Shown here one piece after another: positions 1-64,000 of a stretch of 64,000 nucleotides of DNA; positions within the stretch are counted from its first letter, which is position 1; each line of letters starts with the position of its first letter. This DNA is from Subtercola sp. (GTDB lineage Bacteria; Actinomycetota; Actinomycetes; Actinomycetales; Microbacteriaceae). The notes under the pieces are model-generated. The model did no database searches and was not told the origin of the DNA. It saw only the letters and a list, made by a program, of their open reading frames with translations. Where the stretch lies: positions 1 to 64,000 of the forward strand of contig JAODBB010000001.1 of assembly GCA_025463745.1 (NCBI GenBank), written 5' to 3'. A program made the translations under genes and the position numbers.

Positions 1-407
1 CGTTCGAGCAGCCCGACGAAGTCGAGGAGTTCGGCCACGCGCCGATCGCGGTCGGCCTTCTTCCAGCCGGCCACCCGCAGCGGGTAGGCGACGTTGCCCG
101 CGACAGTGCGCGAGCGGAAGAGGTTGAACTGCTGGAAGATCATCCCGATGTTCAGGCGCACCTTGCGCAACTCGCGCTCGCTCATCCGCCCCACGTCGTG
201 ACCGTCGACCGTCAGCGTGCCGGAGCTGATGCGCTCCAGCCCGTTGACCAGGCGCACGAGGGTGCTCTTGCCCGCGCCCGAGTACCCGATGACGCCGAAG
301 ATCTCGCCCTCCTCGACCGCGAAGTCGATGTTGTCGATCGCGGTGACGGTGCTCTCCTTCGTGCGGAATGTCTTCGAGACACCCTCGAATGTGACGAGTG
401 CGGGCAC
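1..407 (-). CDS. metN: Methionine ABC transporter ATP-binding protein, partial (C-terminus outside window)
   Basis: This is the ATPase of a MetNIQ-type importer for methionine or related sulfur compounds, acting on the inner face of the membrane. The GTG start (complement of 405-407) follows an AAAGG box. The 135 visible residues contain Walker A GYSGAGKST at about 41-49 and the Q-loop FQQFN at about 91-95, with the helical-domain residues that follow typical of MetN. The Walker B motif and the C-terminal regulatory domain lie beyond the left edge. It follows metQ by 84 nt on the same strand, so the permease metI is probably next outside the window. The substrate is inferred from the MetQ partner. 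Confidence 0.88.
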   Translation of the reverse strand, partial: MPALVTFEGVSKTFRTKESTVTAIDNIDFAVEEGEIFGVIGYSGAGKSTLVRLVNGLERISSGTLTVDGHDVGRMSERELRKVRLNIGMIFQQFNLFRSRTVAGNVAYPLRVAGWKKADRDRRVAELLDFVGLLE

Positions 408-491
408 GGGGTTACCTTTCGGTGGTCAGCAGGATGCACCACCCGGCCGGGTGGCCTGGCGGTGCATCCTCGGTGAAGCGGTGGACGTTGA

Positions 492-1460
492 TCAGTTCGA
501 CGCTGTGACCTGGGCTTCGATGGTCTTCAGCAGGTCGCGCAGCTTCGGCCCATCGAAACCCTGCACGATCACCGACGTACCGTTCGACGCGGCGAGCACC
601 GAGTTGAGCACATCCGGGTCGTGGTAGAGGTCGGCGACCTTCTGGTAGATCGGGTTGTTGATGTCGGCCGCGCGCACCACGATGAGGTTGATGTAGGGCT
701 GGGCGCCGGGCGCGTTCGGGTCGTCGGCATACAGGGCCGACTTCGGGTCGATCTTGGCGTCGAGCACGTAGTTGCCGTTGACAACGGAGCCGTCGACCGA
801 AGCCATTGAGAGCACCGTCTGCGCGGCATCGACGGTGACGACCTTGACCTTCGAGTTCGCCGCGTCGATGTCGGCCGGAGTCGGGGCGAACTTGTCGCCC
901 GTGAGCTTCAGGAGGCCTGCGGACTGCAGCACGAAGAGGGCCCGCGACTGGTTCGATGGGTCGTTGGGGATGGCGATGGTGCCTCCCTGGGGGATGTCGG
1001 CGAGTGTCTTCCACTTCTGCGAGTAGAGGCCGAGCGGCGAGATCAGAGTCGATGCGATGGGCTCAAGGTCGTTACCGGTGTCGACGTTGTACTGCGACAG
1101 GAAGCGCAGGTGCTGGAAGATGTTCATGTCGATCTGGCCCTGCTCGAGCGCGGGGTTCGGCTGGCTGTAGTCGCTGAAGTTGACCGGCTCGATATCGATG
1201 CCTTGGGCGAGCGCCTTCTCTTTCAAGATGGCCCAGTACGGCTGGCTCGAGTCGGAGGTGCCGATCTTCACCACGATCGGAGCGGCCTCGGCCGACTTCG
1301 GTGCGGTGATGTTCACGATGATGAGAACGGCGGCGACGATGATGGCGACGGCCACGACGACGATGCCGACGATCCATCCGGTGCGGTTGCGCTTCTTCTC
1401 GGGACGCTTGGGCGGCAGCTGCGGCGCCGGCGTTGCGGCGCCGTCGATGGTGTCAGACAT
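492..1460 (-). CDS. metQ: MetQ/NlpA-family substrate-binding protein with N-terminal membrane anchor
   Basis: The protein is a 322-residue periplasmic-type binding protein of the NlpA/MetQ family, probably feeding methionine or an organosulfur relative to MetN. Residues 28-50 form one long hydrophobic segment after a basic stretch (KKRNR). There is no lipobox cysteine, so it seems to be a signal-anchored protein rather than the usual lipoprotein. The binding domain starts near residue 62 (VVKIGTSD) and shows family features such as QPYWAILKEKA and IAIPNDPSNQSRAL. The open frame extends upstream to 2117, but that part opposes a real gene and lacks the family start; ATG at 1460 gives the normal length. 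It is divergent from a monooxygenase operon, which suggests sulfur scavenging. Confidence 0.87.
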   Translation of the reverse strand: MSDTIDGAATPAPQLPPKRPEKKRNRTGWIVGIVVVAVAIIVAAVLIIVNITAPKSAEAAPIVVKIGTSDSSQPYWAILKEKALAQGIDIEPVNFSDYSQPNPALEQGQIDMNIFQHLRFLSQYNVDTGNDLEPIASTLISPLGLYSQKWKTLADIPQGGTIAIPNDPSNQSRALFVLQSAGLLKLTGDKFAPTPADIDAANSKVKVVTVDAAQTVLSMASVDGSVVNGNYVLDAKIDPKSALYADDPNAPGAQPYINLIVVRAADINNPIYQKVADLYHDPDVLNSVLAASNGTSVIVQGFDGPKLRDLLKTIEAQVTASN

Positions 1461-1736
1461 GTGTTTGGTCTCTGTTCTGAGGATCACGGGCAAGGAGGTC
1501 TCGGAGGTGTGTGGGCTGTATTCGCGCAGACACCCTCCGTTCATCCAGACTGTCTCGGCAGACGCAGGTAGACCAAACTGCGAGTCGAAGTATGACTTCA
1601 CATGACGTAACGTTGCGCCGCGGCTCGACGCCCCACCACGGATTGCGTAATGTGACGGCCGAGTTCGTGCTGGCGGGCATCCCGCGCAAGCATGGATTGA
1701 GCGGCCGGCACCACGTTGCGCGGCCAGTGACAGTAA
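1461..1736. other. Intergenic region between divergent metQ and monooxygenase operons
   Basis: This 276-nt stretch must hold the promoters of both flanking operons. I looked for a SAM-type riboswitch ahead of metQ and did not recognise a core. Short AT-richer segments near 1590-1612 and 1645-1655 could be promoter elements, but none is convincing. No coding sequence is supported. Confidence 0.4.
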
Positions 1737-3173
1737 GTGGCGAAAATGACAAAGCAAATCTCCTTCAATCTCTTCGAGATGAACACCGTCGGACACATCT
1801 CGCATGGCCTCTGGGTGCATCCCGAGAACAACCGGCACCGATTCAACGACCTCGACTTCTGGATCGAGGAGGCGAAGCTCCTCGAAGAGGGACTGTTCGA
1901 CTCGGTCTTTCTCGCCGACGTGATCGGCACCTACGACGGCTACCGCGGCGGCCCGGAGACGGCGTTGCGCGAGGGCGTGCAGATTCCGAGCAACGATCCG
2001 CTGCTCGTGATCCCGGCCATGGCTGCCGTCACAAAACACCTCGGCTTCGCCGCGACATTCTCGACCACGTACGAGCCGCCGTTCGCATTCGCCCGGCGGG
2101 CGTCGACGCTCGACCACCTCACGAAGGGGCGGTTCGGCTGGAACATCGTCACCTCATATCTGCCGAACGCCGCGCGCAACTTCGGGCTCGACGACGAGGT
2201 GGCGCACGACGACCGCTACGAGATCGCCGAGGAGTACCTCGACGTGCTCTACAAGCTGTGGGAGGGCTCGTGGGACGACGACGCGGTCATCCGCGATCGT
2301 GAGAACCGCATCTACACTGACCCGTCGAAGGTGCGTTACATCAACCATGTCGGCGCCAACTACAGGGTCGCCGGCCCCCACCTCAGCGAGCCATCGCTGC
2401 AGCGCACGCCCGTGCTCTTCCAAGCCGGCAGCAGCACCCGAGGCAAGCAGTTCGCCGCGCGGCACGCGGAGGCCGTGTTCGTCGGAGGTACAACGCTCCA
2501 GAACTATGCCGACAACATCGCGGACATCCGCCGCCAGGCCGACGAGAACGGGCGCGGCGGCACGAACATCAAGACGTTCGCCAGCGCCGTCATTATCGTC
2601 GGTAAAGATCGTGAAGCGGGCCTCGCCAAGGCGGAGGAGTACCGCAGGCTCTCGAGCGCCGAAGGCTACCTCGCCCACGCGGGCGGCGGCGGCATCGACC
2701 TCGCCGCGTACCCGAAGGATGCCCTTATCTCCGACATCCTCGCGGCAGAGAACCGCCGTGGTCGCGACAACTCGCCGCAGAACCGCCGCTACGCGCCTGG
2801 ATCGACCGTGGGCGAGGCGCTCGAGCGCATCACGCGTTTCGACCGCAACCCGTTCTTCGTCGCCGGCTCGGCCACCGACGTCGCCGACGCCATCGAACGC
2901 TGGGTGGCCGACACCGACATCGACGGCTTCAATCTGCGGCAGTTCGTCTCGCCGGGCTCGGCAGAAGACTTCATCACCTACGTGGTGCCCGAGCTGCAGA
3001 AGCGGGGCCTCTACCGCACGAAGTACGAGGAGTCGACGCTGCGTGAGCGCCTGTTCGGCACCGGCAACCAGAGGCTCTTCGACGAGCATCCGGGAGCCCG
3101 CTACCGCGGCGGAGCGCACCTGCAAGACGGAGCCGCGATCGCGACCGGCGAACCGATCGGAGCGCGCAGCTGA
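1737..3173 (+). CDS. FMN-dependent monooxygenase, NtaA/SnaA/DszA family (luciferase-like)
   Basis: A 478-residue bacterial luciferase-like monooxygenase of the NtaA/SnaA/DszA/DmoA branch, which uses reduced FMN from a separate reductase. Family features are FNLFEMNTVGHISHGLW at the N-terminus, the region WNIVTSYLPNAARNFG near 140, QAGSSTRGKQFAARHAEAVF near 230, and GSATDVADAIERW near 380. Substrates in this branch include nitrilotriacetate, sulfones and dimethyl sulfide, so the substrate cannot be fixed from sequence. The start is GTG at 1737; ATG at 1746 is an in-frame alternative. Its stop overlaps the next gene's ATG by one base, so the pair is translationally coupled. Divergent metQ/metN suggests an organosulfur substrate. 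Confidence 0.85.
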   Translation: MAKMTKQISFNLFEMNTVGHISHGLWVHPENNRHRFNDLDFWIEEAKLLEEGLFDSVFLADVIGTYDGYRGGPETALREGVQIPSNDPLLVIPAMAAVTKHLGFAATFSTTYEPPFAFARRASTLDHLTKGRFGWNIVTSYLPNAARNFGLDDEVAHDDRYEIAEEYLDVLYKLWEGSWDDDAVIRDRENRIYTDPSKVRYINHVGANYRVAGPHLSEPSLQRTPVLFQAGSSTRGKQFAARHAEAVFVGGTTLQNYADNIADIRRQADENGRGGTNIKTFASAVIIVGKDREAGLAKAEEYRRLSSAEGYLAHAGGGGIDLAAYPKDALISDILAAENRRGRDNSPQNRRYAPGSTVGEALERITRFDRNPFFVAGSATDVADAIERWVADTDIDGFNLRQFVSPGSAEDFITYVVPELQKRGLYRTKYEESTLRERLFGTGNQRLFDEHPGARYRGGAHLQDGAAIATGEPIGARS

Positions 3174-4429
3174 TGGCGGAGCTCGCCGACGTGGCTGCAA
3201 CGACGCAAGCGCCCACCGACGCCGAGCTACTCGAGCGGTTCCGCCCGGTCTTCGCGCGCATCGCAGAAGGCGCTATCGAACGCGAGCAGGCGCGGCAGCT
3301 TCCGTTCGAGCAAATCGAGTGGCTGCGGGAGGCCGGCTTCGGCACCGTTCGCGTGCCCGTCGAGTACGGCGGGCTCGGCGCCACCCTGACTCAGACTGTG
3401 CGGCTGCTCATCGAACTCGGCGAGGCCGACTCGAACCTGCCGCAGGCCCTGCGCGGGCATTTCGCCTTCGTCGAGGGCCGGCGCCGAGCGCACGACGAAG
3501 CCTCGCGCGCGTGGTGGTTCGAAGCGATCACAGACGGCGTGCTGGTGGGCAACGCGATGGCCGAACGCGGCCCTGAGACCGGATCCACGGCGGTCGTCAA
3601 GGAGAGCGCCGATGGCAGCCTGACCCTCTCGGGCACGAAATATTACAGCACAGGCACGATTTTCGCAGACTGGGTGATCACCTCGGCGAAGCTCGACGGC
3701 GAGCACGTCACCGTGCTCGTGCCCACCACCGCCCGCGGCGTCACGCGCGTCGACGACTGGGCCGGATTCGGGCAGCGGATGACCGGCAGCGGCACTACGG
3801 TCTTCGAGTCCGTCGTGGTGAAGCCCGAACACATCATCCGCCTGACGACGGATCAGGCCATGGAGCACGCCAGCACCGTCGCGTTTTTCCAGACGGTGCT
3901 CATGTCAGCCCTCGCCGGGATCAGCCGGGCCGTGCTGCGGGATGCAGTTGCCTTCGTGCGTCCACGCACGCGGCACTTCGGTGTGGTGGGAGCATCCAGC
4001 CCCCGTGCCGATCCGCTGGTACAGCGGGTCGTGGGGCGGCTCTCGAGCCTGTCGTTCTCGGCCGAGAGCAACGTGCTCGCCGTGGCGGCCAAGCTCGACG
4101 CCATCGACGAGGCGCGGGAAGCCGGGGTTGAGACAGACGAGGTGCACGTGCAGGCGGCGCTCGCGGCTTTCCGTGCGCAGCAGATCGTGCTGCCCACCGT
4201 TCTCGAGGCGACAACACTGCTCTTCGAGGTCGGCGGCGCGTCAGCGACAGACACCGATCGTGTACTCGACCGCCATTGGCGAAACGCCCGCACGATCGCC
4301 AGCCACAACCCCGCGATCTCGCGGGAACAGGCGATCGGCGACTACGAACTCAACGACGTCGTGCCGGTCGCGGGCTGGGTGCGGGCGACGCTGGCGCGGC
4401 GCGCGGAGGCCGAGACTCAAGCGGGTTGA
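3173..4429 (+). CDS. Acyl-CoA dehydrogenase-fold monooxygenase, SfnB/DszC-like
   Basis: A 418-residue flavoprotein with the acyl-CoA dehydrogenase fold, closest in character to SfnB and DszC, the flavin-dependent enzymes of sulfone and thiophene desulfurisation. Visible features are RVPVEYGGLGATLTQTVRLLIELGEADSN in the N-terminal helical domain (split here only for description), MAERGPETGSTAV near 125, LSGTKYYSTGTIFADW near 145 and a C-terminal helical region. No catalytic glutamate of true acyl-CoA dehydrogenases can be assigned. ATG at 3173 shares one base with the preceding TGA. Pairing with a DszA-type monooxygenase points to oxidative release of sulfur from an organosulfur compound; that is inference. 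Confidence 0.8.
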   Translation: MAELADVAATTQAPTDAELLERFRPVFARIAEGAIEREQARQLPFEQIEWLREAGFGTVRVPVEYGGLGATLTQTVRLLIELGEADSNLPQALRGHFAFVEGRRRAHDEASRAWWFEAITDGVLVGNAMAERGPETGSTAVVKESADGSLTLSGTKYYSTGTIFADWVITSAKLDGEHVTVLVPTTARGVTRVDDWAGFGQRMTGSGTTVFESVVVKPEHIIRLTTDQAMEHASTVAFFQTVLMSALAGISRAVLRDAVAFVRPRTRHFGVVGASSPRADPLVQRVVGRLSSLSFSAESNVLAVAAKLDAIDEAREAGVETDEVHVQAALAAFRAQQIVLPTVLEATTLLFEVGGASATDTDRVLDRHWRNARTIASHNPAISREQAIGDYELNDVVPVAGWVRATLARRAEAETQAG

Positions 4430-4444
4430 GTCACGACTTTTGCA

Positions 4445-5797
4445 CTACGAGTCTGTCGGCGGCGCGATGGCGGGCGTGGCCCTCAAGGCGTTGACAGCCC
4501 TGTCTGCGACAACTTGGGCGTCGCTTCCAGAATCGAGGATGGTATTTCGAGCTGATTCGGAATCGACCATGACGGCCGTAACGTCGAGGTCGTCCGAAGC
4601 CCCGGTCGTCAGCAGAGCATCCACCTGAGCGGAGAAGGCGGAGCCACTCGACGTGGCGTGAACGTCCATCGCCACCACGTGGTTGTTGGTGACGTAGTTG
4701 CCACTGCCCGCCATCAGCCGGATGATGACAGGCGTCGCACCAGGTGGACGGATGCTCTGTGAGTCGATGACCTCGGAGAAGTGGTTACCGATGATCGAAT
4801 TGTTGCTGCCGCTGACACAGAGAAGTCCGTAAAGGTCGTCCAGTCCGTTGTCTACTCCCAAGAAGGGCGTCCAGGGCTCGTGGTCACGCAGGAAATGATT
4901 CGACGCCACGAGGTTCTCCGAACTGTTCGCTGCGAGAACCACCATCCCCGGGTAGAACGAATGCAAGCGGTTACTGCTGAGGCTTGAACGCGTGACGCCA
5001 TTGAGACAAACACTGCTCGCACCACGGGGAAAGATGTTGTTGGCGGTGATCAAAAGGCCGCCATGGTTCTCGACATAGATCGAGTGACCCTTGAAGCCTG
5101 CTCCGATCAGATTGTCGGTGATCTTCGATGCCTGTCCCCACCCACGCAACTCGATGCAGCTTCCGCATTCGGCAATGAAGTTGTCGTGAACGGAGAGCGC
5201 GTCTGCGTTGTAGATCGTCAAAGCATGCTCGAGGTAGACGAACCCCATGCCGGTAATGCGGAACGAGTCATTGGCGTTCGCGACATAGATACCCGTCTTC
5301 CCGTTGACATAGGTGTTCTCTGGATGCAGCTCCGAGCCGTCTGGGTTGAAGTGCAACCCGTCGATGCAGAAGTTCGAGAACTCGACCGAGCTGATCCGCG
5401 GGCTCCCGCTTCGCTCAATGGAGAAGGCGGCGCCCGTGGACTCCTCCGACCCTCGGCCGAGGGGAATGTCTACGAGAATGCGACTGCCTCCGGGCCACAG
5501 CTCGTGCAAGTCGGGCCATTCGTCTTCGGGAACGTTGAACCGGATGCTCGACGACGTAAAGCCGTGTCCCGAGCCCTCGATTCTGAGGAAGCTGATGTCG
5601 ATTACCACCTGCGTGCGCAGGTGGTAATCCCCGGGCGGAATGTAGATCACCGCGCCCGGCTTTCCGCCCATATTCTCATCGGTGGCTGCCTGTCGGCTCT
5701 TGATGTCAGCGATGATGCTGTTGAACACCTCACCGATGTCCTCGGCCGGATCACCGATGGGCCATGTCGTCACGTCGTAGTAGTTGGCGCTTGGCAT
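4445..5797 (-). CDS. Intracellular beta-helix enzyme, probable difructose anhydride hydrolase (IFTase paralogue)
   Basis: A 450-residue right-handed parallel beta-helix protein of the inulin fructotransferase (IFTase) family. It opens with YYDVTTWPIGD and shares GAVIYIPPGDY, GSGHGFTSSSIR and NFIAECGSCIEL with the two IFTases at 12.5-14.9 kb. Asp199 and Glu210 have the 11-residue spacing that I recall for the family's catalytic Asp/Glu pair. It is about 50 residues longer than its two paralogues, with insertions near residues 90-125 and near 380-405, and has no signal peptide. Known difructose anhydride III hydrolases are cytoplasmic relatives of IFTase, so a DFA-opening role fits, producing inulobiose for the GH32-like enzyme upstream. 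An IFTase activity cannot be excluded. It is the last gene of the seven-gene operon. Confidence 0.78.
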   Translation of the reverse strand: MPSANYYDVTTWPIGDPAEDIGEVFNSIIADIKSRQAATDENMGGKPGAVIYIPPGDYHLRTQVVIDISFLRIEGSGHGFTSSSIRFNVPEDEWPDLHELWPGGSRILVDIPLGRGSEESTGAAFSIERSGSPRISSVEFSNFCIDGLHFNPDGSELHPENTYVNGKTGIYVANANDSFRITGMGFVYLEHALTIYNADALSVHDNFIAECGSCIELRGWGQASKITDNLIGAGFKGHSIYVENHGGLLITANNIFPRGASSVCLNGVTRSSLSSNRLHSFYPGMVVLAANSSENLVASNHFLRDHEPWTPFLGVDNGLDDLYGLLCVSGSNNSIIGNHFSEVIDSQSIRPPGATPVIIRLMAGSGNYVTNNHVVAMDVHATSSGSAFSAQVDALLTTGASDDLDVTAVMVDSESARNTILDSGSDAQVVADRAVNALRATPAIAPPTDS

Positions 5798-5828
5798 AGG
5801 TTCTCACTTTCGTGTCGTGGCGGCGTGC

Positions 5829-6758
5829 TCAGACCGACAGGCGGAATTGACGAAGGTCATCCAGGTTCGGCAAGTCGGCACCATTTCGGCTGACCGTGAT
5901 GGCGGCGGCAGAGGCAGCGAGGTTTCCCAGATAAAGGAGGTCGTCCCGCTTGAGACCAGCAAGCCGGTTCGGATGCTCTGATCCCGATGCGGGGTTCAGA
6001 ATTCCGGCGAGGAGTGCGGCCATATAGCTGTCTCCCGCGCCGATGGTGTCTCCACGAACGCCGGATATGGGAGGAATCGTGACCGAGTCTTCGGGAGTGG
6101 ACAACGTAGAACCTTTCCCCCCTAGCGTGACGGCGACGAGCAGCACACCCAGTGCGAACAAGTGTTCCCGCACGGTTTCGAGGTCGTGGCCGGGGTATAA
6201 CCAGTCGGCGTCTTCGTCGCTGAGCTTCACGAGTTGCGAGATCGCCGCGAAGCGCTCGAACTGCTCACGCGCGTCGCTTCGACGTCCAACCAAGCTCGGT
6301 CTGATGTTCGGGTCGAATGAAACGAGAGACTCAGACCGACTCGCCACAAACTTTCGCACCTGCTCGGCGCCGGGCCGAAGGAATGCTCCGATCGATCCGG
6401 TGTGCACAATATCGGCCGGAGGGAGGCTCGGAGCATCCGCGATCTGCCATACGACATTGAAGTCGTAGCTCGCCGACCCGGCGGTTTCGATGGTGGCGAC
6501 GGCGCTGGAGGTCCGTTCCGCGTTGAACGACTCCGGGGCTATCGACACACCTGATTCGCGGAGGTGTTGCGCGATCGTATTTCCGAATTCGTCTGGAGCA
6601 AGTGAGGTCAGAAATTCGGTCTGGATGCCGAGCCGTCCGAGGCCCAGAGCGACATTAGCCGGTGAACCTCCGGGGTGGCGAGTCGTGTTCCGGGTTCCAT
6701 CGGATGTCTTCGTGACAACATCCATCAATGCTTCACCGATGACGAGTACGTGGCTCAC
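5829..6758 (-). CDS. PfkB-family carbohydrate kinase, probable fructokinase
   Basis: A 309-residue ribokinase/PfkB kinase. It begins VLVIGEALMDVV and has the first PfkB signature HPGGSPANVALGLGRLG near 28-44 and the second signature DTIGAGDSYMAALLAG near 247-262 with the catalytic Asp in GAGD. The GTG start at 6758 overlaps the stop of the upstream fructosidase gene (TGTGA). The open frame continues further upstream, but only the GTG-started form has kinase homology. Position between a fructosidase and a DFA-type enzyme indicates phosphorylation of free fructose, the last step before glycolysis. Other hexoses are possible. Confidence 0.85.
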   Translation of the reverse strand: MSHVLVIGEALMDVVTKTSDGTRNTTRHPGGSPANVALGLGRLGIQTEFLTSLAPDEFGNTIAQHLRESGVSIAPESFNAERTSSAVATIETAGSASYDFNVVWQIADAPSLPPADIVHTGSIGAFLRPGAEQVRKFVASRSESLVSFDPNIRPSLVGRRSDAREQFERFAAISQLVKLSDEDADWLYPGHDLETVREHLFALGVLLVAVTLGGKGSTLSTPEDSVTIPPISGVRGDTIGAGDSYMAALLAGILNPASGSEHPNRLAGLKRDDLLYLGNLAASAAAITVSRNGADLPNLDDLRQFRLSV

Positions 6759-7747
6759 AGAGACTCGCTGGCTGAGAGGTTCGCTTCGAGATTGGCGAGG
6801 CTCGACGGGATGGTCAGTCTGCCGTCGACCCAGGTGACGGGCATCGGATCGGTGATCTCGCCGATCCATTCGCCGTCGGCGGCGGTGTTTTTGAAGGCAA
6901 GGAGCTGCCATTCGCCGCTACGGTCTTGCACGAGCCTGCCGACGTAGAGAGTCTCGTCGGCGATGCGGTAGGCGGTTTCGATCGCAAAGGGCCCGGTCTG
7001 CGAGTCCACGTTGACGGCCCAGATGCCGCCACGTTCGCTGCGCGCCTTGCGCTCGTCGGATAGCTCGGACGAGAGGCAAGAGAAAAGCAACACGTTTCGG
7101 CCGTCGACGTTCGCGACCTGCAGCACCTCGAGCTGACCGAATCCTGCATTGGGGCTCGAGAGCGGCTCTGTGACACTCCAGTTCGTGAGGTCTTCGGAGG
7201 TTGCGTGGCCGACCACGCCGCGCTGGTCGGCCGGCCCCGAGTTCGCACGCGCGGTGACGAGCATGTGCCACAATCCGTCTGCCTGCTCGCGGAATACCCA
7301 CGGGTCCCGCCACGCTTCGTCTGGCCAGGATCGGTCGGCGATCGATTCGTACCAGCGCGAATCTGGTGCGATGACGATGGTCGGATCGTTACGGTGCCAT
7401 ACCTTGAGGTCGGTTGAGGTGGCTGAGCCGATTCGTTGGATGAGTCCGCTGCCCTCCCGATCGACTCCGGTGTAGAACATCCGCCAGGTGCCTGTGTTGT
7501 CGCTGATGATGGAGCCGGTCCAGGTGGCGAGGTCGTCGAAAGAAGGGCCGTCTGCGGGCACGAGGGCGTCGGGCTGCTCTGTCCACGTGGAGAGATCGGC
7601 CGATGTCGCGTGCCCGATGCTCGCGCGCCAGTGTCTCTTGTCCGGGTCGATGAGAGCTCGCGACGCCTTGAGAAAGAAGAGGTGGAACTGGTCGCCATCG
7701 TCGGCGAGCCAGAAGTCCCAAACCCACGCTGCGGGAAGGTGGAGCAT
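6755..7747 (-). CDS. GH32-like glycoside hydrolase, probable intracellular fructosidase (inulobiose-cleaving)
   Basis: A 330-residue five-bladed propeller hydrolase of the GH32/GH43 type without a signal peptide. The clan's three acidic positions can be placed: Asp11 in WVWDFW, Asp148 in WRDPWVF and Glu207 in GQLEVLQV. The usual WMNDPNG box is altered to WVWDFWLADDG, so it is an outlying subfamily. ATG at 7747 has an AAGGA box and lies two bases past the LacI stop; the frame continues upstream only as read-through of lacI. Context suggests hydrolysis of fructose disaccharides such as inulobiose in the cytoplasm, upstream of the PfkB kinase. Substrate and linkage are inferred. Confidence 0.78.
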   Translation of the reverse strand: MLHLPAAWVWDFWLADDGDQFHLFFLKASRALIDPDKRHWRASIGHATSADLSTWTEQPDALVPADGPSFDDLATWTGSIISDNTGTWRMFYTGVDREGSGLIQRIGSATSTDLKVWHRNDPTIVIAPDSRWYESIADRSWPDEAWRDPWVFREQADGLWHMLVTARANSGPADQRGVVGHATSEDLTNWSVTEPLSSPNAGFGQLEVLQVANVDGRNVLLFSCLSSELSDERKARSERGGIWAVNVDSQTGPFAIETAYRIADETLYVGRLVQDRSGEWQLLAFKNTAADGEWIGEITDPMPVTWVDGRLTIPSSLANLEANLSASESL

Positions 7748-7749
7748 GA

Positions 7750-8817
7750 TCAGTCCTTCGGTTCGTGTTGGTTGGTGCTGAATGGAGGTGCGATTGAATC
7801 CCGTACGACCAGCGGGCATGCAATGAGAGTCGGCTGGTCGGCCAGCAGCCGACCCTCTTCGTGGCCGGCCATAAGGCCGACGAGAGTCTCGACAGCCCAG
7901 GCGCCCATTTCGTAGTGCGGCAGGGCCACGGTTGTCAGAGCCGGGTAGATGTTCGCGGCGATCAGTTCCTGGTTGTCGAACCCCACGATCGACAGGTCGT
8001 GAGGTATCGAGAGGCCCAGTTCGGCAGCCGCCCGGTAAGCGCCCATCGCCATGCGGTCGTTGTAACAGAACAATGCTGTCGGCCGATTGGCTTGGTCGAG
8101 TATCGTGCGCGCCACCGCGTATCCCGCGGCGGTCTCCGACGGCGAGTTGGTGACCAGTTGCGGATCGTAGGTGATACCAGTTGCGGCAAGCACCGCACGG
8201 TAGCCGTCTAGTCGTCCCCGGGTGGCCGGCACGTCGTCGATGTTGTTCAAAAAGCCGATCCGCCGATGGCCGGCGTCGGTGAGCGCCTGAACCGCTGCGA
8301 TAGCGCCACCCTCCTCATCAGGCACGACCGAGGGCACCAGACCCGCCTTGTCGCTCGCATCGATGAGAACGGCGGGTGTGCCGAGGAGGTTCGCAGGAAG
8401 GGACAGTTCGCGGTGATACATGGTCGCATAGAGGATTCCGTCGACCTGACGGTTCAGAAGGGCGTCGACGTCGGCTCGGTGATTCTCGTCGTTGGCGTCT
8501 CGCTCAGAATTGATGATCACCAGCGTGAGATCGTGAGCGCGTGCGGTCTCTTGTGCGCCGAGGATGATCCGGCCGGCGTGCGGGGTGGTGGCGATCTCTT
8601 CGCTCAGAAGCCCGATCATGCCTGAGCGCTGTGTGCGAAGGCCCTGCGCCATCCGGTTCGGGCCGTAGCCGAGTCTCGCCGCGGCATCCTTCACACGCGC
8701 TCGGGTCTCGCTGCTCGTGCGGGAGTGAGGGGTGTTGTTGAGAACGTGCGAGACAGTTGTCACCGAGACTCCGGCCGCCTCGGCGACGTCTCTGATGCCG
8801 ATATGTTTCTGAACCAT
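7750..8817 (-). CDS. LacI-family regulator of the fructan/DFA locus
   Basis: A 355-residue LacI/GalR regulator. The helix-turn-helix is at about residues 7-27 (IRDVAEAAGVSVTTVSHVLNN broken over two helices), the hinge follows near 50-60, and the ligand domain ends with LSIVGFDNQE and a typical C-terminal strand. ATG at 8817 has a GGGGAG box. It lies inside the operon it probably controls, between the permeases and the fructosidase. The palindromic AAAACGTTTT-type sites at 12.05-12.22 kb are good candidate operators. The inducer is probably a fructo-disaccharide or difructose anhydride (inference). Confidence 0.88.
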   Translation of the reverse strand: MVQKHIGIRDVAEAAGVSVTTVSHVLNNTPHSRTSSETRARVKDAAARLGYGPNRMAQGLRTQRSGMIGLLSEEIATTPHAGRIILGAQETARAHDLTLVIINSERDANDENHRADVDALLNRQVDGILYATMYHRELSLPANLLGTPAVLIDASDKAGLVPSVVPDEEGGAIAAVQALTDAGHRRIGFLNNIDDVPATRGRLDGYRAVLAATGITYDPQLVTNSPSETAAGYAVARTILDQANRPTALFCYNDRMAMGAYRAAAELGLSIPHDLSIVGFDNQELIAANIYPALTTVALPHYEMGAWAVETLVGLMAGHEEGRLLADQPTLIACPLVVRDSIAPPFSTNQHEPKD

Positions 8818-8855
8818 CTGTCTCCCCGTTCACGTGAGATTTGCGAGCGGCACGG

Positions 8856-9695
8856 TCATCCTTTGACCGCGCCGAGGGTGAGTCCGGCAACGATGTGCCG
8901 CTGAAGAACAAAGGTGAGCAAGATGACTGGAATCGAGTAAAGCACGGCGAGTGCCGTCATCGTGCCCCAATCCAACCCGAACTGCGTTTGCAGATTGGCG
9001 ATGACAATCGGTGTTGTCTGCGCCCGCACGGCGGTGAGAAGCAGCGCGAAGAGGAAGTCGTTCCAGGATGCGAGGAAGGCGAATATCGCGGTCACGGCGA
9101 TCCCGCCCGACGTAACCGGGATCACGACTCGCCAGAGTGCGCCGAGCCGGCTTGCCCCGTCGATCTTTGCTGCCTCTTCGAGCTCGTCGGGCACCGCTTC
9201 GAAGAAGCTCGCCATCAGCCAGATCGACAGGGGCAGCGAGATGGTGGTATCGGCGATGGCTAGGGCGAGCGACGTGTCAGAGATGCCCAGCGAGTGGAAA
9301 ATGCCGATCATCGGTGCACCCACAACGATCGCCGGCACCATCCTGGTCACGAGGGCCACGAGTATGAAGACCCGCCCGAGTCGTGTGCGGTACCGCGTGA
9401 TGGCATAAGCGGCCGGAACAGCGAGCACCAGCGAGATGAGCGTGCTCAAAACGGCGGTCACCACACTGTTGATGAAAGACGACAACACACCATCACGCGT
9501 GAGCGCAGACACGTAGTTCTCGAGCGTCCAGAGAGACGGGAACACCTGCGCCGGCACCGCGATCGTCTCGACGGGCGTCTTCAGCGAGGTGAGCAGCATA
9601 TAGATGAAGGGAAAGCCGTAGAGAACGACGATCGCGATCAGTACGATCCAGAGAAGGATGCGGGTACTGACCCGTCTGGTTTCGAGGCCGTTCAT
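8856..9695 (-). CDS. Carbohydrate ABC transporter permease (MalG/UgpE type)
   Basis: A 279-residue inner-membrane permease with six predicted hydrophobic segments. The cytoplasmic EAA loop reads EEAAKIDGASRLGALWRVVIP near 190-210. It starts with ATGA overlap at 9692-9695 with the stop of the partner permease. The operon has no ATPase gene, so the energising subunit must come from elsewhere. Substrate is inferred from the fructan context. Confidence 0.9.
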   Translation of the reverse strand: MNGLETRRVSTRILLWIVLIAIVVLYGFPFIYMLLTSLKTPVETIAVPAQVFPSLWTLENYVSALTRDGVLSSFINSVVTAVLSTLISLVLAVPAAYAITRYRTRLGRVFILVALVTRMVPAIVVGAPMIGIFHSLGISDTSLALAIADTTISLPLSIWLMASFFEAVPDELEEAAKIDGASRLGALWRVVIPVTSGGIAVTAIFAFLASWNDFLFALLLTAVRAQTTPIVIANLQTQFGLDWGTMTALAVLYSIPVILLTFVLQRHIVAGLTLGAVKG

Positions 9696-10582
9696 CGGGC
9701 GTCACTTCCCGGCCGCCAGATTGCGAAGACTGCGAAGATGGCCACCGCCATCATGACGATCAGGTAGATCGTTCCCATCGCACTCGCGAGTCCCGGTTCA
9801 CCGAACCTCACCAACGTGCGGTAGATCAGCAATGACATTGTCTCCGTGCTCCCCTGAGGGCCGCCGTTGGTTTGGATGAGGATGACGTCGAAGACGCGAG
9901 CCGCGTCGATGCCGCGAACGATGAGCGCTACGGCGATCACCGGTCGCAGAAGGGGAATGACGATCCTGAAGATGAGGGTGGGGTAGCGTGCGCCGTCGAT
10001 TCGTGCGGCTTCGAGGATGTCGCCCGGCACGTTCTGGAGACCCGCGAAGAGCACCAGTGTGATGAACGAGGTCGTCAGCCAGATGTCGGGGAGAGCAACC
10101 GAGAACAACGCGATATTAGGGTCGCTCAGCCACTGGATCTGGTCGGTGGACTGCAGGATCCCGACACGCTTCAAGAGTTCGTTCACGATTCCGAAGTTGT
10201 CGATCAGCAAGAACTTCCAGAGCAAGCCCGCAACGATCGGCGCGATCATCAGGGGGTAGAGAAAGATCGTGCGAAGGAATCGCGATGAGTCTCCGAGAGC
10301 TGAGAAGAGCAGCGCCACCGCCAGACCGATCACAAACTCCAGGGTGACGACGATCACGGTGTAGACGACCGTGTGCCACGCTGCGCTCCAGAAATCCGCG
10401 GATTGGAATGCCGCCACGTAGTTGTCGAAGCCGATGAAGGTGCGCGGGCCCCCGGCGATCGGGCTGATGTCGAAGAAGCTGTTCGAGACGAACTGCACCA
10501 ACGGCCAGCCTACGAAGATGGCAAGGAACAGGGCTGCGGGGAGCATCATGAGTGCCGCGAAGCGGCGATCGGTTATGCGCAC
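9692..10582 (-). CDS. Carbohydrate ABC transporter permease (MalF/UgpA type)
   Basis: A 296-residue permease that pairs with the gene at 8856-9695. The EAA loop is LEAARIDGARYPTLIFRIVIP near 205-225, and the C-terminus contains the family motif TNGGPQGSTETMSLLIY. The start is GTG (complement of 10580-10582), preceded by a GAAAG box. It probably forms the heterodimeric membrane channel importing a fructo-oligosaccharide or difructose anhydride. It lies about 95 nt after the binding-protein gene. Confidence 0.9.
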   Translation of the reverse strand: MRITDRRFAALMMLPAALFLAIFVGWPLVQFVSNSFFDISPIAGGPRTFIGFDNYVAAFQSADFWSAAWHTVVYTVIVVTLEFVIGLAVALLFSALGDSSRFLRTIFLYPLMIAPIVAGLLWKFLLIDNFGIVNELLKRVGILQSTDQIQWLSDPNIALFSVALPDIWLTTSFITLVLFAGLQNVPGDILEAARIDGARYPTLIFRIVIPLLRPVIAVALIVRGIDAARVFDVILIQTNGGPQGSTETMSLLIYRTLVRFGEPGLASAMGTIYLIVMMAVAIFAVFAIWRPGSDAR

Positions 10583-10676
10583 GTGTCACTTTCGTGTTTC
10601 GGGAGGGCTGTATGCCCAGGGCGACTGCGGCCGACGGTGAATTCATCGCCGGCCGCAGCTGAGCCATCAGTGGGTG

Positions 10677-11990
10677 CTACTTGGTTATCGCGTCGACTTG
10701 CGCCTTCGCATCATTCAAGAGCTGCTGATTGTCTGCTCCTGGTACAACCGCTTTCTGGATCATCGGGATGAGAACCGAGTCGACGATCTGTTGCCACTTC
10801 GCATTCGCCGGCCGGGAGATGGTCGCCGGGGCGTTCAGGGTCGCGATCAGCGGCTTGAAGGCCGCGTACTTGGGATCATCCTGATACTTTTCGAATGCTG
10901 AGATGCGGGCCGCCAGACCCAGAGAGCTCGTCACAGACAAAGCATTGTTGTCGTAGGCGAACTTCAGGAAGTCGAGACCGGCCTGCTGGTTCGGGCTCGC
11001 TTTCGCGACCGAGAGGTACCACGGCCCGGGAACGCCCGCAATGCCGGCAGATCCGCCGATCATCGGCGCCACCCCGACCTTGCCTGTGACCGGCGCGTCA
11101 GCGGGGATCTGAGCGTAGGCGTGCGCCCAGAAAAGCATCATCGCGGTCTTGCCCTGGTTGAACAAGTTCTGGGCAGCCGCCCAGTCGACCTGGGCTGCAC
11201 CCGCAGGTGCGTTGGGAACCTGGCTCGTGTAGAAGTTCAGGGCGTCGAGCGACGCCTGGTCGCCGAGCGTCGACTTTCCGCTTGAATCGATGACCATGTT
11301 CTTCTCGCCCGCTTGCGAGAGGTTCGCAAGCCACTCTGTTTCAACAGCACCCTTGACGCTTGTTCCGTACAGCCCCGCGTCGGGCTGGGTGAAGAATGCA
11401 GCAACATCGCTGTACTGCTGCCAGGTCGTCGGCGGAACGAGGTCGTACCCGTACTTGGCCTTGAAGTTCGCCTGCTGGGTCGGGTCGCTGAAGAGATCCG
11501 TGCGGTAGTACAGAATCTCGGAGTTGGCCCAGGCAGGCATTCCCACGTACGTACCGTCGATCTGCGCACCGTCGACCAGTGACGGAAAGAGGTCTGCCTT
11601 GACGTCGTCGGTGAACATGTCGTTCAACGGAGTCAATGCGTCTTTGAATGCCGGAAGCCAGATCGCATCAAGGGCGGCAACGTCGAACGAAACCGATCCC
11701 GAGCTGAACTCGCTGTTGAGACGGTTGTAGAGGCCGTCATAGGGCAACTCTACGAAGGTGACCTTCGTGCCCGTCTGCTTCTCGTAGGCGTCTGCGATTG
11801 GTTGCAGTTCGCCGTGACCGCCGGCCTCGACGAGAACGGTCAGGTTCTTCGCCCCCGAACTGGAACTCGCGGTGGAACCGCCGGCGCCACAGGCGCTGAG
11901 GGCAAGCAGTGCGGCTGCGCCGACCGCGACGGCCGACGTCACTCGGGCGCGGCGCGAAAAACGCCCGAGCCCTGTGGTATTGCGAAGCAT
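10677..11990 (-). CDS. Extracellular sugar-binding lipoprotein of the fructan/DFA importer
   Basis: A 437-residue lipoprotein of the sugar-binding (UgpB/MalE-like, SBP family 1) type. The signal peptide has basic residues followed by VGAAALLALSAC, giving a lipobox LSAC with Cys at about 35. The frame is open to 12029, but ATG at 11990 has a CGGAG box six bases upstream and begins just before the signal peptide. It is the first gene of the minus-strand operon, downstream of a TTGACA promoter and LacI-type operators. Ligand inferred from neighbours: inulin fragments or difructose anhydride. Confidence 0.88.
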   Translation of the reverse strand: MLRNTTGLGRFSRRARVTSAVAVGAAALLALSACGAGGSTASSSSGAKNLTVLVEAGGHGELQPIADAYEKQTGTKVTFVELPYDGLYNRLNSEFSSGSVSFDVAALDAIWLPAFKDALTPLNDMFTDDVKADLFPSLVDGAQIDGTYVGMPAWANSEILYYRTDLFSDPTQQANFKAKYGYDLVPPTTWQQYSDVAAFFTQPDAGLYGTSVKGAVETEWLANLSQAGEKNMVIDSSGKSTLGDQASLDALNFYTSQVPNAPAGAAQVDWAAAQNLFNQGKTAMMLFWAHAYAQIPADAPVTGKVGVAPMIGGSAGIAGVPGPWYLSVAKASPNQQAGLDFLKFAYDNNALSVTSSLGLAARISAFEKYQDDPKYAAFKPLIATLNAPATISRPANAKWQQIVDSVLIPMIQKAVVPGADNQQLLNDAKAQVDAITK

Positions 11991-12052
11991 CGTTACTCCG
12001 ATTTCGTTATGTGTAGCTGTTTGGGCCACTCGTGGATCATCTTATGGGTGCT

Positions 12053-12077
12053 AAAACGTTTTGACAAAACGTATTGG
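12053..12077. promoter_or_regulatory. Two adjacent LacI-type operator candidates
   Basis: AAAACGTTTT at 12053-12062 is a perfect 10-bp palindrome with the central CG typical of LacI/GalR sites. CAAAACGTATTGG at 12065-12077 is a degenerate copy only three bases away. They lie just downstream of the minus-strand -10 element, over the expected transcription start of the binding-protein operon. Confidence 0.65.
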
Positions 12078-12081
12078 CACG

Positions 12082-12110
12082 AAACTAGGCGCTATCAAAT
12101 GTCCTGTCAA
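12082..12110 (-). promoter_or_regulatory. Sigma70-type promoter for the fructan/DFA uptake operon
   Basis: Read on the minus strand, TTGACA (12110-12105) is followed after exactly 17 nt by TAGTTT (12087-12082). The start of transcription would fall near 12075, within the second operator-like site, which fits repression by LacI. The leader to the ATG at 11990 would be about 85 nt. Confidence 0.6.
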
Positions 12111-12122
12111 CCACATGGCGAT

Positions 12123-12138
12123 GCCAAAATATTTTGGC
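12123..12138. promoter_or_regulatory. Perfect 16-bp palindrome, LacI-type operator candidate
   Basis: GCCAAAATATTTTGGC is a perfect inverted repeat midway between the divergent promoters, about 23 bp upstream of the plus-strand -35 element. It shares the AAAA/TTTT half-sites with the other three sites in this intergenic region but has a TA instead of CG/GG centre. Confidence 0.6.
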
Positions 12139-12160
12139 TCCCGGCTGCCGCAATCGGTTC

Positions 12161-12190
12161 TTGACACCAGTCGATCAGCCCCGCTACCTT
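12161..12190 (+). promoter_or_regulatory. Sigma70-type promoter for the fructotransferase group
   Basis: TTGACA at 12161-12166 and TACCTT at 12185-12190 are separated by 18 nt. The predicted start near 12197 lies a few bases before the operator-like site at 12208-12223, and the first reading frame begins at 12245. Confidence 0.55.
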
Positions 12191-12207
12191 GTGCCGGTCA
12201 CTACTCT

Positions 12208-12223
12208 GCCAAAAGGTTTTCGC
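12208..12223. promoter_or_regulatory. LacI-type operator candidate downstream of the plus-strand promoter
   Basis: GCCAAAAGGTTTTCGC is a near-palindrome with the same AAAA-NN-TTTT core as the sites at 12053 and 12123. Its place just past the predicted start would block early elongation when occupied. Confidence 0.55.
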
Positions 12224-12244
12224 ATTCGAGAGAGAGGCACAACA

Positions 12245-12430
12245 ATGAAAATCACTGAAGTCGTCGTCAGTCGCCGCTCCGTGTTGTTCGGAATGGGTGC
12301 AGCCACGGCCGCAGTCGCCACGCTGAACAACACGGAGGCCGCTCGTGCGTCGGCCCTTCGGGAATCGCCATCGGCTCAGCAGGGCGCGGCCGTGCCGCCG
12401 AGAAAGAATGTGCCGGTCGGCCTGCTCTGA
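12245..12430 (+). CDS. Stand-alone 61-residue Tat signal peptide ORF
   Basis: This short frame encodes a textbook twin-arginine signal peptide: SRRSVLFGMG at residues 9-18, a hydrophobic stretch to about 27, and AARASA near 32-37 as a cleavage site. It continues for only about 25 residues and stops at TGA (12428-12430). An AGAGAGG box precedes the ATG. The following fructotransferase is in a different frame and has its own ribosome-binding site at 12471, so the two are separate as written. Secreted relatives of that enzyme normally carry such a signal at their N-terminus. It may be the detached signal peptide of the next gene (frameshift decay or sequencing indel) or a real small secreted peptide. 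Confidence 0.62.
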   Translation: MKITEVVVSRRSVLFGMGAATAAVATLNNTEAARASALRESPSAQQGAAVPPRKNVPVGLL

Positions 12431-12470
12431 GCTCAGAGTCGCGCTGAATCCGATTCGCAAGGGAGCGAAT

Positions 12471-13655
12471 ATGACTACCGTTTACGACGTGACCGACTGG
12501 ATCATTCCAGGAAGCTCCGTTACGTGCTACACCGACATCGGAGCGGTCATCAACAGCATGATCGCGGATATCAAGTCGCAGCAGCCCAGCCAGGCCGCGA
12601 AGCCCGGAGCAGTCATCTACATTCCGCCCGGCGACTACTCGTTGAAGACCCGGGTCACCGTTGACGTCAGCTACCTGTCGATTCGTGGTTCGGGTCACGG
12701 CTTCACCTCTCTGGGTATCAGGTACGCGACCTCAGACACCTCGGCATGGCATGAGATCTGGCCGGGCGGAAGCCACATCAGGGTGGAGAACACAGACGGG
12801 AATGTTGAGGCTTTCATTGTCACGCGCTCGGGCAACCCCCGGCTCAGCAGCATCGAGTTCGAAGACTTCTGTCTGGATGGCATCGCGTTCGTGCCGAATC
12901 AGAATTCATACGTCAATGGAAAGGTCGGCATCCGCTTCGACTCGGCTACCGACTCAGCCCGCGTCAACAACATGGGGATGGTCTTTCTCGAACACGCCAT
13001 CGTCGCCCGAGACGTCGATGCGATGAGTATCACCGGCAATTTCTTGTGCGAATGCGGCAATGCCATCGAATTGACGAGCTCAGGTCAGGCGAGCACGGTG
13101 ACGAACAACCTGATCGGAGCGGGCAACTTCGGCTACTCCATATTCGCCGAATCGCACTTCGGGCTCTTGGTTTCGGGCAACAACATCTTTCCCCGCGGCA
13201 AAGATCTCGTTCATTTGAAGAACTGCTCGCTCTCCATCGTCACCTCCAACCGACTGCACAACTTCTACGCGGGCATCGTGACCCTCGAAGGAACCTGCAC
13301 TGAGAACCTGATCACGGCCAACCACTTCTACCGGGCGACAGAATCCACGAGCAATGGACTCGACGACCTCTTCGGGCTCGTGCAGATCAATGGCAGCAAC
13401 AACAGCGTCACGGCGAATCACTTTTCATTCGCGGTGCCGCCGGGTCAGATCACTCCGAGCGGAGCAACCCCCACGATCATCCTGGTCAAATCGGGTGACG
13501 GAAATTCGCTTGCCACCAACCACATCGTCGCGGGAGTGAGCGTCAAGACCGTCGTACTCGATGGCTCGACGACGAACACCCACATTCTCGATAGTGGTAC
13601 GACTGCCGAGCTGCAGGCGTATTCGACGAGCTACAGCTTCCGTCCCACCCCCTGA
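12471..13655 (+). CDS. Inulin fructotransferase (difructose anhydride-forming), copy 1
   Basis: A 394-residue parallel beta-helix enzyme of the inulin fructotransferase family (EC 4.2.2.17/4.2.2.18), which cuts terminal difructosyl units from inulin and cyclises them to difructose anhydride I or III. The mature-type N-terminus VYDVTDWIIPGSS is followed by GAVIYIPPGDYSLKTRV, GSGHGFTS, and Asp183/Glu194 at the family's 11-residue catalytic spacing in the DAMSITGNFLCECG region. ATG at 12471 has a GGGAG box. No signal peptide is encoded in frame; the frame is open back to 12345 but that extension is basic and not a signal. Which anhydride it makes cannot be told from sequence. Confidence 0.87.
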   Translation: MTTVYDVTDWIIPGSSVTCYTDIGAVINSMIADIKSQQPSQAAKPGAVIYIPPGDYSLKTRVTVDVSYLSIRGSGHGFTSLGIRYATSDTSAWHEIWPGGSHIRVENTDGNVEAFIVTRSGNPRLSSIEFEDFCLDGIAFVPNQNSYVNGKVGIRFDSATDSARVNNMGMVFLEHAIVARDVDAMSITGNFLCECGNAIELTSSGQASTVTNNLIGAGNFGYSIFAESHFGLLVSGNNIFPRGKDLVHLKNCSLSIVTSNRLHNFYAGIVTLEGTCTENLITANHFYRATESTSNGLDDLFGLVQINGSNNSVTANHFSFAVPPGQITPSGATPTIILVKSGDGNSLATNHIVAGVSVKTVVLDGSTTNTHILDSGTTAELQAYSTSYSFRPTP

Positions 13656-13686
13656 CCGTTCCGAATCGACAAAGGAGTCACCTCGC

Positions 13687-14889
13687 ATGCCCAACGTCTA
13701 CGACGTCACCGACTGGAGTATCCCGGGAAGCAGTGTCACCTGCTATACCGACCTGGGCGCGATCATCAACAACATGATCGCCGACATCAAGGTTCAGCAG
13801 CCGACACAAGCCTCGAAACCCGGCGCGGTCATCTACATTCCGCCGGGAGACTATTCCCTGAAGACCCGCGTGGTTGTAGACATCAGTTACCTCTGCATCA
13901 AGGGGTCTGGTCACGGGTTCACTTCCTCGAGCATCCGGTACAACTCGGGCAGTACCACGGGCTGGGCCGAGATCTGGCCGGGCGGAAGTCACGTTCGGGT
14001 CGAGAACACCGATGGCAACGCCGAAGCATTCATCGTGACCCGAACAGGCAACCCGCGCCTCAGCGGCATCGAATTCGAGAACTTCTGCCTCGATGGGGTT
14101 TCGTTCACATCCACTCAGAATTCGTACACCAACGGCAAGGTCGGCATTCGTTTTGCCAGCGATACCGACTCCGCCCGCATCAGCGGCATGGGCATGGTCT
14201 ACCTCGAGCACGGTCTCGTTGCCAACAATGTCGACGCCATGAGCGTCACCGACAACTTCATTGCGGAATGCGGCAACTGCATCGAACTCACCGGCGCCGG
14301 CCAAGCCACCAAAGTAACGAACAACGAGATCGGCGCGGGCTTTCATGGCTACTCGATCTTCGCGGAAGGGCATCTCGGCTTACTCGTCGCGCAGAACAAC
14401 ATCTTCCCTCGGGGCAAAGACTCCGTGCATTTCAAGAACTGCTCTCTGTCGAGCATCACGGGCAACCGGATGCACGCGTTCTACCCGGGCATGATCACGC
14501 TCGAAGGAACCTGCCCCGAGAACCTCATCAGCGGCAATCATCTGTATCGTCAACCCGAGACGTACGGACCCTTCCAGAGCTCCAACAACGGACTCGACGA
14601 CCTGTTCGGCCTCATCCAGATCAACGGCAGCAACAACAGCGTCATCGGCAATCATGTGTCGTTCAACGTCGCCGCCGGGTCGATCACTCCAAGTGGATCG
14701 ACTCCGACGATGATCTTGGTCAAGTCGGGCGACGGCAACTACCTCGCATCAAACCATTTCACCGCGAGCGTCTCGGTCAAGACCGTCGTTCTAGACGGCT
14801 CAACCACAAACACTCACGTTCTTGACAGCGGTACGGCGGCCCAGCTTCAGGCGTATTCGACCAGCTACGGGTTCAGGGCAACGCCTTGA
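13687..14889 (+). CDS. Inulin fructotransferase, copy 2 (tandem paralogue)
   Basis: A 400-residue tandem paralogue of the preceding gene, 31 nt downstream, with an AAAGGAG box before ATG 13687. By hand count the first 200 residues are about three-quarters identical to copy 1. The catalytic-type Asp183 and Glu194 are kept (DAMSVTDNFIAECG). It also lacks a signal peptide. An insertion near residue 295 (QPETYGPFQSSNNG) distinguishes it. Tandem copies may differ in product (DFA I versus DFA III) or in substrate chain length; that is inference. Confidence 0.86.
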   Translation: MPNVYDVTDWSIPGSSVTCYTDLGAIINNMIADIKVQQPTQASKPGAVIYIPPGDYSLKTRVVVDISYLCIKGSGHGFTSSSIRYNSGSTTGWAEIWPGGSHVRVENTDGNAEAFIVTRTGNPRLSGIEFENFCLDGVSFTSTQNSYTNGKVGIRFASDTDSARISGMGMVYLEHGLVANNVDAMSVTDNFIAECGNCIELTGAGQATKVTNNEIGAGFHGYSIFAEGHLGLLVAQNNIFPRGKDSVHFKNCSLSSITGNRMHAFYPGMITLEGTCPENLISGNHLYRQPETYGPFQSSNNGLDDLFGLIQINGSNNSVIGNHVSFNVAAGSITPSGSTPTMILVKSGDGNYLASNHFTASVSVKTVVLDGSTTNTHVLDSGTAAQLQAYSTSYGFRATP

Positions 14890-15045
14890 ACCTCGGAGTA
14901 CTCATGCGCCCGGAGAACTACGACCACTCAGACGACCAGGGACCTCCTAACGTGCTATTTATTCCGTATCGTGAACTGACCCAATAACCTGGCCACTACT
15001 CGCGCGCTTGTTTCGGGCAGGTAAAATGTTGCCCGTGCACTTGAC

Positions 15046-15061
15046 GTGCAACCGGTTGCAC
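15046..15061. promoter_or_regulatory. LacI/GalR-type operator upstream of the amino-sugar operon
   Basis: GTGCAACCGGTTGCAC is a perfect 16-bp palindrome with the CCGG centre typical of LacI-family operators. It overlaps a TTGACG element (15041-15046) and precedes CATAAT (15061-15066). It lies 65 nt before the symporter start and is the likely binding site of the LacI protein encoded at 21985-22998. Confidence 0.65.
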
Positions 15062-15125
15062 ATAATCGTTGACTGCATTAGACCTGCCCGCTGGGGGCCG
15101 GGCACAAGACGTTGGAGGCAACACC

Positions 15126-16658
15126 TTGCATATTGCCGACTGGACAGTTCTGGCCGCGTATTTCGTGGTCATGATACTTATTGGCACCTGGGCGCGACGT
15201 CGAGTGAAGAACTCGAGCGACTATTTCACGGCGGGTGGCAAGCTGCCGTGGTGGCTCGCCGGAATCTCGCATCACATGTCGGGTTACAGTGCGGCTGTTT
15301 TCGTGGCCTATGCCGCAATCGCCTACACCAATGGTTTCGCGCTCTACGTGTGGTGGGCGCTCACCGTCGTCGTCGCCTGTGTCGTCTGCGCGTTCGTCTT
15401 CGCTCCTCGCTGGCCCCGAATGCGAATTCGGCTGCACATCATCTCTCCGCTTGAGTATTTGGCCATTCGATTCAACGTACCGACCCAGCAACTTCTTGCC
15501 TGGAGCGGCACAGTGCTCAAGGTGTTCGATGTCGGCGCTAAGTGGACAGCCAGCGCCGTGCTCCTCAATGTCTTCGCAGGCGTGCCCCTTGTGACAGGCA
15601 TTTTGCTCACCGGTGGTGTCACTCTGATCTATTCGACCGTCGGTGGTCTCTGGGCCGATGTGCTCACTGACTTCGGGCAATTCATCATCCAGCTGGTCGC
15701 CGGTCTCACGATGTTCTTCGTCGTGATGTTCAACCTCGGTGGTGTATCCAGCCTGTGGACCGTATGGAACCAGCTGCCGCCTTCGCATTCACAACCGTTC
15801 AGTGGGCAATATTCGCTGTGGTTCTTTCTCGCATATTGCCTGATCTCGACTGTCTCTTATAGCGGCGGTACCTGGAATCTGGCCCAACGATTCATCGCGT
15901 CACCGAGTGGATCGTCCGCTCAAAAGGCAAGTCTGCTGTCGGCCGGCCTGTACCTCGTGTGGCCGTTCATCTTGTTCTTCCCGATGTGGGCCGCTCCGAT
16001 CATCCTGCCGAACCTGACAGACCCGTCACAGTCGTACGCCCTTCTCGTCACACACTTCCTGCCCCAGGGCCTCGTCGGTCTGGTGCTCGCCGGGATGTTC
16101 TCGCACACCATGGCGATGACGTCATCAGACGCCAATGCCATCTCAGCGGTCGTCGTTCGCGACATCATTCCGGTACTCACCAAGAGGCGTCCGACGAAAG
16201 ACAGTAAAGTCGAGCTCACCGCCGGCCGTGTCTCAACCGTATTGTTCATCGGATTGTCGATGCTCATCGCGCTCAACTCCTCGTCGTTCGGGGGTGTTAT
16301 CGGTCTGCTCATTCTCTGGTTCGGTGCCCTCGTCGGCCCGATCGCGATACCCATGCTGCTCGGGATGCTCCCGGTGTTCCGGCGGTCTGGCCCGACGGCG
16401 GCCATTGTGTCGTGGGCGTGTGGTCTGGTCGTATTCGCCCTCACCAAATATGTGGTGTTCGGTTGGCTTGCCACCTTCGGCGACGCTACCCAAGCAATCA
16501 CCGTGGCTGCTCCGATCGTCACCTCGATCATTGTTTTCATCGGTATCGGCTTCGTCAAACCGTGGCACAACGAGGCTTCAGAGCGTCTGCTCGACACGAT
16601 CAATGCGCCAGAACTCGATGGTGCCGCAGTGCGTGAAGATGTGGCGGTCAGCGTATGA
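15126..16658 (+). CDS. Sodium:solute symporter (SSS family), probable amino-sugar/sialic acid-type uptake
   Basis: A 510-residue integral membrane symporter of the SSS family with about 13 hydrophobic segments. Family markers are SDYFTAGGKLPWWLAGISHH near 30-50, GGLWADVLTDFGQFIIQ near 175-190 and a late SGGTWNLAQRF motif. I chose the TTG at 15126 because GGAGG lies seven bases upstream and TM1 starts at once; a longer frame from TTG 15069 is possible. Its end overlaps the epimerase gene (ATGA). Being first in an operon with AGE, NagA- and NagB-like enzymes, it probably imports an N-acyl amino sugar. The exact substrate is unknown. Confidence 0.84.
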   Translation: MHIADWTVLAAYFVVMILIGTWARRRVKNSSDYFTAGGKLPWWLAGISHHMSGYSAAVFVAYAAIAYTNGFALYVWWALTVVVACVVCAFVFAPRWPRMRIRLHIISPLEYLAIRFNVPTQQLLAWSGTVLKVFDVGAKWTASAVLLNVFAGVPLVTGILLTGGVTLIYSTVGGLWADVLTDFGQFIIQLVAGLTMFFVVMFNLGGVSSLWTVWNQLPPSHSQPFSGQYSLWFFLAYCLISTVSYSGGTWNLAQRFIASPSGSSAQKASLLSAGLYLVWPFILFFPMWAAPIILPNLTDPSQSYALLVTHFLPQGLVGLVLAGMFSHTMAMTSSDANAISAVVVRDIIPVLTKRRPTKDSKVELTAGRVSTVLFIGLSMLIALNSSSFGGVIGLLILWFGALVGPIAIPMLLGMLPVFRRSGPTAAIVSWACGLVVFALTKYVVFGWLATFGDATQAITVAAPIVTSIIVFIGIGFVKPWHNEASERLLDTINAPELDGAAVREDVAVSV

Positions 16659-17977
16659 CCGTCGCTGGTCTGTCGACGAGAGCCCGCCGGAAGGCAGATG
16701 CGGAATTCGACCTCGAGCACTTGAACTCGCAGATTCTGCCCTGGTGGTACGAGAACGGTGTCGATGACGTTTACGGAGGCGTTCTGACGTGTTTCGACAA
16801 CAACGGCGAACTGCTTTCAACCGACAAGTACACCTGGAGCCAGGGTCGCTGGGGCTGGCTGATGGGAAGAATTTCGCTGGCCGGGCGGTCAGGGCTCGAG
16901 GTCGACGGGTGGATGCTCGCGACCGAACGGGCGGCGAAGACAGCTGACTTTCTCTGCGCCAATGTCATTCTCGAGGGAGGTGTCACGGCCTACCAGACCA
17001 CCAGGGAAGGAACCGTGATCGAGCAGTCGACGCCTCCGGGGGCGGTACACACCAGTGTGTATTCCGACCTGTTCACGGTTCTCGGGCTGGCCGGAGCAAT
17101 CGCGGCCGTTCATGAGGAGCCGGCGGATTCGAGTATTCGTGTCAACGAAGGCGAATGGGCACGCCGAGCCACTGAGGTTCTTCTGTCGGCAAGCCGGCGG
17201 ATCGAATCACGCACGGCCATGACTGAGCCGTATCCCGTGCCGCAAGGCATGACCAGCCTTGGCGAACAGATGATGTTGGTGAATGCTGCGAGCGAGCTCT
17301 GGAGGGCGACGCGATCCGCGCAGACAGAGGAGGTGGTGTTGCACTGGGGAAGTAAGCTTGTCGCCGCCGCGCGGGCGAACCTCCCTGGCTTGCCGGGTGA
17401 CTTCGCGCTGATCGGCCCCGGCGGCTCCGGCGGCTCCGGCGAGACGCTCTTGACTGGGCACCGAACTCCCGGCCACATTCTCGAGCTCCTCTGGTTTCTG
17501 GAAGATGCGGCGAGCGAGCTTCCATCATTGAAGCGAATGCTCGGGGAGTGGGTTCCCGCTCTCGCTCTCAAGGCGCTGGAGCTCGGCTGGGACGACAGAG
17601 ACGGCGGGCTGTTTCGCTACGTGCACCGCAGCGGCGGCGAGCCACGGGGTGAACGTGAGGGCGGCCGCTACGAAGAGCTCGTGCAGAGAACGTGGTCGAC
17701 CAAGTTGTGGTGGCCGCAGGTTGAGGCGATCTACGCTACCTCGGTGCTCGCGACCACGTACGAGTCCACTGAACTGTGGGAATGGAACGACAAGCTTCGT
17801 GCATACGCGTTTGCGACGTTTCCTGCCCCCGGGAATCAGGAATGGATCCAAATCAGAGACAGATCCGGCCGGCCGCTCAACGAAGTCGTCGCCCTCCCCG
17901 TGAAAGACCCGTTTCACATTGCTCGGGCGCTGCTTCTGAGCGCCCAGTGGATAACAACGAAAGGCACATCCAATTGA
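16655..17977 (+). CDS. AGE-family sugar epimerase/isomerase (N-acylglucosamine 2-epimerase-like)
   Basis: A 440-residue (alpha/alpha)6-barrel protein of the N-acylglucosamine 2-epimerase family. It shows WWYENGVDDVYGGVLTCFD near 29-47, WSQGRWGWLMGRI near 60, GHRTPGHILELLWFL near 265 and the C-terminal RTWSTKLWWPQVEAIYA. These are the paired Trp/His-rich substrate-site strips of the family. It overlaps the symporter by four bases. In this operon it probably interconverts an N-acylglucosamine with its C2 epimer. AGE members also act on mannose and cellobiose, so the substrate is inferred from context. Confidence 0.82.
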   Translation: MTVAGLSTRARRKADAEFDLEHLNSQILPWWYENGVDDVYGGVLTCFDNNGELLSTDKYTWSQGRWGWLMGRISLAGRSGLEVDGWMLATERAAKTADFLCANVILEGGVTAYQTTREGTVIEQSTPPGAVHTSVYSDLFTVLGLAGAIAAVHEEPADSSIRVNEGEWARRATEVLLSASRRIESRTAMTEPYPVPQGMTSLGEQMMLVNAASELWRATRSAQTEEVVLHWGSKLVAAARANLPGLPGDFALIGPGGSGGSGETLLTGHRTPGHILELLWFLEDAASELPSLKRMLGEWVPALALKALELGWDDRDGGLFRYVHRSGGEPRGEREGGRYEELVQRTWSTKLWWPQVEAIYATSVLATTYESTELWEWNDKLRAYAFATFPAPGNQEWIQIRDRSGRPLNEVVALPVKDPFHIARALLLSAQWITTKGTSN

Positions 17978-18753
17978 CTGAAGCTGTAACGTCACATCAC
18001 ACTGTCGACCTCCTGACTGTCGATGTGAGTGATGATCGTGCCGCACTGGGCGCAAGCGCTGCGTCGGCAATCGCGGATTCGCTGATTGAGATGCTCGCGC
18101 AGCAGGAATCAGTCCGGATCGTTTTCGCTGCGGCACCGAGCCAGACGGAGACGCTCGAGGCTCTCGCCGGGATGGAGGAGATTGCGTGGGAGCGGGTCGA
18201 CGCCTTCCACATGGACGAATATGTCGGCATCGGAATAGACGTTTCGCAACGGTTCGGCAATTGGCTGAGAACCGCTTTCTGCGACCGCGTTCCACTGCGT
18301 TCCGTCTCCTTCATCGACCCCGACGGTTTGGGCGCCGACGACCCCGTGAAGGAAGCGCGCCGTTACGCTGCGTTGCTCGAAGAGCAACCGATCGACGTCG
18401 TGCTTTCGGGCATTGGGGTCACCGGACACCTGGCGTTCAACGATCCGCCTGTCGATTTCAGTGAAACGCAGATCGTGAAGGTCGTCGAGCTTGAGGAGGC
18501 GAGCCGGCAACAGCAGGTCTCTGAGGGCCTCTTCATGCGGCTCGCAGACGTTCCGAATCGCGCATGGACTATCACGGTGCCACCCCTTCTTTCAGCACGA
18601 GCTGTTTTCTGCATGGTTCCGGGACAGCTCAAACGCGCTGCCGTGCTCCGTGCGTTGAGCGGCGAGATCGGTGCGGATTCTCCGGCAAGCGCCTTACGCA
18701 TGCACCCGAACGCTCGATTGTTTCTTGATCGCGATTCGTCTCCGTTCCAATGA
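17974..18753 (+). CDS. NagB-like glucosamine-6-phosphate deaminase homologue with altered active site
   Basis: A 259-residue protein of the NagB/6-phosphogluconolactonase fold. The start is TTG 17974, which overlaps the upstream TGA; GAAAGG lies nine bases upstream. HMDEYVG puts Asp81 at the place of E. coli NagB Asp72. The signature normally GxDGHIAFNEP reads GVTGHLAFNDP, so the residue aligned with Asp141 is Thr150 and Glu148 is Asp157, while His152 is kept. The spacing 81-150-152-157 exactly matches 72-141-143-148. It may be a divergent deaminase or act on a different amino sugar phosphate. It sits two genes upstream of nagA. Confidence 0.75.
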   Translation: MTEAVTSHHTVDLLTVDVSDDRAALGASAASAIADSLIEMLAQQESVRIVFAAAPSQTETLEALAGMEEIAWERVDAFHMDEYVGIGIDVSQRFGNWLRTAFCDRVPLRSVSFIDPDGLGADDPVKEARRYAALLEEQPIDVVLSGIGVTGHLAFNDPPVDFSETQIVKVVELEEASRQQQVSEGLFMRLADVPNRAWTITVPPLLSARAVFCMVPGQLKRAAVLRALSGEIGADSPASALRMHPNARLFLDRDSSPFQ

Positions 18754-18796
18754 ATCAGCCGCGACGCACTCACACAAGCACCATTCAGCATCAGCC

Positions 18797-19579
18797 ATGC
18801 CCAGCAATGAAAGAGACGAACTGTTGACCAGCTACTCCAAGACCTATCTGAAATCGATCAGTGCGCTGCTTCACCGAATCGACGAAGAGGAAACGAGCGC
18901 GATCGATGCGGCTGCCTCGCTTCTGGCCGACCAGATCGCCAACGACCGACTCATCTGGATCTACGGTCCTGGGGGTCATTCAAACCTCGCCGCCCAAGAG
19001 ATCTTCTTTCGCGCGGGAGGGCTGATGCACGTCTCGGCGATTCTCGATGAAGGCACCCTGCTGTCGAACGGCGCGTTGCGGTCGATGGCTATCGAGCGTA
19101 CGCCCGGTTATGGACGGATAGTGATTGAGAATACCGGAATCGGAGCAGGCGATCTGCTTATCCTCGTGAACGCGTATGGCATCAACGCGGCACTGATAGA
19201 CGCAGCTCTCGTTGCGCACGAGCGCGGCGTGCGCACCATCGGTATCAGTTCCCGGGCCCATGCGACCGAGACTTCGCCCGAGCATCCTGCCCGGCACCCC
19301 TCGCGTTCGAACCTGCACGATATCGTCGATGTCGCGATTGACACAAAGGTGGCGATCGGTGACGCAGTGGTCGAGCTGCCGAACATCACCGAGAAGGTGG
19401 GTGCGGTGTCGACCTTCGCAAACGCGTTCACTCTCAACCTTCTCGTTCTTCGCACTCTCGAACTGGTCACCGAGCGCGGAATCGTGCCGCCAATCTGGCG
19501 AAGCGGCAATGCCCCGGGCGGGGATGAGGCCAACGAGAGGTTCCTGGGCGAATTCCGGAGCCGAGTTCCATGGCTGTGA
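18797..19579 (+). CDS. SIS-domain phosphosugar-binding protein
   Basis: A 260-residue sugar isomerase (SIS) domain protein. The nucleotide-like loop WIYGPGGHSNLAAQEIFFRAGG near 55-75 and the second half LILVNAYGINAALIDAAL near 119-136 are typical. The C-terminal VPPIWRSGNAPGGDEAN is common in SIS proteins next to nagA-like genes. I chose ATG 18797; no strong ribosome-binding site precedes it, and TTG 18824 is an alternative. The stop overlaps nagA. It might be a phosphosugar isomerase, a deaminase component or a non-catalytic sensor. Confidence 0.78.
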   Translation: MPSNERDELLTSYSKTYLKSISALLHRIDEEETSAIDAAASLLADQIANDRLIWIYGPGGHSNLAAQEIFFRAGGLMHVSAILDEGTLLSNGALRSMAIERTPGYGRIVIENTGIGAGDLLILVNAYGINAALIDAALVAHERGVRTIGISSRAHATETSPEHPARHPSRSNLHDIVDVAIDTKVAIGDAVVELPNITEKVGAVSTFANAFTLNLLVLRTLELVTERGIVPPIWRSGNAPGGDEANERFLGEFRSRVPWL

Positions 19580-20718
19580 CGTGGTCAGGCCGTGAACCCG
19601 CGACGGGCGATGTTCTCGAGGTCTCAGCAGTCGGGGGCATCATCGTGGGAATCCGGCGCTTCCCGCATCGCCTCACGAACGACCTGCCCTGGCTGACCCC
19701 GGGTCTCATCGATCTGCAGGTGAACGGCTACCGAGGCTTCGACGTGAATGCTGAAGAGCTCTCTGTCGAGACGTTGATGGGGCTCCGCGAATCGTTGCTC
19801 GAGGGCGGCGTTACTACCTTCGTACCGACCGTCATCACCAACTCACGAGAGCGGATTTCATTTGCGCTGCAGACGATTTCCGATGCACGTTCTCGGGAAC
19901 CGGTGCTCTCCAGGGCCATCCCGTTCGTGCACCTCGAAGGGCCGTATATCTCTGCCGAAGAAGGCCCAAGAGGTTGTCATGACGAAGCGTGGATCCGGCC
20001 ACCAGACCTGGATGAATTCACCTCGTGGCAGAAGCTCAGCTCGAATTTGATCGGCATGATTACGGTCTCGCCGCACTGGCCGCAATCAGCGAAGTTCATC
20101 GCAGCCGCGCGGCGACTCGGGGTTCGGGTTGCGGTGGGCCATACCCATGCTGCACCCGCCGAAATACGGGCTGCAGTCGATGCCGGCGCGTCATATTCGA
20201 CGCACTTGGGTAACGGGGCGCACGCTCTCATCGTCAGACACCCGAACTATCTCTGGACTCAACTTGCCGATTCGCGCCTGACTGCGGGATTTATTTCTGA
20301 CGGGCATCATCTCTCGAAAGACGCATTCGCCGTCATGCTGAGGGCGAAGGGAATCGGAGGTTCGTTTCTGGTCTCCGACTCAGCGGCCCTTGCCGGAATG
20401 CCGCCCGGAAATTATCACGCAGCTGTCGGGGGTGATGTCGAAGTCACGGATGACGGGCGTCTCGTTTCTCTTGGCACTCCCTATCTGGCGGGAGCGGCCG
20501 CGTCTCTATCCGACGGTGTCGCTCGTGCCCCCGGGCTCGCGTCGATCACTCTTGCCGATTCCGTGGCCCTCGCCACCGTGAACCCAGGTCGCGTCATCGA
20601 CGCGATCGAGCCGCCCGGCCAGTTGCGAATAGGTGCCAGCTCCGACCTCATGACGTTTCGGTGGCAGCCTGGCGACACCGAGTTGCACGACATACAGTGC
20701 GAGGCGGCGGCCAGATGA
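19570..20718 (+). CDS. nagA: N-acetylglucosamine-6-phosphate deacetylase
   Basis: A 382-residue amidohydrolase of the NagA type (EC 3.5.1.25), removing the acetyl group from GlcNAc-6-phosphate. Order of motifs: TPGLIDLQVNGYRGFDVN near 40-57, HLEGPYIS near 118 with the metal-binding Glu, GHTHA near 196, HLGNGAHAL near 216, SDGHHL near 240 and VSDSAALAG near 263 with the catalytic Asp. The start overlaps the SIS gene by ten bases and the stop forms ATGA with the next gene. It provides the deacetylation step for the operon. Confidence 0.88.
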   Translation: MAVTWSGREPATGDVLEVSAVGGIIVGIRRFPHRLTNDLPWLTPGLIDLQVNGYRGFDVNAEELSVETLMGLRESLLEGGVTTFVPTVITNSRERISFALQTISDARSREPVLSRAIPFVHLEGPYISAEEGPRGCHDEAWIRPPDLDEFTSWQKLSSNLIGMITVSPHWPQSAKFIAAARRLGVRVAVGHTHAAPAEIRAAVDAGASYSTHLGNGAHALIVRHPNYLWTQLADSRLTAGFISDGHHLSKDAFAVMLRAKGIGGSFLVSDSAALAGMPPGNYHAAVGGDVEVTDDGRLVSLGTPYLAGAAASLSDGVARAPGLASITLADSVALATVNPGRVIDAIEPPGQLRIGASSDLMTFRWQPGDTELHDIQCEAAAR

Positions 20719-21992
20719 CTTTCCTGGTCGGAGCAAAAGTCGAAGACGCAACTCCCACGTGGCCCGCGCGACTATCGGGCTTCGCGGCTCGTCGAGGGCT
20801 CTCCATCGGAGCGCACGACCCGATTTCTGTGCGCGCCCTGGCCGTAGACGACACCTGCCTGATTTGTATCGACGTGGTGGGCCTCGATGACGAAACCTGT
20901 GCTCAGATCCGAGCATCATCTCCGTTCGCCGATGATCATGTCTTCGTCGCAGCCACCCACACACACGGTGGGCCGGCGGTCATGAATGGCCACCTCGGCA
21001 CGTACGATCGGGAGGCGCGTCAGCTCATCGCGCTAGCGGCCGTTCGGGCGGCAACGGGTGCTCTACGCGACAGGCAACCAGCGACACTCGAATTCGCCGA
21101 CGCTGGGCCGGCGCCGGTCGCGACCGATCGGCGCCGCGGCGGTCGACCTGCAGAGGCGCGCATGCAGGCGCTCCGCTGGAAGTCGGAGGCAGGTACGACC
21201 ATCGCCTGGCTGGCGACATACCCGTGTCATCCTGTTGTGCTGGGCCCGAACAACCGCCTCTTCACTGGTGACTATCCGGCGGCACTGCGCGATCGCCTCG
21301 AGGAAGTCGCCCCCGGCAGTATTGCTGTCTTCGCGACAGGTTGCGCCGGAGACATCAATGTTGGGCACAATGCTGCAGCGTCGTTCTCGCGAGCTGCAGA
21401 TCTGCGACGCACCTTCGAGGAGGCCACTCGCATTGGAAGACTTCTCGCAAATCTCGTCCTGAACGCGAACTGGTGCGCGATCGCCGAAATATCGCCGACT
21501 GCCACCCGAACCGAACCAGTCGTGCTCACAACTTCGCCACTCGATGGTAGATCTGTCGAAATGCAGCGAACAGAGTGGCAGGCGCAGCTCGACGAGACGA
21601 TCGACGAAGGGCACGCTGCTGTGCTCGCCGAATGGATCGCTTGGAGCGCCACCGCCCGTGCGTCGACCAAGAGCAGCTGGGTCGGTTCGGTGAGCGTGGT
21701 GAGGTGGGCTTCGGTCACACTGGTCTTTCTGCCGGGAGAGCCGTTTTTGCAGACAGCAGTAGAAATAGCACGTCACTCGGTCTCAACCGCGTGTCTTGTT
21801 CTGGGCTACACCAATGGTTGCCCGGGTTACCTGCCTCCTGCGGATGCCTATGGCGACGGCGGATACGAGGTGACTGACGCTCATCGCTACTATGGAATGC
21901 CGTCACCGTTCTCTCAGGGATGCGCTGAGTTGCTTCGAGATCGTGCCGTCGACGGGATGCGCGAGTTAGAAGGAGTTTCACCACGTGCCTAG
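20715..21992 (+). CDS. Neutral/alkaline ceramidase-like protein (putative zinc amidase)
   Basis: A 425-residue protein related to the N-terminal catalytic domain of neutral ceramidases (PF04734 type), without signal peptide. Positions aligned with the ceramidase zinc ligands can be picked out: His82/His84 in THTHGGP, His172 in YPCHPVVLG, Glu342 in PGEPF and Tyr372 in CPGYLPPADAY. The region FATGCAGDINVGH carries Asn where ceramidases have the Ser of GDxSPN. Ceramidase cleaves an N-acyl amide, and the gene is embedded in an N-acyl amino-sugar operon by ATGA overlap, so a cytoplasmic amidase for an N-acylated sugar is an attractive guess. Function unproven. Confidence 0.7.
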   Translation: MTFLVGAKVEDATPTWPARLSGFAARRGLSIGAHDPISVRALAVDDTCLICIDVVGLDDETCAQIRASSPFADDHVFVAATHTHGGPAVMNGHLGTYDREARQLIALAAVRAATGALRDRQPATLEFADAGPAPVATDRRRGGRPAEARMQALRWKSEAGTTIAWLATYPCHPVVLGPNNRLFTGDYPAALRDRLEEVAPGSIAVFATGCAGDINVGHNAAASFSRAADLRRTFEEATRIGRLLANLVLNANWCAIAEISPTATRTEPVVLTTSPLDGRSVEMQRTEWQAQLDETIDEGHAAVLAEWIAWSATARASTKSSWVGSVSVVRWASVTLVFLPGEPFLQTAVEIARHSVSTACLVLGYTNGCPGYLPPADAYGDGGYEVTDAHRYYGMPSPFSQGCAELLRDRAVDGMRELEGVSPRA

Positions 21993-22998
21993 AGAGACGA
22001 ACAATCAGCGGGCGACGATCACCGAAGTCGCGAAGTATCTCGACGTGTCGAAGTCGACGGTGTCGAGAGCTTTCAACCGACCGAGGATGCTTTTGCCCGA
22101 AACGGTCTCTCGCGTCAGAGAAGCGGCCGAAATACTGGGTTACTCGCCCAGTAAGACCGCCATGGCGCTCGCAACCGGTCTGCACAGTACGATCGCGCTG
22201 GTCGTGCCCGATATTGCGAACCCCTTCTTTCCTCGACTGATTCGGGCTGCCCAGTCTCGAGCGAATGAGCGCGGCATGTCTTGTCTCCTTGGCGACTCTG
22301 ATGAAGCGGCGAACCGTGAACTCGAATTTGTGACGGAGTTCACCCCAGACGTTCGTGGCTTCGTTCTGATGTCATCACGGTTGCCCGATGAGACGCTGCG
22401 CGAACTGGCATCCAAAACGAAGCTGGTGCTCATCAACCGTGACGTCGAGGGCATCATGCGAGTGCTGCTCGACACGACCGTGGGGCTCACTGAAGCCCTG
22501 GAGTCGCTCTATTCGCTCGGCCACCGCAGCTTCGCCTACCTCGGTGGGCCGCACCGTTCGTGGTCGCATGCGCAACGACTCTCGGCCGTGCAGGCATTCG
22601 CTGCGAGCCACGCGGTCTCGGTGAACTTCGGCCAGGCCGTGCCAGCGACATTCGCAGGCGGGTCGGCTGCGGCCGTCGAGGCTCTCAGCTCAGACCCGAC
22701 AGCATTTCTCTGTTTCGACGACGTCGTGGCGCAAGGAGCTATCGCAGCCCTCAGTCGACTGGGATTCAGGGTTCCTCAAGACATCAGTGTGGTCGGCTGT
22801 GACGACACACTCGCTTCGACAATCCACCCGACGACGGCCACAATTCGATTGGATTACCAGAGTGCGGGGAGCGCTGCTATCGATCTGGTTCTGGATGTCA
22901 TCGACGTCGAATCGAACGGTGACGCGACGGCCGACGCGCAGCGCCTCGTCTTCGATGGCGAATTCCTGCCCGGCGAAACAATGGGAGCAGCATCCTGA
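21985..22998 (+). CDS. LacI-family regulator of the amino-sugar operon
   Basis: A 337-residue LacI/GalR regulator with HTH ITEVAKYLDVSKSTVSRAFN at about 12-31 and a periplasmic-binding-like ligand domain (LVVPDIANPFFPRLIRAA near 73). The GTG start at 21985 has AAGGAG 10 nt upstream and lies inside the end of the amidase gene. The operon-leading palindrome at 15046-15061 is the probable operator. Its closest relative in the window is the regulator at 45726-46856, also adjacent to a mannonate dehydratase. Confidence 0.86.
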   Translation: MPRETNNQRATITEVAKYLDVSKSTVSRAFNRPRMLLPETVSRVREAAEILGYSPSKTAMALATGLHSTIALVVPDIANPFFPRLIRAAQSRANERGMSCLLGDSDEAANRELEFVTEFTPDVRGFVLMSSRLPDETLRELASKTKLVLINRDVEGIMRVLLDTTVGLTEALESLYSLGHRSFAYLGGPHRSWSHAQRLSAVQAFAASHAVSVNFGQAVPATFAGGSAAAVEALSSDPTAFLCFDDVVAQGAIAALSRLGFRVPQDISVVGCDDTLASTIHPTTATIRLDYQSAGSAAIDLVLDVIDVESNGDATADAQRLVFDGEFLPGETMGAAS

Positions 22999-23105
22999 CA
23001 GCTCCTCGAGACCCTGGCGGCCGACCTCGCAGCAGTCAATACAATCACCTCAATCGTCGCAGAGTCGCTCAGCGAACTCGGTAGACGCTCACCAAAGGAA
23101 ATGCC

Positions 23106-24344
23106 ATGAAGATCGAATCCGCCGAGATCATCGTCACGAGCCCGGATCGAAATTTCGTCACACTACGTCTGACTACCGACGAGGGCTTTGTCGGCCTTGG
23201 CGACGCGACCCTCAATGGTCGCGAACTCGCCGTTGTCGCCTATCTGAAGGAGCATGTCGCGCCGCTGCTGATCGGTCGCGACGCTTCACGCATCGAAGAT
23301 GCATGGCAGTTTCTCTACCGCTCCGCATACTGGCGCCGTGGCCCCGTCACGATGGCGTCGATCGCCGCCGTCGACGTCGCTCTCTGGGATATCAAGGCCC
23401 AGGCAGCGGGGATGCCGCTGTACCAACTTCTTGGCGGCGCATCCCGCAACGGACTGCTTGCCTACGGCCACGCCTCCGGCAAGACGAATGAGGAAATCTT
23501 CGACAGCATCCGTATGCATCAGGAGCAGGGCTATAAGGCCATCAGGGTTCAGGCCGCAGTACCGGGCCTGAAGTCGATCTACGGTATCGCCTCGAATGCC
23601 ACCTTCGAAGCGAATAAAGGGGTGCGTTACGACCACGAACCAGCCCAACGCGGCGCATTACCTGCCGAGGAGGACTGGGACACCCGGTCGTATCTGCGGC
23701 ACATCCCCACAGTCTTCGAAGCGGTACGCAACGAATTCGGCCCCGCGCTGCCCCTGCTGCACGATGCTCATCATCGACTCACCCCCATTCAGGCGGCGCA
23801 ACTGGGCAAGTCCCTCGAGCCATACGACCTGTTCTGGATCGAGGACTGCACGCCCGCCGAGAATCAGGAGGCCCTGCGACTCGTTCGCCAACACACCACC
23901 GCTCCACTTGCCATCGGCGAGATCTTCAACTCGATCTGGGACTACCAGACCATCGTGCGGGAACAGCTGATCGATTACGTGCGCAGCGCAGTCACCCACA
24001 CCGGTGGGATCACTCATTTGAAGAAGGTGCTCGAGTACGCATCGCAGTACCAAATCAAGTCCGGCATGCACGGGCCGACCGATATCTCGCCGGTCGGAAT
24101 GGCAGCCGCAATGCATCTAGGACTCGCAATCCACAACTTCGGCATTCAGGAGTACATGAAGCACGGCACCAAAACAGATGCGGTGTTCGAACAATCATTC
24201 ACGTGGAGCGACGGGATGCTGCATCCGGGCGAGGAGCCAGGCCTCGGAGTTCGTCTGAACCTCGACGAAGCAGGCAAGTACCCGTATGTGAAGGCGTACC
24301 TCCCTTTCAATCGACTCGCAGACGGCACAGTCCATGACTGGTGA
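23106..24344 (+). CDS. manD: Mannonate dehydratase, ManD-type enolase superfamily, copy 1
   Basis: A 412-residue acid-sugar dehydratase of the enolase superfamily (ManD branch, EC 4.2.1.8), making 2-keto-3-deoxygluconate from D-mannonate. N-terminal capping domain ([18 protein letters not shown]) is followed by metal-site strands [10 protein letters not shown] near 222, [13 protein letters not shown] near 246 and IGEIFNS near 275, and the ManD C-terminal [18 protein letters not shown] precedes ATG 23106. It lies 107 nt after the LacI gene, with no other uronate gene nearby. A same-length paralogue, roughly 85% identical by eye, is at 41481-42719 in a full glucuronate operon. Some ManD homologues act on D-gluconate, so divergence of function is possible. 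Confidence 0.85.
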
Positions 24345-24917
24345 GGTTAAATGACGCTCTGCTCACTGACCGGGTTAGAGCTCGTCTAGCCGGCCTCGAC
24401 TGGGTCGATTCATGACAACAGCAGAGGGCACAGCTGACCCCGCCCACCGCGACACTTCGCGGCGTGCAGCCCTGAAGCCGTTTACGAGACGGTGGCCACC
24501 CCGATTGGACTCCAAGCCGCGTTCCATGATTGAGGTCAGTCGGTATTCAGTCCGGCTGGTGGAAAGTGGATTCGAGAATAGACACCCGGCGCAGTGAACT
24601 CGTATGTTCTTGGTTCGGCCGTCGGCAGCTCGATCGCGGCGATGTCCCGGTCGAGGGTACCTTCGATGCACTTGATCCGGCTGAGCACGGCCGACACTCC
24701 TCCCAACCTCTCCGCGACGGAGTCCTTGGAGGTCGCCGTAGTGTGCTGCCATGTCGTAAGAGGACGAGATTCGGCAACACGTTCACCAGCCAATCGGCGA
24801 CGACCGAGGTATGACAATTATGCCAGGAGCCCGGTCGTTTAGTGCACGCAAAGGGATCTGGAATCCGCGCGATACGCGCTGAACGTTGCCGTGACGCGGC
24901 CGAAGAAACGGTGAACG
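24345..24917. other. Non-coding or degraded region with no recognisable gene
   Basis: This 573-nt stretch lies between manD and a broken transporter gene. Short open frames exist on both strands (for example 93 codons on the minus strand, 24536-24817), but none has a ribosome-binding site or a sequence I recognise. It is probably decayed coding DNA. Confidence 0.45.
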
Positions 24918-25097
24918 ATGAACTCTGCTTTCCGCTCGCTCGGGTTCTAAAACTTTCGCCTCCGGTTCACCGGAGTCGCGGTGTCGACCATCGGCATCTG
25001 GATGCAGCGCATTGTTCAAGACCGGATCGTTCTGACCCAGCTCACCAAGAACGACGCAACCGCCGTCGGAGTGACAATGGCTCCGCAGTTTGCATGA
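24918..25097 (+). pseudogene. Broken N-terminal fragment of an MFS (DHA3-type) transporter
   Basis: Conceptual translation from ATG 24918 gives MNSAFRSLGF, then TAA at codon 11, then NFRLRFTGVAVSTIGIWMQR and QDRIVLTQLTKNDATAVGV. This is the conserved start of DHA3-type drug/siderophore exporters (family pattern NFRLWFAGxLVSNIGTWMQR). The frame then stops at 25095-25097 and the remaining twelve-helix protein is missing. With an internal nonsense codon and loss of most of the gene, it is a remnant. Confidence 0.75.
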
Positions 25098-25116
25098 TCA
25101 TTCGCAAGAATAGCTA

Positions 25117-25145
25117 TTGACATTCATTTGTAAGTACATTTTAAT
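25117..25145 (+). promoter_or_regulatory. Strong promoter with embedded GntR/HutC-type operator
   Basis: TTGACA (25117-25122), a 17-nt spacer and TTTAAT (25140-25145) make the best consensus promoter of the window. TTGTAAGTACAT occupies 25128-25139, filling the spacer up to the -10. The same 12-mer pattern recurs at 33975, 34022 (inverted) and 40323, so this is probably the repressor site of the GntR protein at 30304-31053. It drives the ABC importer-iolC operon, leaving a leader of about 160 nt. Confidence 0.72.
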
Positions 25146-25310
25146 GAAACATCAAATGACGTTCGCCAGATCGTCGTTGTGAGTCGAAGACAAGATCGCC
25201 CCGATGGAGAGACGACGCCTCAAACACGTCCCCCCGACCAAAGCAGCGACAGTAGCGAAATCGATTTGTCGCCGACTCATATCCGCGCCCCAAATTCAAA
25301 TGAGGTAGAA

Positions 25311-26591
25311 ATGCGTAGAACACGAGGAAGTGTCGCCATCGGACTCGCAGTTGTTGCGTCGCTCGCAGCGCTGACAGCTTGTAGCCCCGGCGGAAGCGCC
25401 CCGAGCAGCGGGGCGTCAAGCGACGTGACCCTGACGGTTTCGCGCTGGTCGGGCCCGCAGGCCGACGCCCAGCAGAAACTGCTCGACGAATACAGCAAGC
25501 AGACCGGTGTCACCGTCAAGATGGACGCCATCGACTACGGCCAGCTGAAGCAGAAACAGACGCTGAACATGAGCACAAAGACCGGTCAGTACGACCTCGT
25601 GTACGTTCCAGAGGCCTGGTTCGGAGAGTACTCACAGGCCGGATACCTGACTCCGCTCGACGATATGGTCAAGGACACCAGCCTCACCGGCGCCGACTGG
25701 AACCAGAGTGACTTTGAGAAGAGCGGACTCGATGTTTACACGACAGCCGCTGGCTCGCTTCAGGCGCTCCCCTACTTCGCCCAGACCCCGCTGCTCGTCT
25801 ATGACAAAGACAAGCTGAAGGCCGCCGGTTTCGACGAACCGAAGACCTGGGATGACGTGCTGAAGGTCGCCGCATATTTCAAAGATCAGGGCTCCGGAAT
25901 CGCGCTGCCCTTCAAGCAGGGCTCGGCCATAACGAACGTCATGGCCGCGCTGCTCGCCGGCAACAACACTGACTTTTTCGACGCCAGCGGCAAGCTAGAC
26001 CTGACGAGCCCCGCGGTCGTGCAGACGGTTCAGTTCATGCAGGCACTGAGCAAAGACAGCCTCGCCGGCAGCAACGGCTGGCATTGGGACGAAGTGAATA
26101 AGGCTCTGCAGTTCGGCCAGGCGCCGATCGGCATCTCGAGTTCGGGCCTGTTCACCGCGCTCGAAGACCCCAATCAGTCGAACGTCTCGGGCAAGCTCGG
26201 CTATGCCCCCCTTCCCTACGCTCAAGCGCCGGCCGGCCTGCTGCAGACCTGGGCCTGGGCCGTTCCCGCCGACAGCAAGAACCAACAGGAGGCTTTCAAG
26301 CTCGCCGCCTGGCTTGACGGCAAGCAGGCCCTCACCGAGATGAGCCAGGCCGATCCCTCGTTCATCAGCTTCCGCACCTCGCTCGCCGCCGATCCCGCGC
26401 TGGCAAAGAACGCACCGTGGCTGGCCGCCGCAAACGAGGCATTCAAGAACGGCGTGACGCTTCCTTTGCAGCCTGCCGCTCCTGAGCTGCTCGACGCACT
26501 TGCGACGGGGCTGTCGGGTGTCGTGACAAACGGAGACGATCCGGCGACGATGCTCCAATCGGTGCAGAACACAGAAGCCTCGAAGTTCTAG
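25311..26591 (+). CDS. Sugar-binding lipoprotein of the second carbohydrate ABC importer
   Basis: A 426-residue extracellular binding lipoprotein (SBP family 1). Signal peptide ends with LAALTAC, Cys at about 24. ATG 25311 has a GAGG box at 25302-25305; the frame is open to 25179 but only this start places the signal peptide at the N-terminus. Trp-rich pocket residues (SRWSG, GWHWDE, QTWAWAVP) suggest a carbohydrate or cyclitol ligand. First gene of a five-gene operon ending with an aldolase. Confidence 0.87.
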   Translation: MRRTRGSVAIGLAVVASLAALTACSPGGSAPSSGASSDVTLTVSRWSGPQADAQQKLLDEYSKQTGVTVKMDAIDYGQLKQKQTLNMSTKTGQYDLVYVPEAWFGEYSQAGYLTPLDDMVKDTSLTGADWNQSDFEKSGLDVYTTAAGSLQALPYFAQTPLLVYDKDKLKAAGFDEPKTWDDVLKVAAYFKDQGSGIALPFKQGSAITNVMAALLAGNNTDFFDASGKLDLTSPAVVQTVQFMQALSKDSLAGSNGWHWDEVNKALQFGQAPIGISSSGLFTALEDPNQSNVSGKLGYAPLPYAQAPAGLLQTWAWAVPADSKNQQEAFKLAAWLDGKQALTEMSQADPSFISFRTSLAADPALAKNAPWLAAANEAFKNGVTLPLQPAAPELLDALATGLSGVVTNGDDPATMLQSVQNTEASKF

Positions 26592-26607
26592 AAACTCTGC
26601 TCCGGGG

Positions 26608-26648
26608 GTCCGATGCGAACGGGGCCACCACCCTCGTTCGCATCGGAC
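26608..26648. terminator. Intercistronic 14-bp hairpin between binding protein and permease genes
   Basis: GTCCGATGCGAACG (26608-26621) is perfectly complementary to CGTTCGCATCGGAC (26635-26648) with a 13-nt loop. No U-run follows, so it is more likely a partial terminator or RNA-stabilising stem that keeps the binding-protein message more abundant than the permease message. Confidence 0.6.
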
Positions 26649-26693
26649 TCTCGTCCCCTAGCCGGCTCGACCCATACGAATGTACAGACAAAT

Positions 26694-27620
26694 ATGACAA
26701 GTACCACCACTTCGCGTAGGGCGATTCCGCGCACGAAGAGCAGCTATGCGAAGCGAGACCGGCGCCTCGCCGTGATCCTGCTTCTGCCCGCCGGAATAAC
26801 CATCTTGCTCGTCATGATCATCCCACTCGGCTTCGCGTTCTACACCAGCTTCTTCAACTACAGCCTTGGTCAAGAAGGCAATATGGCCTTCGTCTTCCTT
26901 GACAACTACGTCAAGTTCTTCACCGACCCGGTCGCCCTGAGGTCGCTCTTGAACACTGTCATCTTCACGATCCTCTCGCTCGCATTCTGCATAACGATCG
27001 GAGTGGGCATCTCAGTGCTGCTGCGGAGCCTCAAGCCCCGCACCGCCAACGTGATGCGGGCGATCTTCGCGATGCCTGTACTGATCTCGCCGATCATCGT
27101 GAGCCTCATCTGGCGATACATGTATGACCCGACCTACGGCATCGTCTACTTCGTTCTCGATCACCTGGGCCTGGGGAGTTTCGGGGGTCTCACCGACTCG
27201 ACCACTGCGCTATTCTGCATCGTCATCACAGATGTCTGGCACGCTACACCGTTCATCATTCTTGTCGCCTCGGCGGGCCTCACCGTCATCCCTGAGGAAC
27301 TCTATGAGGCGGCCCGCCTCGACGGCGCATCAGCGCCCAGGATGCTCTTCAATATCACCCTCCCGCTCATGACGAAGGTGCTCGTGGTTCTGATTCTCAT
27401 TCGCGGCACCGACGCCTTCCGGGTCTTCGACTTGATCTACGGGCTTACCGGCGGAGGACCCGCGAACTCCACGACCTCGCTCAGTATCTACGCCTACAAA
27501 CAGGCGTTCGAGAACAACCAGATGGGCTTCGCTATGGCCGCCTCGATCGTCACGCTGCTCTGCTTGATCATCCTCTTCGGACCATTTCTGCGTAACTCAG
27601 CTCGCGAGAAAGACGCATAG
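26694..27620 (+). CDS. Carbohydrate ABC transporter permease (MalF/UgpA type)
   Basis: A 308-residue six-helix permease. EAA loop: YEAARLDGASAPRMLFNITLP near 215-235, then the family motif TGGGPANSTTSLSIYAY. ATG 26694 lacks a clear ribosome-binding site; the upstream in-frame ATG 26613 lies within the hairpin and is unlikely. It acts with the permease 11 nt downstream and the lipoprotein upstream. No ATPase is encoded nearby. Confidence 0.88.
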   Translation: MTSTTTSRRAIPRTKSSYAKRDRRLAVILLLPAGITILLVMIIPLGFAFYTSFFNYSLGQEGNMAFVFLDNYVKFFTDPVALRSLLNTVIFTILSLAFCITIGVGISVLLRSLKPRTANVMRAIFAMPVLISPIIVSLIWRYMYDPTYGIVYFVLDHLGLGSFGGLTDSTTALFCIVITDVWHATPFIILVASAGLTVIPEELYEAARLDGASAPRMLFNITLPLMTKVLVVLILIRGTDAFRVFDLIYGLTGGGPANSTTSLSIYAYKQAFENNQMGFAMAASIVTLLCLIILFGPFLRNSAREKDA

Positions 27621-27631
27621 GAGGCGCCGGT

Positions 27632-28459
27632 ATGAAAAAGAAGTTCCGCCCTGGCGCGATCGCCAAATGGGCCGTGCTCATTATCTTCACGTTCTGGACG
27701 GTCGTCCCGATCGCCATCATCATTATGAACTCCTTCAAGAAGGCGAAGGACATCTTCACGAGCAGCCCGACGCTGTTCTTCACCCCCACCCTCGACAATT
27801 ACGTCAACGCCTTCACGAAGGCCGACTTCGGGCTCTACTACCTCAACAGCACGATTGTCGCGTTTGTCTCGACGGCGGTGGTGATCATCGTCGGCACCTT
27901 CGCGGCCTACGCACTCACGAGCTTCCAGATGAAGGGCGCGAACACCATCGCAGGGGGCTTTCTCGTTGCAAAGCTCGTGCCGGTTATCTCGATGCTGCTC
28001 CCGCTGTTCGTGATCATCAATACGATCGGGCTGCGCGGCACGCTCGGCGGTCCGATCATCGCTCACATAGCGCTCAACTTACCGTTCGTGGTGTGGCTCA
28101 TGATGGGATTCCTCCGCGACGTGCCCACCGAGCTGCAGCAAGCAGCGATGATCGACGGCGCGACCCGAATGCAGGCGTTCTGGCGCGTACTCTTCCCGGT
28201 GGTGCTTCCGGGCATCGCGGCGGCATTCATTTTGAGCATGCAGTATTCGTGGAACGAGCTCCTGTTCTCGCTGCAGCTCACCGACCTCGATACGTACACA
28301 CTTCCCGTCGGTATCGCGAGCTTCACCGGATCTGTCTCCGTCGACTGGGGCCTGAGCAGCGCCGCCGCAACCGCGACGATGGTGCCGATCATCATTTTGG
28401 GCTTCTTCGTGCAGCGTTACATCGCTGAGGGCACAACCGGAGGGGCGGTGAAGGGATGA
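27632..28459 (+). CDS. Carbohydrate ABC transporter permease (MalG/UgpE type)
   Basis: A 275-residue permease with an AGGAGG box before ATG 27632. The EAA loop is QQAAMIDGATRMQAFWRVLFP near 170-190. The stop overlaps the kinase start as ATGA, placing transport and catabolism in one transcript. Confidence 0.9.
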   Translation: MKKKFRPGAIAKWAVLIIFTFWTVVPIAIIIMNSFKKAKDIFTSSPTLFFTPTLDNYVNAFTKADFGLYYLNSTIVAFVSTAVVIIVGTFAAYALTSFQMKGANTIAGGFLVAKLVPVISMLLPLFVIINTIGLRGTLGGPIIAHIALNLPFVVWLMMGFLRDVPTELQQAAMIDGATRMQAFWRVLFPVVLPGIAAAFILSMQYSWNELLFSLQLTDLDTYTLPVGIASFTGSVSVDWGLSSAAATATMVPIIILGFFVQRYIAEGTTGGAVKG

Positions 28460-29400
28460 CCGCGTTCGACGTGATCACGATCGGCCGAGTAGGTGTCGAT
28501 CTCTACCCGCTACAAGACGGCCTGGGGCTCGAAGACGTATCGACATTCGGCAAGTACCTCGGAGGCAGCGCGACGAACGTCGCCGTTGCCGCCGCCCGGC
28601 ACGGGCTCCGCACCGCCGTCGTCACGCGCACGGGCGAAGACGCGTTCGGCAGCTTCGTTCGTAACGAGATCGCGCGACTGGGCGTTGACAATAGGTACGT
28701 GAGTAGCGTTGACGGACTCAACACGCCCGTCACCTTCTGCGAGATCTTCCCGCCCGACAACTTCCCGATCTACTTCTACCGCGAGCCAATCGCGCCAGAC
28801 CTCGTGATTGAACCCTCCGAGCTCGACCTGTCGGCGATCGCCGAGGCCGGAATCTACTGGTCGACCGTCACTGGTCTTTCCCGGCAGCCCAGTGTCGCCG
28901 CTCACCACGCCGCGTGGGATGCCCGGGGGCGTCGCGCGTTCACCATACTCGACCTCGACTATCGCGCGGTGTTCTGGGAATCCCCAGAGGCAGCGACTGC
29001 GGAGGTTGCGCGCGCGTTGCCGCACGTGACCGTCGCGATCGGCAACAAGGAGGAATGCGAGATCGCGGTGGGTGAGAGCGACCCAAAACGCGCCGCCGAA
29101 GCCCTCCTCGACCGCGGCGTCGAGCTAGCGATCGTGAAGCAGGGGCCAAAGGGTGTGCTGGCGATGACCCGCGAGGAGACCGTCGAGGTGCCACCGACGC
29201 CGGTCACGGTCGTGAACGGCCTCGGCGCGGGAGACGGGTTCGGAGGCGCCGTCTGCGCTGGCCTCCGCGCCGGCTGGCCACTCGACCGAGTGTTGCGATT
29301 CGCGAATGCCGCGGGCGCGATCGTCGCCAGCCGCCGAGAGTGCTCGACTGCTATGCCCACGACCGCTGAGGTCGAAAACCTAATGGGGGAACGATCATGA
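28456..29400 (+). CDS. iolC: 5-dehydro-2-deoxygluconokinase (IolC-like PfkB kinase)
   Basis: A 314-residue PfkB kinase closest to actinobacterial IolC (EC 2.7.1.92), which phosphorylates 5-dehydro-2-deoxy-D-gluconate in myo-inositol breakdown. Markers: GRVGVDLYPLQDG, GGSATNVAVAAARHG near 36-50, the IolC-type segment FPIYFYREPIAPDL near 95-110 and the catalytic GLGAGDGFGGAVCAG near 252-266. It overlaps the upstream permease and the downstream aldolase by four bases each. No iolB, iolD or classical iolE is present in the window, so its real substrate may differ. Confidence 0.82.
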   Translation: MTAFDVITIGRVGVDLYPLQDGLGLEDVSTFGKYLGGSATNVAVAAARHGLRTAVVTRTGEDAFGSFVRNEIARLGVDNRYVSSVDGLNTPVTFCEIFPPDNFPIYFYREPIAPDLVIEPSELDLSAIAEAGIYWSTVTGLSRQPSVAAHHAAWDARGRRAFTILDLDYRAVFWESPEAATAEVARALPHVTVAIGNKEECEIAVGESDPKRAAEALLDRGVELAIVKQGPKGVLAMTREETVEVPPTPVTVVNGLGAGDGFGGAVCAGLRAGWPLDRVLRFANAAGAIVASRRECSTAMPTTAEVENLMGERS

Positions 29401-30296
29401 TACTGCCCGATTTTGATGCACTCCGGTGGGCTCGTGCCTGCGATCCGGCCACGATCTCCAGCGCGCTGCAGCGCCGGGAGCGCCGGCCGCTTCTGCGAGG
29501 GGACAACCGCCTGTTCATCCTGGCCGCCGATCACCCCGCGCGAGGCTCCCTGGGGGTTCGCGACGACGAAATGGCGATGTCCGACCGGTACGACCTGCTC
29601 GCCCGTCTCAACGAGGCGATGCGGCAGCCCGGCGTGGACGGTTTTCTCGGCACGCCCGATCTCGTCGAAGACCTCGCAGTGATGGGGGCGCTCGAGGGAA
29701 AGATCGTGGTCGGCTCGATGAACCGAGGCGGCCTGAAGTCAGCCGTCTTCGAGATGGACGACCGGTTCACGGCCTACGACATCGACGGTATTCGCGATTC
29801 GTGTCTCGACTTCGCCAAGCTGCTCCTGCGCATCAACCTCGGCGACGCTGGTTCGGTGAACACGCTCGCCGCGGCGGCCGACACAATAAGTCATGCCGCG
29901 CAGCTCAAGCTGCCGATCATGATCGAACCGTTCATGAGCGACTGGGTCGACGGATCGATCCGCAACGATCTGAGCGCTGACTCCGTAATCAAGTCGATCG
30001 CGATCGCCTCGGCGCTCGGCGCCAGCTCTGCCTATTCGTGGTTGAAGCTCCCCGTCGTACCCGACATGGAGCGGGTGATGAAAAGCACCACACTCCCGAC
30101 TCTGCTGCTCGGCGGCGATCCGCAGGGCACGTCAGACGAGATCTACGACACCTGGGAACGAGCGCTCGCTCTTCCGGGCGTGCATGGTCTGGTGGTCGGT
30201 CGCACGATCCTCTACCCGCTCGATGGAGACGTGTCGTCAGCTGTCGAGCGCGCGGCCCAGCTCGTGCACCATTCGAACCGTGATGCCTCAGCGTAG
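29397..30296 (+). CDS. Cgl0159-type (beta/alpha)8 aldolase of inositol-like clusters
   Basis: A 299-residue protein of the DhnA/DeoC-like class I aldolase group that follows iolC in actinobacterial inositol clusters (Cgl0159 family). Signature segments are LFILAADHPARGSLGVRDD near 41-60, FLGTPDLVEDLAVMGAL near 82 and KIVVGSMNRGGLKSAVFEMD near 102. It probably splits the phosphorylated product of the IolC-like kinase into dihydroxyacetone phosphate and a semialdehyde. It ends 7 nt before the convergent regulator gene. Confidence 0.8.
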   Translation: MILPDFDALRWARACDPATISSALQRRERRPLLRGDNRLFILAADHPARGSLGVRDDEMAMSDRYDLLARLNEAMRQPGVDGFLGTPDLVEDLAVMGALEGKIVVGSMNRGGLKSAVFEMDDRFTAYDIDGIRDSCLDFAKLLLRINLGDAGSVNTLAAAADTISHAAQLKLPIMIEPFMSDWVDGSIRNDLSADSVIKSIAIASALGASSAYSWLKLPVVPDMERVMKSTTLPTLLLGGDPQGTSDEIYDTWERALALPGVHGLVVGRTILYPLDGDVSSAVERAAQLVHHSNRDASA

Positions 30297-30303
30297 GTCA
30301 GGC

Positions 30304-31053
30304 TCACTTCTCGACGAGTGTCACCTCGAACGAATAGAGATCGGGGCGATAGGAGTGCACACCGAACTCGACTGCGTGGCCGGACTGGTCGAACAGAGTC
30401 CTCGACATCGTGAGCACCGACGAACCCGGCTTCTGATTGAACAGTGTTGCCTCTTCCTTCGACGCAGTGCGAGCTCCGATAGTCTGCCGAGCGACCTTCA
30501 TCGTCGTTCCACGCGAGCGCATGAGCTGGTAGAGCCCGCGCTTCTCGAGCGACTCGGCAGTCATAGTGAGAAACTCGGGCGGAAGGTAGTTCTCCAAAAG
30601 CGCGAACGGAACTCCGTCAGTGAATCGCAAGCGCTTGATGTGAAGCACTTCGGTGTCGGCCGGCAAAGTGAGCGACTCGAGAATCTCGCCCGAGGGCACA
30701 ATCGCCTCGTGAATCAGCACCGTGGTGCTGGGCGAGCGGTGCGAGAGGCTCAGATCGTCGAACAGGCTCGTCAGTTCGACGCTTCGAGTCAGCCGCCCAC
30801 GCACCACCTGCGTTCCGACGCCACGGCGACGCACGAGCAGTCCCTGGTTGACGAGTTCCTGGATGGCCCGCCGAATGGTGGGGCGAGAGATTCCGAGGTG
30901 CTCTGCGAGCTTCAGCTCGTTCTCAATTCGCGCGCCCGGCGGAAGGTCTCCGCTCTCGATAGCGTCTTGCATGCGACGAGCGACCTGATAGTAGAGAGGG
31001 ATCGGACCAGATCTATCGAGATCCATGAACAGGTCTTCGGTGGTGATGGTCAT
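30304..31053 (-). CDS. GntR-family regulator, HutC/UTRA subfamily
   Basis: A 249-residue regulator. The winged HTH runs from YYQVARRMQDAIESGDLPPG (about 21-40) through LGISRPTIRRAIQELVNQGLL, and the C-terminal UTRA ligand domain spans about 90-245 (ADTEVLHIKRLRFTDGVPFALLEN in part). UTRA domains bind small sugars or phosphosugars. It lies in the middle of the cluster, opposite to both flanking operons. The TTGTnnnnACAT sites at 25.1, 34.0 and 40.3 kb resemble HutC-type operators and are the best candidates for its targets. Confidence 0.87.
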   Translation of the reverse strand: MTITTEDLFMDLDRSGPIPLYYQVARRMQDAIESGDLPPGARIENELKLAEHLGISRPTIRRAIQELVNQGLLVRRRGVGTQVVRGRLTRSVELTSLFDDLSLSHRSPSTTVLIHEAIVPSGEILESLTLPADTEVLHIKRLRFTDGVPFALLENYLPPEFLTMTAESLEKRGLYQLMRSRGTTMKVARQTIGARTASKEEATLFNQKPGSSVLTMSRTLFDQSGHAVEFGVHSYRPDLYSFEVTLVEK

Positions 31054-31147
31054 TTGACTCTCGCAATGCTTGTGAACCGCGACGGCGCATTCGGAATTCG
31101 TTTACGCGCAACAGGGATTCGTCCCTGTACTTCTAATGATAAGACAA

Positions 31148-31159
31148 AGTTACATACAA
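31148..31159. promoter_or_regulatory. Weak GntR operator candidate before the zinc dehydrogenase
   Basis: AGTTACATACAA matches the reverse complement of the 25128 site (ATGTACTTACAA) at 9 of 12 positions and lies directly before the AAGGAG of the dehydrogenase gene. Support is weaker than for the other sites. Confidence 0.35.
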
Positions 31160-31171
31160 GGAGATGATTCT

Positions 31172-32194
31172 ATGCTTTTGAACGGCGCTGTGGTTCAAGA
31201 AATGCTTGCCGTGGTCAAAATCGGGCCAGGAGACGAGGGTGTGGTGCTGCAGGCTGTTGCTGTGCCTGAGCCTCGGCCGGGACACGCGCTGGTGCGGGTG
31301 TCGGCAACGGGGATCTGCGGTACGGACATCCATGTCGCGCACGACGAATACGCGCACGAGGTGCCCGTAGTGATGGGACACGAGATCTTGGGAGTCGTGG
31401 AATCGGTGGGCGAAGATGCCGACGCCGGGCTGGTGGGCGCACGCGTAGTCTGCGAGACCTACTTCTCTATCTGTGGCGTCTGCGATTGGTGTCGCGACGG
31501 TCGCCCGAACCTGTGCCCCCGCCGCCGCTCCATTGGCTCGTTCGAGAACGGCGGTTTCGCATCGCTTGTGCTGGTCCCGGTGCAGAACCTGCACCGACTG
31601 CCTGCGGTCCTCGGAGAAATCGAAGGGGTGCTGTCGGAGCCGCTGGCCTGTGTCGCCCAGTGCCTGCTCGACCCGGCGATCGTCAACCCCGGCGACCGAG
31701 TGCTCGTCACCGGACCGGGTGCGATGGGGCAGCTCTCTGCTCAGGTGGCGAAGGCGGAGGGCGGGTCGGTCGTGTTGGCCGGTCTCCCTCGCGACGCCGA
31801 ACGGTTGGCGGTCGCGGCCCGTCTCGGCATACGCACCACGACCGACATTCCGGCAGTCGATGCCTTCGATGTGGTGATCGAATGCTCGGGAAGCGCCGCC
31901 GGCGCGGCAGTGGCGCTTCGCTCGGCCCGGCGCGGAGGCCGCTACGTGCAGGTGGGCATCTTCGGGCGCGACATCTTGGTGCCGCTTGACCTTGTGCTCT
32001 ACAAAGAACTGGCCGTCTCCAGTGGGTTCGCGTCGACACCGAGGTCGTGGCGCCGTGCAATGGCGCTCATCGAAGACGGCCTTGTCGACCTGGCTCCGCT
32101 CGTCACCCGACAGGTGCCTATCAGCGAGTGGCGCACGGCCTTCGATTCGGCCGCGGCCGGTGAGGGCATCAAGACGGTGATCATCCCGCAGTAG
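31172..32194 (+). CDS. Zinc-dependent alcohol/polyol dehydrogenase (MDR family)
   Basis: A 340-residue medium-chain dehydrogenase of the sorbitol/threonine dehydrogenase type. Catalytic zinc ligands lie in ATGICGTDIHVAHDEY and VMGHEILGVVESVG near 35-72; the structural zinc Cys cluster is CGVCDWCRDGRPNLC near 96-110. The NAD-binding loop VTGPGAMGQLSAQ lies near 170. ATG 31172 has AAGGAG; ATG 31202 is possible. It probably oxidises a secondary hydroxyl of the imported sugar or cyclitol. The 3' end overlaps the convergent mutarotase gene by 14 bases. Confidence 0.85.
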   Translation: MLLNGAVVQEMLAVVKIGPGDEGVVLQAVAVPEPRPGHALVRVSATGICGTDIHVAHDEYAHEVPVVMGHEILGVVESVGEDADAGLVGARVVCETYFSICGVCDWCRDGRPNLCPRRRSIGSFENGGFASLVLVPVQNLHRLPAVLGEIEGVLSEPLACVAQCLLDPAIVNPGDRVLVTGPGAMGQLSAQVAKAEGGSVVLAGLPRDAERLAVAARLGIRTTTDIPAVDAFDVVIECSGSAAGAAVALRSARRGGRYVQVGIFGRDILVPLDLVLYKELAVSSGFASTPRSWRRAMALIEDGLVDLAPLVTRQVPISEWRTAFDSAAAGEGIKTVIIPQ

Positions 32195-33164
32195 CGCGGT
32201 ACACGCGACCGTCGCGTTCGACGCCCGTTACTGCTTGGTCGACGTTGTCGAACGCGACGAGCGTGATCCAGCTCGTCAGCGACTGCCCCGGCTTCAACAC
32301 CAGCGCTTGATTCCTCTGCACGGCGCCGCCGAGCCCGTCGAAGGGCCAGGAACGTTGGGGCTCCAGCCCGATCATGCGGCTGCGGCCGTACCAGGGAAAC
32401 CCGGGATCGCCGTTCTGCAGCCAGATCCAGAGGTGAGGGAAGGCGTCGCGATCCCAGGCGAGCGCCACTCCGGGTCGTGGCTCTGTCGGCCGCAATGCCA
32501 CCCAGTGCTGCGGTAGGTCGTGAATGTAGAGCAGTCGAACTTGGTCTTCGGCGGGTAGCACAGCCAGATCGACCGGTTCGCCCGCCGAACCCATCGCGGT
32601 CGGCCATTCGCTCCGGCCCAGTGCGAGCTGTCCCGGCGTCGCCGGCTCCACTTCGACCGTTCCCCCGGCGAGATCGATCCGTGAGCCAGTAATAGCGGGA
32701 AATGTCGGGTGGTGTCCCCAGAGAAAGGGAGTCGCTTGTGCTCCGATGTTCGTGACGGTCTCTTCGATCATGACGGCAGGCCGGTCGTCGGCGAGCCGCA
32801 CGGTTCGCACGAGTTCGAGCGGGAGCCGGCCCACGGCTTTGAGCGTACATGACGCATCATCAGCGTGGAGCAACTCCAGCGCGGCCAGCGACGCCTCGCC
32901 GTGGAATGCCACCGGAACGCCGCCCACTTCGGCCTCTGCCCCGGCGTTCGGGAACAATACCTGCCAGCCGCCCTGGTAGCGCGAGAGCCAATCCAGTTCG
33001 GTGGAGCCATAGCTGGGGCCCTTGTCGACCGAGAGAGGGCTTTGCCAATCGGCGTAGAAGATCAGGTTCTCAGAGTCGCCGGCGGTGAAGCTCTGGATCT
33101 CTCCGCCGCGTTCCGGGTCGAGTACCACCTTGGCGTGGGGCGAGGTCAGCTCGACGCGTGCCAT
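32181..33164 (-). CDS. Aldose 1-epimerase family protein (galactose mutarotase-like)
   Basis: A 327-residue beta-sandwich protein of the mutarotase-like superfamily. FLWGHHPTFPAI near 145 supplies the paired His and a late GLEPQRSWPFDG near 275 the conserved acid/aromatic strip. The length fits the family. It lies 5 nt after the SDR gene on the same strand. It would interconvert anomers of the imported sugar, or bind it, but the substrate is unknown. Confidence 0.75.
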   Translation of the reverse strand: MARVELTSPHAKVVLDPERGGEIQSFTAGDSENLIFYADWQSPLSVDKGPSYGSTELDWLSRYQGGWQVLFPNAGAEAEVGGVPVAFHGEASLAALELLHADDASCTLKAVGRLPLELVRTVRLADDRPAVMIEETVTNIGAQATPFLWGHHPTFPAITGSRIDLAGGTVEVEPATPGQLALGRSEWPTAMGSAGEPVDLAVLPAEDQVRLLYIHDLPQHWVALRPTEPRPGVALAWDRDAFPHLWIWLQNGDPGFPWYGRSRMIGLEPQRSWPFDGLGGAVQRNQALVLKPGQSLTSWITLVAFDNVDQAVTGVERDGRVYRATAG

Positions 33165-33169
33165 TGCGT

Positions 33170-33967
33170 TCAGTTTCGCTTGTGGCCGACAGACCCGTTG
33201 AGGGTCAGGCCGCCGTCGACGAGCAACACTTGGCCGGTGACATAGCGTGCCGATTCCGACCCCATCATGAGGATGGCTGCTGCAACCTCGTCGGCTTCGG
33301 CAATACGCCGGAGCGGGATGCGCTCCCTATAGGTGGCGCGCACCTCGTCGTTCCAACTCTCGTCGTTCAGCGGAGTTTCAGTGGCGCCAGGAGCGACCGA
33401 ATTGACGCGCACGCCGTGCGGGCCGAGCTCGACAGCTAGTGATCGGGTGAGGCCTGCGATTCCCCCCTTTGCCGTCACATAGCCGGTCATATCGGTAGGC
33501 GGAAAGGGGTCGACCGCAGAACTGATGTTGACGATCGAGCCGGTGCCGGCGGGAACCATGTGTCGCGCGGCGGCCCGGCATCCGCGAATATAGCCGCCTA
33601 GGTTCGAATCGAGCAGGTCCATCCAATCGTGGTCGTCCATACTGAGGAAGGGCTGCACCAGCAGGCGTGCGGCGTTGTTCACCCACACATCGATCCCGCC
33701 CCATTCGGCGGCCACCTCGTCGGCGAGAGCATCGACGTCGGCGGTGTTCTTCGTGTCGCCGACGCGGATGAGCGGCTCCCCTCCGCGCTCGCGGATGGCG
33801 GCGCTCAGTCCGTCGCTGACTCCTGCATCAGAGCCCCGATGCAAGCCCGCCACCCGTGCGCCGGCGTCGGCATAGGCGAGTGCGGTCGCCCGCCCGATTC
33901 CGCGCGAGACGCCAGTGATCACTACTCGAAGGGGGGAAGGGGGCATTTCGGTCACATCGAACTCCAT
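33170..33967 (-). CDS. Short-chain dehydrogenase/reductase
   Basis: A 265-residue classical SDR. The cofactor loop is TGVSRGIG near 18-25, followed by NNAARLLVQ near 95 and the catalytic Ser-Tyr-Lys as NISSAVDPF then GYVTAKGG near 145-165. The C-terminus has the usual GQVLLVDGGLTLNG. It is divergent from the first Gfo/Idh/MocA gene, with GntR-type operators over both promoters, so both belong to the same regulon. Probably a sugar or cyclitol dehydrogenase. Confidence 0.86.
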   Translation of the reverse strand: MEFDVTEMPPSPLRVVITGVSRGIGRATALAYADAGARVAGLHRGSDAGVSDGLSAAIRERGGEPLIRVGDTKNTADVDALADEVAAEWGGIDVWVNNAARLLVQPFLSMDDHDWMDLLDSNLGGYIRGCRAAARHMVPAGTGSIVNISSAVDPFPPTDMTGYVTAKGGIAGLTRSLAVELGPHGVRVNSVAPGATETPLNDESWNDEVRATYRERIPLRRIAEADEVAAAILMMGSESARYVTGQVLLVDGGLTLNGSVGHKRN

Positions 33968-33974
33968 CCGTCAT

Positions 33975-33991
33975 TTGTCAATACATTCTTA
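33975..33991 (-). promoter_or_regulatory. GntR operator with -10 element of the SDR operon
   Basis: TTGTCAATACAT at 33975-33986 matches the regulon 12-mer. On the minus strand TAGACA (34013-34008) and TAAGAA (33991-33986), 16 nt apart, give a promoter whose start would fall inside the operator. Confidence 0.55.
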
Positions 33992-34033
33992 CCAGAATCA
34001 TTTACTCTGTCTAGTATCTTTATGTATTGTCAA
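33989..34033 (+). promoter_or_regulatory. Promoter and inverted GntR operator of the first Gfo/Idh/MocA operon
   Basis: TTACCA (33989-33994), 17 nt, TAGTAT (34012-34017), with ATGTATTGTCAA at 34022-34033, the inverted form of the 12-mer (TTGACAATACAT). The operator covers the predicted start. Together with the 33975 site this makes a symmetric, two-operator divergent promoter. Confidence 0.55.
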
Positions 34034-34106
34034 TATGACTTAGCAGCGGCACCGCCCCGTCGGACCGCCATCGATAGGCACTTGCTCAGAGGAGAGAAAA
34101 CCCACC

Positions 34107-35297
34107 ATGGTCGACATCAGCACGCTCTCCGCCGCAGTTGTCGGCACCGGCTTCATCGCGGGCGTTCACATCGACGCGCTCAGGCGTCTGGGTGTCGACG
34201 TGCGTGGGGTCGTCGGCTCGTCGGCTGAGAGGGCGGCGCTCGGCGCGGCAGAACTCGGTGTTGGTTACGCGTATGCGTCGTTCGAGGAAATGCTCCTCGA
34301 CACGGCCGTCGACGTGGTGCACATCACATCGCCCAACGATTCTCACGCGACTCAGGCGGAAGCAGCGCTCCGGGCGGGCAAGCACGTGGTCTGCGAGAAG
34401 CCTCTGGCCATGACCTCGAAGGAGACCGCGCGGTTGCGCGAACTGGCCGAAGAGACGGGGCTCGTGGCCGCCGTCAACTTCAACCTGCGCTTCTACCCCC
34501 ACGTGCGGGAGATGCGGGAGCGCATCTCCTCTGATTCGACAGGAACTCCTTATCTCGTGGTCGGCAGTTATCTGCAGGACTGGCTGCTCAAAGACACCGA
34601 CTGGAACTGGCGCGCCGATTCGGCCCGGGGTGGAGAGCTCCGCGCGGTCGGTGACGTGGGCTCACACTGGTTCGATCTCGCGAGTTTCGTCACGGGCCGA
34701 CGTATCGTCGAGGTGATGGCAGAACTGGCGACGTTCGTTCCGGTGCGACGCAAGCCTGTCGGCCCTGTGGAGTCGTTTTCGGGAGGCGCCGGCGGCGAGA
34801 CCGTGGATGTCGCCTCGTCGTCTGAAGACGCGGCCGTCATCATGATCCGGTTCGAGGGCGGCGCCCTCGGCACCGTGACCGTGTCACAGGTCAGTGCTGG
34901 CCGCAAAAATGCCGTCAGCATCGAAGTCAATGCCGCGACCGACTCGGTGGCCTGGTGCGGCGAGCGTCCTGATGAGCTGTGGATCGGACATCGTTCGGCT
35001 CCCAACGAAATCCTGCTCCGTGATCCGGCGTTGCTCACTCTCGAGGCAGGCCTGCTCGCGAGAACGCCCGGCGGTCACGCCGAAGGCTTCGAGAACGCCT
35101 TTCTGGGTCTGTACCGCGCCGTCTACGGCGACATTGCTCGAGGCCGTCCGTCTCCGGATGCAGCCTATGCAACTTTCGCTGACGGGCACGACGAGATGCT
35201 GATCCTTGATGCCGTCGCCAGCAGCGCTCGCACGGGCCGATGGACCGCTGTGCGACGCATACCCGAGCACACACGAACACGAAGGAGTGAAGAATGA
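34107..35297 (+). CDS. Gfo/Idh/MocA dehydrogenase 1
   Basis: A 396-residue NAD(P)-dependent dehydrogenase of the Gfo/Idh/MocA family. Rossmann loop VGTGFIAGVH near 11-20, cofactor/catalytic strip GKHVVCEKPLAMT near 91-103 with Lys of EKP, and GDVGSHWFDLASF near 184-196 carrying the catalytic Asp and His. It starts a three-gene operon and overlaps the sugar isomerase gene by four bases. That pairing is seen in 3-keto-sugar pathways, where such an enzyme oxidises C3 of a glycoside. The substrate is unknown. Confidence 0.87.
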   Translation: MVDISTLSAAVVGTGFIAGVHIDALRRLGVDVRGVVGSSAERAALGAAELGVGYAYASFEEMLLDTAVDVVHITSPNDSHATQAEAALRAGKHVVCEKPLAMTSKETARLRELAEETGLVAAVNFNLRFYPHVREMRERISSDSTGTPYLVVGSYLQDWLLKDTDWNWRADSARGGELRAVGDVGSHWFDLASFVTGRRIVEVMAELATFVPVRRKPVGPVESFSGGAGGETVDVASSSEDAAVIMIRFEGGALGTVTVSQVSAGRKNAVSIEVNAATDSVAWCGERPDELWIGHRSAPNEILLRDPALLTLEAGLLARTPGGHAEGFENAFLGLYRAVYGDIARGRPSPDAAYATFADGHDEMLILDAVASSARTGRWTAVRRIPEHTRTRRSEE

Positions 35298-36211
35298 AGC
35301 TGGGCATCCTGAGTGCGGCGTTCCCGACTCTGACCCTCGACGAGGTATCGGATTGGGCCTCGCGGGAAGACTACCAAGCGGTGGAGCTGGCGGTCTGGCC
35401 CGCTGATCACAGAGTCGAACGCCGATACGCCGGTACGTCTCACATCGATGTCGTCGGGCTCGACCGCGCGACCGCCGACCGCATCGTCGGCGACCTCGCC
35501 GCCAAAGGGCTGACGATCTCTGCTCTTGCCTACTACCCGAACCCCCTCGATCCCGATCCCGACGTCTCCCGGGCGTCGTTCGAGCACCTGCGCCATGTCG
35601 TGCGAGCGGCCGAACTCTTGGGCGTGCCAGTGGTCGGCACCTTCGCCGGTCGCGATAAAAACCGGTCGCTCGACGAGAACTTCGACACCTTTGCCGCCGT
35701 GTGGCCGGACATGGTTCATTTTGCGGGCGATCACGGCGTCAAGATTGCGATCGAAAACTGCCCGATGATCTTCTCGGCCGACGAGTGGCCCGGGGGAACC
35801 AACATCGCTTACAGCCCCGCCAACTGGCGCCGGATGTTCGAGATCATCCCCGACGACAACTTCGGCCTCAACTTCGATCCCTCACACCTCGTCTGGCAGT
35901 TCATCGACATCCCACGCGCCGTACGGGAGTTCGGTGAGCGCATTTTTCACGTGCACGCGAAAGACCTCGAAGTGAGAACCGAAGGTCTCTTCGAGCAGGG
36001 AGTGATGAGCGCGGGAGTCGGATGGCAGGTTCCCCGCCTGTGCGGACTGGGACAGATCGACTGGGGGGCGTTCTTCGGCGCGCTGTACTCGGTGGGCTAC
36101 GACTATGTCGCTTCCATCGAGCACGAGGATCGCGCCTTTGAGGGCTCGGTCGAGACGGTGCAGCGAGGTTTCGCGATCGCTCACGACACCCTGCGACCGT
36201 TCATCCATTGA
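35294..36211 (+). CDS. Sugar phosphate isomerase/epimerase-type TIM-barrel protein
   Basis: A 305-residue AP-endonuclease-2-like TIM barrel (IolE/IolI/LgdB-like superfamily). Metal-ligand positions can be proposed: Glu in KIAIENCPM near 154, Asp/His in NFDPSHLVW near 196, His in FHVHAKDLE near 220 and Glu in ASIEHEDRAF near 277. Members act as keto-sugar isomerases, epimerases, dehydratases or beta-eliminases. Its tight coupling with Gfo/Idh/MocA genes on both sides suggests it processes the keto-sugar made by one of them. Confidence 0.84.
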   Translation: MKLGILSAAFPTLTLDEVSDWASREDYQAVELAVWPADHRVERRYAGTSHIDVVGLDRATADRIVGDLAAKGLTISALAYYPNPLDPDPDVSRASFEHLRHVVRAAELLGVPVVGTFAGRDKNRSLDENFDTFAAVWPDMVHFAGDHGVKIAIENCPMIFSADEWPGGTNIAYSPANWRRMFEIIPDDNFGLNFDPSHLVWQFIDIPRAVREFGERIFHVHAKDLEVRTEGLFEQGVMSAGVGWQVPRLCGLGQIDWGAFFGALYSVGYDYVASIEHEDRAFEGSVETVQRGFAIAHDTLRPFIH

Positions 36212-37146
36212 GCGTTCTCGATGGCCGAGAGCAGCCGCGGTTCGGCCTGATCGGAACCGGCGTCTGGGCACGAGCGCTACACGCACCAGCAGCGGCGAGC
36301 AGCCCCGTCGTGCGCTTCAGTTCGGTATTCGGGCGCAAGCGGGCGGCTGTGGAACAGCTGGCCGCAGAGCACGGTGTTCAGGCCTTCGATGATCTCGGTG
36401 AGTTCTTCGGCAGCATCGACATCGTCGGGCTGGCGGTTCCGCCCAGCGCGCAGCCCGAGCTGGTGCGGGCCGCGGTCGCGTCGGGAAAGCACGTGCTGAT
36501 GGAGAAACCCGTCTCGACGAACCCCTCGGAGGCGCGCGAGCTGGCCGTCGCCCTGGCCGACAATGGGCTCAGTTCGGCGGTCTTCTTCACCCAGCTTCTG
36601 ATGCCGAGTACCGCCGCTCAGATCGACACGATCGTTCGCGCCGGCGGCTGGCATTTTGCCCGCACAGAGAGCTTTTCGCAGGTGTTGAACAACGCCGGCC
36701 ATCCGTTCCACGGCACGGCCTGGCGGCACGAGGTCGGCGCGCTCTGGGATACCGGGCCCCATGCGGTGGCGCTGATGCTCGCCGTTCTCGGAGCCATCGG
36801 CTCGGTCACCGCAACCCGGGGAGCTCACGACCTGAGCGCGCTGACGTTGCACCATCACAGCGGTGCCATTTCATCGGTGGCGCTCACGATGGATTCCGGC
36901 GCTCCGTTCGCCGGTGAGACGGTTTTCTTCGGAACAGCGGGGCGGCACATTCTCGCCCCCGCAGACGACTGGAACCGCGAGGCAGCTGACGCCTACCGGG
37001 TGGTACTCGAACTGCTGGTCGCGCGCGTGACAGGAAATTCGGCCTCAATCCCGTACGACGCTGCCTTCGGCGCCGAGGTGACGGAGGTGCTCGCCGCTGC
37101 AGCCCGCTCGATGTCGAGTGGGGGCACCGTACACCTGGATGCGTGA
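36208..37146 (+). CDS. Gfo/Idh/MocA dehydrogenase 2
   Basis: A 312-residue dehydrogenase with a TTG start that overlaps the isomerase stop (TTGA). Rossmann GLIGTGVWARALH near 13-25, GKHVLMEKPVSTN near 92 with the EKP lysine, and WDTGPHAVALMLAVLG near 180 with Asp and His. It is shorter than its neighbours, mainly at the C-terminal domain. It may reverse the oxidation by dehydrogenase 1 (keto-sugar reductase) or act on a different position. Confidence 0.83.
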   Translation: MSVLDGREQPRFGLIGTGVWARALHAPAAASSPVVRFSSVFGRKRAAVEQLAAEHGVQAFDDLGEFFGSIDIVGLAVPPSAQPELVRAAVASGKHVLMEKPVSTNPSEARELAVALADNGLSSAVFFTQLLMPSTAAQIDTIVRAGGWHFARTESFSQVLNNAGHPFHGTAWRHEVGALWDTGPHAVALMLAVLGAIGSVTATRGAHDLSALTLHHHSGAISSVALTMDSGAPFAGETVFFGTAGRHILAPADDWNREAADAYRVVLELLVARVTGNSASIPYDAAFGAEVTEVLAAAARSMSSGGTVHLDA

Positions 37147-37184
37147 TCGGTGTCCCCACTCGACGTTCAGAGAACCGGGAGCGG

Positions 37185-37952
37185 TCAGCGAACCGCGCCG
37201 ATCAGGCGCTCAGCGTTGCCCGCGAAGATAGCGGCGCGGTCGGACTCTGTAAGCGACGCCCGCTCGATTGAGTCGATGACCCGGCCGGGTTCGAAAAACG
37301 GCGCGTCACTGCCGAACAGTACCCGATCGGCGCCGAGTTCCCGCACGAAGTACTCGGTCGTGGCCGGGTCGTCTTGATAGGCGATGTCGAGGTTCAGGTT
37401 CGGGTGCGCGGCGAGAACTTCCACGGCACCAGCGCGCTGCGCCTCGGTGAACACGGGATGCCCCAGCACGATCTCCAGCTGCGGGTAGCGGGCCGCGACT
37501 GTGCCGATCGCCTGAGGGCTGGCCTTAGCATCGGGAGTCGAGTGGATGAGCACGAGCGCAGGGCGATCGCCGATCCGGTCGAGCACGGCGAGGAACGCCG
37601 CCGAATCGACGCTGAATCCCTCGAAAGTGGCATGGAAAGCGAGGCCGCTCAATCCGATATCGAATGCCCGAGACACCTCCGCGAGGGCCGCCTCACCGTG
37701 ACGCACCTCGATGCTGGCCAACCCGATCGGAAACCTGTCGGACGACGAACTGACCGCTTTCGCGATCACGTCATTCGCCCGTCGTGTGTCGACTAGACCA
37801 TCGGCCTGCAGGCCGCCTGCTGCGACCGAGAGGATCGACTGACTGATCCCGGCGGCGTTCATCGTGCCGAGCCAGGTCTCGACGTCTTGACCGACATCCG
37901 AGCTGATGGTGCGCCCGATGTGGGCGTGTGCGTCGATGATTCTGCGGGTCAT
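37185..37952 (-). CDS. Amidohydrolase-2 family metal-dependent hydrolase
   Basis: A 255-residue TIM-barrel hydrolase (PF04909-type). The metal-site motifs are DAHAHIG near 7-13, LIHSTPDA near 130, VLGHPVFTEAQ near 155 and the late FGSDAPFFEPG near 210 with the conserved Asp. ATG 37952 overlaps the upstream stop as ATGA; the frame runs further upstream only as shadow of that gene. Family members hydrolyse lactones or decarboxylate; here a lactonase step after a Gfo/Idh/MocA dehydrogenase is plausible. Confidence 0.8.
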   Translation of the reverse strand: MTRRIIDAHAHIGRTISSDVGQDVETWLGTMNAAGISQSILSVAAGGLQADGLVDTRRANDVIAKAVSSSSDRFPIGLASIEVRHGEAALAEVSRAFDIGLSGLAFHATFEGFSVDSAAFLAVLDRIGDRPALVLIHSTPDAKASPQAIGTVAARYPQLEIVLGHPVFTEAQRAGAVEVLAAHPNLNLDIAYQDDPATTEYFVRELGADRVLFGSDAPFFEPGRVIDSIERASLTESDRAAIFAGNAERLIGAVR

Positions 37953-39049
37953 CGGGCTTCCTGAGCCTGCTCGAGCGTGAGCTTGCGTCCCTCCGAACCA
38001 GAGCGGTACGCGGCATCGAGGATGAGCTGCGTCTTCAGACCGAAATGCCCGTCGCTGCGCACGGGAGTGTCGTTGAGGCAGGCGTCGACGAAGTGCTGGT
38101 GCTCCGGCACCCAGGGGCTTTCTTCGCCGTTGATGTGCATCGAGAACTCGCGGTGGTCGGCAGCCATGACCGGCAGCTTGGGGCTCACCCAGCCGTTTGC
38201 GAGAAGCGGGTCCATCGCCGATTCTTCGCTGGTGAACACTCGGAAGGTGGGCCGAGCGGCAGAATCCCACTGGATCGTGCCCTTGGTGCCGAACACCTGC
38301 CAAGTGTCTTTGAATGCCGTCGTGGCGCCTCCCGGTTCTTGCAACCTGTTCGAGCCAGAGATCTCGAGGATCGCCTTGTCGGTTCGGATGAGGATGACCG
38401 CGGTGTCTTCGACCTCGATGTCGGCTGTGAGGGCGGCGTACTCGGCGTACACGCTCTCGATCTTCGGGTCACCCAAGAGGTAGAGCGCATTGGCGACGTG
38501 ATGTACATTGCCGTCGAGGATCACGCCGCCGCCGGCCAGAGCCGGGTTGAACCGCCAGCCCGAAGTGACGTCGGGCGTGTGCCAGGCCATGATCGCCTTG
38601 AAGAGGAACGGATCCCCGATCAATCCGGCTTCGATGATCTCGCGGGCTCGCTCGACGGGTGGGAGGAAGAGTTCGAAGAACGACACCATGAGCTTGAGAC
38701 CTTTGCGCTCGGCAAGTGCGAGCGCTTCACGCGACTCCTCCACAGAAGCCGTCATCGGCTTCTGTACGAGCACGTGCTTGCCTGCTTCGAGCGACTTCAA
38801 GATGAGCGGACCGTGCGACTTCGACGAGGTGGTGATGATGACCGCATCGACGTCGTCGCGAGCGAGAACCTCATCGAGATCGGTCGAATACGTCTCGAAG
38901 CCGAACCGGTCACGGAACCGGATCGCCGCCGCCTCGTCGACATCGACACTGGCGATCAGGCGGGCGTTCTCGACTTTCGTCAACGCGAATGCGTGGCTGC
39001 GGGCGATGCCGCCACAGCCGACCATGACGATGCCAAGGGATTCGGGCAT
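37949..39049 (-). CDS. Gfo/Idh/MocA dehydrogenase 3 with QKP variant
   Basis: A 366-residue family member: VGCGGIARSHAFAL near 10-23, then GKHVLVQKPMTAS near 91 where the usual EKP is QKP, and LDGNVHHVANALYLLGD near 180 with the Asp/His pair. The catalytic Lys is retained; only the preceding acid is changed, which may affect cofactor contacts. It leads a two-gene operon with the amidohydrolase and is divergent from dehydrogenase 4. A GAAAGGAA box precedes ATG 39049. Confidence 0.84.
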   Translation of the reverse strand: MPESLGIVMVGCGGIARSHAFALTKVENARLIASVDVDEAAAIRFRDRFGFETYSTDLDEVLARDDVDAVIITTSSKSHGPLILKSLEAGKHVLVQKPMTASVEESREALALAERKGLKLMVSFFELFLPPVERAREIIEAGLIGDPFLFKAIMAWHTPDVTSGWRFNPALAGGGVILDGNVHHVANALYLLGDPKIESVYAEYAALTADIEVEDTAVILIRTDKAILEISGSNRLQEPGGATTAFKDTWQVFGTKGTIQWDSAARPTFRVFTSEESAMDPLLANGWVSPKLPVMAADHREFSMHINGEESPWVPEHQHFVDACLNDTPVRSDGHFGLKTQLILDAAYRSGSEGRKLTLEQAQEAR

Positions 39050-39131
39050 TGCAGTTCCTTTCGTGATATTGCTCTAATGAGAGAATGTTTGCACATATAG
39101 CGTTAGTGGTCAAACGAAAAGAGGTTCACAG

Positions 39132-40247
39132 GTGAACATCGATGTCATCATCGTCGGGTGCGGACAGATCAGTGCAGCTCACGTGGCTGCGATACTGAGC
39201 CACCCGCAGCTGCGCCTTGCCGGGCTCGTCAGCCGGTCGCACAGGAGAGCATCCGCTGTCGCCGACGCGGCGCTTCTCGCCCAGGGAACGCGACCTTGGA
39301 TCGCGAGCGAACTCACTCAGACGTCGCATCGCCTGGACTCTGCTCTGGTCGTCGTCTGCACTGAGAGCGGCACGCATTTCGAAGTGGCCCGCACAGCGAT
39401 CCTCTGCGGGGCGCATGTACTTATCGAGAAGCCAGTGGCAACTCGACTGTCAGATGCGCGCCGTCTCATCGAAGCAGCGAGCAGCCGCGCGGCGGCAGGC
39501 CGGGTCAGCTCGGTGGTGAGTCAGCGACGATTCGCGCCGGCCACACTCGCGTTACGTGGCTGGCTCGATCGGGGCAGGCTCGGCGACGTGACGTCGGCTT
39601 CCGTGGTCATGCCGTGGTGGAGAAGTGACGAGTACTACAGTTCGAGGCCGTGGCGGGGTACCTGGGCCGGCGACGGAGGCGGTGCACTGCTGAACCAGGG
39701 AGTGCATTATGCCGACCTCCTGATCGCTCTGCTTGGCCCGCCGATCGAGGTGTATGGGATGACGGCGACATCTCCGCACCGCGACATCGAAGCTGAAGAC
39801 ACTGCGGGCGCTGTGCTGCGATTCGCATCGGGCGCGATTGGCACCGTCTTAGCGACGACGGCTGCAAACCCGGGTTATCCGACCGGGATCAGAATCAGCG
39901 GCACACGTGCGAGTGCGCAGCTGAGCGACGATGAACTCGTCGTGACAGACGCCACGGGTGCGAACGTGGTGCGCGTGGCGCCGTCAGCGGCAGATCAGTC
40001 GCAGCGATCCGGCGCATTCGGTTCGCCCGCACTTCCGGAATTGGTTCACGCTCGCCAGTACCGCGACGTCGTCGACAGCATCACCGCTGGGCGACGTCCT
40101 CAGGTCGGTCTGACACAAGGGGCTCAGGCCCTTGCGCTCGTGAAGTCGGTCTACATAGCGCAGCGGCTGGGTGCACCCGTTCGATTTGATGCGGTTCTCG
40201 CCGGCGACCACGACGTTCTCGACCGATCCGAGGTGGCTGATAGCTGA
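39132..40247 (+). CDS. Gfo/Idh/MocA dehydrogenase 4
   Basis: A 371-residue dehydrogenase starting at GTG 39132 after an AGAGG box. Rossmann VGCGQISAAHVAAIL near 8-22, AHVLIEKPVATRL near 96 and LLNQGVHYADLLIALLG near 190 where Gln replaces the usual Asp before the His. The acid is replaced but the His is kept. Divergent from dehydrogenase 3 over an 82-nt gap in which I found no regulon 12-mer. Confidence 0.83.
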   Translation: MNIDVIIVGCGQISAAHVAAILSHPQLRLAGLVSRSHRRASAVADAALLAQGTRPWIASELTQTSHRLDSALVVVCTESGTHFEVARTAILCGAHVLIEKPVATRLSDARRLIEAASSRAAAGRVSSVVSQRRFAPATLALRGWLDRGRLGDVTSASVVMPWWRSDEYYSSRPWRGTWAGDGGGALLNQGVHYADLLIALLGPPIEVYGMTATSPHRDIEAEDTAGAVLRFASGAIGTVLATTAANPGYPTGIRISGTRASAQLSDDELVVTDATGANVVRVAPSAADQSQRSGAFGSPALPELVHARQYRDVVDSITAGRRPQVGLTQGAQALALVKSVYIAQRLGAPVRFDAVLAGDHDVLDRSEVADS

Positions 40248-40322
40248 CGCTCGCGGCGTCGTCGATCGCCTCGGAGCGTTCGTTATCAGTCATTCATGCA
40301 CCATGCCTTGATTGATTGCGAT

Positions 40323-40334
40323 TTGTAAAGACAT
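40323..40334 (+). promoter_or_regulatory. GntR/HutC-type operator before dehydrogenase 5
   Basis: TTGTAAAGACAT matches the regulon 12-mer. It lies between TTGATT (40312-40317) and TACTGT (40334-40339, 16-nt spacing), so binding would cover the promoter. The -10 is only 12 nt from the GTG start, so the message is probably leaderless or nearly so. Confidence 0.55.
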
Positions 40335-40351
40335 ACTGTACCTTCGGCGAA

Positions 40352-41392
40352 GTGACCACTTTTCCCACTTCACTCCCTCGCCCTCACACGCACCCGCTCC
40401 GCGGCGGTGCGAGGCTCAACTGGGGCATTCTGGCTCCCGGCGACATCGCCAAAGACTTCGTGCACGCGATCCACACGCACACAGACCAGCGCGCTGTGGC
40501 CGTCGCCGGCCGATCGCTCCAGCGCGCTCAGGCGTTCGCCGAACGCAACTGCATTCCGCGGGCCTACGCCGACCACCGCCAATTGGTCGATGACCCGGCA
40601 GTCGACATCATCTACATCGCCGCTCCGCACAGCGAGCACAAGCGGCTCGCTCTGCTCGCGATCTCTGCCGGCAAGCACGTACTGATCGAAAAGCCAATTG
40701 CGCTCACGGCCGCAGAAGGCCGGGAGATCCGTGATGCAGCCCGTTTCGCGGGCGTCTTCGCTATGGAGGGAATGTGGTCACGGTATATTCCACAGACCGA
40801 CGTCATGCTGCAGTTGAAAGCCGACGGCGTGCTCGGCGAGCTTTCGCTTGTGCTCGCCGACTTCGGCACCAAAGGCTCGACCGATCCTGCTGGCCGTATC
40901 TACAACCCCGACCTGGGGGGCGGATCGTTGCTCGATCTCGGCATCTATCCGCTGTGGTTCAGTCATCTTTGGCTCGGCACGCCGACCGAGATCACGGCGA
41001 TCGGAAGCCTCACCGAGACCGGAGTCGATCAGCAGACGGCGATCGTGCTCGGCTACGGAGGCATAGCGCAAGCGGTGCTCAGCACGAACCTGCTCGCCTT
41101 CACGCCGGCCCGCGCGAGCATCAGCGGAAGCGATGCCCGCATAGAGGTCAACCCCTGGTTCGTCGTACCGGCGGGCTTTGACCTGGTGGCACCCGGCAAA
41201 GGAGACGTGCGCCTCTCGTTCGGCAACGACACCGGCCTGGAGTTCCGCGACGGCATCGCGTGGGAAGCGGCCGCAGTCGCCCAGCATGTGGCAGATGGAC
41301 TGACCGACTCTCCGCTGCATCCGCTCGCGTTAGCGATCGACGTCATGCAAACGATGGACGTGATCCGCAGTCAGGTGGGCACTCTGAGATAG
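40352..41392 (+). CDS. Gfo/Idh/MocA dehydrogenase 5 (DxxxY type)
   Basis: A 346-residue dehydrogenase. GTG 40352 is chosen because the upstream frame runs through the promoter and operator. Motifs: GILAPGDIAKDF near 25-36, GKHVLIEKPIALT near 101, AMEGMWSRYIPQ near 134 and LLDLGIYPLWFSHLW near 184, where Tyr replaces the catalytic His. This DxxxY pattern and the MEGMW segment are typical of the dihydrodiol/D-xylose dehydrogenase branch rather than of inositol dehydrogenases. Confidence 0.84.
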   Translation: MTTFPTSLPRPHTHPLRGGARLNWGILAPGDIAKDFVHAIHTHTDQRAVAVAGRSLQRAQAFAERNCIPRAYADHRQLVDDPAVDIIYIAAPHSEHKRLALLAISAGKHVLIEKPIALTAAEGREIRDAARFAGVFAMEGMWSRYIPQTDVMLQLKADGVLGELSLVLADFGTKGSTDPAGRIYNPDLGGGSLLDLGIYPLWFSHLWLGTPTEITAIGSLTETGVDQQTAIVLGYGGIAQAVLSTNLLAFTPARASISGSDARIEVNPWFVVPAGFDLVAPGKGDVRLSFGNDTGLEFRDGIAWEAAAVAQHVADGLTDSPLHPLALAIDVMQTMDVIRSQVGTLR

Positions 41393-41480
41393 AGGGTGAA
41401 TCCGACAGCGAATGACGTGTAGTTGCGAGGTGAGCACTGCGGCCGACATGAAGTGGCCGAGCCGGCGAATCGGAGATTGT

Positions 41481-42719
41481 TCACCAATCGTGAACGGTGC
41501 CATCTGCCAGGCGATTGTAGGGCAGATAGGCCGTTTCGTACGGGTAGCGGCCGGCTTCGTCGACATCGAGCTCGACTCCGAGGCCGGGCTTGTTGCCAGG
41601 ATGCAGCATGCCGTCGTTCCAGGTGAACGACTGTGAGAACACGGCGTTCGTCTTCTCGCCGTGCTGCATGTACTCCTGAATGCCGAAGTTGTGGATGGCG
41701 AGGCCGAGATGCATGGCCGCAGCCATTCCAACGGGAGAGATATCGGTTGGTCCGTGCATGCCGGACTTGACCTGGTACTGGGCGGCATATTCGAGAATCT
41801 TTTTCAGCGCGCTTATCCCGCCGGTGTGCGTGACGGCACTGCGGACGTAATCGAACAATTGCTCACGGATGAGCTGCTGGTAGTCCCAGACGGTATTGAA
41901 TACCTCTCCGATTGCCAGGGGCGTGGTAGTGTGCTGGCGCACGAGGCGAAGCGCTTCCTGATTCTCTGCGGGGGTGCAGTCCTCGAGCCAGAAGAGATCG
42001 TAGGGCTCGAGTGACTTGCCGAGCTTGGCCGCCTGGATTGGCGTCATACGGTGGTGGCCATCGTGCAGCAGTGGAATCTCGGGGCCGAATTCATTGCGCA
42101 CCGCTTCGAAGACGGTCGGCACGTGACGAAGATAGCTGCGAGTATCCCAGTCTTCTTCGGCGGGGAATGCCCCGCGCTGAGCGGGCTCGTGGTCGTAGCG
42201 CTTACCCTCGTTTCCCTCGAGCGTCGCGTTCGAGGCGATTCCGTAGATTGATTTCAGGCCCGGCACTCCGGTTTGAATGCGGATGGCCTTGTAGCCTTCC
42301 GCCTGGTGTTTGCGCACGCTGTCGAACAGCTCTGAGGTCGACTTGCCCGACGCGTGGCCGTAGGCGAGCAGTCCAGTGCGGGATGCCCCGCCGAGCAATT
42401 GGTAGAGGGGCATTCCTGCGGCCTTGGCCTTGATGTCCCACAGCGCGACGTCGACCGCCGCGATGGCGGCCATGGTCACCGGTCCTCGGCGCCAGTAGGC
42501 GCTGCGGTAGAGGAATTGCCAGGTGTCTTCGATCTTGTGGGCATCGATTCCGATGAGCAGCGGAACGACGTGCTCGTGCAGGTAGGCGACAACGGCGAGC
42601 TCACGCCCGTTCAACGTCGCGTCACCGAGTCCGATCAGGCCGTCATCTGTCGTGAGTTTGAGCGTGACGAAATTGCGGTCGGGACTCGTGACGATGACTT
42701 CTGCTCTGTCGATTCTCAT
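41481..42719 (-). CDS. manD: Mannonate dehydratase, ManD-type, copy 2 (glucuronate operon)
   Basis: A 412-residue ManD-type dehydratase, same length as and roughly 85% identical to the copy at 23106-24344. Metal-site strands are [23 protein letters not shown] and IGEVFNT. It converts D-mannonate to 2-keto-3-deoxygluconate (EC 4.2.1.8) as the third step after UxaC and UxuB, which lie directly upstream. An AGAGGAAG box precedes ATG 42719 and only 27 nt separate it from uxuB. Confidence 0.88.
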
Positions 42720-42746
42720 TTTTCTTCCTCTTTATCAATGCTGGAT

Positions 42747-44237
42747 CTAGCGCGCGTGAGGCGCTGCGTGTTCGGCGACCACGGCCGAGACCGCGGCGAG
42801 TACGTTCTCGTCATCGGCAAGCCGAGGGTCGATCACGGCGAGCAATGCCGCCACAGGCTGATCGCTCGAAACCGCCCGCGAGACGGCTTTGCCAGCGCTG
42901 TCGACGAGCTCGGCGCCTGAGAGCACCAGGGCGGCCCACGAGCCGATGACTCGTACGCACGCCGCCCCGTCCCTCCCGGCGGCCCGTTCGGCCAGCAAGG
43001 TCGGCACAATGCGCACCCGCAGCTTCAGTACGCCCTCTGCAGAGATCTGCGAGAGTCGGTGTTCGATGCGGGTGTTGGAAAATCGGCGTAGCAGGGCCTC
43101 GCGGTAGTCGTCGAGATCGAGTTGCTCTGCGGAAAGTCGCCGTGCGGCTTCGTTCCAGAAGCCTGTCACCCAACCGCGGCAGGTTTCGTCGGCCATCGCC
43201 TCGGCGACCGTGCCATGCCCCCGCAATAAACCTGCGTACGCCAATAAGCTGTGGGCACCGTTCAGCAGCCAGAGTTTGCGGTTCTCGAACGGTTCGATGT
43301 CATCGACGAATCGCGCGCCCGCCCGCTCCCAGGCCGGCCGGCCGGCGGGAAACTCACCGCTCAGAACCCAATCGCTGAACGGCTCAGTCACGACAGGGGC
43401 GTTGTCGTGCCAGCCGGTGAGCCGCTCTGCGATGAGCTGGTCTGCCGGCGTCATTCGCGGAGTAATGCGGTCGACCGACGTTGAGACGAACGAGACCTGC
43501 TCGGCCACCCACGTCGCGAACGGCGAACTCACCTCTGCTGCGAGCAACCTGACAACGCGCGAGAGCAACCTGCCATTCGAGGGCATGTTGTCACACGGCA
43601 CAACGGCGATCGGGCCGGCTCCCGCCAGGCGACGAGCCGCGAGGCCGAGAAGAAGCCGGCCGAGCGTCGTCGTCGGAGCGTCGTTTGCACGATCGGGAGC
43701 CTTCCTGTCGGCAAGATTCTGGAGAAGGCGACCGGAATCGCTGGGAGAACGCCCCTCGGGCAGGTTCGAGGCTAGCCACTCGCGATCGGCCTGCAGATCG
43801 ACATCGTTGTCGTCGGGCAGGCCATCGGCGGTCATCCGGTAGCCGGCTTCGGTCACCGTGATCGTGACGATCGCAGTCTTCGGGGCGCTGAGCAGCTCGA
43901 CGAAACGGGCCAGGTCGGCGCCGTCGACCGCTTCGACGATACTGCCGATCACCTCCGCCCGGTCTGCCGCGTCATCACGCTCGATGAGGGTGAACAGTCC
44001 GCCCTGGGGGCGGAGTTCATCGGCTGCGGTCGGGCTGCGCCCGGTGAACGCCGCTATCCCCCACTCCGACGTGTCGTCGGCATGTGCTGTGTACCACGCC
44101 TGGTGCGCCCGATGAAACGCACCGAGCCCGAGGTGCACGATGCGGATTCCTGTCGCAGACGGAGGCAGCCCGTGGGCCGTCGCGAAGGCCGCCCGGGTGA
44201 GAAGCCGGGAGTTCTTTCCGGTCGATGCGGGCGTCAC
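42747..44237 (-). CDS. uxuB: Fructuronate reductase (mannitol dehydrogenase family)
   Basis: A 496-residue long-chain polyol dehydrogenase that reduces D-fructuronate to D-mannonate (EC 1.1.1.57). IVHLGLGAFHRAHQAWYTAH near 32-51 is the family N-terminus; CDNMPSNGRLL near 205, RITP near 260 and ENRKLWLLNGAHSLLAY near 315 with the catalytic Lys and His follow. GTG 44237 overlaps the uxaC stop (TGTGA); the longer open frame to 44492 is a shadow of uxaC. Confidence 0.9.
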   Translation of the reverse strand: MTPASTGKNSRLLTRAAFATAHGLPPSATGIRIVHLGLGAFHRAHQAWYTAHADDTSEWGIAAFTGRSPTAADELRPQGGLFTLIERDDAADRAEVIGSIVEAVDGADLARFVELLSAPKTAIVTITVTEAGYRMTADGLPDDNDVDLQADREWLASNLPEGRSPSDSGRLLQNLADRKAPDRANDAPTTTLGRLLLGLAARRLAGAGPIAVVPCDNMPSNGRLLSRVVRLLAAEVSSPFATWVAEQVSFVSTSVDRITPRMTPADQLIAERLTGWHDNAPVVTEPFSDWVLSGEFPAGRPAWERAGARFVDDIEPFENRKLWLLNGAHSLLAYAGLLRGHGTVAEAMADETCRGWVTGFWNEAARRLSAEQLDLDDYREALLRRFSNTRIEHRLSQISAEGVLKLRVRIVPTLLAERAAGRDGAACVRVIGSWAALVLSGAELVDSAGKAVSRAVSSDQPVAALLAVIDPRLADDENVLAAVSAVVAEHAAPHAR

Positions 44238-45649
44238 AGCTTGAAGACCTTTCGTGGTACGACCGCCACGAGGTCGTAGATGATCTGCTCCGCGCTCTGC
44301 CGATCGATCCGGCCCTCTCGAACGAGCCGCGCCAGAAAGCTCGCGTCGAGACGCCGGGACATGTCGTGACGCGCGGGGATGGAGAGGAACGCGCGCGTGT
44401 CGTCGATGAATCCCGACCCTCGGTAGAAGCCCGCGGTCTCGGTGGTCGCTGCGCGAAACCGGAGTACAGCATCCGGTGCGTCGAGAAACCACCAGGGTGC
44501 ACCGATGTAGACGGCCGGGTAGTAGCCGGCCAGTGGTGCCAATTCGCGCGAATAGACGGTCTCATCGACAGCGAAGAGCACGAGGTGCAACGAGGGGTCG
44601 TTTCCGTAGCGCTCGAGAAGCGGCCGAAGCGACTCGACATAGCTCGTCGCGACCGGAATGTCGTGACCGGTGTCGGGGCCGAATCGTTCGAACGTGCCCG
44701 AGTCGTGATTTCGAACAATCCCGGCATGCACGGTCATCACCAGCCCGTCTTCGAGGCTCATGCGCGCTGACTCAAGAAGCATGTGACCGGAAAAGATGCG
44801 TGCGCCTTCCGCGTCGAGCCGGCCAGCGAGCGCCTCAGCGAAGAGCTGGGCGGCGCGCTCGTGCGAGAGGTCGGCGGCGAACGGCTGCGTCACCCCATGG
44901 TCGGACGAAACGGCGCCGTGCTCCACGAAATAGCGGCGCCGACCCGCCAGAGCGCCGAGATAGCCGTCGTAGTCGGCTGCTGCCGTACCGTTCCACGCTG
45001 CGAGCGCGGCTACTCGGTCGCTCCATCCCGGCGTCGCCGGGTTGAGATAGTTGTCAGGGCGGAAGGTGGGCACGACGCGACCGGTGAAGCTTGGGTCGGC
45101 TCGTAACGCGGCATGGGCCGCCAGGTCATCCATTGGGTCGTCGGTTGTCGCGAGCACGTCGATACCGAATGATTCGAACAGTGCCCTGGGGCGAAAGGCT
45201 TCGGTTTGCAACGCTGCGATGATCTGGTCGTAGAGCGCGTCTGCGTTATCTTCACACGGATGCTCGGTGATTCCGAATAAATCGACGAATTCGTGTTGCA
45301 GCCAATAGCCCGAGGCGGTTCCAGCGAACAGTAGCCAGTTCGAGCAGAAGATGCGCCAAGCCTCGCGAGGGTCGGCAACGTCGCCGCCGAGAAGGGTCGG
45401 GATGCCGAGTTCACCGAGCCCGAACCCCGCCGCATGGAGTACCCGCGTCACATAGTGGTCATAGCGCAGAAATAGCTGCGCAGGATCGGCGAACGGAGTG
45501 TTCTCGACGAGTATCAACGGGTCGACATGCCCATGCGGAGAAACGATGGGCAGGTCTGCAACGATCTTGTACAGCGTTCGCGCACACGCGCGCGTCTCCG
45601 GGTCCGATGGGAACAGACGGTCAGGATCGAGTCGGAGCGTCTTCGGCAT
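44234..45649 (-). CDS. uxaC: Glucuronate isomerase
   Basis: A 471-residue uronate isomerase (EC 5.3.1.12) converting D-glucuronate to D-fructuronate. Family markers: PIVSPHGHVDP near 35-45 with metal-binding His pair, FGIDVLATTDDPMDDL near 155, RVVPTFRPDNYLNP near 185, and GRRRYFVEHGAVSSDHG near 235. ATG 45649 lies 7 nt after a good -10 element, so the transcript is probably leaderless. It heads the operon uxaC-uxuB-manD. Confidence 0.92.
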   Translation of the reverse strand: MPKTLRLDPDRLFPSDPETRACARTLYKIVADLPIVSPHGHVDPLILVENTPFADPAQLFLRYDHYVTRVLHAAGFGLGELGIPTLLGGDVADPREAWRIFCSNWLLFAGTASGYWLQHEFVDLFGITEHPCEDNADALYDQIIAALQTEAFRPRALFESFGIDVLATTDDPMDDLAAHAALRADPSFTGRVVPTFRPDNYLNPATPGWSDRVAALAAWNGTAAADYDGYLGALAGRRRYFVEHGAVSSDHGVTQPFAADLSHERAAQLFAEALAGRLDAEGARIFSGHMLLESARMSLEDGLVMTVHAGIVRNHDSGTFERFGPDTGHDIPVATSYVESLRPLLERYGNDPSLHLVLFAVDETVYSRELAPLAGYYPAVYIGAPWWFLDAPDAVLRFRAATTETAGFYRGSGFIDDTRAFLSIPARHDMSRRLDASFLARLVREGRIDRQSAEQIIYDLVAVVPRKVFKL

Positions 45650-45656
45650 TTTCCTA

Positions 45657-45696
45657 AGTAAAGTGGTCTCCAGGCAGTTTGTCAATCGGTTGCCAA
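45657..45696 (-). promoter_or_regulatory. Promoter and LacI-type operator of the glucuronate operon
   Basis: On the minus strand TTGACA (45685-45680), 17 nt, TTTACT (45662-45657). The sequence TTGGCAACCGATTGACAA (45696-45679) fits a LacI palindrome TTGGCAACCGGTTGCCAA with three mismatches and overlaps the -35, so the LacI protein encoded just upstream can block RNA polymerase. The predicted start falls at or next to the uxaC ATG. Confidence 0.65.
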
Positions 45697-45725
45697 ATGA
45701 AGGTGCGGGGAGAGATACCTCAGCG

Positions 45726-46856
<1,131 letters not shown>

Positions 46857-46963
46857 TTTTCTATCCAATAGTTGCACAGGGCCTCGAGCGGACCGGTCAC
46901 GTCTCGCGAGTGTCCGTGTCGGGCGCCATGTTCATGACGACGGAAGAAAAGACGTCGCCACGG

Positions 46964-49060
46964 TCAGCGGCTGATGCGATTGATGATCTCCGCGCGCGAG
47001 GTGCTCTGGATATTGTGTGCGGCGGAGACCTGGCAGTCGAAAAGCTCGTCGGTCTGCAACGTCCATGGTGCGGGCGTCGACGTATCTGAGTCGTACAGTG
47101 CCGGGTCGACGGTGGTGCAGTTCTGTCTCACCCAGTGGCCGAGGGCGGTGACTGCGGGCGTAACCGTGCCGCTCTTCGACGCAGCCCCGGTCAGCAGCAC
47201 ATACCTGAGGTCGCCAGCCGAAACCAGCAATTGCACTCGATCGAGCGCGAGAGCATCGAGCCGACCAGTGTAGCCGCCGACCGGCATTACGTCGACTGCT
47301 CCGTTCAGGATGAGCGGGGCGGCGCTGCGCCAGCTGTCGGTAACGAGGGCATACATGCGCCGTGTCGGCTCGGTGCGGGCGAAGGCGTAGATAGCACCTT
47401 CGTCTGCGGCGGTGTCGATCGATTGCCTGTTCGAGTTCAAACCGATTCCGTAGCTGGGGTTACGTTGTTGCAGTTTTTCGGCGAACGTAGTCGTCGCCGG
47501 GCCAGCGTAGGCGTCGTTAGGCGAGCCGTTCCAGCCTGGCACGATTGTTGAGAGCGACCATGTGATAGGCGCGGCGAGTGTGACTGCGAGTGCGAGGGAT
47601 GCGGCGACGAAGACGCGCCGACGGGCATCCAGGGCGTCTGGAGAGAGTGCCGACCGGAATGTCACGGCGGCGGCGATGAGACCGCCGACACCAACCGCGC
47701 CGAGGAGAATGGACGACCCCGGAAGGTAAGTGCTCAACAATGCGACGATGAAGACCGTTTCGGCCGTGATGGTCAGCGGCAGCGCGAGCCTCATGCTCCG
47801 AGACGAACTGTGGGCTGCGCGAGCGAGGAGCAGGATGCCCACCAGGTTCAGAAGCACGAGCGGCAGCGCGAGGCTCGCCAGGTAGGCGGTGTGGGGCAAT
47901 GTGATGATGCTGACTACACCACCGGTGACGATGAGCTGGGAAAGTCCGAGCGCCCACATTGCCTCGACACCCCGTGCTCGAAGTACGCGGGGAACCGACC
48001 GCCCGCGGTGTCGATGCAGCTCAAATCCCCCGAGAATTGCTCCGGCAGCAGCTAGCGGCAACAGCCAGCCAATCTGGGTGGCGTAGACGGGCAGTACGAA
48101 CTTGAGCGGGGTGTGGTTGATCGCGAGTGCAGCGAGGCCGTTGCCCGCTACTGAGACGCCGCTGGGGTCGCTGTTGGCAACAGTCTCGATGCCGATTGCG
48201 CCTGGAACCAGCCCGGGTGAGAAGCGGTTCAGGCCGTTGTAGCCGAAGACCATTGAGAAAATGTTGTCATTCGAGGTGCCGTCGATGTAGGGGCGGGAGC
48301 CGGCGGGAACGAGTTGAATCACGGTCATCCACAACACCGAGACAATCAATACGACCGCGCCGGCGATCAGGAGAGCGCGCAGGCGGGCTCGCAGGCGATG
48401 CGGTGCGAGCAGGAAGTACAACGCGAAGAGAGGCGGAAGCACGAGCCAGGACTGCATCATCTTCGCCTGAAAGCCGATGCCGACGAACGCGGCCGCGAGA
48501 TACAGAAACCGGGCGTTCCCGGTGACGACAGACCGCTGCCACGCCAACACAGCGAGCGTCGTGCACATCGTAAGCATGCCGTCTTCCATCGCGTGTGAGA
48601 ACATCGACACCAGCAGAGGAGTGAAAGCCATGATGGCTCCGGCCAGCAGACCCAGGCGGCGCCCGAGCCATGTCGAAACGATGAAATAGGTTGCGCCCAC
48701 TGTCACGACGCCTTCGATCACCTGGGGCAGCGCCAGGGCGAACGGGCTGAAGCCGAAAAGACGTGCTGAAAGCGCCTGGGGAACGAGGAATCCCGCCAGC
48801 TTGTCGATCGTCACCGTGCCCGACGGGTCGAACGCTCCATAGAAGAAGGCACGCCAACTGACCGACATGCTCTTCGCGGCCGTTGCGTAGTAGTCGCTGA
48901 GGCCACTGTTGGCGATGTTCCAGCCGTAGAGAACCGCGGTGGACAGTAGCAATGCGGCGAGGGCGGGGCGGACTCGGCGTCGCGGTAGGCGCGGATCTCC
49001 GCCTGCCCGCTGCACGAGTGGACGGTCAGGCGCGGTGGCGAAGCCTGTCATCGCACTCAT
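46964..49060 (-). CDS. GT39/ArnT-like membrane glycosyltransferase (YkcB type)
   Basis: A 698-residue multi-pass protein of the dolichyl-phosphate-mannose-type/PMT superfamily. TM1 (residues 32-48) is followed by an acidic extracellular loop SGLSDYYATAAKSMSVSW, the family's catalytic-acid region, then DKLAGFLVPQALSARLFG and about ten further hydrophobic segments; residues 500-698 form a soluble extracytoplasmic domain. It would transfer a sugar from a polyprenyl phosphate carrier to a cell-surface acceptor. It overlaps the histidine kinase gene as ATGA, forming a three-gene operon with the two-component system. Confidence 0.82.
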   Translation of the reverse strand: MSAMTGFATAPDRPLVQRAGGDPRLPRRRVRPALAALLLSTAVLYGWNIANSGLSDYYATAAKSMSVSWRAFFYGAFDPSGTVTIDKLAGFLVPQALSARLFGFSPFALALPQVIEGVVTVGATYFIVSTWLGRRLGLLAGAIMAFTPLLVSMFSHAMEDGMLTMCTTLAVLAWQRSVVTGNARFLYLAAAFVGIGFQAKMMQSWLVLPPLFALYFLLAPHRLRARLRALLIAGAVVLIVSVLWMTVIQLVPAGSRPYIDGTSNDNIFSMVFGYNGLNRFSPGLVPGAIGIETVANSDPSGVSVAGNGLAALAINHTPLKFVLPVYATQIGWLLPLAAAGAILGGFELHRHRGRSVPRVLRARGVEAMWALGLSQLIVTGGVVSIITLPHTAYLASLALPLVLLNLVGILLLARAAHSSSRSMRLALPLTITAETVFIVALLSTYLPGSSILLGAVGVGGLIAAAVTFRSALSPDALDARRRVFVAASLALAVTLAAPITWSLSTIVPGWNGSPNDAYAGPATTTFAEKLQQRNPSYGIGLNSNRQSIDTAADEGAIYAFARTEPTRRMYALVTDSWRSAAPLILNGAVDVMPVGGYTGRLDALALDRVQLLVSAGDLRYVLLTGAASKSGTVTPAVTALGHWVRQNCTTVDPALYDSDTSTPAPWTLQTDELFDCQVSAAHNIQSTSRAEIINRISR

Positions 49061-50748
49061 GCGACGACTTCTTCATCTCGGCCGGGGTGCCGGGTGCCTG
49101 CGCCGTGCGCGATAGCGCTGTGAGGGAGCGAAGTATTCTGCTCGGGTGCACGTGCAGGGGCCACCGTCGGCAGAGCCACGGTGAAGCGAGTGCCGCGCGC
49201 GTTTGACTGCACGGTGATTGTTCCGTTGTGGGCCTCGACGATAGACAACACGATGGCCAATCCAAGCCCGGTGCCAGCGCCTGAACCTCGGGCTCTCGAC
49301 GCGTCGCCACGGGTGAAACGCTCGAAGAGGGTCGGCACGAGATCGTCTGGAATTCCCGGGCCATCGTCTTCGACCGTGACCTCGATGGCCCGCCCCAGTA
49401 CCCGTACGGTAGTGCAGATTGTCGTTTGCGCCGGGGTGTGCAGGTGCGCGTTCGCGAGCAGGTTCGCGAACAGCTGGTACAGCCGTTCCTGATCGCCGAC
49501 GACCAGCGCGTCAGCGTGGGGAACTTCGGTGACCCATCGGTGCCCCGACGCCGCAGCGTTGGCATCGTTCACTGCGTTCGTCACCACATCGGCGAGGTCG
49601 ACCTCCTCGGTTTGCAAGTCTTGTCCTTCGTCGATGCGGGCCAATAGCAGCAGCTCGTCGACGAGGGAACTCATCCGAAGCGACTCCGCCTCGATGCGGG
49701 CGAGAGCGTATTCGGTCATCTGCGGCAGAATCTCACTGTCTTGCCGCGTCAGTTCGGCATACCCCTGGATGGCCGAGAGGGGGGTGCGCAGCTCGTGGCT
49801 GGCATCGGTCACGAACCGGCGCATGCGCTGGTCGGTTGCCGCCCGAACCCCCAGAGCACTTTCGACGTGGTCGAGCATCCGGTTCAGAGCGTCTCCGACC
49901 TTGCCGATCTCTGTTCGCGGGTCGGTGTCGCCGGGGGGAACTCTGCTCGCGATGGCTGCCTCACCAGAGTCGAGTTTCAACGTCGTAACCACCACTGCTG
50001 TCTCGACGACGCGGGCCAGCGGACGAAGCGCCAAGCGCACGACGACGACGATTCCGATGATGGTAAGCAGGAGGACAGCGGCAGCGAGCAGCGCTAAAGT
50101 GAGTGTCTCGCCTCCGACCGCTGACTGGGAGGGTGCGAGTGACACACCGGCGATGAGCAAATACGTACTGTGCATCTCGACGGATATGAGGTAGTTGCCG
50201 AGTCCCGGCAGCTGGATCGTCTGGGGAACGTTTGTCGTCGTTTGCTCATCGGATGCGGCCGGTTTCGCAGTCGAAGCGGTCGGAGACGTGCCGGTCGCAG
50301 ACCGCTGCGCCGCCGTTTCTGCGGCGACCGCTGTCAGACTATTCACGACATCGGTCGACGCCGTGACCGCCAGCCCATCATTGAAGGTCGCAGAATCGAC
50401 GACCACGCCACCGCGCACCATCGCGATCAGTGTTCCTGTGGAGTGCCCAACGAACTCGGTCAACGGCTTGCTCAGCCCGTTTGTCCCCAGAGTCACGGTG
50501 CCCTCATCTGTGTGAGCGTCAGAGTATTTGTCCACGGCGTGACTGAAATCGGACATCGATGACGAGAGTTGTGCTCCAGCCGCTGTCATCGTTGACGATT
50601 GGATGCTCGCAACACTAATGACACCAACGATCAACAGCACCAGCGCGACCACGCTCGTGATACCGACGACGAGCTGACGCCCGAGTTGCCAGCCGGCGGG
50701 GTGCGTAAGCCGGGAGATACGACCATCTCGGCCCTGGCTTGCACTCAC
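49057..50748 (-). CDS. Sensor histidine kinase
   Basis: A 563-residue membrane kinase. TM1 at about 25-48 and TM2 at about 213-238 enclose a 160-residue extracellular sensor domain with a Thr/Ser/Ala-rich linker. A HAMP-like region follows to about 300, then the H-box TDASHELRTPLSAIQGYAEL with His318, an N-box LANAHLHTP where the usual second Asn-rich core is altered, and DDGPGIPDD, FERFTRGD and GTGLGLAIV of the ATPase domain. It overlaps its response regulator by four bases. The signal is unknown. Confidence 0.88.
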   Translation of the reverse strand: MSASQGRDGRISRLTHPAGWQLGRQLVVGITSVVALVLLIVGVISVASIQSSTMTAAGAQLSSSMSDFSHAVDKYSDAHTDEGTVTLGTNGLSKPLTEFVGHSTGTLIAMVRGGVVVDSATFNDGLAVTASTDVVNSLTAVAAETAAQRSATGTSPTASTAKPAASDEQTTTNVPQTIQLPGLGNYLISVEMHSTYLLIAGVSLAPSQSAVGGETLTLALLAAAVLLLTIIGIVVVVRLALRPLARVVETAVVVTTLKLDSGEAAIASRVPPGDTDPRTEIGKVGDALNRMLDHVESALGVRAATDQRMRRFVTDASHELRTPLSAIQGYAELTRQDSEILPQMTEYALARIEAESLRMSSLVDELLLLARIDEGQDLQTEEVDLADVVTNAVNDANAAASGHRWVTEVPHADALVVGDQERLYQLFANLLANAHLHTPAQTTICTTVRVLGRAIEVTVEDDGPGIPDDLVPTLFERFTRGDASRARGSGAGTGLGLAIVLSIVEAHNGTITVQSNARGTRFTVALPTVAPARAPEQNTSLPHSAIAHGAGTRHPGRDEEVVA

Positions 50749-51530
50749 TCGACCGGCCTCAAGACATACCCGACCCCCCGAACCGTATGGATCATCGGTA
50801 CGTTGCCTGAATCGATCTTCTTACGCAGATAAGAGACGTAAAGGTCGACGATGCTTGCGCGGCCGGCGAAGTCGTAGTTCCAAACCTGATCGAGAATCTG
50901 CGCTCGTGTGAGCACTCTCACCGGGTTTCGCATAAAAAAGCGCAGAAGCTCGAATTCGGTAGTGGTCAGGGAAATCAGCGAACCCGCCCGCCTGACGAGA
51001 TAGCTGCTTTCATCGAGCGTCAGATCGCCGAGGGTGATCATCGAGTTCTCCTCGGGCGAGGTCTGAACCGCCCGCCGCAGCATGCCGCGCAAGCGCGCAA
51101 CCAACTCCTCGAGGCTGAATGGCTTCGTCATGTAGTCGTCGCCGCCGGCGGTGAGGCCGACGATGCGGTCATCGACCGAGTCACGCGCGGTCAGGAACAA
51201 TGCTGGAGTCACAAGGTCGAGCTCCCTGATTTGTCGCAGAACGCTGAGGCCGTCGATGTCGGGAAGCATGATGTCGAGTACGAGGGCATCTGGCCGCGCG
51301 ACCTGGTACCGAGTGAGCGCATCACTTCCGTTGTGGGCCACCTCGACCATCCACCCTTCGTAACCGAGCGCGAGACTGACCAGGCTGGTCAGTGCGGTTT
51401 CGTCGTCGACGAGCAGGATTCTGATGGGTGATCCGTCGGCGCGCTGAATTCGGGGCAACTTAGCGAGCAAAGCGCGACGCCGATGCGAGTCGAGAATCGG
51501 GTCGGCAGGGCGAGAAGACAAAGTCGGCAC
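50745..51530 (-). CDS. OmpR/PhoB-type response regulator
   Basis: A 261-residue regulator: receiver domain from about 36 with acidic pair DDE and phosphoacceptor Asp86 in VLDIMLPDIDG, Lys in DYMTKPFSLEELVAR, and a C-terminal winged helix ending RKKIDSGNVPMIHTVRGVGYVL. The start is GTG 51530 after an AAGAAGG box; a 35-residue basic tail precedes the receiver. Regulates with the kinase encoded downstream, perhaps the glycosyltransferase. Confidence 0.9.
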   Translation of the reverse strand: MPTLSSRPADPILDSHRRRALLAKLPRIQRADGSPIRILLVDDETALTSLVSLALGYEGWMVEVAHNGSDALTRYQVARPDALVLDIMLPDIDGLSVLRQIRELDLVTPALFLTARDSVDDRIVGLTAGGDDYMTKPFSLEELVARLRGMLRRAVQTSPEENSMITLGDLTLDESSYLVRRAGSLISLTTTEFELLRFFMRNPVRVLTRAQILDQVWNYDFAGRASIVDLYVSYLRKKIDSGNVPMIHTVRGVGYVLRPVE

Positions 51531-51640
51531 CCAACCTTCTTAGCTCGTCGACCTCGACGTTTGCCCAGCTGCCCGCGATTCACACGCGGTTCATATTTTT
51601 TCAAACAGAACGCATTGCTCGTCGGTCTAGCGTCGCAGGC

Positions 51641-52255
51641 ATGTTGATTCGAATGCGTTCCGTAATACGGCGGCCTCGGCTGATGCGTGGCCCTCGCACC
51701 GAAGCGCCTATAGATGCCCCGGTCATCTTGACCCAGCGACTCACTCTGCGCCCGCACCGCCTCACCGACGCGCAGGCGTGGTTCGCATTGCAATTGGATC
51801 GTCGAGTCCTCGCCTACCTGCCGTGGCCAGAACGCTCTCAGGCGGCGTCGCTTCAGCACTTGCGCGACCGCACTCGGCACACCCGACTGTGGCAATCGAA
51901 CGACTTCATGGCATTAGCGATCGAACGCGAGGGCCAACTCATCGGCGATGTGTCGATGGTTCTGCGAGACGTGACTCCGGATGCCCGCTCGGTCGAAATG
52001 GGCTGGATCATCGACCCCGCCCACGGTGGTCGCGGTTACGCGACCGAGGCAGCCGAAGCGCTCATCGAGTTCGCCTTCTTCGTTGTCGGGGCGAAGACCG
52101 TCACAGCCGTCATCAACCGTCGCAACACTCGTTCAAGAGTTCTAGCCCGTCGGCTCGGGTTCGAGACGGCGGGCGTTGACGGGACAAATATCGTATTCGT
52201 GCTCGCGCAAAACCGCTCACTGTCGAAAACGCATCTGGACCACATCGCTGCCTGA
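51641..52255 (+). CDS. GNAT-family N-acetyltransferase (RimJ/RimL-like)
   Basis: A 204-residue GNAT protein. LTQRLTLRPHRLTDAQAWFAL near 29-49 is the RimJ/RimL-type N-terminus, and GWIIDPAHGGRGYATEAAEALIEFAF near 121-146 (shown here as one strand-loop-helix) contains the acetyl-CoA loop GGRGYATEA. The first 25 residues are basic and may be an over-long start. Acceptor unknown; it stands alone, divergent from the two-component operon. Confidence 0.82.
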   Translation: MLIRMRSVIRRPRLMRGPRTEAPIDAPVILTQRLTLRPHRLTDAQAWFALQLDRRVLAYLPWPERSQAASLQHLRDRTRHTRLWQSNDFMALAIEREGQLIGDVSMVLRDVTPDARSVEMGWIIDPAHGGRGYATEAAEALIEFAFFVVGAKTVTAVINRRNTRSRVLARRLGFETAGVDGTNIVFVLAQNRSLSKTHLDHIAA

Positions 52256-52292
52256 AGAGTCGACGAATGCGAACCGCTCGTGCAGGCCCTCT

Positions 52293-52475
52293 TCACCACA
52301 GCAGAGTGGTCGCGGCAGCCAGTTCTGGGATAACAACCACCTCCTCGACTTCGTTCGTGACGGCGTTGAGTTGTTTCATTGAGGCCTCAGAGAAGTAGCG
52401 GCGTTCGCCGGCCTCCCATTCATCGTATTGCTCGACGAGGACGGCTCCGGCGAGGCAGAGCATCGCGGCCGGGTG
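52293..52475 (-). pseudogene. C-terminal remnant of an IS256/Mutator-type transposase
   Basis: Minus-strand translation gives AAMLCLAGAVLVEQYDEWEA, then GERRYFSEASMKQLN and a stop at 52293-52295. The LVGAVLxEQHDEW-xxxRRYxS pattern is the conserved end of IS256-family transposases. The catalytic DDE part is absent and the fragment abuts the stop of the neighbouring aldehyde dehydrogenase gene, so it is an insertion sequence relic. Confidence 0.72.
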
Positions 52476-52478
52476 CCA

Positions 52479-53954
52479 TCACCACGTGACGGCGATGTAT
52501 TTGCTCTCCGTGTAGTCGAGTACGCCGTCGTGGCCGCCTTCGCGGCCGATTCCTGATTGTTTTACGCCACCGAATGATGCTGCAGGGTCGGAGACGATGG
52601 CGCGGTTCAGGCCGATCATTCCGGCTTCGATGGCTTCGCTAACGCGAAGGCCTTCGGCGAGGTCGGTGGTGTAGACGTAGGCGACGAGGCCGAATTCTGT
52701 GTTGTTGGCCATGCGCACAGCGTCGTCGACGTGATCGAAGATCACGATCGGGGCGACTGGGCCGAAGATCTCTTCGCTCAGAATCTGGGAGTCCGGCCGA
52801 ACATTCATCAGCACGGTGGGTGCGTAGAAGTAGCCCTCGCCGTCGAGGGGGTTGCCGCCGACAATCGCCTGAGCGCCTTGGGCGATCGCGCCGTCGACAA
52901 GGCCCCTGACTTTCTGACGAGCTTCTTCGTTGACCAGCGGGCCGATCTGATTGCTCTCATCCAGCCCCGCGCCAACCGTCAGCGACCTGAAAGCATCGGC
53001 GAACTTCGATGAAAACTCGTCGGCGACCGAAGAATGCACGTAAAAACGGTTGGCGGCGGTGCACGCTTCTCCGCCGTTTCGGAGTTTCGCGATCATCGCG
53101 CCGGCCACAGCGGCGTCGACGTCTGCCTTCTCGAGTACCAGAAACGGGGCGTTGCCGCCGAGTTCCATCGATACGTTCACGACCGTTTTGGCCGCTTCGC
53201 TGAGGAGCACGCGGCCGACTTCGGTGGAGCCGGTGAACGAGATTTTTCGGATGCGCGGGTCGGCCAGGAGGGACGAAGTTACAGCGCCCGAGCGGCGCGA
53301 AGGGATGACGTTCACCACACCGGCGGGTAGGCCCGCTTCTTCGAGGATCGCGACCATAGCAAGGGCGGTCAGCGGGGTTTCGGAGGCGGGTTTGAGAATG
53401 ATCGTGCATCCTGCCGCCAACGCCGGGGCGATCTTGCGGGTCGCCATTGCAGCAGGAAAGTTCCACGGCGTGATCAGCAGGCACACTCCCACGGGTTGGC
53501 GGATGACGAGAATGCGGTTCGCTCCGCCGGGCGCGGTTTCGAGGGTGCCCTGAAGGCGTACTGCCTCTTCCGCGTACCACCGAAAGAACTCGGCGGCATA
53601 GGTGACCTCGGCGCGGGCGTCGGCCAGCGCTTTGCCATTCTCCAGGGTGATCAGTGCGGCCAACGCTTCGCGCCGTTCGATCATCAGCTCGAATGCTGTG
53701 CGCAAGATCTCGCTTTTCACCCGCGGAGGCGTCGATCGCCACCCGACCGCGACCTGTTCTGCCGCGTCGAGTGCCAGCAGAGCGTCATCGACGGTTGCTG
53801 AACTCACGGTAGCGACGGGCTGGGCTGTGGCGGGGTCGATGACGTCGAACGTCGAGGCATCGGCCGCGGGGCGTTCACGGCCGCCGATCCACAGACCGGT
53901 GGGCACGGTGATACCGAGCGACCTGATGAGCGATTCTTGAGTGACTTGGGTCAT
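52479..53954 (-). CDS. gabD: NAD(P)-dependent succinate-semialdehyde dehydrogenase
   Basis: A 491-residue aldehyde dehydrogenase of the GabD subfamily. Markers: LITPWNFPAAMATRKIAPAL near 160-180, ILKPASETPLTAL, FTGSTEVGRVLL near 235, the catalytic Glu in ELGGNAPFLVLE near 258-269 and the catalytic Cys in NGGEACTAANRFYV near 290-303. The loop around the Cys has GEACTAAN, the GabD-like form. It oxidises succinate semialdehyde to succinate. Neighbours on both sides are broken genes, so its original operon partners are unclear. Confidence 0.87.
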   Translation of the reverse strand: MTQVTQESLIRSLGITVPTGLWIGGRERPAADASTFDVIDPATAQPVATVSSATVDDALLALDAAEQVAVGWRSTPPRVKSEILRTAFELMIERREALAALITLENGKALADARAEVTYAAEFFRWYAEEAVRLQGTLETAPGGANRILVIRQPVGVCLLITPWNFPAAMATRKIAPALAAGCTIILKPASETPLTALAMVAILEEAGLPAGVVNVIPSRRSGAVTSSLLADPRIRKISFTGSTEVGRVLLSEAAKTVVNVSMELGGNAPFLVLEKADVDAAVAGAMIAKLRNGGEACTAANRFYVHSSVADEFSSKFADAFRSLTVGAGLDESNQIGPLVNEEARQKVRGLVDGAIAQGAQAIVGGNPLDGEGYFYAPTVLMNVRPDSQILSEEIFGPVAPIVIFDHVDDAVRMANNTEFGLVAYVYTTDLAEGLRVSEAIEAGMIGLNRAIVSDPAASFGGVKQSGIGREGGHDGVLDYTESKYIAVTW

Positions 53955-54000
53955 TGCGTCTCCATTGGGATGTGATCGAGCTGTGCTCGCGAACGGGGGT

Positions 54001-55190
54001 TCAGATGAGGATGCCGAGCGGATGTTCGATTCGGTTAGTGAATGCGGCGAGCCATTGAGCGGCGAGGGCGCCGTCGATGGAGCGGTGATCGACGGAGAGC
54101 GTGCAGGTCATCACGTTGCCCACTGCGAGTTCACCATCAATGACCACCGGCAGTGCGCGAACGGCGTCGACCGCGAGGATTCCCGATTGTGGCTGGTTGA
54201 GAATCGCCGAGAACTCGGTGGTGCCATACATTCCGAGGTTCGAGATCGAGAAACTGCCTCCCTCAAGCTCGTCTTGTGTCAGGCGCTTACCTTTCGCCTT
54301 TTGCGCGAGCTCAGAGACGGCGGCGCTCACCGCCGAGAGGCTCTTCGAGCCGATGTCACGCACCACAGGGGTGAGCAGGCCACCCTCGACGGCGACCGCG
54401 ACCGCGATGTCAACAGTGTTGAAACGGTGCAGGCCGTCTTTGGCCCACGTGACATTGGCCGCCGGCACGTCAGCGAACGCTGCTGCGGCGGCCTTAACCA
54501 CGAGATCGTTCACCGAGATTCTGATCGGTGACGATTCGTTGATTTGTGTTCTCAAGGCGAGCAGGTCGTCGACTTCGCAATCGGCAGTGAGATAGAAATG
54601 TGGAACCGTCGATTTACTCTCGGTCAGCCGACGGGCGATCGCTCGGCGCATGCCGGTGTGCGGCAACAGTGTATAGCCCGGGTCGGTCGGAGACGGGGTG
54701 ACCTGAACGGCGACGGGCACCGAAGGAGACGGCTGCAACGACCTTTCAGCCGGAGTGGTCGGTGAGACAGGTGTCGCCGATTCCAGGTGGTTGTCGATGT
54801 CGCGGCGCACGATGCGGCCGCCCGGCCCGGTTCCGGTGACGGCGCTGAGGTCGACTCCGCGCTCACGGGCGAGCTTGCGGGCGAGGGGGCTCATGAATTG
54901 GCGCGCGGTGACAAAAGACTCGGCCGACGTACGTGCGGAAGGAGCGGCAGTGATGCCATGGGATTGCACCTCAGCAGCGGCCGAGACGATAGACGAAGCT
55001 TCTACGACAGGGGCCGCAGAGTCCGGATCACGCGTCTCGGTCTCTGCGCTGGTACTGCTGCCGAGCAGTCGGTCGATGTCGGCATCCGAGTCACCGTCGG
55101 CGATCAGTACCGCGATCGGTGCGCCGACCTCGCCCGTCTCACCCGCGGCGAGTACGACCCGGCCGATGACCCCGGCCTCGCCGGCCTCGC
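54001..55190 (-). pseudogene. 5'-truncated dihydrolipoamide acyltransferase (E2) gene
   Basis: The recognisable protein begins in the second half of the lipoyl domain (EAGVIGRVVLAAGETGEVG), then has an Ala/Thr linker, the E3/E1-binding domain FMSPLARKLARERGVDLSAV, and the acyltransferase core with DHRSIDGALAAQWLAAF. The start of the lipoyl domain with the lipoyl-lysine (usually ETDKA) is missing. Further upstream the frame continues only as antisense of a GntR fragment. No E1 genes are in the window. A deletion near 55190 removed the 5' end and probably its E1 partners, so the 2-oxo acid dehydrogenase complex is lost here. Confidence 0.75.
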
Positions 55191-55197
55191 GGTCGAG

Positions 55198-55506
55198 ATG
55201 CAAAACACCACAGCCGTCGGTGAGTTCATGCGACTCGACCGTGAGTTTCACCTCACCAACTATTCGGGCGCCTCGATGCAGTCGCTCGCCGACATCATTC
55301 ATCGGCTGTGGAATACCACACAGCATTATCGTCGCGTCTACTCGGCGATCGTCGGCATCGACGGCCGCGGGCCCAACGATCTGGAGCACACGCTTCTCGT
55401 TGATAGCATTCGGCGCCGCGATGCCGACGATGCCGAGCGCCTGCTCGTTACGCACATCCGGCGCACCCGCCTCGAGCTCGAGAAACACCCCACCGTCTTC
55501 AGCTGA
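55198..55506 (+). pseudogene. C-terminal FCD-domain fragment of a GntR regulator
   Basis: In frame from 55198 the translation reads MQNTTAVGEFMRLDREFHLT, then SLADIIHRLWNTTQHYRR and LLVTHIRRTRLELEKHPTVFS. This is the C-terminal two-thirds of an FCD ligand domain, including the metal-site DREFH. The winged HTH and early FCD helices are missing. The break coincides with that of the opposite-strand E2 gene. The end overlaps the livF-like stop by 8 bases. Confidence 0.72.
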
Positions 55507-56248
55507 GGTTCTTCACCGATGAGCTTTTCGCCGCGGCCTCAGCTGAGCCGCCCAGATACGAGCTCTCGCCGGCTTCGAGTCGCACGCCAACGTCATCGGA
55601 GCCCCCCGCCAGAGCGATCTCCCCGTGCCGCAAGACGATCGCACAGTCTGACGCACCGAGCGCCACACGGGCGTGTTGCTCGACGAGCAGCACGCCCGTG
55701 CCGTCTCGGTCAGCCATGCTCCGCACCGCGGCGAGCAGACCCGTCACGATCTGCGGCGCGAGGCCGAGACTCATCTCGTCGAGCATCAGCAGACGCGGCC
55801 GGCGAACCAATGCCGCGGCGAGCGCGACCATCTGCTGCTCGCCGCCAGACAGCAGAGCCACTTTGCGACGCCAGAGGGGCCGAAGCGCCGGCAGAAGCTC
55901 GACGACGTCGTCTGTCTTTCCGACCCGCGATCGCTGAGCGACCCGAAGCGTGTCGGCGACACTCAACTCGCCGAAGAGCCCCCGATCATCCGGCACCATC
56001 ACCATCCCGCGTCGAGCAATGCGGCTCGTCGCCTCGCGTCCGATCGGCCGGCCAAGCACCCGCACCGTACCGCCAATGGGGCGGATCAACCCGGCGATCG
56101 TGAGCAGCGTTGTCGTCTTTCCAGAGCCGTTGGGCCCGAGCAGAGCGACGACCTCTCCCTCTGACACCTCGAAAGAGATGTCGCGCACCACCTCGACGCC
56201 GCGGTAGCCGCCGACCAGCTGGTCGACTTCCAGAACATGAGTCGTCAT
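55499..56248 (-). CDS. livF: Branched-chain amino acid-type ABC ATPase (LivF)
   Basis: A 249-residue ABC ATPase: Walker A GPNGSGKTT near 38-46, Q-loop, signature LLSGGEQQMVALAAAL near 140-155 and Walker B LLMLDEMSLGL near 163. The late glutamate position after Walker B (LDE) and the length fit LivF. ATG 56248 overlaps the livG stop (ATGA); the longer frame upstream is a shadow. Last gene of the livK-livHM-livG-livF operon. Confidence 0.88.
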   Translation of the reverse strand: MTTHVLEVDQLVGGYRGVEVVRDISFEVSEGEVVALLGPNGSGKTTTLLTIAGLIRPIGGTVRVLGRPIGREATSRIARRGMVMVPDDRGLFGELSVADTLRVAQRSRVGKTDDVVELLPALRPLWRRKVALLSGGEQQMVALAAALVRRPRLLMLDEMSLGLAPQIVTGLLAAVRSMADRDGTGVLLVEQHARVALGASDCAIVLRHGEIALAGGSDDVGVRLEAGESSYLGGSAEAAAKSSSVKNLS

Positions 56249-57084
56249 GCTGTACCTCCCGCGTTCGTTGATGAGTGCAACGTTTCTGCAACGTCGGGCG
56301 CGCCCAGGTATGCTGCCATCACCGCGGGCGACGATCGCACCTCCGACGGGGTGCCGGTGGCGATCACTCGACCGAACTCCAGCACCACTACTCGGTCGCA
56401 GATGCCGAAGACGAGATCCATGTCGTGGTCCACCAACAGCATCCCCAAGCCGCGGTCGGCGAGCGTGCGCAGATGGCGGCCGAGATGCTGACTCTCCGTG
56501 GAGTCCAATCCTGCGGCGGGCTCGTCGAGGAGGAGCACAGACGGATTGCTGATGAGCGCCCGGGCTACGCCCAGAAGCTTTTGCTGACCGAGCGAGAGAG
56601 TCGAGGGCACCGCATCCATTCGGCCATCGAGTTCGAAGTCGTTCAGGATGCCCGCAGGAACCTCTATCGGACGTCGACGTGTGAACACATCGGCCAAAAG
56701 CGTGCGCACAGGGCGACCGGGCCGATTCCCGACGTCGATGTTCTCGCCGACCGTCAGGTCGCCGAACAGATCGGGACTCTGCCACGTGCGTTCGAGGCCC
56801 AGGCGCGCGACGCGGTGCGGACGGGATCGGCTGATGTCGCGCCCGTCGATCATGACCTCGCCTGAGCGGGGAGTGAAGCCGAGAACCCCGTCGATGAAGC
56901 TCGTTTTTCCTGCCCCGTTCGGACCGATCAGACCGACGATCTCTCCCGGTGCCACGTCAAGGTCGACATCGCTGACCGCGACGACCCCGCCGTACCGCAC
57001 GGTAGCCGCGCGAACCGTCAGACCTGTTCCGGCGACCGCGTCAAGGCTGTTCCCGGCGTCAAGGCTGTTCCCGGCGTCAAACAC
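56245..57084 (-). CDS. livG: Branched-chain amino acid-type ABC ATPase (LivG)
   Basis: A 279-residue ABC ATPase: Walker A GPNGAGKTSF near 54-63, signature TLSLGQQKLLGVARAL near 165-180 (Leu replaces the usual Ser before GQQ), Walker B VLLLDEPAAGL. LivG-like insert after Q-loop (ERTWQSPDLF). The first 14 residues are a repeated DAGNSL encoded by an 18-bp DNA repeat (about 57035-57078). The start GTG 57084 overlaps the permease gene by 8 bases. Confidence 0.87.
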   Translation of the reverse strand: MFDAGNSLDAGNSLDAVAGTGLTVRAATVRYGGVVAVSDVDLDVAPGEIVGLIGPNGAGKTSFIDGVLGFTPRSGEVMIDGRDISRSRPHRVARLGLERTWQSPDLFGDLTVGENIDVGNRPGRPVRTLLADVFTRRRPIEVPAGILNDFELDGRMDAVPSTLSLGQQKLLGVARALISNPSVLLLDEPAAGLDSTESQHLGRHLRTLADRGLGMLLVDHDMDLVFGICDRVVVLEFGRVIATGTPSEVRSSPAVMAAYLGAPDVAETLHSSTNAGGTA

Positions 57085-59095
57085 GCGTCACCTCCACACG
57101 ATCGGAATTCACGAGCGGCTCGACCCGGTTTTCGGCCGGGTGTCGACGACTGCGCCGCAACTGAAGGCCCGAGACCAACTTCGACGTCGCGCCTGCGATG
57201 CCTTCGGGATTCAGAACGGCAGTAAGAATGAGCGCGACTCCCGAGAAGAGCAGATACCACGAACCCGGGTCTTGGAACCATCCGCTGATGAGAACGTAGG
57301 TGACTCCTCCGGGCACCATCAAGGCACCCACCAGGGCCCCGTACAGGCTCGTGATGCCGCCGAGATACGCGAACGCGAGCAGGGGAAGGCCAAGCGCGAG
57401 CACGTCGAAGGAGGCACTCGAGAATTGCCCGACACCATATGTCATCAGCACACCGGCGGTCGCCGCGAGTACCGAAGAAAAGGCGAAGACCAACGCCTTC
57501 GTCTCTACAATGCCGACGCCCACCGATGCCGCCGCGCGCTCATTGGAGCGGATGGCGAGGAGCCGTACGCCGGTGCGGCCCCCTGCTACGCGCGCGACCA
57601 CCATGAGCGCGACGATGAGCACGCCGCAACACAGCAGGATGAACGGGGTGCGGGCGATGTCCGACCCCGCTCGGACGCTGAGGTCGATGCCGAAAAGGCG
57701 CGCCGGGGGCAGGTTGCCGAGCGCGGCCGGGTTGAGCGCCGGATTAGAGAAGAGAACGGACTGCGCCGCGACGGCGAGCGCGAGAGTCACCACCGCCAGC
57801 TGTATCCCCACGGCTCGCAGGGCGGGGAGAGCGACGAACATGCCCAAGGCTGCTGCGATCAACACCGAGACGACCGCGGCCACCGGGAACGGAAGTCCGG
57901 CGTCGATCGTCAGCCGCGCTACGAGCAGTCCGGCCGCGCCGGCGATTGCCACCGGGGCGAGCGAGATCTGACCCGCGTAGCCGGTGAGGATGACCACCGA
58001 GAGGATCAGGAGTGCGGCTATCAGGGACTGGGCGAAGGCGAAGCGGTAGACGCCGTTGAAAAGCAGAAGGCAGATTCCGGTCGCCACGATGACCACGATG
58101 ACCGGCCCACGCACCGACGTGGGTCGCCGCGCAGCGGGGAGTCGCCCCGCGGCGGCAGCGCCGCGGCCGCCGCCGAGAGATGCGGGGCTGAAGATCAGCA
58201 CACCGATGATGAGCAGCAACGGTATCAGGTCCTCTGCGCCGACCTGCAGCCAAGGAGGATACCAGGGCATCGTTTTGAGGTACGTGACGAAGGACTGCAA
58301 CACGCTGATTCCGAGTCCTGCGACGGCGACGATGATCACCGACCTGAAGCGGGCAAGCAGAGCTGCGGCGAGCGCCGGCACGATGTACAGCGTCATCGTG
58401 ATGGGGTTGAGCGGAACGAGCGGTGCAACGGTGACGCCGATGATTCCCGCGATGAGGCCCGACATAGCCCATGCTCGAAGGGCCAGCAGGTCGGCCGAGT
58501 AGCCCATCAGGGTGACCGCTCGGGTGTTGTCCGCGTAGGCGGCGAGTGCGATTCCTTGACGCGCGAACCGTAGGTAGGCCCAGACCGCGACGACCATCAC
58601 CGCGAAGACAAGCACCGCCTCGACGATATTCACTGGCACGGTCTGACCGGCGATCGTGATCGTATTAGTGCTGAACCATGACGGCACAGTGACCTGACCC
58701 GTGCCGAATTGAATGGCCACGATCGACTGGATCACCGTCATGATTCCGATCGATGCAACCACGCTGGCGAGCTGAGGCGCGTTGCGCAGCGGCCGAAATA
58801 CGAGCAGATATGCCAGCAGAGACAGCAGTACCGACGACAGCACTCCGGCGGCGATAGCGACCGGGGCACTCGCCGGCCCCCCGGTTTCGATCGTGCTGGG
58901 GATGCCGACGATCGGCAGGTGGAGCGTGCCCGTCTCACGCATCGCGTAGTAGACGTACGCGCCCCACATCGCCACTGCCCCTTGTGCGAGGTTGACGACG
59001 CCGGTGCCTCGCTTCGTCGCGACGACCGCGAGACCGATCCCGCCGTATGCGACACCGGCCGCGAGGCCTAACACCGCAAAGAGTACCCATTCCAT
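57077..59095 (-). CDS. Fused LivH-LivM permease
   Basis: A 672-residue permease joining both membrane subunits of a branched-chain amino acid-type importer in one chain. Residues 1-310 are LivH-like (GIGLAVVATKRGTGVVNLAQGA, late LNPITMTLYIVPALAAAL); a Gly/Ala/Arg-rich linker at about 310-335 follows; 340-672 is LivM-like (LTGYAGQISLAP near 390, LLAIRSNERAAASVG near 530). Gene fusions of this type are known in actinobacteria. Substrate could be amino acid, amide or urea-like. Nine nt separate it from the binding-protein gene. Confidence 0.87.
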   Translation of the reverse strand: MEWVLFAVLGLAAGVAYGGIGLAVVATKRGTGVVNLAQGAVAMWGAYVYYAMRETGTLHLPIVGIPSTIETGGPASAPVAIAAGVLSSVLLSLLAYLLVFRPLRNAPQLASVVASIGIMTVIQSIVAIQFGTGQVTVPSWFSTNTITIAGQTVPVNIVEAVLVFAVMVVAVWAYLRFARQGIALAAYADNTRAVTLMGYSADLLALRAWAMSGLIAGIIGVTVAPLVPLNPITMTLYIVPALAAALLARFRSVIIVAVAGLGISVLQSFVTYLKTMPWYPPWLQVGAEDLIPLLLIIGVLIFSPASLGGGRGAAAAGRLPAARRPTSVRGPVIVVIVATGICLLLFNGVYRFAFAQSLIAALLILSVVILTGYAGQISLAPVAIAGAAGLLVARLTIDAGLPFPVAAVVSVLIAAALGMFVALPALRAVGIQLAVVTLALAVAAQSVLFSNPALNPAALGNLPPARLFGIDLSVRAGSDIARTPFILLCCGVLIVALMVVARVAGGRTGVRLLAIRSNERAAASVGVGIVETKALVFAFSSVLAATAGVLMTYGVGQFSSASFDVLALGLPLLAFAYLGGITSLYGALVGALMVPGGVTYVLISGWFQDPGSWYLLFSGVALILTAVLNPEGIAGATSKLVSGLQLRRSRRHPAENRVEPLVNSDRVEVTRV

Positions 59096-59104
59096 CGGCC
59101 GACC

Positions 59105-60319
59105 TCAGTTCTTGTACAGGTCTGCGATGTTCACGAACTCGCCGGTTACGGGCTGGAGCTTTCCGTCTTTGACGGAGTACACGAGCACGCCCGGCGCGCA
59201 GATCGAGATGTTGTCGGGCCATTGTTTGCCGTCGCACGTGAGCGGCTGGCCCATGAAGCTGTCGACGCCGACGACGCCCTGCAGAGCCGTCTTGAGCGAC
59301 TGTGAGGTCACGTCCCCGTTGATCGTCCGCGCCACTGCGGCGAGATCTTGCATAGTGGAGAACGTCATCTGCGTGTAGTTGTCGACGTTCGCGGCCGGCT
59401 GACCTTGCACTGCTTTCTGGTAAGTAGCGATCTGCTGCGCAGCAGTTGCCGGAATCTGCGAGGTGTTGTCGGGCGAGTAGAGGTCGGAGTCAGAGAGCAC
59501 TCCTTCTGCCGAAGCAGGGTCTGCGGTGGCGAATTGGCCGCAGCTGCCGGCGAAGATGTGGCCCTTGTAACCGAGCGTGCGGGCCGCCTGAACGAACGCG
59601 GTGCAGTCGGGCTCCGGTGCGATGATGAGCACGGCGTCAGGGTTGCCGGTGACCGCCGAGGCGAAAGCTGTGGTGTAGTTCGGCGACGTGGAACTGTAGA
59701 AGTTCTTGGTGAGGTCGATCCCCAGGTTCGTGGCCACGGGGTCGAGGGTGCTGTCGGCGACCGACCGGTCGACAGGCGAGTCCGGGTTGAGGAATGCGAC
59801 CGTCTTGACTCCGTACTCCTTTTGGAGGGTCTGCAACGGCACGCCATAAAAAGCGCCGGGTGCCGCGCCGAAGAACCAGGCGTCCGGACTGTTGGACTGC
59901 ACGGCGCCGAACGGGGTGTGACCGATAAAGGGGATGCCCGCGCCGGCCAGAATCTCCAGAGCGGTGTCCGAGCTCAGGTCGATGCCCTGAACCACCGCGA
60001 CGACCTCATCGGAAACGAACTGGTTCGCACATTTGACCGAGGCGGCGGGAGTGCCATCGGTGTTGCAGGTCACTAAGTTGATCGGGTGGCCGTTGATCCC
60101 GCCGTCGGCGTTGACCTGCTCGATGCCCACGGTGCCTCCGGTGCCGAAGTCGGGGAATGCCAGGGCACCAGCGCCCTGGTTCAAGAACCCGATCTTGATC
60201 GGGGTACCGGTCGGCGTCGGCGATGACGCCAGGTCGGAGCCACTCGCTTGGCTGGAACAGGCCGACAATGCGACCACGGCCGCCATGACGACCAGCACGG
60301 ATAGATGCCTCTTTTTCAT
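59105..60319 (-). CDS. LivK-type substrate-binding lipoprotein
   Basis: A 404-residue binding protein of the periplasmic leucine-binding (type I) fold. Signal peptide KKRHLSVLVVMAAVVALSAC with lipobox LSAC, Cys about 20. FLNQGAGALAFPDFGTGG and CTAFVQAARTLGYKGHIFAGS are typical ligand-domain strands. ATG 60319 has a weak GGGG box. The ligand is not certain: amino acids, aromatic acids or short amides are all taken by such systems. Confidence 0.86.
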   Translation of the reverse strand: MKKRHLSVLVVMAAVVALSACSSQASGSDLASSPTPTGTPIKIGFLNQGAGALAFPDFGTGGTVGIEQVNADGGINGHPINLVTCNTDGTPAASVKCANQFVSDEVVAVVQGIDLSSDTALEILAGAGIPFIGHTPFGAVQSNSPDAWFFGAAPGAFYGVPLQTLQKEYGVKTVAFLNPDSPVDRSVADSTLDPVATNLGIDLTKNFYSSTSPNYTTAFASAVTGNPDAVLIIAPEPDCTAFVQAARTLGYKGHIFAGSCGQFATADPASAEGVLSDSDLYSPDNTSQIPATAAQQIATYQKAVQGQPAANVDNYTQMTFSTMQDLAAVARTINGDVTSQSLKTALQGVVGVDSFMGQPLTCDGKQWPDNISICAPGVLVYSVKDGKLQPVTGEFVNIADLYKN

Positions 60320-60497
60320 GCGTTCAAACCCCAGTTCAGACCGCCACGGTGCGGTGTTGTCCGTCACTGTACGGCGCTGATACTGACTGTTGCTATGGTG
60401 TGGGCAGCCACGATCTTGGCGCCGGAAGTGTGCGCGAAACACATATGTAGCGGGGCGTCCTCGGGAGCCACCCGCCGATCAGCAGGAGCGTCCTCGG

Positions 60498-60546
60498 GAG
60501 TCACCCGCGGACGCGAACCCGAACCGCGGGTGACTCAGAGGCGCGC
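60498..60546. terminator. 13-bp inverted repeat between SDR and LivK genes
   Basis: GAGTCACCCGCGG (60498-60510) pairs with CCGCGGGTGACTC (60534-60546) around a 23-nt loop. It lies just past the stop of the SDR gene and is probably its terminator. The left arm is part of an imperfect direct repeat GCGTCCTCGGGAGYCACCCGC seen also about 30 bases upstream. Confidence 0.55.
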
Positions 60547-60578
60547 ATCCCGAAGCTTCGGGGCAGGCTCGTTGCCGG

Positions 60579-61298
60579 TCAGCTTCCCGATAGGGCGGAG
60601 AACAGTTGCTGGTATCGTTCCGATGGGCCGAGCGTGAGTCCAGATTTCACGAACCTGGCCCAGTCGTCGGCGAGCACCTCGTCAAGACCGGACTCGATCG
60701 CATCAAGGCCGGCTGAGGCGAGAACCGCTGGCAATATCTTCGGCGCTGGCACGCCCGCGGCCATGTCTGTGTCGACGAGGCCCATGTGCACACCGACGAT
60801 GTGTGTGCCTTGTTCTGAGAGTTCGAGGCGCGCACTGTCGGTGAGATGCCAAGCCGCTGCCTTGGAAGCAGAATAGGCGCCACCACCGGGCACAGTGAAC
60901 CACGAGAGCGCCGAGACGACGTTGAGGATGGCACCTCCTCCGTTGGCCTTCAAGATCGGAGCGAACGCTTGGGTCATGAGCAGCGGGCCGAAGAAATTCG
61001 TGTCCATTTCTCGCCTGATGTCTGCCACGTCGCCTGAAATGAGCGACGTACCGGTCGAGATTCCGGCGTTGTTGATCAGCACCTGCACGTCGCCGGCCGC
61101 GTCGGCGACCGCGCGGATCTGCGACGGGTCGGTGATGTCGAGCTCGATAGGCACGACGCCGTCGACATCGACAGCACCCGGGTTGCGGGAGGCCGCGTAG
61201 ATCTTCGCCGCTCCGCGCTTCTTCAGCTGTGCGACGAATTCTGCGCCAATACCCCGGTTGGCACCGGTGACGAGTACCACGGTGTTCTTCAACTGCAT
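60579..61298 (-). CDS. Short-chain dehydrogenase/reductase under TetR control
   Basis: A 239-residue classical SDR: TGANRGIGAEF near 11-21, NNAGISTG near 78, and catalytic Ser/Tyr/Lys in VVSALSWF then GAYSASKAAAW near 128-148. It is divergent from a TetR regulator with operator-like palindromes over both starts. The substrate is unknown; such TetR/SDR pairs often respond to reactive carbonyls or quinones. Confidence 0.86.
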   Translation of the reverse strand: MQLKNTVVLVTGANRGIGAEFVAQLKKRGAAKIYAASRNPGAVDVDGVVPIELDITDPSQIRAVADAAGDVQVLINNAGISTGTSLISGDVADIRREMDTNFFGPLLMTQAFAPILKANGGGAILNVVSALSWFTVPGGGAYSASKAAAWHLTDSARLELSEQGTHIVGVHMGLVDTDMAAGVPAPKILPAVLASAGLDAIESGLDEVLADDWARFVKSGLTLGPSERYQQLFSALSGS

Positions 61299-61313
61299 GA
61301 GATTCTCCTTCTG

Positions 61314-61325
61314 TAGCGATCACTA
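61314..61325. promoter_or_regulatory. TetR operator candidate before the SDR gene
   Basis: TAGCGATCACTA matches the perfect palindrome at 61356-61367 at 11 of 12 positions and lies 16 nt upstream of the SDR start, overlapping its leader. Confidence 0.6.
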
Positions 61326-61355
61326 TGAATTGTGATCCGACCGTAGCACATTCCA

Positions 61356-61367
61356 TAGCGATCGCTA
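61356..61367. promoter_or_regulatory. TetR operator candidate before the TetR gene
   Basis: TAGCGATCGCTA is a perfect 12-bp palindrome directly before TATACT (61371-61376), the likely -10 of the TetR gene. The ATG follows six bases later, so the TetR message is probably leaderless and autoregulated. Confidence 0.65.
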
Positions 61368-61382
61368 CGATATACTGAAGCC

Positions 61383-61964
61383 ATGGCAGGCAGACCTCGA
61401 AGCTTCGACCGCGATGCTGCGTTGGCAGCGGCCATCGAGCTCTTCTGGCGCGCCGGCTACGAAGAGACCACCATAACGATGCTGACCGCAGCCATGGGCA
61501 TCGCTCCCCCGAGCCTGTACGCGGCGTTCGGCGATAAAGACAGCCTGTTCACGGAAGCCTCAGCGCTGTACTTCCGCCGCACCTGCGAGGCTGTTGACGC
61601 CGCTGCCGCCCGCCCGACGGCGCGCGAAGCGATAGCCGTCATGCTCGACGACACCGCCCGCGCTCACACCGACACGCTGACGCCGCTGGGCTGCCTGATG
61701 CTGACCGAGCCACGCCTGGCCGCGCAACGCGAGAACATCCACTCTCGCCTCCAGAAGCGCATTGCACGAGGCATCACAGAAGGCGACCTTCCAGCGACCG
61801 TTCAACCCGATCGGCTGGCCTCGTTCCTGTTGGCGGTCATGCGCGGCATGTCCGGGTGCGCCAGAGACGGCGGTTCCACCGAAGAGGTCCTCGCCATCGC
61901 CGGCTTCGCCGTGGCCGCCATACCAGAATCGCCCGACACTCTAGTAGAGGGTGTTGCCTCCTGA
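61383..61964 (+). CDS. TetR-family regulator
   Basis: A 193-residue TetR/AcrR regulator: HTH region FWRAGYEETTITMLTAAMG near 21-39 and SLYAAFGDKDSLFTEA near 44-59, then an all-helical ligand domain with a Cys/Met-rich LGCLMLTEP near 102. It lies divergent from the SDR gene and probably represses it and itself through the two TAGCGATCRCTA sites. The 3' end overlaps the convergent SDR by 24 bases. Confidence 0.88.
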   Translation: MAGRPRSFDRDAALAAAIELFWRAGYEETTITMLTAAMGIAPPSLYAAFGDKDSLFTEASALYFRRTCEAVDAAAARPTAREAIAVMLDDTARAHTDTLTPLGCLMLTEPRLAAQRENIHSRLQKRIARGITEGDLPATVQPDRLASFLLAVMRGMSGCARDGGSTEEVLAIAGFAVAAIPESPDTLVEGVAS

Positions 61965-62693
61965 GACGTTGATCGTCGCGCCCGAAACGAACGAGGCGCG
62001 GTCCGAACACAGGTACACGGTCGTGTCCGCGATCTCCTCCGGATGCCCGAACCTGCGCAAGGGCGTCACTGCCTCCATCGCGGCCCGCTGCTCTGACGAC
62101 AGACCCGCTCGCATCATCGCGGTGTCGATGAGTCCCGGCGCGATGCAATTGACCCGGATGCCCGCGGGCCCGTACTCCTTCGCCAGGCTACGTGCCATCG
62201 TCGTCACCGCACCTTTCGATGTCGCGTAGGGCAATCGGGTCGGCATTCCGCCAGACAACCACGACCCCGAAGACATGATGAGGATGCACCCGCGAACACC
62301 GTCGATTCTCATCGATTCAGCGGCCGCCCGCGTGAGGAAAAAAGTGGCACTCACATTGACATTCATGTGCTGGTCCCACTGTTCTTCGGTCACCTCGGCA
62401 ACCGGAATCGGCTCGAGCATCCCCGCGAGGTGTGCGACCACGTCGACACGGCCATGGTCTCGCAGCGCCTGCGCGATGACCTCCTCCGACGTCGCCTGGC
62501 CCGTCAGGGTTACCGCGATGCGGCTGTGACCGGAGCCCGGAAGCTCTGACACGAGCCCGTCCAGCACGCCCTCGTCGCGATCGACAACCACCACGCTAGC
62601 GCCTTCCTCGGCGAACCTGACCGCCGCGTGGCGTCCGATCCCACCCGCAGCTCCAGTCAGTACGACGACCTTCCCCGTCAGCCCCAAATCCAT
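61941..62693 (-). CDS. Short-chain dehydrogenase/reductase (FabG-like)
   Basis: A 250-residue classical SDR: TGAAGGIGRHAA near 13-24, LAGMLEPIP near 88 where the usual NNAG is altered, and catalytic IMSSGSWLSGG then PYATSKGAVTTMARSLAKE near 140-175. C-terminus FVSGATINVSGGNTLY. It is the third gene of an operon with a NIPSNAP protein and a serine hydrolase, 3 nt after the NIPSNAP gene. Confidence 0.86.
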   Translation of the reverse strand: MDLGLTGKVVVLTGAAGGIGRHAAVRFAEEGASVVVVDRDEGVLDGLVSELPGSGHSRIAVTLTGQATSEEVIAQALRDHGRVDVVAHLAGMLEPIPVAEVTEEQWDQHMNVNVSATFFLTRAAAESMRIDGVRGCILIMSSGSWLSGGMPTRLPYATSKGAVTTMARSLAKEYGPAGIRVNCIAPGLIDTAMMRAGLSSEQRAAMEAVTPLRRFGHPEEIADTTVYLCSDRASFVSGATINVSGGNTLY

Positions 62694-62696
62694 GAG

Positions 62697-63041
62697 TCAG
62701 GCTCCTGTCGCCGAGGCAACGGGAGGAGTGAATCGCGGGGAGAACGACGTCGGTTTCAGGATGCGGCTTTCCTGGCTGACAAGTAGGGGCAGAGCCGCGT
62801 CTAGAAAGGCCTGCCAGGCCGGGTCGCGAGCGAGAGCAGCACGACGGGCGTCGCGATCCGCCGCATCGGCATACCCCCACAGGTGTACGACCTGATTGAG
62901 CGCGCCACTCTCCGACGTGAAGTAGCCGAGGAGCGTCCCGCAGTACCGCGCGTACAGCGGCAAGCCCTGCGCCGCGAACGTGTCGACGAACTGCTGCATG
63001 TGCCCCGGGCGCGTGGTGTAGGTGCGTTGATCGACGATCAT
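62697..63041 (-). CDS. NIPSNAP-family protein
   Basis: A 114-residue dimeric ferredoxin-like (NIPSNAP) protein: MIVDQRTYTTRPGHMQQF at the start, LLGYFTSESGALNQVVHLWGYAD in the middle. ATG 63041 follows GAGGAG by five bases. Role unknown; small NIPSNAP proteins often sit in catabolic operons with SDRs and hydrolases. Confidence 0.78.
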   Translation of the reverse strand: MIVDQRTYTTRPGHMQQFVDTFAAQGLPLYARYCGTLLGYFTSESGALNQVVHLWGYADAADRDARRAALARDPAWQAFLDAALPLLVSQESRILKPTSFSPRFTPPVASATGA

Positions 63042-63057
63042 CTTCACTCCTCGATGG

Positions 63058-64000
63058 TCATGCGAGTGCCTCATAGATGGCAGCGACGTAACGGTGGGCG
63101 ATGTCAGACCCGACGATGGAGTTGTCAGCCATTTTGTTCATCATGTACGAGATTGTGAGACCACGGTCGGGGTGGGCGATGATCATAGAACCACCCCAGC
63201 CGGCCCAGAAGGCGATTCTTTCGCCATCGGGAATCGGAGGCACCGTCTCAGGTTTGGGCAGGCTGTAACCGATACCCCATCGTAGGGGCACCCCGAGTAC
63301 GAGGTCGACCCCGTTGGCCTGCTCCTTGAAGATCAGGTCGATGGTGTCCGGGCCGAGCAATCTGACGCCGCCAACAGTTCCACCGAGTGAGATGACAGAC
63401 AGAACACGCGCCAACGACTTGGCATTGCCATGACCATTGACAGCGCCCAAATCGGCTCGTCGCCAGTCCAGCGTGTTCGCGACGTTCGGATCTCCCTGAG
63501 GGCCGAACATGGTCTTGTACAACACGCTGCCAGGCTCAATCGAGTTGAGGTCGAAGGCGCGGGTCTTGAACGGGATGACCTCGGCCACGCGATGGTCGTC
63601 TTGTGGCAGCGCTCCGATCTGGATGTCGGCTCCCAGCGGCTCGGCGATCTCGGTGCGCACGAACTCCTTCAGCGTCATGCCACTGACGCGTCGCACGACC
63701 TCACCGATCAGATGCCCCATGTTCTGGGAGTGGTAGCCGGAAGCGGTGCCCGGTTCCCACCACGGCGCCTGTGCCGCCAGCTGACTCGTCGACTTCTCCC
63801 AGTCGTACATGTCCTCGATCGAGAATGGTGTGTCCCAACCGGATACACCAGACGTGTGAGACATGATGTGGCGCACCTCGATGGCTTCCTTGCCGTTCGC
63901 CGCAAACTCGGGCCAGTACGTGGCGACGGGTTCGTAGACGTCGAGTTCGCCACGGTCCACCAGCATCAGAGCTGCGAGCGCCGACACAGTCTTAGTGCAC
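63058..64000 (-). CDS. Serine hydrolase (beta-lactamase/esterase class C type), partial at window end
   Basis: The visible 314 residues are the C-terminal part of a class C beta-lactamase-like esterase. Read in frame past the internal GTG, the sequence continues to the window edge as CTKTVSALAALM, which is the end of the SxxK active-site motif; the catalytic Ser codon is the one cut by the edge. The YxN-equivalent GYHSQNMGHLIG is near the middle (codons around 63720) and a late WAGWGGSM takes the HxG-type position. Probably an ester or lactone hydrolase acting before the SDR in the same operon. Confidence 0.84.
   Translation of the reverse strand, partial: CTKTVSALAALMLVDRGELDVYEPVATYWPEFAANGKEAIEVRHIMSHTSGVSGWDTPFSIEDMYDWEKSTSQLAAQAPWWEPGTASGYHSQNMGHLIGEVVRRVSGMTLKEFVRTEIAEPLGADIQIGALPQDDHRVAEVIPFKTRAFDLNSIEPGSVLYKTMFGPQGDPNVANTLDWRRADLGAVNGHGNAKSLARVLSVISLGGTVGGVRLLGPDTIDLIFKEQANGVDLVLGVPLRWGIGYSLPKPETVPPIPDGERIAFWAGWGGSMIIAHPDRGLTISYMMNKMADNSIVGSDIAHRYVAAIYEALA

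Follow-up and report, generated by a model that had tools for sequence, protein, structure and literature searches.

A stand-alone twin-arginine signal ORF as a proposed export escort for signal-less inulin fructotransferases in Actinomycetota

A small open reading frame (ORF) directly upstream of an inulin fructotransferase gene in Subtercola sp. is proposed to encode a 61-residue dedicated export escort of the twin-arginine translocation (Tat) route, which would act in trans for an enzyme without a signal peptide of its own; we put the probability of this reading at about 0.74. The ORF lies in a stretch of 64,000 nt (hereafter the window), positions 1 to 64,000 of the forward strand of contig JAODBB010000001.1 in assembly GCA_025463745.1, a draft of 253 contigs. 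In the proposed mechanism, the N-terminus of the escort would be the twin-arginine signal and its middle part a short linker, while its tail, [ILV]-G-[VLM]-[LI]-COOH, would dock on the folded, signal-less inulin fructotransferase encoded by the neighbouring gene. The Tat translocase would then draw the escort-enzyme complex out of the cell, and inulin breakdown would take place outside. We also consider it probable, if with somewhat less confidence, that such stand-alone "signal peptide genes", providing a Tat signal in trans through a four-residue C-terminal docking tail and having no carrier domain, exist in many actinobacterial families.

The small ORF (12245..12430, + strand) starts with the ATG at 12245, stops with the TGA at 12428-12430 and is preceded by a purine-rich ribosome-binding site, GAGAGAGAGG, at 12228..12237 (+), confirming the original prediction of a 61-codon Tat ORF with its own ribosome-binding site and stop. 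A linker joins the Tat-type N-terminus of its product, SRRSVLFGMGAATAAVATL, to the C-terminus ...PPRKNVPVGLL. A twin-arginine motif, SRRSVLFGMG, occupies residues 9-18 (twin-arginine codons of SRRSV at 12272..12277, +) and is followed by a hydrophobic stretch, and A-R-A at residues 33-35 was picked out by eye as a candidate cleavage site. The codons of the tail V-G-L-L, the proposed docking motif on the grounds of its conservation, lie at 12416..12427 (+). The Pfam TAT_signal model scores 18.9 bits on the product, under the cut-off of 22.7. In a Pfam scan at E up to 1, only this sub-threshold match and a weak one to DUF1039 were obtained, with no homology to the tyrosinase helper MelC1.

The next gene, at 12471..13655 (+, 394 aa, ATG at 12471), encodes an inulin fructotransferase without signal peptide and has its own Shine-Dalgarno box, AGGGAG, at 12460..12465 (+). 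It matches Pfam PF18835 ("Beta helix repeat of Inulin fructotransferase") with E 4.4e-29, and its best PDB match is 9j4i, "DFA-III-forming inulin fructotransferase" (E 5e-132), with 2inu also matched; the predicted signal-less fructotransferase in a different frame and with its own box is thus borne out. A second copy at 13687..14889 (+, 400 aa; PF18835, E 8.5e-29) follows in tandem, is 75% identical to the first and has neither a signal nor a small ORF of its own. The N-termini of the two copies, MTTVYDVTDW and MPNVYDV, both begin at the YDV block that opens the family alignment. We take the family to be GH91, following listings in papers. The second signal-less copy and the PVGLL tail of the small ORF both go beyond the original prediction. 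In the window, either one escort must serve two enzyme copies or copy 2 must remain inside the cell; the escort probably serves both, and the two enzymes may form different products (DFA I or III) or work in different places. TatC is encoded in the window's genome. A DFA-IIIase-like gene of the same family, without signal or small ORF, at approximately 4667..5797 (-), served as an intracellular-type control. Because genes for a PfkB kinase, a GH32 hydrolase, a LacI regulator, an ABC permease, a solute-binding protein and a sodium:solute symporter surround the fructotransferases, the locus is assigned to fructan use. The region 3' of the fructotransferases (window 15069-20718) contains the sodium:solute symporter gene, GlcNAc-2-epimerase-like and NagB-like genes and, by eye, SIS- and NagA-like genes, and an amino-sugar gene set thus adjoins the fructan locus.

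Among 299 genomes of the window's family, enzyme matches were found in 11 and fructotransferase-type enzymes in six, including that of the window, and all six of these genomes have a separate Tat ORF directly upstream that ends in V-G-L-L or V-G-V-L. A GTDB genome scan confirmed 256 loci, the best 80 of which were used in the comparisons. An order-wide sample of 396 genomes contributed loci L104-L106, L109, L111, L113 and L114, a phylum-wide sample of 396 genomes gave no additional fructotransferase, and a plasmid search returned one close relative (96%) in an unannotated record. The detector for small ORFs accepted reading frames of up to 100 aa with a start codon, an RR pair and a hydrophobic stretch, provided that they ended no more than 350 nt upstream of the beginning of the matched enzyme region and no more than 30 nt past it; the C-terminus was ignored. 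Loci represented twice (L005 = L020, L007 = L042) were counted once among the 59 compared rows. Three detector calls were discarded by eye, namely a "fused" signal at window copy 2 caused by an arginine-rich upstream frame, an out-of-frame ORF in L063 and an extra upstream ORF in L029.

A separate Tat ORF was found directly upstream of 51 of the 59 fructotransferase-type genes from Actinomycetota (with the GTDB part limited to the best 80 of 256 loci), an arrangement in which, as in Tat hitchhiking, a conserved Tat-signal partner gene stands beside a signal-less enzyme. Six of the remaining eight genes have a fused Tat signal and two, window copy 2 and L114, have neither. The small ORF of L060 is partly masked; its tail reads IGVV by eye, and it is counted in the 51 and stands outside the 50 readable cases. 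These 50 are 49 distinct sequences, L045 and L105 being an identical pair, and the start codons of some (L067, L069) are uncertain. L114 (genome G910, a MAG of 450 contigs) encodes a very divergent fructotransferase with a tree branch of 2.42, without a fused signal or an identifiable small ORF; a short RRRVLIAT stretch seen upstream by eye may be a decayed ORF.

The tail [ILV]-G-[VLM]-[LI]-stop is present in all 50 readable small ORFs, although it played no part in their detection. Glycine is invariant at position -3 (50/50), position -1 is L in 46 and I in four, position -2 is V in 27, L in 19 and M in four, and position -4 is I in 22, V in 16 and L in 12; further upstream, -5 is L or I in 40 of 50 and -8 is H in 29 of 50. 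The tail codons vary synonymously, with glycine encoded by GGC (38), GGT (5), GGG (4) and GGA (3). Clustering of the enzymes of these 50 ORFs gives 32 groups at 90% identity and 22 at 80%, and the small ORF of every cluster representative has the tail. By comparison, 50 sources (the window and 49 loci) contain 26 further small ORFs with a Tat-like start and a Shine-Dalgarno box, all of them lacking the tail; among 3157 ORFs of at least 45 aa it occurs in 52, and 42 of the sources carry one of the small ORFs found upstream of fructotransferase genes. The non-tail part of the small ORF drifts, with a mean column identity of 28%; RR is invariant in the 48-row alignment A3, a residue pair that the detector itself demands. 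A Shine-Dalgarno-like box precedes 46 of the 50 ORFs, the choice of start having favoured its presence. In 16 of 16 close pairs, chosen by hand, dN/dS was below 1 (0.12-0.81), which shows purifying selection on the small ORF in these pairs.

The recurrence of the split bears directly on one option of the original prediction, that of a frameshift or assembly error, and on the wider explanation that a frameshift, or a sequencing or assembly error, had detached the signal from an intact fused precursor. The window does come from a draft of many contigs, and fused Tat precursors exist in six relatives. However, the split occurs in 51 loci from many families, with the enzyme in relative frame 0, 1 or 2 at 10, 18 and 22 of 50 loci and with differing stop codons on the small ORF (TGA 28, TAG 12, TAA 10), and the tail is absent by eye from the six fused precursors. 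The comparison with related genomes that had been proposed as a check was thus made, and because the relatives share the split, the window copy is not an assembly error; we give this explanation practically no weight and reject it. Programmed frameshifting or read-through uniting signal and enzyme in one chain is likewise extremely improbable. In the window the enzyme frame is open across the intergenic stretch, as such a mechanism would allow, yet the three relative frames and the differing stops speak against it, as does the finding that 49 of 50 enzymes have a candidate start codon of their own (called by script, some doubtful). Relative frame and stop context both vary over the 50 loci, unlike in programmed frameshifting of the prfB type. 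It is the occupation of three frames by the relatives that leads us to reject frameshift, assembly error and programmed frameshift alike.

The strongest argument that the small ORF serves enzyme export is its tie to the fructotransferase type of enzyme and its absence where a Tat signal is fused. The tailed ORF was found at none of the six fused genes (L051, L054, L059, L062, L063 and L106), whose N-termini lack a G-x-L tail by eye, and at none of 49 DFA-IIIase-type loci, which likewise have no fused signal; one of the latter has a chance TTG ORF without the tail. These 49 loci were assigned by length and similarity, many are from other phyla and 19 are in the tree. One DFA-IIIase is also reported, in PMC4640833, to be without signal peptide. 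A maximum-likelihood tree was built from 78 rows by a quick method, with SH-aLRT as its only support measure; it has several long branches and 27 open forks. In it a fully supported branch sets the 19 DFA-IIIase-type rows apart from the others, and the six fused rows form two groups among the trans rows, namely L062/L063/L106 and L051/L054/L059 (Streptosporangiaceae). The solved enzymes 9j4i and 2inu belong with the former, L062 scoring 750 and 741 bits against them. The trans/fused label changes twice on the tree, as against five changes for the trans group versus all other labels. On the sequences compared, the separate ORF thus appears to accompany the fructotransferase type and to be absent where the Tat signal is fused, and separate ORF and fused signal seem to have exchanged at two places on the enzyme tree.

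The matched parts of the trans-type enzymes span about 388-406 residues without a signal, apart from L064, which matches over 284 only. The solved enzyme with the best match differs among the trans members; for L067 and L111 it is PDB 8hsn, "Fructotransferase" (665 and 471 bits), presumably a DFA-I-forming Streptomyces enzyme. When trans and fused enzymes were compared for a docking patch, just four positions (window S74, T79, S319 and V358) proved constant in the former and altered in both groups of the latter; they are scattered in the sequence and too few for such a reading.

In the window's family, profile searches indicate, within their limits, that the tailed small ORF is tied to fructotransferase genes. 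A first profile built from 48 ORFs had some match in 247 of the 299 family genomes because Tat signals are common, and six matches reached the last model position, all of them, among the matches listed, beside fructotransferase genes. Since these six were rows of the profile or identical to rows, a second profile was built without them (42 rows, still including the nearby relatives L021 and L036). At E up to 1e-4, this held-out profile gave 50 matches in 41 of the 299 genomes. Four of the 50 reach the tail, and these lie beside the fructotransferase genes of G000, G084, G116 and G226, while the other 46 end at position 59 or earlier and are mostly the starts of long ORFs. At E 1e-4 this profile failed to recover G042 and G113, two of the six cases already known from the family, and the search scores only about 20 candidates per genome.

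A divergent promoter separates the small ORF from the solute-binding protein gene, and 5' of the small ORF this region contains a LacI-type operator-like palindrome, GCTAAAACGTTTTGAC, at 12050..12065, with two mismatches to GCCAAAACGTTTTGGC. A second LacI-type palindrome, GCCAAAATATTTTGGC, is seen by eye at 12123-12138 in the same divergent promoter. At 37 of 49 loci the 250 nt on the 5' side of the small ORF contain a LacI-type site with at most three mismatches, as against none of 49 controls; the consensus GCCAAAACGTTTTGGC was chosen from these same loci, and the controls were stretches inside the enzyme gene. Because such sites lie 5' of most small ORFs, the data fit the small ORF being the first gene of a regulated unit. 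The distance from the small ORF to the matched enzyme region is 11-211 nt in the 50 readable cases, with a median gap of about 42 nt. In Rathayibacter L042 (= L007) a plausible enzyme start, by eye, is a GTG overlapping the stop codon of the small ORF, which suggests translational coupling there. Shortness, upstream position, close spacing in many loci and this overlap would also be expected of a regulatory leader ORF governing translation of the enzyme. Such a role is nonetheless very unlikely, since the spacing is so variable, the amino acids are kept while codons vary, the Tat architecture is retained and dN/dS is below 1 in all pairs.

Another view is that the small protein is a secreted signalling or accessory peptide, whose C-terminus would act outside the cell independently of enzyme export. 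The conserved short hydrophobic C-terminus and the location behind LacI-type sites agree with it. We nevertheless judge it quite unlikely, as a pheromone would not be expected to be missing beside fused-Tat genes, the enzyme would be left without an export route even though one relative is reported to be extracellular, and Tat would be an odd choice for a peptide without folded cargo. The Tat route transports folded cargo. A folded beta-helix enzyme would need it and a short unfolded segment would not.

The original prediction had also considered that the enzyme is now cytoplasmic or that the peptide works separately. The former is disfavoured by a DFA-I-forming relative that lacks a signal and is found in the supernatant, and by the six fused genes without a tailed ORF. 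The latter is supported; the mechanism had not been part of the prediction, and the evidence points to export of the enzyme in trans. A related idea, that the small protein is a cytoplasmic or membrane chaperone or anchor which folds the enzyme or tethers it to the membrane without translocation, is in our estimate unlikely: a conserved tail suits binding as such, and an uncleaved Tat signal could tether, but relatives lacking the ORF have fused Tat signals and an enzyme of the same family occurs in the supernatant without a signal.

The proposed escort has precedents in other Tat systems. In the MelC1/MelC2 tyrosinase of Streptomyces, a helper with a Tat signal exports the signal-less enzyme by hitchhiking, according to PMC2758597, and there, as here, the helper gene comes first, the gene of the signal-less enzyme second, and the Tat signal is on the helper. 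MelC1 is also needed for copper incorporation, unlike anything proposed for the small ORF, whose product has hardly any carrier body beyond its signal, linker and short conserved tail. The gamma subunit of cepacia glucose dehydrogenase, described in PMC6719666 as a small Tat-signal protein on which the catalytic subunit depends to fold and be secreted, binds that subunit through an interface, as is proposed for the escort. It has a five-helix structure seen in a crystallised complex, whereas the length of the small ORF would leave little room for a folded domain behind the signal.

Within the fructotransferases themselves, PMC5448860 describes DFA-III-forming enzymes of Arthrobacter sp. H65-7 and A. 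globiformis C11-1 with signals of 32 and 40 residues. These belong to the same family with the signal in cis, whereas in the window the signal is a separate gene product. For the DFA-I-forming inulin fructotransferase of A. globiformis S14-3, the same paper reports an extracellular enzyme of 392 residues and no signal peptide, and this enzyme resembles the trans type in length and in the missing signal. The earlier view that the known relatives carry N-terminal signals for secretion thus holds for the two DFA-III-forming enzymes and fails for that of S14-3. A small Tat ORF ending in G-[VLM]-[LI]-stop is predicted upstream of the S14-3 gene.

If the proposal is right, it would account for signal-less fructotransferases leaving the cell, a point that PMC5448860 leaves unexplained. 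It would also offer a short candidate tag for exporting folded proteins via Tat with the N-terminus untouched. Prediction of signals gene by gene would label such enzymes cytoplasmic. The small ORF is not described in the titles or abstract openings found on fructotransferase signals in the open-licence literature. If the proposal is true, the escort, with some four to eight tail residues behind its signal and linker, would to our knowledge be the smallest Tat hitchhiker carrier.

AlphaFold2 models were obtained for two natural read-through chains as monomers, with few alignment rows for the small-ORF part. In L041 the 10-residue blocks of the enzyme scored 76-99 and small-ORF residues 1-77 had pLDDT <50; in L061 the enzyme blocks scored 47-98 and residues 1-12 and 15-89 had pLDDT <50. 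The tail is unplaced in both models.

In addition, a scan of the loci found TatA-like genes (PF02416) at two places only, with E 1.1e-15 and 2.7e-12, at about 1245-1424 (-) in L008 and at 3312-3569 (-) in L021. In G226 the gene lies between the fructotransferase and the DFA-IIIase, and in L021 it lies upstream of the small ORF on the opposite strand. A TatA-like gene within a fructotransferase locus could possibly encode a dedicated translocase subunit.
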